A DNA stretch of 27,326 nucleotides from a virus, in IMG/VR virus record IMGVR_UViG_3300017989_000379, positions 1-27,326 of that record. One strand, written 5' to 3'. Shown here in pieces: positions 1 through 27,326 of this stretch (the first letter of the stretch is position 1; the number at the start of each line of letters is the position of its first letter). Both the position numbers and the translations under genes were made by a program. The notes beneath the pieces were generated by a model. The model was not told the origin of the DNA. It was given only the letters and a program-made list of their open reading frames with translations, and searched no databases.

Positions 1-3
1 AAA

Positions 4-150
4 TCATTCATTCTCTAATTCTTCAATTCGTTCATTTATAAGTGACTGGGCTGCACGAAGATGAAACAGTTCGGTTTCTGTATCACCAATATTTATCTCC
101 GCACTGTCCAATCGTTCATCAATCACACAATAAAAATAGTCAGGTCTCAT
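4..150 (-). CDS. small hypothetical protein, 48 aa
   Basis: A short open frame begins with ATG at 150-148 and ends with TGA at 6-4. Its start overlaps the stop of the upstream lysozyme-like gene by 4 bases (ATGA), the arrangement used by several genes in this arm, which is the main reason to believe it. The product starts MRPDYFYCVIDERLDSAEIN and ends in a charged, probably helical stretch rich in Glu, Leu and Arg (SLINERIEELENE). There is no signal peptide or membrane segment. I do not recognise the family. Translational coupling suggests co-expression with the cell-wall enzyme. A link to lysis is possible but is inference only. Confidence 0.55.
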   Translation of the reverse strand: MRPDYFYCVIDERLDSAEINIGDTETELFHLRAAQSLINERIEELENE

Positions 151-719
151 AGTAGATCACTTACCTTCTTCCAGTATTGATCTGTAGCACGCTTCTCGAA
201 CCCGCGTGGCCCTCCATTGTGCTGTCGTGCAAGACCCTCAAGGGAATACCCACACATTGTACCATATCGATCCCAATATGCAAGTACAATCTTCCGAGCG
301 TAAGAACTATTTTTCACATCCTCATATGTTCCCCCGATAGATGGATCATGCTCTACAGCATCATGCCAATACGGTTCCCAGATCTGAAATGACCCAATCG
401 CATTACCATTATCTCCAATGGCATCTGGATTATTATTACTTTCCACAGTCGAAATTGCTTCTAGAAGTCGTTCATGATCTGGTGTAAACCAGTTATATCC
501 AAGAACTTCTCCATCAGAAGGAGGGTAATCAAAGTCTTGCACATCCAATTTCTGGAGTTCCACTTGAACCAAAACCGTAAGACCATTTATCATAGTGCTT
601 TGATTTTCAAGAATCTCATTCTGCGTTTCTTGCATTTTGTTGATAATATTAAAGATCGATGCAACTCCACCCAACAAAATAAAAATCAAAACCAGTAGAG
701 TATTCAGTTTAGATTCCAT
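147..719 (-). CDS. membrane-anchored lysozyme/transglycosylase-like endolysin candidate
   Basis: This 190-aa protein has a hydrophobic N-terminal segment (about residues 7-26), a short helical linker (28-60) and a C-terminal muramidase-like domain (about 80-190). The domain has a candidate catalytic Glu at 93 in STVESNNNPDAIGDNG, followed by the fold-typical GSFQI (109-113), a PYWHDA element (116-121) and ARQHNGGPRG (164-173). This pattern fits lysozyme-like/SLT enzymes of the i-type (destabilase-like) branch that cleave peptidoglycan glycan strands. The Gly/Ala-containing N-terminal segment could be a signal-anchor-release sequence, which would deliver the enzyme to the periplasm without a classical holin. 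It lies last but one in the left-arm operon, 2 bases after the dNMP kinase. It could also be a virion-associated or remodelling transglycosylase. The enzyme fold is likely; the lysis role is inferred. Confidence 0.7.
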   Translation of the reverse strand: MESKLNTLLVLIFILLGGVASIFNIINKMQETQNEILENQSTMINGLTVLVQVELQKLDVQDFDYPPSDGEVLGYNWFTPDHERLLEAISTVESNNNPDAIGDNGNAIGSFQIWEPYWHDAVEHDPSIGGTYEDVKNSSYARKIVLAYWDRYGTMCGYSLEGLARQHNGGPRGFEKRATDQYWKKVSDLL

Positions 720-721
720 TA

Positions 722-1327
722 TTAATGACCTTTCATAATTTCATCCATGATTCCATATACGCTCGTCTTGAGTTCATCTAGGCTACCTCGGCTGTCAACT
801 ACTTTGTCCATACCGACATCACCCATCGATTCCCCAACTGGAACGCCCCGGATCATCTTCTCGTAGTACACTCCGAGTTTTTCTGAATCATGGTCATACA
901 CTGACAGTTCGAGGTCGATACGCTCGTCCCCACCCCAGACAAAGATATTATAGCCATTCTGATACTCTTTGACAAGTGCAGACTCGTTAGGGAACCGAAC
1001 ATCGTCAATAATAACGACTTTCCATTGCCCAGTTTTGGGGATATTATCAATCTCTTGACGCATCAGGTCTACCCACCAATTATCGTTGTGCTTGCGTAGA
1101 TAGTTCGTCCCGACCTTCTGGGCGAGTTCCCGGTAGAGTTCATATTCCTTGTCCTTATACACACCCATTCGCTCTAGGCCCTCTTTAAGAGGCTTTGCAA
1201 ATGACATGTGCATGACCATACCGAGTGGATGTTTTTCTTTGATGTATTCCTCTACGAATTGTGCTGAAGAAGATTTTCCACTCCGAGCACATCCAGCAAA
1301 CGCAATAACATAAATCATGGGTTCCAT
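722..1327 (-). CDS. deoxynucleoside monophosphate kinase
   Basis: A 201-aa P-loop kinase. The Walker A loop GCARSGKS lies at residues 12-19 directly after the first beta strand (YVIAFA). A second strand carries IDDVRFPNE (about 109-117), matching the phage dNMP kinase pattern DvRfpnE, and DHDSE (about 145-149) follows. The family, of which T4 gene 1 is the best known member, phosphorylates dNMPs to dNDPs for DNA synthesis. It lies 3 bases from the dUTPase, so the nucleotide supply genes are consecutive. The first ATG (1327) is used here; a second ATG three codons in (MEPMIYV) is an equally good biochemical start. Assignment is by P-loop plus DVRF-type motif and neighbourhood. Confidence 0.8.
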   Translation of the reverse strand: MEPMIYVIAFAGCARSGKSSSAQFVEEYIKEKHPLGMVMHMSFAKPLKEGLERMGVYKDKEYELYRELAQKVGTNYLRKHNDNWWVDLMRQEIDNIPKTGQWKVVIIDDVRFPNESALVKEYQNGYNIFVWGGDERIDLELSVYDHDSEKLGVYYEKMIRGVPVGESMGDVGMDKVVDSRGSLDELKTSVYGIMDEIMKGH

Positions 1328-1330
1328 ATT

Positions 1331-1870
1331 TTAGTCCTTTCCTGTTGATCCAAATCCGCCAGTCCGATCCGTTTTCTGCTGGGGTCGCATCTTAGTTTCT
1401 TGTATATTCATTTGATAAACCGGGACGCATTCTCCTTGTGCAACCCGGTCTCCATGAGCAATAGTGTGATTCTTATTTGAGTGGTTGCGGAGCATGACGA
1501 ATGATTCTTCGACATAATCTGCATCGATAACCCCCTCACCATTAGCCAGAACAACACTGTTCTTCAGGGATAAGCCACTTCTTGAATGAAGTCTTACACT
1601 ATATCCTTCTTCAATGTCGAATATTAATCCTGTAGGAATCAGGGCAACATCACCCGGTTCAACTACAATACATCTGCTATGTACATCTTGACTTTGAACA
1701 TACTGTGGAACAACCACTCCAGTCGTCCGATATGGGGAATTGAAGATTTTAATCCTCTCCCCACTCTCTGGTAAATAAGCCCGAATATCAAAACATGCAG
1801 ATTGCTTTGTATGATATTCGGGTAGAATGACATCTTCATGTAGTTTAAAAATTTTCAACACATTCTTCAT
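1331..1870 (-). CDS. dut: dUTPase (dUTP pyrophosphatase)
   Basis: A 179-aa trimeric-type dUTPase that hydrolyses dUTP to dUMP and PPi, keeping uracil out of phage DNA and supplying dUMP for dTMP synthesis. The five family motifs are present in order: motif I SACFDIRA (24-31), motif II RSGLSLKN (97-104), motif III GVIDADY (113-119) with the catalytic Asp at 116, motif IV GDRVAQ (140-145) and the C-terminal motif V RTGGFGSTG (169-177) that closes over the substrate. Residues 38-68 carry an insertion between motifs I and II, making it longer than the usual 140-150 aa. The start is ATG at 1870 with an AGGAGAG Shine-Dalgarno upstream. The gap to RegA is only 27 bases. Confidence 0.95.
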   Translation of the reverse strand: MKNVLKIFKLHEDVILPEYHTKQSACFDIRAYLPESGERIKIFNSPYRTTGVVVPQYVQSQDVHSRCIVVEPGDVALIPTGLIFDIEEGYSVRLHSRSGLSLKNSVVLANGEGVIDADYVEESFVMLRNHSNKNHTIAHGDRVAQGECVPVYQMNIQETKMRPQQKTDRTGGFGSTGKD

Positions 1871-1897
1871 AATATACTCTCCTATGTCTCTTTTTAT

Positions 1898-2287
1898 TTA
1901 GCGACCGATGTTGTATTTGGGTATGAGTTCCCAGTTACTTTTATCTCGGAAGGGAATGATTTTGATATTCCGTATGTCCGCTTCATCATCAGTCTGATCT
2001 TGATCGACTACCTCACATAGATTCCATTCCTCCAAAAGATTGGATATAGTATTTCTACGGAGAATATCCTCCAGTGGACACTCTTCCTCCAACCCATCTA
2101 GGATGAACATCTCTTTAAAATGTACGATGTAATACTTACCCCGCTTGTGCAGGATATGACAACTTTGGTACAGTTTATTCTCTTTTCTTGATGATATACC
2201 AATTCGTGTAAGTGTTTCTTTGATTTTTAAGAAATTATCTTGACTCAAAAGGTTTATCTCAACACCAACTCCAATTTCATTTTTCAT
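1898..2287 (-). CDS. regA: RegA translational repressor
   Basis: A 129-aa protein that matches T4 RegA (122 aa) closely along its length. Shared blocks are FLKIKETLTRIGI (near 19-31), LYQSCHILHKRGKYYIVHFKEM (near 39-60), the LLEEWNL region and the C-terminal WELIPKYNIG. RegA binds early mRNAs around their start codons and blocks translation initiation, including its own and that of the clamp loader in T4. As in T4, it lies just downstream of genes 45, 44 and 62. A Shine-Dalgarno AAAGGAAA sits before ATG 2287. The leader contains a hairpin (2303-2329), and a perfect TATAAATA sequence lies further upstream inside gene 62. The N-terminus is a few residues longer than in T4. Confidence 0.95.
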   Translation of the reverse strand: MKNEIGVGVEINLLSQDNFLKIKETLTRIGISSRKENKLYQSCHILHKRGKYYIVHFKEMFILDGLEEECPLEDILRRNTISNLLEEWNLCEVVDQDQTDDEADIRNIKIIPFRDKSNWELIPKYNIGR

Positions 2288-2302
2288 AAAATTTCCTTTA
2301 AA

Positions 2303-2329
2303 ACATACTTATAAAACACTAAAGTATGT
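2303..2329 (-). promoter_or_regulatory. hairpin in the regA leader
   Basis: A perfect 8-bp inverted repeat (ACATACTT at 2303-2310, AAGTATGT at 2322-2329) with an 11-base AT-rich loop lies between the gene 62 stop and the regA Shine-Dalgarno. The stem ends about 15 bases upstream of the regA start, and no T-run follows it, so it looks less like a terminator than an RNA element. It could protect or process the mRNA, or mark a regulatory site for RegA autoregulation. Confidence 0.5.
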
Positions 2330-2333
2330 AGTA

Positions 2334-2705
2334 TTAGGAAATTTTACTATATTCCTGTAGTATAGTATTTATAGAGGATTCGTCCATATATTGGATATAT
2401 TCTTCAGCCTTCTTCTTACTAATGTTATACATCCAAGATACCGCTAATACGCTCTTATCAACCCCAGTTTTACCAAATTTCGAGTATCTTTTCCTCTTGG
2501 GTATGCTGTTTATCCAGTAAATGTAATTCATAGAATCTGAAATATATGAGGCATATGCCGCTATCTCATATGCAAACAACATGGTATCTGGGAAGTATGA
2601 AAAATTCCGATTGACTAGGAATGATGCATATGTATCATTCTCATCAAACACTTCCTCTTTTGTGTAATTGAGGGCATCCATGTACTTCTTATAATCAAAA
2701 CTCAT
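2334..2705 (-). CDS. 62: clamp loader small subunit (gp62-like)
   Basis: A 123-aa protein starting MSFDYKKYMDAL. It aligns with the first two thirds of T4 gp62 (187 aa) through FLVNRNFSYFPDTM (T4 FMVENALSQFPECM) and SIPKRKRYSKF (T4 AVPRGKRYGKW). gp62 joins a gp44 tetramer to open the gp45 ring and load it at primer-template junctions. ATG 2705 is preferred because a longer in-frame start at 2753 would overlap the upstream gene by 59 bases, whereas this one overlaps by 11. The protein lacks roughly 50-60 residues of the T4 C-terminus, so it is a short version, as seen in many T4-like phages. It is separated from gene 44 by an unknown gene. Confidence 0.8.
   Translation of the reverse strand: MSFDYKKYMDALNYTKEEVFDENDTYASFLVNRNFSYFPDTMLFAYEIAAYASYISDSMNYIYWINSIPKRKRYSKFGKTGVDKSVLAVSWMYNISKKKAEEYIQYMDESSINTILQEYSKIS
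2366..2373 (-). promoter_or_regulatory. putative late promoter upstream of regA
   Basis: Read on the minus strand, this is TATAAATA, identical to the T4 late promoter consensus, followed by CTATACT. It lies inside the last codons of gene 62 and points toward regA, about 80 bases before its start codon. The window encodes its own gp55 late sigma factor, so a late site is plausible. The same bases also encode protein, so chance remains possible. Confidence 0.4.
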
Positions 2706-3420
2706 CCGCGTCACCACCAGACATAGAACCGGGGAATCCGCTACGATCTGCAATATTGCGGATTGAACGAATCAAATCAACTGGGATCATATTCCACGTT
2801 CTTGATTCGATTTCAAGTACCGGGATCATGTAGAAAGAGTCAAAAATTGTTTTACCAACCCAATGTGAGGATGGGCGACACTCTATATCTTCGGATGAAT
2901 ATTCACCGCCGCACACTTTGATCTTCTGATTATTTCCTTCGAAATCCTCATATATGATCTCAAAGTCGGTGTATGATGGTGCGTTTATGATGATATCTTC
3001 GATGTACTTCTCCGTAAGAAGTTGCATAATCCCAAATGTTTTAGGTGGGCCATCTAGGATCTGAGAACACACGGAATACATTAGATATGATTTACGCATA
3101 TCCTGAAATGTATTACGATGCATAAGTCCCAGTCTACAAAATGCATCATAGGAGTATTTTGTCGCAATATTAGCCCATGCATTATCCCATTCCAACGGCT
3201 TTTCCGCTGGGATACTTGCTAGATTGAACATGATCGTTTTTAGATCATAAGAATTACTCATGATGTATTGATCTGGGAGTTCTTCCTTATCTGTGAAGAT
3301 CCGGACGATTTGCCTGACCTCATTTTCCATATCACCAATATTCATGACATCATATACCCCACACATGACATCATGGAGATCATTCGCTGAATGTGTTGGA
3401 TCTGGAATATTTGTTATCAT
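2695..3420 (-). CDS. unknown protein inserted between clamp loader genes, 241 aa
   Basis: A 241-aa protein I do not recognise. It begins MITNIPDPTHSANDLHDVMC and ends in an acidic, Gly-rich tail (MSGGDADEF). It contains no obvious signal, membrane segment or nucleotide-binding loop; the middle looks helical and residues about 145-200 look beta-rich. It overlaps gene 44 by 4 bases (ATGA) upstream and gene 62 by 11 bases downstream, so it is translationally locked between two subunits that act as one complex. In T4, genes 44 and 62 are adjacent. Position suggests a replication- or clamp-related partner, but a baseplate or structural role cannot be excluded. Confidence 0.75.
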   Translation of the reverse strand: MITNIPDPTHSANDLHDVMCGVYDVMNIGDMENEVRQIVRIFTDKEELPDQYIMSNSYDLKTIMFNLASIPAEKPLEWDNAWANIATKYSYDAFCRLGLMHRNTFQDMRKSYLMYSVCSQILDGPPKTFGIMQLLTEKYIEDIIINAPSYTDFEIIYEDFEGNNQKIKVCGGEYSSEDIECRPSSHWVGKTIFDSFYMIPVLEIESRTWNMIPVDLIRSIRNIADRSGFPGSMSGGDADEF

Positions 3421-4394
3421 ACGAATTCTACCTCTACCATTACTGTTGAAAGGAACGCCATCATACTTATCTGATCATCCGCAATGAAGTTTGATTTGTA
3501 AGCATGTTCTGCCATAATAGGGATTAAATATGCAAGTGACTGTTTTGTAATAGGAAGTTTATCATCAGCATACATCTTCCAGAGATATTTATCTAAGTCA
3601 CTGAAGAAGACTTGGAGATCCATATCACTGTGGTCACACACCCAGAGTCTTAGTTCCTTAAACTTCTTACTCCCCATGATCTTGAAGACATCATCAAACA
3701 TAGACTCATTACTATTGCTAGATGAAACAACCGAAGGATCCAGAGTATCGTTAATAGTATACTGCTGAATTTTTCCAAGCATTCGCCTGAAATCTGGAAA
3801 ATTCTTAAGTACAACCTGAACCACCGTATCTTCTTCGTATGCTACTCCCTCTTCATTAAGGATAGAACAGATACGGGTAAAGATCCTACCGGCAATGTCT
3901 TGCTTCTCTGCATTAGGAATAGTGAAATCGACTATAGGACAGCGAGAAATCAGGGGATCGATGATCTTGTTCTTGTAGTTGCATGTCAGAATGAACCTAC
4001 AGTTTGATGAGAACTGCTCAATAAGACCTCTGAGAGCGGGCTGGGCAGCCTGAGAGAGATGATCAGCCTCATCAAGTATCATCAACTTCTTTCCCCCACT
4101 CAGAGACTTCGTAGAGGCAAATCTCTTGATTGTGGTACGCAGCGTATCAATACCATTCTCTTCAGATGCGTTGATAAGGTGACTGGTCATACCAAGTTCA
4201 GATGCTAGTGCCTTAGCCACAGTCGTCTTTCCAACTCCAGCGGGACCACAGAAGATCATGTTGGGAAATTCATCCTGTCCAGATTGGATAATGCCATTGA
4301 AGATATCTGTTAGATCCTTGGAAAGAACACAGTCTTCAATTTTTGATGGTCTGTATTTTTCAACTAGCAACAGGTTTGTTGGATTCAATTTCAA
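3417..4394 (-). CDS. 44: clamp loader large subunit (gp44)
   Basis: A 325-aa AAA+ ATPase close in length to T4 gp44 (319 aa). Features in order are the EKYRPSKIEDC N-terminal signature (12-22), Walker A GPAGVGKTT (50-58), Walker B LMILDEADH (104-112), sensor 1 TCN near 141 and the SRC arginine-finger motif (about 153-155). NFPDFRRMLGKI (about 204) matches T4 KNFPDFRKTIGEL. It hydrolyses ATP with gp62 to load gp45. The frame opens with TTG at 4394, overlapping the gp45 stop (TTGA). A second TTG at 4388 has a better-spaced GGAG (7 bases), so translation may start there. No ATG is available near the N-terminus. Confidence 0.95.
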   Translation of the reverse strand: MKLNPTNLLLVEKYRPSKIEDCVLSKDLTDIFNGIIQSGQDEFPNMIFCGPAGVGKTTVAKALASELGMTSHLINASEENGIDTLRTTIKRFASTKSLSGGKKLMILDEADHLSQAAQPALRGLIEQFSSNCRFILTCNYKNKIIDPLISRCPIVDFTIPNAEKQDIAGRIFTRICSILNEEGVAYEEDTVVQVVLKNFPDFRRMLGKIQQYTINDTLDPSVVSSSNSNESMFDDVFKIMGSKKFKELRLWVCDHSDMDLQVFFSDLDKYLWKMYADDKLPITKQSLAYLIPIMAEHAYKSNFIADDQISMMAFLSTVMVEVEFV

Positions 4395-5080
4395 TCTCCA
4401 ATCTTTGTTTCTTCTCGCATCGCAACCCAGTAGGTAAGATCAATGAAGTTGTTTTTGAACATCGATACAACACCATTTGAGAGTGATACTGTATAATCGC
4501 CCTCGAATGTTGGTAGGCTATTAATGTCAAAGACAAATTCACATTTAGATCCATCACCATTCAGTACAGGTCCAATCTCAAAATCATAGTAATCATCGGT
4601 TGGGTTGGATGATTCTGTTGCGAGTTGATGTACACGCACAATCATATCACCCTCTCCCTGCGTGATGCTTAGATGCTGGACTCCAAGGGCTGCTGCTGCC
4701 TGTCTGATCTTACGAAGATCCTCATTCTTGATAGTAAACTGGACCATCGGTTCGAACGGTTCGATTGATTGATCCATCTTAATCATGGTATCTTCTGGTG
4801 ACATCCCATACTGAATGTTCTGCCCATTCGATGACAGCATGATCATATCCCCATTAACTACCATCTCTGGATCAGGCCCAAGAATTTTCATAGAATTAAG
4901 GAAACGAGCAAGGTCATAGATAGATATCACTTCATGGAATACCACACCCGGCTTATATTCGGCTAGGATATCACCATCATCGTTCCGGCTTCGAATAACA
5001 TCTCCGGGGTAGATAACAATACTATCGTTGATACCACAAAAATCCCGAAGCACTCTAACGGTTTCATCTTTTACAATCAT
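4391..5080 (-). CDS. 45: sliding clamp (gp45)
   Basis: A 229-aa protein matching T4 gp45 (228 aa) in length and layout: an N-terminal MIVKDETVRVLRDFCGINDSI block, VISIYDLARFLN (T4 VAIYDLNGFLG) and a C-terminal half with VFDINSLPTFEGDYTVSLS (T4 IINMANMKMQPGNYKLLL). It forms a trimeric ring that tethers the polymerase and, as the mobile enhancer, activates late transcription through gp55. The start ATG 5080 is preceded by GGAGAAAGA, a strong ribosome site. It comes 70 bases after the VWA gene, with a hairpin in the gap, and precedes gene 44 with a 4-base overlap. Confidence 0.93.
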   Translation of the reverse strand: MIVKDETVRVLRDFCGINDSIVIYPGDVIRSRNDDGDILAEYKPGVVFHEVISIYDLARFLNSMKILGPDPEMVVNGDMIMLSSNGQNIQYGMSPEDTMIKMDQSIEPFEPMVQFTIKNEDLRKIRQAAAALGVQHLSITQGEGDMIVRVHQLATESSNPTDDYYDFEIGPVLNGDGSKCEFVFDINSLPTFEGDYTVSLSNGVVSMFKNNFIDLTYWVAMREETKIGD

Positions 5081-5097
5081 TCTTTCTCCATAATAAA

Positions 5098-5140
5098 AGT
5101 GTCCGTAGTATCTATACCTAGATTTGAACTACAGGACACT
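5098..5140 (-). terminator. long hairpin between the VWA gene and gene 45
   Basis: AGTGTCC/GGACACT (5098-5104 with 5134-5140) continues into GTAGT/ACTAC with one bulged A, and the apical ATCTA/TAGAT can also pair. On the minus strand the hairpin is followed by TTTTATT. It could be a partial intrinsic terminator after the VWA gene or an mRNA processing/stability element in front of gp45. The T-run is short, so full termination is doubtful. Confidence 0.5.
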
Positions 5141-5150
5141 GTGATTAAAT

Positions 5151-7298
5151 TTATTTTTCAGCCTCTGCAATTGATGCCGCAAAGATATCCACGAAGAGGC
5201 CATTCCTCTTCTTGTAGTGTCGTTGCCTGCTGGGATCCCTACTTACAGTGGTTGGGTATTCAGAACTATCACGGAAAACAAACTCTTGATGATATCCGCT
5301 TCCACTCACATCCTTCATTTTCATGATATTACCATCTAGGATATCATACTTCAGGGAATCTTGATAAACATTAGCGAATCTGATATATGTCATGTATGAG
5401 TTCGTGTAGATTCCAAACATTTGAGCGGGAACATTCCAACTACGATTGTCCAATGTTTTGGAAATGGTGTACCGCTCTTTCCCTCCATTCATAGAAACAA
5501 AATTGGTATCTGGACCAAACAACATACTTTCATAGTAGTTTTCGCCCCCACTACACTTGCAGTGATTATTATCTCCACCATCAGACATAACTATGGTGTG
5601 CATGATCTCAATGGATTGATTCTCTTTGAAACTCTTGACATGACCCATACACTCGACCATCATATTAGCGATACCGGTTGAACCAACGAGTCTAAATGAT
5701 ACTTGTCCTGCTGTTGATTTCTCCGAGATATTTGCAAGACAGAGTTTGAATTCCTTAATCTTCGACTTTTTTTGGTTTGAAGATACCAGCACACATGAAC
5801 ATGTTGATCCTAGAGCCACATCTTCATTGAACGACTTTCCCCCACGGACTGTTCCAGTATGACCGTATACAACAAATGGAATACCAGCCTGTTCGCAAAA
5901 TTCAATGGTGTTCAGTAGTTGCATAGATAGGTTTTCAATTCTTAGACTACCCGCCATTGAAGAGGAAAGATCGATGAAGATAGCAACGCCATGATTCTTA
6001 CCACTTCGGACAATATCTTGTGTGAGAAACACATCATCACTCGTTTTATGACTCCACAGTTTTTTTGGATTAAGAACACCAGTTGGAGATTGTTGGATGC
6101 GTGCGTATTCTCTTGCACGCATACGACTCATAAAAATAGATGCTGCTGAGGATCCAAATTTCCTTGCCATGTCAGACGCTTTTGTTCGTGAAAGTTGACT
6201 ACCAAACATAGAAAAGATATGACTGTTAGTATCAATAACATATGGTTCAAATCCGGAAAGATTTAGGGTTGAATGTGTATTAGATGATGCTCTACTATTC
6301 GTTACAATAGCATCATATGAGATTGATGACTTATTTTCTTGATCTGAAATGTCTCCTGAGTTTTGAGAGACTTCTGAGTTATTTTGGTTGGTAGAGTCGG
6401 AATCATTGCCAGAGTCGTCCGAACCGCTACCATCACAATCGGATGATTCTTTCTCATCATCACCTGATTGTGATGATCCGGATGACCCCTGATCGCCGTC
6501 AGATGACTCGCTGGACTCACTAGAGTCGTCAGATGACTCGCTGGACTCGCTGGACTCACTAGAGTCGCCTGAGCCGTTAGATTGCCCCTCTGCTCTTTCA
6601 GTACCATCTTTAGAATCTGAATTCGATTCTTGATCATCACCAGTTTCATCTTGGCTTTTGTTATTCTCTTCCAACATGCTCTCATAGATTTCCTTGGTGA
6701 GCATATACACATCATACTGTGTATTGGCATCCTTTACCCTATCTACGATATCCATCTCTTTCTGATCGAAGTTGATGGACAACAAATCTCCACACTTTAC
6801 ATGGACATTCAACCGAGTGAGGAAATTCTGGCTATTGATGTTCGACTGTGTTATTTTCTCATCATCGACAGTGAAAATACAAGCATCGAATAGAAGGAAT
6901 TCGTATGAAATTTTGTATGATTTATGGAGGTTTGGGTGTTGGCGACACATCAACTTTTCGATCCGAGCATCTTCTACGACATTGAAGATACTGTGTACCA
7001 ATCCCTTATGTGATGCTGGATGTGGAATCATTCTATCGAGATCATCTAGGAAAGTGTCACTGGTAAACAGCACATGAGCACATTCATGTGTCAACAGGTG
7101 GTCTGCAACCTCTATAGGAGTGGTTTTTGAAAAGATGGGAAGTGTGATGTGCTTCCGATGCATATCAACCGTAGCAGTATGTGCAGTATGGGAATATTCA
7201 AAAGTAATTCCACGCCTTTTTGTAAAAATACCAGCAAGAATGGTATTCACTTCCACACTGAATTGGGGGTCTGCTGTTTTTTGTGCTTTGGTTTTCAT
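5151..7298 (-). CDS. CobT-like VWA protein with HExxH metallopeptidase-like domain
   Basis: A 715-aa protein with three parts. Residues about 10-210 form a metallopeptidase-like domain with HECAH (71-75) and NVVEDARIE (about 105-113), a pairing typical of CobT-type VWA proteins. Residues about 208-325 are a low-complexity Ser/Asp/Glu/Gly linker. Residues about 430-700 form a VWA domain with the MIDAS residues DLSSS (near 441), a Thr in GSTG and Asp in MSDGGDNN. Such proteins partner with MoxR/CobS AAA+ ATPases, and one lies divergently at 7467. In bacteria CobST is the cobaltochelatase, but the third subunit is absent, so a chaperone-like remodelling role is as likely. It is first in the left-arm operon. 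Confidence 0.85.
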   Translation of the reverse strand: MKTKAQKTADPQFSVEVNTILAGIFTKRRGITFEYSHTAHTATVDMHRKHITLPIFSKTTPIEVADHLLTHECAHVLFTSDTFLDDLDRMIPHPASHKGLVHSIFNVVEDARIEKLMCRQHPNLHKSYKISYEFLLFDACIFTVDDEKITQSNINSQNFLTRLNVHVKCGDLLSINFDQKEMDIVDRVKDANTQYDVYMLTKEIYESMLEENNKSQDETGDDQESNSDSKDGTERAEGQSNGSGDSSESSESSESSDDSSESSESSDGDQGSSGSSQSGDDEKESSDCDGSGSDDSGNDSDSTNQNNSEVSQNSGDISDQENKSSISYDAIVTNSRASSNTHSTLNLSGFEPYVIDTNSHIFSMFGSQLSRTKASDMARKFGSSAASIFMSRMRAREYARIQQSPTGVLNPKKLWSHKTSDDVFLTQDIVRSGKNHGVAIFIDLSSSMAGSLRIENLSMQLLNTIEFCEQAGIPFVVYGHTGTVRGGKSFNEDVALGSTCSCVLVSSNQKKSKIKEFKLCLANISEKSTAGQVSFRLVGSTGIANMMVECMGHVKSFKENQSIEIMHTIVMSDGGDNNHCKCSGGENYYESMLFGPDTNFVSMNGGKERYTISKTLDNRSWNVPAQMFGIYTNSYMTYIRFANVYQDSLKYDILDGNIMKMKDVSGSGYHQEFVFRDSSEYPTTVSRDPSRQRHYKKRNGLFVDIFAASIAEAEK
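6498..6568. repeat. short tandem repeats encoding the Ser/Asp linker
   Basis: A 21-base unit beginning GTCAGATGACTCGCTGG occurs at 6498-6518 and 6528-6548, with nested 9-base copies of TCGCTGGAC. It encodes the SSESSESS/DDSSESSESS stretch of the VWA protein. The near-identical units suggest expansion or contraction by slippage, so linker length probably varies between relatives. Confidence 0.7.
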
Positions 7299-7317
7299 AG
7301 TGATTCCTCTTTCCTCT

Positions 7318-7345
7318 ATTATAGCGTATATCGAGGAAATGTCAA
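7318..7345 (-). promoter_or_regulatory. sigma70-type promoter for the left arm
   Basis: On the minus strand TTGACA (7345-7340) and TATAAT (7323-7318) are perfect consensus hexamers with a 16-bp spacer. They are followed by AGAGGAAAGAGGAAT before the ATG at 7298. The initiation site would be near 7311, giving a very short leader carrying the Shine-Dalgarno. It drives the VWA-gp45-gp44-RegA-dUTPase-lysozyme operon. Confidence 0.85.
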
Positions 7346-7381
7346 GCCTATTAAAAAATATTTTTTTATTGGAGATTATGC

Positions 7382-7409
7382 TTGACTTTTTTGGAAAGGC
7401 TGGTATAAT
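7382..7409 (+). promoter_or_regulatory. sigma70-type promoter for the right arm
   Basis: TTGACT (7382-7387), a 16-bp spacer and TATAAT (7404-7409) lie back to back with the left-arm promoter, with the two -35 boxes 36 bp apart. A small CCCC-GAA-GGGG hairpin (7419-7429) falls at the expected 5' end of the transcript, and AGAGGAAA lies just before ATG 7467. The arrangement would co-induce the AAA+ and VWA partners. Confidence 0.8.
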
Positions 7410-7466
7410 CTTAGTGTACCCCGAAGGGGATATAGTATATATAGAACACTAAGAGGAAACCACGAC

Positions 7467-8810
7467 ATGCAGATCAAGTACCCATTTAATAACCCACAAG
7501 ACTTTAATTACCTAAATAAGAGGAATGAATGCTGGATTAATCTCTTGATTGAAAAGTATCCTCATGTACTTAAGAGTGGTAAAATTGACTCCACCGAGAT
7601 CAATGAACTACGGAACATGATCTCCCTTCATGGGTATGAAGGAAATGCTCCATCATGTTTTACTGCAAAGAAGGACGAACTTAAAATTTCTCAACTGAGT
7701 GGAGTATACAAGGTTCCTGATCTTGATGCAATCAAAAAAATGGTGTCTTTCGAAGAAGATCCCTCAACCCCATTTAAACAAGAAAAGATCTCATCATTGA
7801 AGCCAAAAATTACAAAAACTCAGCACATGAAGAATATCAGTGCGGATATTGAAGTGGGTAATGATCAAGTCGAACATATTCCTACAGTCATGAAGGGATT
7901 TCATAAGACAAGTATTTACAACACTTTACATCGTGTAATCTCCACCAACCGGTTCTATCCAGTATTTATTTCTGGTCCGACTGGTGCTGGTAAGACGACT
8001 GCCATCATGCAAGTGTGTGCTGATCTTGGCCGTGGTCTTGTCCGAGCCAATATCACCCACGAAACCGATGAGACTGATCTGATCGGCACAATGATGCTTA
8101 ATTCAGAGCAGGATGGTGGTGGAACAGGATTTGAGTATGGTCCTGCTATTATCGCAGCACAGACTGGTTCAATTCTTCTTCTGGATGAATTGGATCTTGG
8201 AACCCCGAAGACCATGTGTCTCCAGCCTCTTCTGGAGGGCAATCCAATCTACATCAAAAAGACGAATCAGTGGATTCATCCCAAGCCCGGATTCAGCATC
8301 CTCGCAACGGGAAATACCAAGGGATCAGGAAATACCGATGCAGCAAATTTCGTTGGTGCTCAGTATCTGAATGAAGCGTTCATGGATCGATTCGCCCTCT
8401 GGATCGATGCTGGATATCCAACAGCATCCGAAGAAAGCAAGTTGCTTGAATCATACTGGAAGATCATCTCACCTTATGATGCACCAAAGGCATTTATCTC
8501 TGATCTAGTCAAGTGGGCATCTCAGATTCGTGATGCGTATGCTAGTGATGGCTGTGATACAACTATCTCTACTCGCCGCCTCAAGAACATTCTTGACCAC
8601 ACCAATATTTTCTTCGATCAGACGTACACGAAGAATGTTATGGAGGTTATCAACCGATATGATCCAGAGTCAGTTGGTGCTTTTGAGCGATACTGGAATA
8701 TCGCAAATACCAAATCCAGTGGTAGTCTTCAAAATGATCTGATGCAGGATGCAAATAGCGATGATAGTGGCTCTATCTCGGAACCTCCCGCCACTTCGTG
8801 GTCACTCTGA
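7467..8810 (+). CDS. MoxR/CobS-like AAA+ ATPase
   Basis: A 447-aa ATPase of the AAA_5 (MoxR/CobS/dynein-related) type. An N-terminal region of about 130 residues precedes Walker A GPTGAGKTT (about 170-178). HETDETDLIGTMM follows, as in CobS. Walker B LLLDELD is near 237-243, ATGNTKG (sensor 1) near 278, and the conserved NEAFMDRFALWIDAGYP near 303-319. Partners of this family remodel proteins together with VWA proteins such as the divergent gene at 5151-7298. CobS-like genes are known in T4-like cyanophages and other marine phages, where their substrate is unresolved. The C-terminus (about 415-447) is Ser/Asp-rich and probably disordered. A chelatase role would need a magnesium/cobalt-chelatase large subunit, which is not seen here. 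Confidence 0.88.
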   Translation: MQIKYPFNNPQDFNYLNKRNECWINLLIEKYPHVLKSGKIDSTEINELRNMISLHGYEGNAPSCFTAKKDELKISQLSGVYKVPDLDAIKKMVSFEEDPSTPFKQEKISSLKPKITKTQHMKNISADIEVGNDQVEHIPTVMKGFHKTSIYNTLHRVISTNRFYPVFISGPTGAGKTTAIMQVCADLGRGLVRANITHETDETDLIGTMMLNSEQDGGGTGFEYGPAIIAAQTGSILLLDELDLGTPKTMCLQPLLEGNPIYIKKTNQWIHPKPGFSILATGNTKGSGNTDAANFVGAQYLNEAFMDRFALWIDAGYPTASEESKLLESYWKIISPYDAPKAFISDLVKWASQIRDAYASDGCDTTISTRRLKNILDHTNIFFDQTYTKNVMEVINRYDPESVGAFERYWNIANTKSSGSLQNDLMQDANSDDSGSISEPPATSWSL

Positions 8811-8822
8811 GTGAAAAGTTGA

Positions 8823-8837
8823 CTAAATACTTATATG
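8823..8837 (+). promoter_or_regulatory. late-promoter-like motif joined to a start codon
   Basis: CTAAATACTTATATG: TAAATA at 8824-8829 lies 5 bases from ATG 8835, and no Shine-Dalgarno is visible upstream. It resembles the T4 late element. Initiation about six bases downstream would coincide with the ATG and give a leaderless message. Confidence 0.6.
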
Positions 8838-9341
8838 AGTGAAGCAAACTACGGAAGAGTACAGAGACAGCCCACCAACTTTAATGAGTTGCGGAATACC
8901 GCATTTCAGTTAAAAATTGAATCCAAGGATAAACTCAACTTCTTTATTGTTGCAGCGAATCTACCCGGATTTGAGTTGGGGGCTGTCGATCAGATGACTC
9001 CGGTTGGTAGAGTACCTTGGTCTGGAGACCACAATTTTGAAGAACTTCAAGTCCAGTTCATCGTAGACGAAGATCTGGTGAACTGGCTTGAAGTACATAA
9101 CTGGATGCGTGCCGCCGCTTCTGTAGCCAAGTATGATGATTATGACTTCACGGAGATTTTTAGGGATGGAGTTTTGGTATTGAAGACCAATCAATATAGT
9201 CCAAATGTGGCTGTTAATTTTGTTGGTCTTGTCCCTAGGGGCTTGAGTGGACTGGACTTTGATTCTAGAACCAGTGAACCAGAGATCATCACTGCGACGA
9301 TTACATTTGCGTATACGGACTACACCATAGAAACAATTTGA
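8835..9341 (+). CDS. tail-tube-like (gp19 family) structural protein
   Basis: A 168-aa, beta-rich protein. The block NLPGFELGAVDQMTPVGRVPW followed by FEELQVQFIVDEDL and a late VNFVGLVPRGLSGLDFDS-EIITATITFAYTDY pattern resembles T4 gp19-type tube proteins (163 aa). There, an N-terminal strand pair is followed by a loop, a W-containing helix and a C-terminal strand that builds the tube wall. It could be the tube protein itself or a tube-like baseplate/hub paralog such as gp48/gp54; I cannot separate these by eye. The late-type motif upstream fits a virion protein. It is followed 8 bases later by uvsY, an odd neighbour for a structural gene. Confidence 0.6.
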   Translation: MSEANYGRVQRQPTNFNELRNTAFQLKIESKDKLNFFIVAANLPGFELGAVDQMTPVGRVPWSGDHNFEELQVQFIVDEDLVNWLEVHNWMRAAASVAKYDDYDFTEIFRDGVLVLKTNQYSPNVAVNFVGLVPRGLSGLDFDSRTSEPEIITATITFAYTDYTIETI

Positions 9342-9349
9342 GATAAATT

Positions 9350-9787
9350 ATGACTTATGATGATTATGTGAAAGAATCTACGAAAGACCTACTCAACTAT
9401 GAAGAGGTCGATCTAGATGAAGCGTCCCTCAAAATACCATCTCTTCTCCATCGGTGGGCTGATTTTATGACCGCCGAGAAAATTAAAATGCGTCAAATCG
9501 AGAGACAGCAAAACGAATGGTACAAGATTATGTACTCGTACTATGCTGGAAAGTTATCGAAAGAAGAACTTGACGAGTATAACCTACACCCATTTCCCCA
9601 TAAACTACTCAAGCAGGATATCGACACTTGGATCAATGCTGATCCAAAGTTGAATGACATCGAGGATACTCGTATTCTACAAGAGCAAAAAATCAATTTC
9701 ATCGATCGTAAGATGAAAGAACTTTCGACTAGGCAGTGGAACATCAAGGCAGCGATCGACCATCGCAAATTCATGTCTGGAGGATAA
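9350..9787 (+). CDS. uvsY: UvsY-like recombination mediator
   Basis: A 145-aa, charged, helical protein similar in size to T4 UvsY (137 aa). The pattern HRWADFMTAEKIKMRQIE, then YYAGKLSKEELDEY, a central LLKQDIDTWINADPKL and a C-terminal RQWNIKAAIDHRKFMSGG follows the T4 order (SKWLNKHSSIKKEM, YYSGRGDG, VLSADKDVLKVD, GFAIKHIQDMRAFEAG). UvsY displaces gp32 and loads the UvsX recombinase on single-stranded DNA. UvsX and gp32 lie outside this window. The start overlaps no gene and lacks a strong Shine-Dalgarno, so coupling to the preceding gene, 8 bases away, is likely. Confidence 0.8.
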   Translation: MTYDDYVKESTKDLLNYEEVDLDEASLKIPSLLHRWADFMTAEKIKMRQIERQQNEWYKIMYSYYAGKLSKEELDEYNLHPFPHKLLKQDIDTWINADPKLNDIEDTRILQEQKINFIDRKMKELSTRQWNIKAAIDHRKFMSGG

Positions 9788-9789
9788 TA

Positions 9790-9918
9790 ATGGATGAAGA
9801 ATATGGAGAATTAATAAAAATGAGTGAAGATTCTCTTTTTGCTGGTGGGGGGTCGATGGAACTCTACCTTGTTAATAGAACAATTAAAAAACTATTATAT
9901 GCTTGTAGAAAATACTGA
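9790..9918 (+). CDS. small hypothetical protein, 42 aa
   Basis: ATG 9790 follows a strong GGAGG site embedded in the last codons of uvsY, 2 bases after its stop. The 42-aa product (MDEEYGELIKMSEDSLFAGG... ending ACRKY) is acidic at its N-terminus and basic at its C-terminus, with a Gly-rich turn in between. There is no membrane segment. Family unknown. The strong ribosome site is the main support for it being a real gene. Confidence 0.6.
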   Translation: MDEEYGELIKMSEDSLFAGGGSMELYLVNRTIKKLLYACRKY

Positions 9919-9949
9919 ATGTAAGAAAGACAGCGAGGAAATAACTACC

Positions 9950-10294
9950 ATGACTTATGAAGAAAGAGATATTTCAAAAGAGATTTCTAAATTTATCACG
10001 AATACAGAATCCCCATTGAAAGTATATGCGTTTTTAATCTATTCTGTGTGGGATAACTCCGATATGGAAAATCCAACGAATATTGATCTTGATGGAGAAA
10101 AATACATATTCACATGGAAAAAGCAGAATTTGGTAATTACGATTGATTCAGAGTATGATTCTACATTCGCAACTATAGTCCATAAAGATAGCAATTCCTA
10201 TGAAAAGGAATCTACTTATAGATATATCCTTACAGATAGTCTCGAATTGGTCTCAGTAATTGATATTATGCGTAGGTATCTCACTATAGAATAA
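9950..10294 (+). CDS. hypothetical protein, 114 aa
   Basis: I place the start at ATG 9950, which has a GAGGAA site 9 bases upstream. Longer in-frame starts at 9899 and 9824 would run through the preceding 42-aa gene. The product starts MTYEERDISKEISKFITNTE, then has a beta-rich centre (YIFTWKKQNLVITIDSEYDSTFATIV) and a C-terminal helix ending MRRYLTIE. No motif is recognised. It is AT-rich, like the next gene. It is followed 3 bases later by a late-like motif. Confidence 0.65.
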   Translation: MTYEERDISKEISKFITNTESPLKVYAFLIYSVWDNSDMENPTNIDLDGEKYIFTWKKQNLVITIDSEYDSTFATIVHKDSNSYEKESTYRYILTDSLELVSVIDIMRRYLTIE

Positions 10295-10297
10295 TCC

Positions 10298-10312
10298 TAA
10301 ATACTATTGATG
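10298..10312 (+). promoter_or_regulatory. late-promoter-like motif joined to a start codon
   Basis: TAAATA (10298-10303) is followed by CTATTG and ATG 10310, a 6-base gap, one longer than at the sister sites. No Shine-Dalgarno is visible. Confidence 0.5.
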
Positions 10313-10603
10313 ATTGACAAGTGGTGTCAATACGAGATAAAATCCTTAGAGTGGGATCTGAATCCACTCCAATCTGATTTTGTCCACTTCATGAAGTATG
10401 AATATGTCGTCCCTAATCGGTTCGAAATGGATAAGGATATATTGATTTGTGAGTGGGATTCTATGGAGCATACAATACTCATAGAAGCCAGACCCATGCG
10501 TATAATAATCAATAGGGATGACATCATAAAGCCATGCCAATATCAGCAAGTATTCGAACAAATGATAAAGGGGTTTGTTCCTGAAATTTATAGGTTTATA
10601 TAA
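10310..10603 (+). CDS. hypothetical protein, 97 aa
   Basis: A 97-aa protein starting MIDKWCQYEIKSLEWDLNPL with no recognised motif, signal or membrane segment. Alternating strands in the middle (ILICEWDSMEHTILIEARPMRI) suggest a small alpha/beta fold. ATG 10310 is preferred over the in-frame TTG one codon earlier. The gene sits behind a late-type motif, so late expression is inferred. Confidence 0.65.
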   Translation: MIDKWCQYEIKSLEWDLNPLQSDFVHFMKYEYVVPNRFEMDKDILICEWDSMEHTILIEARPMRIIINRDDIIKPCQYQQVFEQMIKGFVPEIYRFI

Positions 10604-10613
10604 GCAAAAAGAA

Positions 10614-10895
10614 GTGTTCATTGAGAAGATTGACACTGGCTGGGCGATGGTTCTAAAAGATCCAAAGCACGGAGATCTTCGCAAAGAGGGAATTAATTAC
10701 AAGCCAAAAATTGGAATGGCTAAACGATACTTCAGACATAAGTTGAAGCATCTTAATGAAGAAAGTGAGAAAAAGAATGGTATGTCAGGGTTGCAACGCA
10801 AATTGCCTAAAACGGGCTCGGGGCCACGGGTGTCTTCTGAAGAGATTGAATCATGGATCAATCCAGAAAACGAACAGGACAAAGAGTGGGGTTGA
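10614..10895 (+). CDS. hypothetical protein, about 93 aa
   Basis: The open frame runs from a TTG at 10575 to the stop at 10895. Candidate starts are TTG 10575, GTG 10614 and ATG 10647. GTG 10614 is taken because it lies just after the previous stop, but no start has a clear Shine-Dalgarno. The product is basic in the middle (GMAKRYFRHKLKHLNEE) and ends in an acidic tail with SSEEIESWINPENEQDKEW. The family is not recognised. Its end approaches the deaminase start by 25 bases. The frame is believed because the alternative frame over this stretch is less protein-like. Confidence 0.55.
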   Translation: MFIEKIDTGWAMVLKDPKHGDLRKEGINYKPKIGMAKRYFRHKLKHLNEESEKKNGMSGLQRKLPKTGSGPRVSSEEIESWINPENEQDKEWG

Positions 10896-10920
10896 ATTTT
10901 CTGGAGAGCATCTTGCCCGT

Positions 10921-11424
10921 ATGTTCTCTGAGGCATATAAGGAAGCAACCCTATCCCCAGATCCATCTACCCAAGTAGGTGCTCTGATTATTAATAAAAC
11001 CCACTCAGTAGCCCGTGGATACAATCATTTTCCAAACGGGTTGCATGAAGATCAGAGTTTGAAAAATCTCTATGTGTCACATGCGGAATATAGTTGTATC
11101 AAGAATTATAGAAGAGTGTATAGCGGACTTAATCCAATTGGACTTACTATGGTCGCAACATGGGCGGCGTGTGCAAATTGTGCAATCAATATCATTGATG
11201 CTGGGATAAAAACTGTATATACAGACTACCGCATATTTGAATTTAACCAAAAAGTCCGCCCAGCCCATGTCGCAATGGAATGGGAACAATCGGTACATGC
11301 TGCTCTAGACATGTTCGAGCACTCTGGTGTCGAGTTGTTTGCTTTTGACAACCCGTTCCAAGGATATGAGCATATTTATAAACAAGACCCAATTCGAGTT
11401 GGTGGGAAGATTTTCACTGGTTGA
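10921..11424 (+). CDS. dCMP deaminase-like cytidine deaminase superfamily protein
   Basis: A zinc-dependent deaminase of about 167 aa from ATG 10921. The core has SPDPSTQVGALIINK (14-28), the zinc/proton-shuttle motif HAEYSCI (about 55-61) and AACANCAINIIDAGI (about 81-95), in which Cys-x-x-Cys completes the zinc site. The family's usual Pro before the first Cys is Ala here. It probably converts dCMP to dUMP, feeding thymidylate synthesis with dUTPase. The conserved look of the in-frame EFSGEHLAR just before the ATG hints at an upstream start, but the only in-frame ATGs lie deep inside the previous gene (10756, 10777). A different deaminase substrate is possible. Confidence 0.75.
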   Translation: MFSEAYKEATLSPDPSTQVGALIINKTHSVARGYNHFPNGLHEDQSLKNLYVSHAEYSCIKNYRRVYSGLNPIGLTMVATWAACANCAINIIDAGIKTVYTDYRIFEFNQKVRPAHVAMEWEQSVHAALDMFEHSGVELFAFDNPFQGYEHIYKQDPIRVGGKIFTG

Positions 11425-11430
11425 TATCAC

Positions 11431-11444
11431 TAAATACTTGCATG
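11431..11444 (+). promoter_or_regulatory. late-promoter-like motif joined to the uvsW start
   Basis: TAAATA (11431-11436), CTTGC and ATG 11442, with no Shine-Dalgarno. In T4 uvsW is expressed late, which supports reading this as a late element. Confidence 0.6.
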
Positions 11445-12971
11445 AGTGATATCTATGTAAGTAAAAAAGATGATGTGTATATCCAAATAGGATGTGATGA
11501 GGGTATTCTTCGAGAGTTATCCGAATACTTCTCTTTTGAAGTGGACGGTGCCCAGTTTTCTCCCGCCTATAAACAGAAAAAGTGGGATGGTAAGATTAGG
11601 CTGTTGAATCGAAGAAACAACACTCTATATTTTGGACTACTGTATCACCTTTGTGAGTTTGCAAATCAAGAGGAATATACTGTAGATATAGACGAGAGTG
11701 TAGATGTTCCTGACTCAAGGCCATCCAAGGATGAAACGATATCATTTTATGAAGATACACTGGACATTCATTCAGGAGGCCAGAAGATCTCCCCTAGGGG
11801 TCCACAGGTGGATGGACTATCATATGCCCTTGGAGCCAAGAGATGCGTCCTAGAGGCTGCTACGGCTTCTGGAAAGTCCCTGATTATCTATGCCATTGTT
11901 CGTTATTTGGATATGATACTCCCAGAAGACGAGAAGATTCTTTTGATTGTTCCATCGATCAGTCTAGTGGATCAAATGTACACAGACTTCGAGGACTATT
12001 CTTCGAATGACGAGTGGAGTGTATCTGATAATTGCCACAAGGTGTTTCAGGGACAGGAGAAAATGGATAAAGGTAAGCGTGTGGTTATCAGTACATACCA
12101 ATCAATCTACGACCAACCAAAGAAATACTTCAATGTATTTGGCGGTGTGATTGGTGACGAAGCCCACATATTTCAGGCATCAACTCTAAAATCCCTCATG
12201 CAGAAGTTAACCGATTGTCCCTACAGGTATGCGTTAACTGGTACACTTCAGGATATGGAGTGTCACCGCTGGGTGATTGAGGGTTTGTTTGGTCCTGCGT
12301 ATTCAGTCGTGTCGGCTAGGGAAATGATCAATATGGGTGACGCACCACCCTTGGATATTACAGCGATCATATTAAACTATCCAGAGGTTCAAAGAAAGCG
12401 TCTCTATGATTTAAAAGGAATGGATGAAAATAAGAATAGAAAATTTCATCTAGAGCGTGAATTCATTCTTGAGAACACGCACCGTCAGGATTTTCTGCTG
12501 AGTATGGGTACAGAGATTCAGGGCAACACGCTGATACTCTTCGAACTCGTTGAGAAGCAAGGGAAGCCTCTCTACGAGGTTCTAAAGAAAGAATCGGGTA
12601 AGAAGGTCTACATGGTGTATGGAGACACAGAAGGCTACGAGAGAGAAGAGATCAGGAAAATCATGGAGAAGGAGTCCAATGCAATTATTGTTGCTTCTTA
12701 TGGAGTTTTCTCCACTGGTGTATCCATTAAAAATCTCCACAACATGATCTTCGCATCGTCTCCGGGAAAGAAGAGAAAGCGTGTAGTTCAATCAATTGGT
12801 CGATTGCTGAGAAAACACAAGGGGAAAGAGAAAGTTCAGTTGTATGACATCGTTGATGATCTGTCATACAAAGATAAACCAAATTTTATGATCAACCACT
12901 TCATGGATAGGGTAAACATATATATCAATGAGGGTCATGAGTACGAAATCATCACAGAATTACTAGAATAA
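11442..12971 (+). CDS. uvsW: UvsW-like helicase
   Basis: A 509-aa superfamily 2 helicase matching T4 UvsW. The N-terminal domain carries LRELSEYFSFEVDGAQFSPAYKQKKWDGKIRLL (T4 FHELRDFFSFEADGYRF...NWDGRIRLL). Then come Walker A ATASGKS, LLIVPSISLVDQM, the DEAH box GDEAH, ALTGTL, and in the second RecA lobe VASYGVFSTGVSIKNLHN and QSIGRLLRKHKG. UvsW unwinds branched DNA and R-loops, shutting off origin replication and promoting recombination-dependent forks. ATG 11442 is chosen over an in-frame TTG at 11421 because it follows the late-like motif and gives the T4-like N-terminus. Confidence 0.93.
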   Translation: MSDIYVSKKDDVYIQIGCDEGILRELSEYFSFEVDGAQFSPAYKQKKWDGKIRLLNRRNNTLYFGLLYHLCEFANQEEYTVDIDESVDVPDSRPSKDETISFYEDTLDIHSGGQKISPRGPQVDGLSYALGAKRCVLEAATASGKSLIIYAIVRYLDMILPEDEKILLIVPSISLVDQMYTDFEDYSSNDEWSVSDNCHKVFQGQEKMDKGKRVVISTYQSIYDQPKKYFNVFGGVIGDEAHIFQASTLKSLMQKLTDCPYRYALTGTLQDMECHRWVIEGLFGPAYSVVSAREMINMGDAPPLDITAIILNYPEVQRKRLYDLKGMDENKNRKFHLEREFILENTHRQDFLLSMGTEIQGNTLILFELVEKQGKPLYEVLKKESGKKVYMVYGDTEGYEREEIRKIMEKESNAIIVASYGVFSTGVSIKNLHNMIFASSPGKKRKRVVQSIGRLLRKHKGKEKVQLYDIVDDLSYKDKPNFMINHFMDRVNIYINEGHEYEIITELLE

Positions 12972-12981
12972 GGAACTTGAA

Positions 12982-13542
12982 ATGTTCGATACAAGCCTCG
13001 GAATCAATATCGTAGAAACCTCAAGAGACACATGGATTATTGGAGATGTATACTCTGACAAGATTACAGGAAATGTAAGAATTACTAATCCACTAGGAAT
13101 AAAATCAGAGAAGATTAAAGAAACCGGGTCGAAGGAAACATTTGCACTAAGTCTCTACACACTATCAGAATTTTCAAGTGGTGAGTATATCATTATTCCT
13201 CTTCATGAATGGCTTGGTATGTACAAACCGAAGGCTGATCTACTTCAGGAATATCTGAGGATTAATGGATCGATCAATGATATTCGGGTTGACTATGATA
13301 GCATCAATATGGATGAAATCGTCGAAGACGGGTTTAACCCACCAGATATGAATAAGTTCTATGGATCTGATCAAGAACGAAAGGCTATCGATGATTTTAT
13401 ATCATTTATCCTCGGTGCTGCTAGTGCTTCTATTGATGAACTTGAAAGACTGTGTGATGGAGAAGACGAGACAAAAGAGAGTATCGAAAACAGAAAGAAA
13501 ATCAAGTCGATTCGTAATAGATGGCTTGACAAGATCGACTAA
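12982..13542 (+). CDS. hypothetical protein with possible Sm-like N-terminal domain, 186 aa
   Basis: A 186-aa protein downstream of uvsW, with AAGGAAC before ATG 12982. The first 85 residues alternate short strands (WIIGDVYSDKITGNVRITNPLGI, then EYIIIPLHEWLGMYKPKADLLQEYL). That order, a substituted loop, an NPL element and a P-x-x-x-L-x-x-Y tail, resembles the phage Sm-like protein at 21123. The C-terminal half is helical and acidic (AIDDFISFILGAASASIDELERLCDGED). Function unknown. The position between UvsW and gp55 suggests DNA or RNA metabolism. The Sm-like idea is weak. Confidence 0.75.
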   Translation: MFDTSLGINIVETSRDTWIIGDVYSDKITGNVRITNPLGIKSEKIKETGSKETFALSLYTLSEFSSGEYIIIPLHEWLGMYKPKADLLQEYLRINGSINDIRVDYDSINMDEIVEDGFNPPDMNKFYGSDQERKAIDDFISFILGAASASIDELERLCDGEDETKESIENRKKIKSIRNRWLDKID

Positions 13543-13554
13543 ATCGGTTATAAT
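13526..13554 (+). promoter_or_regulatory. perfect-consensus sigma70 promoter for gene 55
   Basis: TTGACA (13526-13531), a 17-bp spacer and TATAAT (13549-13554) lie across the end of the preceding gene. Initiation would fall near 13561, giving a 32-base leader with GAGGAA five bases before ATG 13593. Early expression of gp55 and the gp46/47 nuclease follows. Confidence 0.88.
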
Positions 13555-13592
13555 ATACTGATAATATGTTATATCAAATTTGAGGAAATACT

Positions 13593-14177
13593 ATGGCAAA
13601 ACCTAAAAAAGATGACTCTTCCCATTATGTTGACAACAAAAAACTTTTGGAAGCCATTAATGAATACCAGAAAATGTGCTTAGATCAAGGAGAGGATGAA
13701 GATACACCCCAGATACCAAATTATATCGGGGAGTGTATCTATTTGATTTGTTCAAATTTAACTAATAGACCGAACTTTATCAATTACCCGTATAAGGATG
13801 ATATGATCGGTGAGGCTATTCACGACTGTATCAAGGCTGTACCGAAGTTCAATGCCGAGATTAGTAGCAATCCATTTGCGTATTTTACTCAAATTGCTTG
13901 GTTTGCGTTTATCAGAACAATCAAGAAAGAGAAGAAACAGGATATTACCGTGTACGCTCTGGTACAGTCCTCTAACGGACTGGGACACTATACCAAGTGG
14001 CTACAGGACAACGGGCACCTAGATCAGCACGCCACGCCAGAAGACCTACAGAGGTATCACTACCTGACTGATGAGGATCTTAAGGAGATTGAGGACGCAA
14101 CAAAGGCAAAGAAAAAGACCCGCAAGAAGAAGACAAGCCCGAAGAAAAAATCACTTTTTGATGAGGATACAGAATGA
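13593..14177 (+). CDS. 55: late-transcription sigma factor (gp55)
   Basis: A 194-aa protein close to T4 gp55 (185 aa). Shared features are YVDNKKLLEAINEYQ (T4 YVNNKELLQAIIDWK), IGECIYLICSNLTNRPNF, MIGEAIHDCIKAVPKFN and NPFAYFTQIAWFAFIRTIKKEKK, the sigma region-2-like part that recognises the late -10 element. A Lys-rich linker (about 168-185) leads to the C-terminal SLFDEDTE, in the position of the gp45-binding tail of T4 gp55 (SLDFLYE). It redirects host RNA polymerase to late promoters with gp45; the coactivator gp33 was not seen in this window. The stop overlaps gene 47 by 4 bases. Confidence 0.93.
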   Translation: MAKPKKDDSSHYVDNKKLLEAINEYQKMCLDQGEDEDTPQIPNYIGECIYLICSNLTNRPNFINYPYKDDMIGEAIHDCIKAVPKFNAEISSNPFAYFTQIAWFAFIRTIKKEKKQDITVYALVQSSNGLGHYTKWLQDNGHLDQHATPEDLQRYHYLTDEDLKEIEDATKAKKKTRKKKTSPKKKSLFDEDTE

Positions 14178-15226
14178 AAATAGCGATGATCACAGATCAA
14201 CATATCGGTGTCAGAAACAACAATAAATTGTTCTTCGATTATTTCGATGAATTCTATGAGGAACAGTTCTTTCCATATATTGATAAACATGGAATTACAA
14301 CCGTGGTCAATGCTGGGGATCATCTTGATAATAGAAAAGCGATCAATGTTCTTGCTGGCCAGCAGTTTGATCAAAGTTGGATTAGAAACCTAACATCTAG
14401 GGGATTAGAAGAGCATTCTATCGTTGGAAACCACACAGCATATTACCGGAATACAAACAAGGTGAATTCACTTTCTCATTTCTACAATGATAAACCGGGG
14501 TTACACCTTTATGAAAGTAAGCCTGAAGAAGTTGAAATTGGTGGGCTGACTTGGGGTATGATTCCGTGGATTACTACAGACAATAAAGAAGAATGTATCG
14601 ATTTTTTACGGAATACAAAGGCTACTATCATCTGTGGCCACTTCGAGATCGTCGGATTCTATATGGATGGTGGACATCGATGTGAAAACGGGTTGAGCAT
14701 AAATGAACTCAATAGATTTGACCGAGTGTTTTCTGGACACTTCCATAAGAAGCAGACCGTAAATAACATCACATATCTGGGAACGCCGTATGACATGACC
14801 TATGCTGACGTTGGTGAGCAGAAGGGATTCCATATTTTTGATACGGAAACTCTTGACTTGGAGTTCATCCCAAACCCTAAGAAAATATTCCACAAGTTCT
14901 ACTATGACGATGTTAAAAACGACTATGATTTCAGCGAGTATGACTTCAGTGAGTTGAAAGATTGTTATGTAAAGTTGGTGGTTTTGTCGAAAAAAGACCA
15001 CGCAAAGTACGAAACAATGATAGATATGTTGACGGACGTAGAGATATATAAACTCGATATTGTAGAGACTGTAGATGAGGATTTGAAAACTGAGGGCGGT
15101 GTTGATATGTCTCTATCGACTGTGGAGATTATCAGCAATTACATTGATTCTTCTGAAAGTACACCACATCCAGAAGAGTTGAAAAAGTTGATTGGTATGC
15201 TCTACACTGAAGCAATGAACCTTTGA
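14174..15226 (+). CDS. 47: recombination endonuclease subunit gp47 (Mre11-like)
   Basis: A 350-aa calcineurin-fold nuclease comparable to T4 gp47 (339 aa). Metal-binding motifs in order: MITDQHIG (5-12), NAGDHLDNRKAI (46-57), SIVGNHTAYY (near 80), CGHFE and SGHFHKKQ. With gp46 it resects double-strand ends to make 3' single strands for UvsX/UvsY. The start overlaps the end of gene 55 (ATGA), and gene 46 follows after 11 bases. The final 110 residues are acidic and helical, as expected for the Rad50-contact part. Confidence 0.93.
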   Translation: MKIAMITDQHIGVRNNNKLFFDYFDEFYEEQFFPYIDKHGITTVVNAGDHLDNRKAINVLAGQQFDQSWIRNLTSRGLEEHSIVGNHTAYYRNTNKVNSLSHFYNDKPGLHLYESKPEEVEIGGLTWGMIPWITTDNKEECIDFLRNTKATIICGHFEIVGFYMDGGHRCENGLSINELNRFDRVFSGHFHKKQTVNNITYLGTPYDMTYADVGEQKGFHIFDTETLDLEFIPNPKKIFHKFYYDDVKNDYDFSEYDFSELKDCYVKLVVLSKKDHAKYETMIDMLTDVEIYKLDIVETVDEDLKTEGGVDMSLSTVEIISNYIDSSESTPHPEELKKLIGMLYTEAMNL

Positions 15227-15237
15227 GGTAATAGAAT

Positions 15238-16965
15238 ATGGCAAGTATCGTTTTTAAGACAATTCGTTTCAAGAATTTTTTGTCAGTTGGAAACAACTGG
15301 ATGGAGTATGATTTAGATCAGCGGGGTGCATCTGGAATCATCGGAACGAACGGAGCGGGTAAGAGCCTCTTACTCGATGCTCTGTGTTTTTCTCTATATG
15401 GGAAATCATACCGTGGTTGCAACAAACCAAACTTAATCAACAGTATCAACGAACGAGAGTCGGTTGTTGAGATTGAGTTTACCACTATGAATAAGACTTA
15501 TAAAGTAATTCGTGGACAGAAGCCAAATGTGTTTGAGATCTACCAGAATGGTGCTCTTCTCAATCAGGATGCAAAGGCCAAGGATTACCAACTGTTCTTA
15601 GAAAATAACATCCTGAAAATGAACTTCAAATCATTCACTCAGATTATCGTACTTGGGACAAGCAACTACACTCCATTTATGGAGTTGTCAGCCGCTGACC
15701 GTCGTGATGTTATTGAGGATCTTCTTGATATTCAGATCTTCTCTAAGATGAGAACTGTTCTTAAAGACTACACCAGCGACAACAACCATCTGATTGCTGA
15801 GTTTGACTCTAAGATGAATCTTGTACAGAGTAAGATTCAACTCCAGAAGACGCATATCGAGCGGATTAAGTCAAAGAAGAAAGAGAGTACAGGCGAGAAG
15901 CAAAAGGAACTCGACGATGCTATTTTGGAGTCCAACAAGATCCATAATGAAATTGTTGAGATGGAGAATGAAGTCCAGAAGTATTTCGATAAGATCTCAG
16001 ATGCTGCTGATACAATGAATACGATATCAGAACTCAGAGGATATCAGGATAAGATTGAATCCAAAATTGAGGGTCATGTTGAGTTTGAGAAATTCTACTC
16101 AGAGAACACAGAATGTCCAACATGCCATCAGGAAATTGATGTCGATGCTGTAAAGGGCCTCATTGAAGAAAACACTGAAAAGAAGAAAGAACTTGAGAAT
16201 GGCATGGGAATGCTTCTGGATGAAATCAAGAAGTTTCAGGAGCGGTGTGATGAAATTACACGAATAAATGGAGAGATTCGTAAACTTCAGGCTCTGATCA
16301 CAGAACGGAATGGAAGGTCTGCTGGGATCTCTAGACTGGTGGAAAGCCTAGAGAGAGATATTCAGGGAATGCTCGTAGAGGGCGAAGACGATACAGAGTA
16401 CCAGAATAACCTAGAATCCTTTATAAAGGATCTGGAGTCCATTGAGGAAGACAGGAAGGATCTGGTGGCCTACAAGTCAATCCTGAAGGGTGCTGAGGTT
16501 CTTTTGAAGGATAATGGTATCAAATCCAAGATAATCTTGGAATATCTCCCACAGATGAATCAACTAATTAATAAATACTTGAAAGCGTTGGATTTCTTCG
16601 TAGAATTCAACCTTGATGAAAACTTCAAAGAGACGGTTAAATCGAGATTCAGGGATGAATTCTCGTATGAATCATTCTCCGAGGGGCAGAAATTTAGGAT
16701 CAATATTGCAATATTATTTGCATGGAGGGATATCGCCCGGTTGAAGAATAGTTCATACACTAACATTCTGGTACTGGATGAGGTATTCGACTCCAGCCTA
16801 GATGAAGAGGGTATCGAGGAATTTACTAAACTACTCCGGGCGGTTACAGACGATAATGTACATGTAATGGTCATTTCGCATAGAGGCGACTCGATGATCC
16901 ACAAGTTTGATCGAGTGTATACGATATCAATGGAGCGGGGATATACACAAATGACCCTCTCCTAA
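15238..16965 (+). CDS. 46: recombination endonuclease subunit gp46 (Rad50-like)
   Basis: A 575-aa SMC-family ATPase (T4 gp46 is 560 aa). It has N-terminal FKNFLSVG, Walker A GTNGAGKS (36-43) and a Q-loop region QIIVLGTSNYTPFMEL. Two coiled-coil arms (about 175-270 and 300-430) flank the zinc hook CPTC at 293-296. The signature SEGQKFRINIA is near 481 and Walker B ILVLDEVFDSSLDEEG near 510. It forms the ATP-driven clamp that feeds DNA ends to gp47. A Shine-Dalgarno GAGGTAA precedes the ATG. Confidence 0.95.
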   Translation: MASIVFKTIRFKNFLSVGNNWMEYDLDQRGASGIIGTNGAGKSLLLDALCFSLYGKSYRGCNKPNLINSINERESVVEIEFTTMNKTYKVIRGQKPNVFEIYQNGALLNQDAKAKDYQLFLENNILKMNFKSFTQIIVLGTSNYTPFMELSAADRRDVIEDLLDIQIFSKMRTVLKDYTSDNNHLIAEFDSKMNLVQSKIQLQKTHIERIKSKKKESTGEKQKELDDAILESNKIHNEIVEMENEVQKYFDKISDAADTMNTISELRGYQDKIESKIEGHVEFEKFYSENTECPTCHQEIDVDAVKGLIEENTEKKKELENGMGMLLDEIKKFQERCDEITRINGEIRKLQALITERNGRSAGISRLVESLERDIQGMLVEGEDDTEYQNNLESFIKDLESIEEDRKDLVAYKSILKGAEVLLKDNGIKSKIILEYLPQMNQLINKYLKALDFFVEFNLDENFKETVKSRFRDEFSYESFSEGQKFRINIAILFAWRDIARLKNSSYTNILVLDEVFDSSLDEEGIEEFTKLLRAVTDDNVHVMVISHRGDSMIHKFDRVYTISMERGYTQMTLS

Positions 16966-16977
16966 AAGGAGTTTCAG

Positions 16978-17166
16978 ATGTGTGTTTATTCCAACGAGAA
17001 GAAAGACTACCTGAGAAAATTAGATATTCGAATTAAGCGGTGGGTTCGTATGGCCATGCCAGATCTAACATCAGAAGAATCGGATCAATTTATTGAAAAA
17101 TTGATATCTGAAGGTGAAAAGATCTATGATGAAGTTGAAATTATATTAAATAAGAAGTTGGATTAA
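16978..17166 (+). CDS. small hypothetical protein, 62 aa
   Basis: A 62-aa, fully helical, charged protein (MCVYSNEKKDYLRKLDIRIK ... ILNKKLD). A strong AAAGGAG lies 5 bases before the ATG, 12 bases after gene 46. There is no membrane segment or recognised motif. It may be an accessory of the gp46/47 module, on position only. Confidence 0.65.
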   Translation: MCVYSNEKKDYLRKLDIRIKRWVRMAMPDLTSEESDQFIEKLISEGEKIYDEVEIILNKKLD

Positions 17167-17168
17167 AC

Positions 17169-17858
17169 ATGCCAGATTTAGTTCCAAAATGGTTTGAAGA
17201 TAAGAGGAAGATGAAGAAGGATGCCTTAGACATGGCCAAGGAATCTTTCATCAATAACAAGATCCAATCCAACTATGGTAATTATGGGTTCATGTGTGTG
17301 CCGTTTTCATTCTCAGATACCCACTGGTTTTATAGTGAGTTTGTTATTGGATCCCATACACATGATAAGGTAATACATTTTACCAGAGATGATTCAGACT
17401 TTCCTTATTCGTGGGTCAAAAAACATCCAAAGAAGAGAAAGTATCTTCTGTGTTCGGAGGATCGACAGGCCATATCTGTTATTGATTTGAATAGTTGGAA
17501 ACTCCACACATGGATAGACGAAAACGACGACTTTAAGGTAAAGTCGTTCTTCCCCAACAGGAGCGGTACTGTGGTTGCTATTCTCGGATCCACGTTTGGT
17601 GAACTGAATACTATCAGGTTTTACGACTTGTCGGATCCCATTAGATTCCCGTGGAAGCATCTTTCGACGATTCCGGGGGTTCTTATGGATAACGACACAA
17701 AATACTACCCATCTTACATCGCCGGTTGGGAGGGCGACAAGTGCCTTCGAATTGTATGTGAGAGTGATATTGACGAAGAAAATTGCCTTCTATCTGAATT
17801 CACTGCATACGAAGATGGGGAATATTTTTTCGATTGTTCTGAGGTAGTTGAGAAATAG
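17169..17858 (+). CDS. hypothetical protein, 229 aa
   Basis: A 229-aa protein starting MPDLVPKWFEDKRKMKKDAL, 2 bases after the previous stop. The N-terminal 30 residues are a charged helix. The rest alternates short strands with aromatic residues (YLLCSEDRQAISVIDLNSWKLHTWID, TVVAILGSTFGELNTIRFYDLSD), a rhythm reminiscent of beta-propeller blades, though only three or four could fit. No catalytic motif is recognised. It ends 13 bases before the amidoligase-like gene. Confidence 0.7.
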   Translation: MPDLVPKWFEDKRKMKKDALDMAKESFINNKIQSNYGNYGFMCVPFSFSDTHWFYSEFVIGSHTHDKVIHFTRDDSDFPYSWVKKHPKKRKYLLCSEDRQAISVIDLNSWKLHTWIDENDDFKVKSFFPNRSGTVVAILGSTFGELNTIRFYDLSDPIRFPWKHLSTIPGVLMDNDTKYYPSYIAGWEGDKCLRIVCESDIDEENCLLSEFTAYEDGEYFFDCSEVVEK

Positions 17859-17860
17859 AA

Positions 17861-17874
17861 TATATACTTATATG
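17861..17874 (+). promoter_or_regulatory. late-promoter-like motif joined to the amidoligase-like gene start
   Basis: TATATA (17861-17866), CTTAT and ATG 17872, a geometry identical to the site at 8823. No Shine-Dalgarno is present. Confidence 0.58.
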
Positions 17875-20451
17875 AAAAGATTCAAACAATACATCCAAGA
17901 AGATATTCCATTCGACGTATTCTCATCTAACAAGAGTGTTAAGAAGGGAATTCGTAAAACCCATCGCAAGGCTATCGGTCAGAACAAGTTTGCTATAGAA
18001 CTTGAGTTCCAAACCCCAGAGGGTCGAATTGAGAGTGAGCGTGATGATCTAAGAGACATGTTAATGGATCAAATTTCTCCGCATGATGTCCATAGTCAAT
18101 ATGAGTCACCAGAAGAATTTGCTGAATTACTTGAGGCTGAAGTAGAGACTCTAGACTATGAAATTAAGCAATTGGAATCTTCTATTGAATATGATAAAGC
18201 GGATAAAGATGAATATGAACTTGGTTATGTGCAAGAACTGTACGGAATGAAGGCACAGCGTGCTGTTTTTGAAGTAATGAAGGATTATATCTATGATCTC
18301 GGCGAGGATGAAGATGGGGAAATTAATAGTTTAGAAGATAAGTATCCAAGAGATATTTCTACATTTTTCAGCGTCCTTGCTGCGAAGCAATATATCCAGA
18401 TGAAAAACGACGAAATATTCGGTACAAAAGAGTGGATTTCTGACAAGAAGAAGTTCCTACAGGCCAAGTATGATAAGTACCCACACGAAGACGAATTCAA
18501 GGCAAAGGGAGCAGCAGCAAAGAAGAAGTTAGATAGCATGATGGCCAAGATCAGGGTCATGAAAAAGGAATGGTTAAAAATTGATATCGAGGATTATCGA
18601 CATACCGAAGGGATGAAGATTTTTCCAGAAAATCGCGTCACTGACAAGATTGGGTTTAATGCGTACAGTTCAAAGACTAACAAGAATCTACCCAAGTATC
18701 TTGCTCAGTATGCAGCACATTATTCTGTCAAAGGGAATGAAGAATGGCATAATCAGCCACTTTTCAAAGAAATATTCCCGGTTAATCGTGATGCTCGTAA
18801 TGTAGAAGAGGTCATGATTAAAATCAATCCTACATGGGGTGATAGGAATGATTTTTCTCTGAGACTGAGTTCTACTGAAAGACCAACAATATTACTGTAT
18901 AAACTAAGGATCGTAGATGGATTCATGGATCAGCCATATGTTCGATATGGAACGTGGGGAACCTTCAAACAATGGATGCGTGACGGTAATAACGCGGTTC
19001 CCAGATTAAATGGACTTAGAAAGAACGATCTAGATAAAAAACTCCTAGACAAGTACGAGAAAGAATTAAACGATCTTGTGATGGATGTTATTGGTGATTA
19101 TAAGTTCTTAAAAGATGGAAAAGTACATACCACATTTTTTGAAAGTGATAATCGAAACTTCGAATTGGTCGTCACAGATTATGAGAATAAAGAAGTTCAC
19201 ATCGGATCTGAGTACAAAAACCAAAATGTGAAACTCGGTGATATTTTCTACATTGAAGATAGGGGCTTACTTGATCTTCCTGTGTATGAACTATCTGTTA
19301 CTATGAGTCTTTATGATAGTAAGGGTCGCCCTCGGGGTGGAAACATCCACATAGATCCGGTTGTTGCTCCGCTATTCGTCATTAAAGGAAATGGTCGAAA
19401 TAAAATGACCTATTCATCTGATGACCTGAACGATATATTTGATCATATGTCTATCATTTATTATGAAAAGAAACAAAAAGAGGGAGATGTTTCTATTGGT
19501 GGAACCCTGTCGCTCGATGGTATTCTGGAGCGTATTGAAAGTTCTGTAATAGACAGAACCCAAGAATTTTGGGATGAGCACATAGATGGACTAAAAAACT
19601 ATTATTATTGGAATTATGACGGGGGAATGGAAGAGTATATTGAATCTATAGTAAATTCACATATAGATGATGGTGGTGATGCATCTGGTTTAATTAGTGA
19701 ATACCAAGATATAATGGACATGAATTGTATATTACAGTGGGAGGTAGAAGACGACTACGGAAAGATTGAAATAAAAACTGATGATACATGGACATGGAAA
19801 GATGCCGGGGATCTGTATAGTGATCTAGAGTATATGCGAGATAATCCCAGAGTATTCGTTCCATGTGGTGGATGTTCGTGCCATGTCCATATGGATAATA
19901 CTCTTGGCGACAATTTGTTTGGTGCTATGGCACTCGGATTGATGTTCGACGAAAAGGCATTTACAAATGACCCACGGGTTATTGGGCCATCCAGACCAGA
20001 GTATACAGTTTCGTGGGCTAGGGAGATTAGACCGGGACTTATCAGTAAACTCGAATATGAATATTTTAAAGAGAGATCATCTGAATCTATGGATGGTAAA
20101 AAATCCATCATTGTTTCTGATAGAAATTTCAGAGCAGCAGCATTCTTTGGTGGATCTGGATATCCGGGTATACGTCCCAGTTCGAGAACTCTTGAATTTA
20201 GGTATCCATCGTCTGAACTTATCAGTAATCCATCACAGATCCTTGAGAATATTTTCTACTTTGCGTCTATGATCGAAATCGCATCCACCAAAAAGGTGAT
20301 TCGAAAGCAGATTGGTTCGAATAAATATCTGGTTGCGGTGAAGAATTCCCCTGACGGTGAATCATATAGGCTACAGATCCTGAATTCGCCGAGATACGAT
20401 AGATCTCTTCTTGATGCAGAAATGTTGAAAGATTTGAGAAAATACGGTTGA
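17872..20451 (+). CDS. amidoligase-like protein with probable capsid-targeting leader
   Basis: An 859-aa protein. The N-terminus MKRFKQYIQED closely resembles the capsid-targeting sequence of T4 internal proteins (MKTYQEFIAEA). IQE-D fits the L/I-x-E cleavage rule of the gp21 prohead protease. The remainder has amidoligase (glutamine-synthetase-fold carboxylate-amine ligase) hallmarks: FAIELEFQ (40-47), NIHID (491-495), CSCHVHMD (668-675) and RTLEFRYP (772-779) near a conserved Arg-rich loop. Long helical insertions (about 60-230 and 540-640) separate them. It would join a carboxylate to an amine using ATP, and may be carried in the head and ejected with DNA. ATG 17872 is preferred over an in-frame codon at 17848, which overlaps the previous gene. 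The fold call rests on motif spacing by eye. Confidence 0.65.
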   Translation: MKRFKQYIQEDIPFDVFSSNKSVKKGIRKTHRKAIGQNKFAIELEFQTPEGRIESERDDLRDMLMDQISPHDVHSQYESPEEFAELLEAEVETLDYEIKQLESSIEYDKADKDEYELGYVQELYGMKAQRAVFEVMKDYIYDLGEDEDGEINSLEDKYPRDISTFFSVLAAKQYIQMKNDEIFGTKEWISDKKKFLQAKYDKYPHEDEFKAKGAAAKKKLDSMMAKIRVMKKEWLKIDIEDYRHTEGMKIFPENRVTDKIGFNAYSSKTNKNLPKYLAQYAAHYSVKGNEEWHNQPLFKEIFPVNRDARNVEEVMIKINPTWGDRNDFSLRLSSTERPTILLYKLRIVDGFMDQPYVRYGTWGTFKQWMRDGNNAVPRLNGLRKNDLDKKLLDKYEKELNDLVMDVIGDYKFLKDGKVHTTFFESDNRNFELVVTDYENKEVHIGSEYKNQNVKLGDIFYIEDRGLLDLPVYELSVTMSLYDSKGRPRGGNIHIDPVVAPLFVIKGNGRNKMTYSSDDLNDIFDHMSIIYYEKKQKEGDVSIGGTLSLDGILERIESSVIDRTQEFWDEHIDGLKNYYYWNYDGGMEEYIESIVNSHIDDGGDASGLISEYQDIMDMNCILQWEVEDDYGKIEIKTDDTWTWKDAGDLYSDLEYMRDNPRVFVPCGGCSCHVHMDNTLGDNLFGAMALGLMFDEKAFTNDPRVIGPSRPEYTVSWAREIRPGLISKLEYEYFKERSSESMDGKKSIIVSDRNFRAAAFFGGSGYPGIRPSSRTLEFRYPSSELISNPSQILENIFYFASMIEIASTKKVIRKQIGSNKYLVAVKNSPDGESYRLQILNSPRYDRSLLDAEMLKDLRKYG

Positions 20452-20476
20452 CTTTTACCGAAAGGTAGAGTATACT
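20448..20476 (+). promoter_or_regulatory. sigma70-type promoter for tRNA-Trp and the phosphoesterase
   Basis: TTGACT (20448-20453), a 17-bp spacer and TATACT (20471-20476). The -35 box overlaps the stop of the preceding gene. Initiation near 20483 would leave only about 11 bases before the tRNA. The spacer holds ACC-GAAA-GGT, an inverted repeat. Confidence 0.78.
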
Positions 20477-20493
20477 ACATACTAGTACAATTA

Positions 20494-20566
20494 CTGTCAG
20501 AAGCACACTGGAGTTGCACTCTGTCTCCAAAACAGAGGGGTTGAGGTTCGAATCCTCTCTGACAGG
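20494..20566 (+). tRNA. tRNA-Trp (anticodon CCA)
   Basis: A 73-base cloverleaf without encoded CCA. The acceptor stem CTGTCAG/CTGACAG has 7 perfect pairs and discriminator G. The anticodon stem TCTGT/ACAGA encloses loop CTCCAAA, giving anticodon CCA (tryptophan) with T33. The T-loop TTCGAAT sits on a 4-pair stem (GAGG/CCTC) closed by a T-T mismatch. The D-arm is short (GCA/TGC) but has the expected GG in its loop. Its weak D and T stems suggest a diverged phage tRNA. The next start codon is only 3 bases beyond its 3' end. Confidence 0.85.
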
Positions 20567-20568
20567 TT

Positions 20569-21114
20569 ATGAAAAATTGGTTTACAGGATGTACCCATTT
20601 TGGGCATGAGAATATTATGAAATATTGTGAGCGTCCATTCTCCACAGTGGAAGAAATGGACTACACGATACTAGAGAGATTTCATGAGAAAATTGATTCG
20701 CGTGATCATCTCTATGTGTTAGGAGATTTTGCTTTTGGTTCTTATTCAACTGTTTACAAATATGTGCGAAGATTACCTACTAAGAATGTATTTCTGATTC
20801 TTGGCAACCATGATCGGTTGTCTGTAAATCAGTATAAAAGTGCAGGATTTTCTTGGGCGAAAACCTACTACGAACTGAATGTACCACTAGATATTGGTGG
20901 GAAAAAGATTCCATTATTCCACTACCCAATGGAATCTTGGAATGGATCTTTCCGGGGATCGTGGCATCTGCATAGTCATACACACAATAGTATGCCAGAT
21001 AACCCGAACAAGTTACGAATGAATGTTGGAGTAGATGTAACGGATTTCTACCCAGTTAATGTTTCAGATGTTGAGAATTTTATGGCGAAGAAAACGCCAA
21101 TCTTTGATTGTTAG
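20569..21114 (+). CDS. calcineurin-like metallophosphoesterase
   Basis: A 181-aa phosphoesterase with the layout MKNWFTGCTHFGHENIMKYC, RPFSTVEEMD, LYVLGDFAFGS (GDF near 52), LILGNHDR (GNHD near 79), HYPMESWNG and HLHSHTHNS. This is the common phage/bacterial subfamily with TSDTHFGH at the first motif. Here the metal-binding Asp of that motif is Cys (residue 8), which could alter or weaken metal binding. Substrates in the family include cyclic nucleotides, phosphodiesters and phosphoproteins, and cannot be predicted here. Its start codon sits almost against tRNA-Trp, so its ribosome site would have to be inside the tRNA or absent. Confidence 0.82.
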   Translation: MKNWFTGCTHFGHENIMKYCERPFSTVEEMDYTILERFHEKIDSRDHLYVLGDFAFGSYSTVYKYVRRLPTKNVFLILGNHDRLSVNQYKSAGFSWAKTYYELNVPLDIGGKKIPLFHYPMESWNGSFRGSWHLHSHTHNSMPDNPNKLRMNVGVDVTDFYPVNVSDVENFMAKKTPIFDC

Positions 21115-21122
21115 GAGTAGGT

Positions 21123-21536
21123 ATGAGTGATTCTAGTGTATATGTTGTCCAGATGACGAGTGGTGAAGTGGTAATTGGCCTTGCGGAAGGTGAAGTTGAT
21201 GTGACTGATTCAGTTCATCTTGCATATCCCATTACGCTAGCACCAGTCATGACACAAGGCCCAGATGGACAGCCACAGCAGCAAATGTCCATTAACCCAT
21301 ACTTCCCCTTTGGAGAGTATAAGGCATCTGAGGGTCTTAGAATTGATGCAGCCCATTATGTCCATGCTATGCCAGCAGTCGAGGGTCTTGTGCAGGCACA
21401 CACCAATTATGTCAATCAGTTGCGTGCGTCCGAGAATGGACTTGTTGTGGCTGGTGCAAATGACCTTCCAGAGAACAAGTTTGGGGTGGATCCGTCAGAG
21501 ATGACGAACGGCGGGCTTCGGATTGCAGAAGATTAA
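21123..21536 (+). CDS. Sm-like phage protein, 137 aa
   Basis: A 137-aa protein from ATG 21123 with TAGGAGTAG just upstream. The order VYVVQMTSGEVVIGLAEG, VHLAYPITLAPV, a Gly/Gln loop, MSINPYFPFGEY, then LRIDAAHYVHAMPAVEGLVQAHTNYV matches a pattern I recall for phage Sm-like (LSm) proteins: tG-x-V-x-G, a strand ending in a Pro, PYfPf, a strand, and a P-x-x-x-L-x-x-Y tail. Such proteins may bind RNA as rings. The tail beyond 105 is flexible and acidic. An intrinsic terminator follows the gene. Function is unproven. Confidence 0.65.
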   Translation: MSDSSVYVVQMTSGEVVIGLAEGEVDVTDSVHLAYPITLAPVMTQGPDGQPQQQMSINPYFPFGEYKASEGLRIDAAHYVHAMPAVEGLVQAHTNYVNQLRASENGLVVAGANDLPENKFGVDPSEMTNGGLRIAED

Positions 21537-21541
21537 TTTCA

Positions 21542-21560
21542 GAATAGTGCGTGGCTATTC
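21542..21560 (+). other. small hairpin before the terminator
   Basis: GAATAG (21542-21547) and CTATTC (21555-21560) form a 6-bp stem with a 7-base loop, immediately before the stronger terminator. It may aid termination or protect the 3' end. Confidence 0.45.
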
Positions 21561-21562
21561 AG

Positions 21563-21590
21563 AAATCCCCACATCACTTGTGGGGATTTT
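21563..21590 (+). terminator. intrinsic terminator after the Sm-like gene
   Basis: A perfect 11-bp stem (AAATCCCCACA at 21563-21573 with TGTGGGGATTT at 21579-21589), a 5-base loop and a T-run overlapping the stem end. It separates the Sm-like gene from the late-like motif 2 bases further on. Confidence 0.85.
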
Positions 21591-21591
21591 C

Positions 21592-21605
21592 TATATACTT
21601 GTATG
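21592..21605 (+). promoter_or_regulatory. late-promoter-like motif joined to a start codon
   Basis: TATATA (21592-21597), CTTGT and ATG 21603, placed directly after a terminator, so the gene downstream needs its own promoter. No Shine-Dalgarno lies at a proper distance; the GGGG of the terminator is too far away. Confidence 0.6.
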
Positions 21606-21782
21606 AAAAACTTCAAAATAATCAGATCAGAGATGAGTTTAGATGAAAGTATCGTCAAGCGTGGTGATAAGTGGGTCGTCATGAATAAAGACAAGACAAA
21701 AGTTCTTGGAACTCATGATTCTGAAAAGAAGGCACAGGCCCAACTTGCAGCGATAGAAATATCAAAAAAATCATCTAAATGA
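21603..21782 (+). CDS. small protein with head-protein-like N-terminus, 59 aa
   Basis: A 59-aa protein, MKNFKIIRSEMSLDESIVKR followed by GDKWVVMNKDKTKVLGTHDS and a helical tail rich in Ala/Gln. The MKNF start is like the MK-aromatic start of T4-type capsid-targeting leaders, and SLDE-S (12-16) fits the L/I-x-E cleavage rule. The WVVxNKDKTKVLGTHDSEKKAQAQL stretch is a motif I associate with small proteins of T4-like phages, often at the C-terminus, possibly head-associated; this is recollection, not a search. It lies between a terminator and an early promoter, so it forms a one-gene late unit. Confidence 0.7.
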   Translation: MKNFKIIRSEMSLDESIVKRGDKWVVMNKDKTKVLGTHDSEKKAQAQLAAIEISKKSSK

Positions 21783-21783
21783 C

Positions 21784-21812
21784 TTGACTTTTAGTTTGAT
21801 CTAGCCTATACT
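21784..21812 (+). promoter_or_regulatory. sigma70-type promoter adjoining a start codon
   Basis: TTGACT (21784-21789), a 17-bp spacer and TATACT (21807-21812). The expected initiation point, six to seven bases downstream, is the ATG at 21819, so the transcript would be leaderless. Confidence 0.75.
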
Positions 21813-21818
21813 ATGTAC

Positions 21819-22169
21819 ATGAACACCAACCACCAAATCGAAGTATACGGAAACACCCACCAGATTAAGGAAGATTCACCACGGATCTTTGTTAAAGAGT
21901 GGAAAAGCCAGTGGGCTACACTCAAGACTGGTGATGAGTATGTCGATGAGAGTTACGCCGGTTCGCAGTTCGTCGTTGATGATGAATGGCACACCGCCCG
22001 TATTCCAATGAACATTCGCCTTACTGGTCGAACCCTGAATCGGGATATTACTCACTCCGGTGACTACACTCCATTCGTTCGGTGTGAAATTGAGATCGTC
22101 AAGGATGGGGAACCGTCTGAATTCATTCGCGGTTTTGTTGAAGTTGAAATGGCCCTCTACGCTAATTGA
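21819..22169 (+). CDS. hypothetical protein, 116 aa
   Basis: A 116-aa protein starting MNTNHQIEVYGNTHQIKEDS. Another in-frame ATG at 21813 directly abuts the -10 box and so is probably not transcribed, which favours 21819. The sequence is beta-rich with acidic turns (WATLKTGDEYVDESYAGSQF, CEIEIVKDGEPSEFIRGFVEVEMAL). No motif is recognised. Strong sigma70 drive implies early expression. The next gene's TTG-containing frame overlaps its end, but that gene's true start is 11 bases beyond. Confidence 0.7.
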   Translation: MNTNHQIEVYGNTHQIKEDSPRIFVKEWKSQWATLKTGDEYVDESYAGSQFVVDDEWHTARIPMNIRLTGRTLNRDITHSGDYTPFVRCEIEIVKDGEPSEFIRGFVEVEMALYAN

Positions 22170-22180
22170 AAGGATATATT

Positions 22181-22387
22181 ATGATCACACTCACCGAAAA
22201 CAATCTAGAGGCAGGTGCAGGCGGAAACGGGACAAAAGGATATCAGCCTTATCTACGCCTACACACAAATAGCGGAACATACACATATAGGGCTGATGGA
22301 GTTCGATTGAATGACTTACAGGAGGCAATCCAAACGGCTGAACAATGGAAAGCCGAATGCATTGAAGCCGGTAGAATACTCACATAA
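22181..22387 (+). CDS. small hypothetical protein, 68 aa
   Basis: ATG 22181 follows AAAGGATATATT. The 68-aa product has a Gly-rich N-terminal half (EAGAGGNGTKGYQPYLRLHT), a strand pair and a C-terminal helix (LQEAIQTAEQWKAECIEAGR). Family not recognised. An in-frame TTG at 22166 overlaps the previous stop and is less likely as a start. Confidence 0.65.
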   Translation: MITLTENNLEAGAGGNGTKGYQPYLRLHTNSGTYTYRADGVRLNDLQEAIQTAEQWKAECIEAGRILT

Positions 22388-22392
22388 ATACC
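22383..22392 (+). promoter_or_regulatory. possible late-promoter-like site
   Basis: CATAAATACC includes the stop codon of the preceding gene. Unlike the other late-like sites, the next ATG (22409) is 18 bases further on and has AAAGGAAC before it, so the message would have a normal short leader. A weaker case, since one base of the late core differs and it overlaps a stop codon. Confidence 0.3.
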
Positions 22393-22408
22393 GAAAGAAA
22401 GGAACCTA

Positions 22409-22585
22409 ATGTTTAATCAAATTAAGTATAATCTTTTGTCTGCTATCACTGTTCTAATTTTCTTTTATATCAATTTATGGTTGAGTCCAGAAACCACTCC
22501 TCCATCTCCTTTTTTTGTTGGAATTGGTGTTGTAATGCTGTCAGAACTGTATAAAATCCGGTACGGAAATGTAGATAAGCAATGA
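22409..22585 (+). CDS. small membrane protein, 58 aa
   Basis: A 58-aa protein starting MFNQIKYNLLSAITVLIFFY. Two hydrophobic segments (about 8-25 and 34-46) are joined by a Pro/Thr-rich turn (SPETTPPSPF), with a basic C-terminal end (YKIRYGNVDKQ). This is a small two-pass inner-membrane protein. An antiholin, superinfection-exclusion or regulatory role is possible, but none is supported by sequence. AAAGGAAC precedes the ATG. The 70 bases after it hold only tiny overlapping frames. Confidence 0.65.
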   Translation: MFNQIKYNLLSAITVLIFFYINLWLSPETTPPSPFFVGIGVVMLSELYKIRYGNVDKQ

Positions 22586-22655
22586 ATGAACCACCAAGTG
22601 ATGGGAGAAAATACCATTAACTTTGATGCTACAGATGTGAAGTAAAGGCCAGTCA

Positions 22656-23321
22656 ATGAGAAAACTAAGAATATTCGGTGACACACACGGACACCACGAT
22701 TGGTATAAACAGCATGTTGTTGCTGCTAATCTAGAGTACATCCCAACATTTCATGTTGGGGATTTTGGCATTGGATTCCCACATGGAGAAAGATGGGATA
22801 ATTACTGGCTAGAAGATCCAGATGGATTTGCTCGTATGAATGGAGTCATTGCTGGTAATCACGATAATCCACTCTGGGTGAAAGAGTGTCCGCTGTTTCT
22901 TCCTAGGTACTCATACCTGAATGGTATCTTTTCTATGCATGGTGCTGCATCTATCGATAGGGAATGGCGTAAGCCGGGAGTAAGTTGGTGGGAGCGTGAA
23001 GAACTTAGTGATTCTGAAATGGAAGAGGCTAAGGAACTTTACCTAGCAAGTAGACCAAATGTTGTAATTACTCATGATGGTCCATTGCAAGCACTTCGCT
23101 ATATGTTTCCTATGCAGGCTATGAATTCTCATATCCCTCCAAGTAGAACTCAGATCTTCTTGGATGATTTGTTTGAAGAGCACAAGCCTAAATTCTGGTT
23201 CTTTGGGCACTGGCATCATACCATGTGTATCGAAGATTTTGAGGGGTGTACATTTCAGTGTATTGGAGAGCGTGACTGGGTTGATTTTGACTTTGAAAAG
23301 ATGGAGATTTTCGATAAGTAA
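22656..23321 (+). CDS. metallophosphoesterase (calcineurin-like)
   Basis: A 221-aa phosphoesterase with the full metal-ligand set: IFGDTHGHHDW (6-16), FHVGDFGIGF (near 32-41), VIAGNHDNP (near 64-72), VITHDGP (near 137) and FFGHWHH (near 183-189). It belongs to the Ser/Thr-phosphatase or nucleotide-phosphodiesterase-like group and, unlike the paralog-like enzyme at 20569, keeps the motif I Asp. Substrate unknown. It is followed with no gap by a macro-domain-like gene, which hints at a nucleotide or ADP-ribose derivative; that link is inference. Confidence 0.88.
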   Translation: MRKLRIFGDTHGHHDWYKQHVVAANLEYIPTFHVGDFGIGFPHGERWDNYWLEDPDGFARMNGVIAGNHDNPLWVKECPLFLPRYSYLNGIFSMHGAASIDREWRKPGVSWWEREELSDSEMEEAKELYLASRPNVVITHDGPLQALRYMFPMQAMNSHIPPSRTQIFLDDLFEEHKPKFWFFGHWHHTMCIEDFEGCTFQCIGERDWVDFDFEKMEIFDK

Positions 23322-23696
23322 ATGAAACAATCACTGTTCGATGACGATAAGACAGTAATTTTCGTTTTTGGTAGCAATCTTGCAGGTCGGCACGGGAGGG
23401 GATCTGCGTTAGAGGCAGTCAAAAATTGGGGTGCTGTATATGGTAATGGGGTCGGCCTTCAGGGTCGATCCTATGCCATTCCTACAAAGGATGAATATCT
23501 GAAGGTTTTACCCTTAGAAGAGATCTCTAAATATGTTCGGGAGTTCGTTGAGTTTGCTAGATCAAACCAGAATATGGAATTCTATGTGGTAAAGATAGGA
23601 TGTGGATTGTCTGGATATAGGGATTCAGATATTCAACCAATGTTTGAAATAGAAAAACCGCTTCCGTGTAATATTGTTCTTCCGAAGGGGTGGTAG
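23322..23696 (+). CDS. macro-domain-like protein with possible clamp-binding N-terminus
   Basis: A 124-aa protein with IFVFGSNLAGRHGRGSALEA (13-32), GVGLQGRSYAIPTKDE (about 44-59) and KIGCGLSGYRDSDI (about 94-107). This is the phage family related to macro domains, annotated in databases as A1S_2505-type non-structural protein, which may bind ADP-ribose or nucleotides. It starts immediately after the upstream phosphoesterase stop (TAAATG). Its N-terminus, KQSLFDDD, resembles the C-terminal SLFDED of gp55 and bacterial clamp-binding motifs. Enzyme activity is unproven. Confidence 0.78.
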   Translation: MKQSLFDDDKTVIFVFGSNLAGRHGRGSALEAVKNWGAVYGNGVGLQGRSYAIPTKDEYLKVLPLEEISKYVREFVEFARSNQNMEFYVVKIGCGLSGYRDSDIQPMFEIEKPLPCNIVLPKGW

Positions 23697-23697
23697 T

Positions 23698-24234
23698 ATG
23701 TATGGAATATTTGGGTTGTACAGATCTGGAACTAACTATCTAGAGTATGTTATCAACCATAACACGGATCTTGATATACTAGATTCTCATGATAGGTATA
23801 TTAATAATGTAAGTTATAAACATGTGGCTAGTGACGAGTCCTTTAGAAATCTAAGAGGTTCTATTTGTATATGGAAGGGTGTGGAGGAATGGCATAACTC
23901 TATCAGAGCAACGAGAAGCGTAACAGCACATCCAATATCTCAATGGGAAGATTATCACAAATATATGATAAAAAATGCAGATAAAAGAAATATATTATTT
24001 ATTAAATATGAGAATATGTTAAAAGATCCACGACATGAATTTAACCGTATATGTGATGCTTTTGGATCTTCCATCACCAACTATCATTTAAATATCCCAA
24101 CCAGAAGAATGGATAGATCTGGGAATGTTACGGGTCACTTATTTATCCGCAGAGGAATATCAGTCAGTGTAGAAAAAACCGATACTCTTCTGAGTATAGA
24201 ATCAAAATTGGATTCTTTGTCTGGGAGTAATTAA
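23698..24234 (+). CDS. sulfotransferase-like protein
   Basis: A 178-aa protein starting at ATG 23698, 1 base after the previous stop. YGIFGLYRSGTNYLEYVI (2-19) matches the phosphate-binding loop of PAPS-dependent sulfotransferases (RSGT-T/N). ILFIKYENMLKDPRHEFNRI (about 99-118) matches their 3'-phosphate side signature (vRYEdLl-dP). CIWKGVEEWHNSIRATR (about 60-76) sits where the core P-x-x-W-x-x-S strand lies. It is shorter than typical sulfotransferases (240-300 aa), so it is a minimal or kinase-like variant. It may modify a host glycan, lipid or nucleotide. It is strongly AT-rich within its block. Confidence 0.65.
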   Translation: MYGIFGLYRSGTNYLEYVINHNTDLDILDSHDRYINNVSYKHVASDESFRNLRGSICIWKGVEEWHNSIRATRSVTAHPISQWEDYHKYMIKNADKRNILFIKYENMLKDPRHEFNRICDAFGSSITNYHLNIPTRRMDRSGNVTGHLFIRRGISVSVEKTDTLLSIESKLDSLSGSN

Positions 24235-24237
24235 CAG

Positions 24238-24846
24238 ATGCAGACAGAAGATTTCTTGAATTATGTTCGTATGGAATGCAAAAAACATGGAGTAAAACTT
24301 CGCCTTTCAAATCACAAGCGAGTTCGATCGGATGGATATTGTAGTGGGTATTTTTCCGCCGATCCACCAGAATTAGCAGTAGCCAGAAAGAGTAAAGAAT
24401 TCTGGCCTGTTTTGGTACATGAATTCTGCCACATGCAACAGTGGCTAGAAGATGCAGATGTGTGGATTAATGGAACTACATCAAATGGTACGGATGCTTG
24501 GGCTCTCATGGTAAATTACATTGGTGGTCATGATTATGATCAGGATGAAATAGATCAGGCATTTTCGATCATTATACGATGCGAGCGTGATTGTGATCAG
24601 AGAGCAGTCAAAATGATCAAGAAGTATAATCTCCCCATCGATACGGATCGATATATCAGACAATCGAATGCTTATCATTATTTTTACCATATTGTCAAAG
24701 AAACCAGAAAGTGGTATGGAAAAGAGCCGATATACTCACACCAGAGTATACTAGATCTCTGTGAGGCAAATTTTAGGTCGGATCCTGTTAGGGGAATACC
24801 AGATCTTATAAGACGGGAGATGATGAAATACATGAAGGATAAATGA
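24238..24846 (+). CDS. HExxH metallopeptidase-like protein
   Basis: A 202-aa protein with LVHEFCHMQQW (59-69), a zinc-binding HExxH inside a helix, and downstream Glu/Asp residues (CERDCDQRAV, about 120-129) that could supply the third ligand. Its N-terminal 55 residues form a small alpha/beta lead-in with SDGYCSGYFSADPPELAVAR. Phage proteins of this size with HEFxHxxQ are usually annotated as uncharacterised zinc peptidases. The stop overlaps the next start (ATGA), so it is coupled to the DruA-like gene. The substrate is unknown. Confidence 0.7.
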   Translation: MQTEDFLNYVRMECKKHGVKLRLSNHKRVRSDGYCSGYFSADPPELAVARKSKEFWPVLVHEFCHMQQWLEDADVWINGTTSNGTDAWALMVNYIGGHDYDQDEIDQAFSIIIRCERDCDQRAVKMIKKYNLPIDTDRYIRQSNAYHYFYHIVKETRKWYGKEPIYSHQSILDLCEANFRSDPVRGIPDLIRREMMKYMKDK

Positions 24847-25691
24847 TGACAAGAACAAATTTATTTGGTGAGAAATACTATAAAGAAAAATTTGACTATA
24901 ACATAACTCATGAATTGACAGAAATTAATCCAGAAAAGATATCTATTGATTTTGTAACGATGAGTGAAATATCCTATATTCAACCAAAGATATCTAAGGC
25001 AATATGGAGAGTAGCACCGGGAAGGAATATTGGTATAGTGGTAAAACATAAAGATGTTTTTATAGGTGCTATTGCTTTGGTCAGCCCAGTAATTATCCTA
25101 GGTGTGCGTGATGAATATCTTGGACTATCCAGTGACAAGTCGGAAAAAGGTAGCCAATTGAAAAACTATGCAGATATGTCCGTGTGCGTTGGACTTCAGC
25201 CACTTTCATGGTATTGGAATATTGGAAAATTAATTGCTCTTCTCGCCACATCTAAAGAAGTCAAAGATTTTTACTATTCCAAGTATGGAAATGAACTTCT
25301 TGGAATAACAACAACTTCTCTCTATGGAAAGGGATGTCAATATAATAGGATCTACAAATTTCTAGGTTATACCAAGGGATATGGGCATGAACACATAACT
25401 GAAGAGAAATATCAGGATATGATTCAATATATGCGTGACAACAATATAGATGTTCCATCATGTAGGTTTGGAGAAGGATCAAATCCAAGAATGAGACGAA
25501 TAAGTGCCTATAAAAAGGCAACAGGCGAGTCATTTACATTCAAGCATGGTAAAAAGAGGGGTGTGTATTATCATCCGAGTACGGATAAATCCATCACTGA
25601 AATATCCAGAGATTGGTACAACAGATGGGGATATTCACGATATCAGAGGAAAAAGGGGGATATTCCACCATATCTGGATGGTAAAAAATAA
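24843..25691 (+). CDS. DruA/DUF4338-like protein
   Basis: A 282-aa protein. IGIVVKHKDVFIGAIALVS (about 59-77), DEYLGLSSDKS, SVCVGLQPLSWYWNIGKLIALLATS (about 108-132) and LLGITTTSLYGKGCQYNRIYKFLGYTKGYGH (about 148-178) follow the order of DUF4338, the domain of the Druantia defence protein DruA: an IGa strand, an iGw/Gl element, a helix L-ia-l, then G-x-x-Y-x-a-x-n-x-x-x-LG-T-G. Phage members have no known function. A Lys/Arg-rich C-terminal part (KRGVYYHPSTDKSITEISRD) may bind nucleic acid. It starts with MM, and either ATG (24843 or 24846) could be used. A homologous role in defence or counter-defence is speculation. Confidence 0.6.
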   Translation: MMTRTNLFGEKYYKEKFDYNITHELTEINPEKISIDFVTMSEISYIQPKISKAIWRVAPGRNIGIVVKHKDVFIGAIALVSPVIILGVRDEYLGLSSDKSEKGSQLKNYADMSVCVGLQPLSWYWNIGKLIALLATSKEVKDFYYSKYGNELLGITTTSLYGKGCQYNRIYKFLGYTKGYGHEHITEEKYQDMIQYMRDNNIDVPSCRFGEGSNPRMRRISAYKKATGESFTFKHGKKRGVYYHPSTDKSITEISRDWYNRWGYSRYQRKKGDIPPYLDGKK

Positions 25692-25699
25692 TTTGTAAA

Positions 25700-25761
25700 T
25701 TGAGTTGACTTCTTGATTTGACGAGCCTATACTTAGAGCAACCAAAAGGAGATTTAAAATG
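25700..25761. repeat. 62-bp perfect promoter repeat, copy 1
   Basis: Identical to 26312-26373. The repeat spans the -35, spacer, -10, leader, AAAAGGAGA ribosome site and ATG, and ends at the G of the start codon. It is a complete transcription and translation start cassette. Confidence 0.95.
25705..25733 (+). promoter_or_regulatory. sigma70-type promoter
   Basis: TTGACT (25705-25710), a 17-bp spacer and TATACT (25728-25733). AAAAGGAGA lies 6 bases before ATG 25759. Part of the duplicated cassette. Confidence 0.85.
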
Positions 25762-26328
25762 AATCAAGCAGTCGCCAACAGCATCGCCCTTCTCAAGTCA
25801 GATTCAACCATGATCGATGCAGAGATCATCGAAACCCGCGTGGATGCTGATGGAACCATTAATGTGGAGTTCTCTTCCAATGGCAAGCGGTGGTCGTTCA
25901 AGACCAATCCAGAGGGCTTTGACTGTTCGGCACGCACAGAATGTGGTGACTTCGTGTGCTTCACCCATGATGATTGGATGGACATCTTCAGTTTCTCCAA
26001 TAAGGTAAGCATTCACTTTCAGTGGGACGATCAGGAAGAAGCATCCATTAGCCTCGAACGCTTCGAAGATGGCATCAGTGACGAGCAGATTTGTGACAAG
26101 GTGTTCAGTCTTCAGGGTAATTCCTTCCACGGCACTAAGATTTTTGATGATCGAGCAAGCATGTGTGCTGGGGACATCGTTCAGATCGAGGATCGATTCT
26201 TCTGGTGTGCGGCTGGGGGCTGGACGAAAATCACCCACACCGACTTCATCAAGTGGCAGCAAATGGATCGATTTGACCGCCACTTCGGATTTATGGAAAA
26301 AAAGGATGCCGTTGAGTTGACTTCTTGA
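25759..26328 (+). CDS. hypothetical early protein, 189 aa
   Basis: A 189-aa protein starting MNQAVANSIALLKSDSTMID behind a strong promoter and AAGGAGA site. It is more GC-rich than the preceding genes. Beta-rich stretches (GTINVEFSSNGKRWSFKTNP, RASMCAGDIVQIEDRFFWCAAGGWTKIT) suggest small barrels, with no recognised active site. Its last codons (VELTS and the stop) lie inside copy 2 of the promoter cassette. The stop is encoded just after the copied -35 box, so its original C-terminus may have been replaced when the cassette was inserted. Function unknown. Confidence 0.72.
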   Translation: MNQAVANSIALLKSDSTMIDAEIIETRVDADGTINVEFSSNGKRWSFKTNPEGFDCSARTECGDFVCFTHDDWMDIFSFSNKVSIHFQWDDQEEASISLERFEDGISDEQICDKVFSLQGNSFHGTKIFDDRASMCAGDIVQIEDRFFWCAAGGWTKITHTDFIKWQQMDRFDRHFGFMEKKDAVELTS

Positions 26329-26373
26329 TTTGACGAGCCTATACTTAGAGCAACCAAAAGGAGATTTAAAATG
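26312..26373. repeat. 62-bp perfect promoter repeat, copy 2
   Basis: Identical to 25700-25761, offset 612 bases. The bases outside both ends differ. Copy 2 also encodes the C-terminus of the upstream protein. Confidence 0.95.
26317..26345 (+). promoter_or_regulatory. sigma70-type promoter
   Basis: TTGACT (26317-26322), a 17-bp spacer and TATACT (26340-26345), within repeat copy 2. It overlaps the stop codon (26326-26328) of the upstream gene and drives the MGW-type gene. Confidence 0.85.
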
Positions 26374-26919
26374 GGCTGGACATACAAAAGCAACATTACT
26401 GATAAGAAGGTCATGATCGCCGAGATTCGCAAGGATCTTGAGTACGCTGGCTTTGAAGTTGTTCGTTCGCGTTGTGTTGGTAAGAATCTCTGGTCAGTGA
26501 TCAAATGTGTTACTCCAGACGGAGAAATCAAGACTACAATCCGCTTGGATCTTCTGATGCGGGATCGAATGGCTTGGGGACATAAAGCCATGACTATTGA
26601 CGAGCATCCATACTACTACAACTGTCCATTCGAGTATCTTAAGTTTGTAGATCTCGATACGAAAAATAAAAAGGAATGGGCAGACAAAGTGATCAAATTC
26701 CACGAAGAAAAGAACCGACCCATCATCGTAGGTGCTATGTACGGTCTCAAGAATTGCAGTCCGACATGGATGAATAAGCACGGGGATCAGGTTAAGGTTA
26801 CTTCCCGCCGACCATTCCTTGGAATTACAAGCAAGACAAATCTAAATGTTCGTCTGAACAAGCGTATCCTCGGGGAACTGGTATCAGACGAAGGAATCCG
26901 AGCAGAAAACATCGTATAA
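26371..26919 (+). CDS. MGW-type conserved phage protein (DUF6927-like)
   Basis: A 182-aa protein starting MGWTYKSNITDKKVMIAEIR. Its layout, GKNLWSVIKCVTPDG, LLMRDRMAWGHKAM, EHPYYYNCPFEYLKF and then a helix KKEWADKVIKFHEEK, fits the widespread phage and plasmid family with N-terminal MGW and the later W-G-y-K...PYY-x-CP-x-x-YL pattern (DUF6927 as I recall). Function of the family is unknown. It has the duplicated strong promoter and GGAGA site, so it should be among the most strongly expressed early genes. It is followed by GGAGG and the next gene after 14 bases. Confidence 0.8.
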   Translation: MGWTYKSNITDKKVMIAEIRKDLEYAGFEVVRSRCVGKNLWSVIKCVTPDGEIKTTIRLDLLMRDRMAWGHKAMTIDEHPYYYNCPFEYLKFVDLDTKNKKEWADKVIKFHEEKNRPIIVGAMYGLKNCSPTWMNKHGDQVKVTSRRPFLGITSKTNLNVRLNKRILGELVSDEGIRAENIV

Positions 26920-26933
26920 ATTGGAGGTCTAAT

Positions 26934-27194
26934 ATGACCGAAACTGAACAGCAAGCATTTGAGAAGGTAATGAGCATCATCGATTTCGCCAAACGCGGTG
27001 GTCCTGAATTGAGTTTGTTTTTTGAAAGTGGATTTGGATTTTCGATCATTGAAAAGAGAATCGAAACCAATTTCCCAGCATGTAGTTGTTGTGGACCCGA
27101 TCACTTCATGTTCCATGAGTCTTTCGCCGAGGGTAAAACCTTTGTCGAGTTGGTTGAAAACTGGAACAAAGAAAATCCAGAAAAAGCAGTGTAA
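26934..27194 (+). CDS. hypothetical protein, 86 aa
   Basis: An 86-aa acidic protein (MTETEQQAFEKVMSIIDFAK ... NPEKAV) with GGAGG 7 bases before the ATG. A central SCCGPDHFMFHES segment has two adjacent Cys and His residues that could bind a metal, but the spacing matches no family I know. It shares the promoter of the preceding gene. No other motif is recognised. Confidence 0.7.
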   Translation: MTETEQQAFEKVMSIIDFAKRGGPELSLFFESGFGFSIIEKRIETNFPACSCCGPDHFMFHESFAEGKTFVELVENWNKENPEKAV

Positions 27195-27198
27195 AGAC

Positions 27199-27227
27199 TT
27201 GACAACAGCATCGAAAGGTGCTATAAT
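27199..27227 (+). promoter_or_regulatory. perfect-consensus sigma70 promoter
   Basis: TTGACA (27199-27204), a 17-bp spacer and TATAAT (27222-27227), starting 5 bases after the previous stop. The spacer contains GCATC-GAAA-GGTGC, an inverted repeat. The gene it drives begins beyond the window. Confidence 0.88.
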
Positions 27228-27236
27228 AAGACTCAC

Positions 27237-27291
27237 GCGGGCTGATGACCCGCATCCCTTCCGAAGCGGCTAGTTTCTGAGAGATCAGGAA
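27237..27291 (+). promoter_or_regulatory. structured leader of the gene beyond the window end
   Basis: The transcript from the promoter at 27199 begins with GCGGG/CCCGC (27237-27241 with 27249-27253), then CCG-AAG-CGG (27261-27269). A second, 7-bp hairpin with a GAGA loop (27274-27280 with 27285-27291) follows. GAGGG and an A-rich stretch continue to the edge. CCGC (27250-27253) can pair alternatively with GCGG (27266-27269). Confidence 0.5.
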
Positions 27292-27326
27292 GAGGGATTT
27301 AAAAAAGAAAAGAAAATCTCAAAAAA

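What the first reader, a model, noticed from the sequence alone, without database searches (positions are those of the whole stretch)
17872..20451. Large amidoligase-like protein apparently tagged for packaging inside the phage head
Seen: the N-terminus MKRFKQYIQED matches the 10-residue capsid-targeting leader of T4 internal proteins, ending in an I-x-E site for a gp21-type protease. The body has the ELEF, NIHID, CSCHVHMD and RTLEFRY elements in the order expected of amidoligases. Known: T4 internal proteins (IPI-III, Alt) are packaged and ejected with DNA. Inference: an ATP-dependent carboxylate-amine ligase of about 95 kDa would enter the cell at infection, perhaps modifying a host protein, peptide or peptidoglycan precursor. 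This combination is not one I know to be described.
Basis: partly seen in the sequence, partly recalled or inferred. Interest (0 to 1): 0.78.

Follow-up and report, generated by a model that had tools for sequence, protein, structure and literature searches.

The report
Phage-head-tagged amidoligase-like enzyme
A T4-like virus of bacteria encodes a large protein that carries the address tag used to load proteins into the virus head and the sequence hallmarks of an enzyme that joins acids to amines, so it is probably injected with the DNA to modify the host at the moment of infection; neither packaging nor activity has been shown.

Summary
Window 17872-20451 encodes an 859-aa, 99.9-kDa protein starting MKRFKQYIQE|D. 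This matches the T4 capsid-targeting sequence, including the residues shown in T4 to matter for targeting (4, 7) and cleavage (8, 10). In viral contigs the same leader heads about 70 otherwise unrelated proteins, one of them lying between portal gp20 and protease gp21. A gp21-type protease was found in 10 of 18 leader contigs and 0 of 12 controls. The tag is very probably real.

The body is an orphan: no homologue and no Pfam hit. Against a profile of 20 known phage amidoligases, three separate blocks match in the right order (ELEF, CSCHVHMD, RTLEFR); the last outscores 500 decoy ORFs and 200 shuffles. 'NIHID' is not part of the family signature. AlphaFold without relatives gave no usable model (pLDDT about 32), so the fold is untested. 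About 545 extra residues lie between the first two blocks, and no amidotransferase or ATP-grasp partner was recognised nearby.

Best reading: a packaged, injected, divergent amidoligase, substrate unknown; a new variant of a known kind (capsid-tagged injected effectors). Packaging, cleavage and catalysis are inferred.

The parts
17872..20451 (+). 859-aa leader-tagged amidoligase-like protein (P0001)
   Evidence: no homologue
17872..17901 (+). capsid-targeting-like leader MKRFKQYIQE; predicted gp21-type cut after Glu10 (before Asp11)
   Evidence: matches T4 CTS rules (PMC9026906) and 70 non-redundant leader proteins
17989..18009 (+). FAIELEF, counterpart of the amidoligase GxExE strand
   Evidence: hhalign, residues 31-65 to profile columns 3-35, p = 0.012, 2 of 200 shuffles reach it
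18010..19767 (+). large insertion relative to known amidoligases (ELE-to-HVH distance about 630 residues against 66-110)
   Evidence: no Pfam match
19768..19779 (+). EIKT, possible counterpart of E[LI]V[ST]P, 38 residues before the first His as in known members
   Evidence: by-eye alignment; not separately significant in hhalign
19873..19896 (+). CSCHVHMD, counterpart of C[GS]xHVHxD
   Evidence: hhalign residues 665-677 to profile columns 91-103, p = 2.1e-4, 0 of 200 shuffles
20185..20202 (+). RTLEFR, counterpart of [TS][IVL]EFR
   Evidence: hhalign residues 758-808, score 33.3 against 24.3 for the best of 500 decoy ORFs

Best explanation
A divergent stand-alone amidoligase-type enzyme (ATP-dependent carboxylate-amine ligase of the glutamine-synthetase-like PF12224 kind) carrying a T4-type capsid-targeting leader. 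During assembly the leader docks it on the prohead core and the prohead protease gp21 cuts after Glu10. The 98.6-kDa body stays in the head with the DNA, is ejected at infection and joins an amine or amino acid to a host carboxylate, most likely on a host protein or peptide (by analogy with the packaged ADP-ribosyltransferase Alt), second a peptidoglycan peptide, third a small metabolite. Shown: the ORF, the leader, the spread of the leader over unrelated proteins and its association with gp21, the ordered motifs. Inferred: packaging, cleavage, ejection, catalysis, substrate.
For: Leader obeys the T4 targeting and cleavage positions. The same leader is at the ATG of about 70 unrelated proteins, one between gp20 and gp21; gp21 family in 10 of 18 leader contigs against 0 of 12 controls, and the leader pattern itself in 0 of 12 controls. 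Three ordered amidoligase blocks with decoys and shuffles; joint signature unique to amidoligases.
Against: No PF12224 or other family hit. No homologue, no usable model. Insertion of about 545 residues. Asp11 and acidic pI 5.1 are unlike most tagged proteins or the basic T4 IPs. The gene is beside gp46, not head genes, and the fragment shows no gp21 of its own. No partner enzymes recognised nearby. hhalign values are nominal and segment limits were chosen after seeing the motifs.
Confidence: 0.6

Rival explanations
1. A packaged internal protein whose body is not an active amidoligase: a decayed amidoligase fold used for binding, or an unrelated fold that meets the motifs by chance.
For: No family model recognises it; the ELEF block is weak (p = 0.012); many T4 internal proteins act by binding, such as Ip1-3 inhibiting type IV restriction enzymes (PMC12373910).
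Against: The likely catalytic H-x-H-x-D and E-x-R residues are intact and in order, and HVH and EFR blocks are independently significant.
Confidence: 0.23
2. An amidoligase expressed in the infected cell but not packaged; the leader is fortuitous or not functional.
For: All annotated phage amidoligases seen here lack this leader and lie in late-infection or metabolic cassettes; the gene is not beside head genes.
Against: Chance of the leader at any of 50 gene starts is about 0.0016 relaxed and 3e-6 strict; T4 internal protein genes also need not adjoin head genes.
Confidence: 0.08
3. A structural prohead-core or scaffold-like protein rather than an enzyme.
For: A leader gene (phrog_1742) sits in the head operon between gp20 and gp21; residues 50-234 look helical (low confidence).
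Against: The gene adjoins gp46, has no relatives in other T4-like phages unlike core proteins, and carries amidoligase motifs.
Confidence: 0.07

Closest known systems
T4 internal proteins IPI-III and Alt with the capsid-targeting sequence (CTS)
   Same: N-terminal MKx[FY]xx[FY]IxE leader with the residues needed for targeting and gp21 cleavage; Alt is a precedent for a large packaged enzyme
   Different: Body unrelated to IPs or Alt; amidoligase motifs; 99.9 kDa and acidic; packaging not shown
Phage amidoligases of PF12224 (phiEco32, PaP3/LUZ24-like, Arthrobacter, Bacillus phages)
   Same: GxExE, C[GS]xHVHxD and [IL]EFR blocks in the same order; HVH-to-EFR spacing 103 against 76-99
   Different: Too divergent for the Pfam model; about 545-residue insertion; capsid leader; no amidotransferase, ATP-grasp or gamma-glutamylcyclotransferase partner recognised
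Leader-tagged proteins of environmental T4-like phages (alignment A1)
   Same: Same ten-residue leader, unrelated bodies
   Different: None of the sampled others shows an amidoligase signature

Membership tests
T4-type CTS-tagged internal (packaged) proteins | N-terminal leader with aromatic residues 4 and 7, I/L 8 and E10 | tested here: met
   F4, Y7, I8, E10; rules from PMC9026906
T4-type CTS-tagged internal (packaged) proteins | Phage is T4-like with a gp21-type prohead protease | tested here: inconclusive
   T4-like genes present; the 27-kb fragment has no recognised head gene; gp21 found in 10 of 18 other leader contigs
T4-type CTS-tagged internal (packaged) proteins | Present in the virion and cleaved after the leader | not testable with these tools
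   needs virion mass spectrometry
Amidoligase_2 (PF12224) | Match to the family model above its cut-off | tested here: not met
   no match even at E = 10
Amidoligase_2 (PF12224) | Ordered GxExE, HxHx[DN], ExR motifs | tested here: met
   with FAIELEF in place of FG[IV]E[IL]E
Amidoligase_2 (PF12224) | Glutamine-synthetase-like fold | tested here: inconclusive
   single-sequence models pLDDT 31-33; no fold search run on them
Phage amidoligase cassettes | Neighbouring glutamine amidotransferase, ATP-grasp or gamma-glutamylcyclotransferase genes | tested here: inconclusive
   not recognised among ten window ORFs scanned; other window ORFs not scanned and the record is a fragment

The most novel reading that the evidence does not exclude
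A T4-like phage injects a pre-made ATP-dependent amidoligase with its DNA, so that a host protein or cell-wall peptide is covalently amidated before any phage gene is expressed: a class of injected modifying enzyme not found described in the literature searched.
Probability: 0.5. Interest if true: 0.75.

Novelty: new variant of a known kind. Interest (0 to 1): 0.6.

Why it matters
Few packaged phage enzymes are understood (Alt in T4). An injected amidoligase would add a new chemistry to the first minute of infection. The leader also proved a practical search handle: one pattern pulled out about 70 unrelated tagged proteins, among them matches to S-adenosylmethionine lyase and the Thoeris inhibitor Tad6, which makes the injected repertoire of environmental T4-like phages listable and testable.

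Tried and rejected
tblastn of the protein and of a C-terminal 187-residue piece against phages: nothing, or microvirus replication initiators at E = 0.2, judged chance. Homologue scans of viral and genome contigs: none. Pattern C-x-C-H-[VIM]-H-M-D: two chance hits; G-C-x-C-H-V-H version: none. PF12224 and P0001 in 50 contigs, 44 of them leader-bearing: none. Structure prediction of the whole protein and of residues 471-859: unusable, so no fold search. Late-promoter and sigma-70 scans: chance level. Relaxed leader in the eleven gp46-relative loci: absent. HUH-endonuclease reading of H-V-H: rejected because ExE and ExR frame it as in amidoligases. NIHID as an active-site element: rejected, the family has one H-x-H. 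Attempts to name which leader proteins match SAM lyase and Tad6: not resolved.

Full report
What is there. Window 17872-20451 is an 859-codon open frame starting at ATG 17872, 13 bases after the stop of the preceding gene. The record is a 27.3-kb viral fragment. PHROG matches to tail tube, UvsW-type helicase, late sigma factor gp55 and SbcD/SbcC-like gp47/gp46 identify a T4-like phage; gp46 is nearest to cyanophage proteins at about 44% identity. The gene lies after gp46 and two unmatched ORFs and is followed by tRNA-Trp (20494-20566) and a phosphoesterase.

The leader. T4 internal proteins are put into the prohead by ten N-terminal residues; mutational work summarised in PMC9026906 places targeting mainly at residues 4 and 7 and processing at 8 and 10. 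The window protein has F4, Y7, I8 and E10. To see whether this is a real tag I scanned viral contigs for a degenerate pattern of MKxFxQ[FY]IxE. Nearly all matches are the ATG of a substantial ORF. Seventy non-redundant proteins share the leader and almost nothing else (mean column identity 6%). Positions left free by the pattern are biased too: T or S at position 3 in 54 of 70, Ala commonest at 11; the window protein has the less common R3 and D11. Families recognised behind the leader include S-adenosylmethionine lyase, Thoeris inhibitor Tad6, HD, GNAT acetyltransferase, cytidylyltransferase, NT5C nucleotidase and HNH (HD and NT5C traced to individual proteins).

Link to the head. In contig L080 a leader gene (phrog_1742) lies directly after the portal gene, followed by a virion structural protein, the head maturation protease, scaffold, major head protein, tail tube and a UvsW-type helicase. 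The gp21 protease family PF03420 is found in 10 of 18 larger leader contigs and in 0 of 12 contigs from the amidoligase-motif scans that lack the leader; one gp46 relative without the exact pattern (G003) also has gp21. The reversed leader pattern occurs in none. The controls are a convenience set, so this shows association with T4-type phages, not function. In T4, CTS proteins are packaged and injected, and Ip1-3 block type IV restriction enzymes (PMC12373910).

The body. No library recognises it (one sub-significant PHROG hit). I assembled known phage amidoligases: a C[GSR]xHVHMD pattern brought in 17 contigs, 13 with amidoligase-like ORFs, four of which were checked against PF12224 (three above its cut-off, one at 21.6 bits against 22); others came from phiEco32, PaP3, Arthrobacter, Bacillus, Aeromonas and other phages. 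Twenty aligned domains give the signature GxExE ... E[LIF][VT]xxP ... C[GS]xHVHxD ... [IV]EFR. hhalign of the window protein finds the EFR block, residues 758-808, score 33.3; the best of 500 ORFs of at least 250 aa from the leader and gp46 contigs scores 24.3, and the best of 200 shuffles of the C-terminal 260 residues scores 26.1 against 32.3. With that block cut off, the HVHMD block is found (p = 2.1e-4, 0 of 200 shuffles), and in the first 130 residues the ELEF block (p = 0.012, 2 of 200). Each hits the correct profile region, in order. Fisher combination of the nominal values gives about 2e-7, an optimistic figure because segment limits were set after seeing the motifs. The joint HVH...ExR signature is absent from every other non-amidoligase ORF held.

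What differs. ELE to HVH is about 630 residues rather than 66-110, and HVH to EFR 103 rather than 76-99. Known phage amidoligases often neighbour amidotransferase, ATP-grasp or gamma-glutamylcyclotransferase genes and are hypothesised to modify peptidoglycan against superinfection (PMC5498523; PMC10580990). No such neighbour was recognised here, although not every window ORF was scanned. That fits a stand-alone modifier better than a cassette enzyme, but it is inference.

Mechanism proposed. The leader docks on the prohead core; gp21 cuts at IQE|D; the body is kept with the DNA, ejected, and uses ATP to activate a carboxylate and join an amine. I rank a host protein or peptide first as target, a peptidoglycan peptide second, a metabolite third. 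I put a functional leader at about 0.85 and an amidoligase-type fold at about 0.75.

Limits. One orphan sequence from a fragment; no homologue, no usable model, no proteomics. Literature was searched only in an open-access library; no paper describing a capsid-tagged amidoligase appeared.

Noticed in passing
L097:6505-9422 (- strand): Four different leader-tagged genes (175, 275, 119 and 158 aa) lie close together on one 14-kb contig: an apparent island of capsid-tagged proteins.
   Followed up: partly
L080:1366-1686: A 106-aa leader-tagged protein of unknown function (phrog_1742) sits between portal gp20 and protease gp21, in the region where T4 has core genes 67 and 68; close copies occur in many leader contigs.
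   Followed up: partly
Alignment A1 (70 leader proteins): Leader-tagged proteins match S-adenosylmethionine lyase and Thoeris inhibitor Tad6, which would suit injected anti-defence roles; the individual proteins were not identified.
   Followed up: partly
L081:9839-11062 and L071:947-2098: Two leader-tagged proteins belong to DUF6267 (PF19782), a family without known function that may thus be a packaged head protein.
   Followed up: no
window 5151-7298 (-) and 7467-8810 (+): By eye a large von-Willebrand-type protein next to a divergent MoxR/CobS-like ATPase, inside a T4-like phage replication region; not tested.
   Followed up: no
window 23322-23696, 23674-24234, 24843-25691: By eye a 'FGSNLAGRHGRG' phage protein, a sulfotransferase-like ORF, and an ORF resembling phage DNA-modification acyltransferases; none tested.
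   Followed up: no
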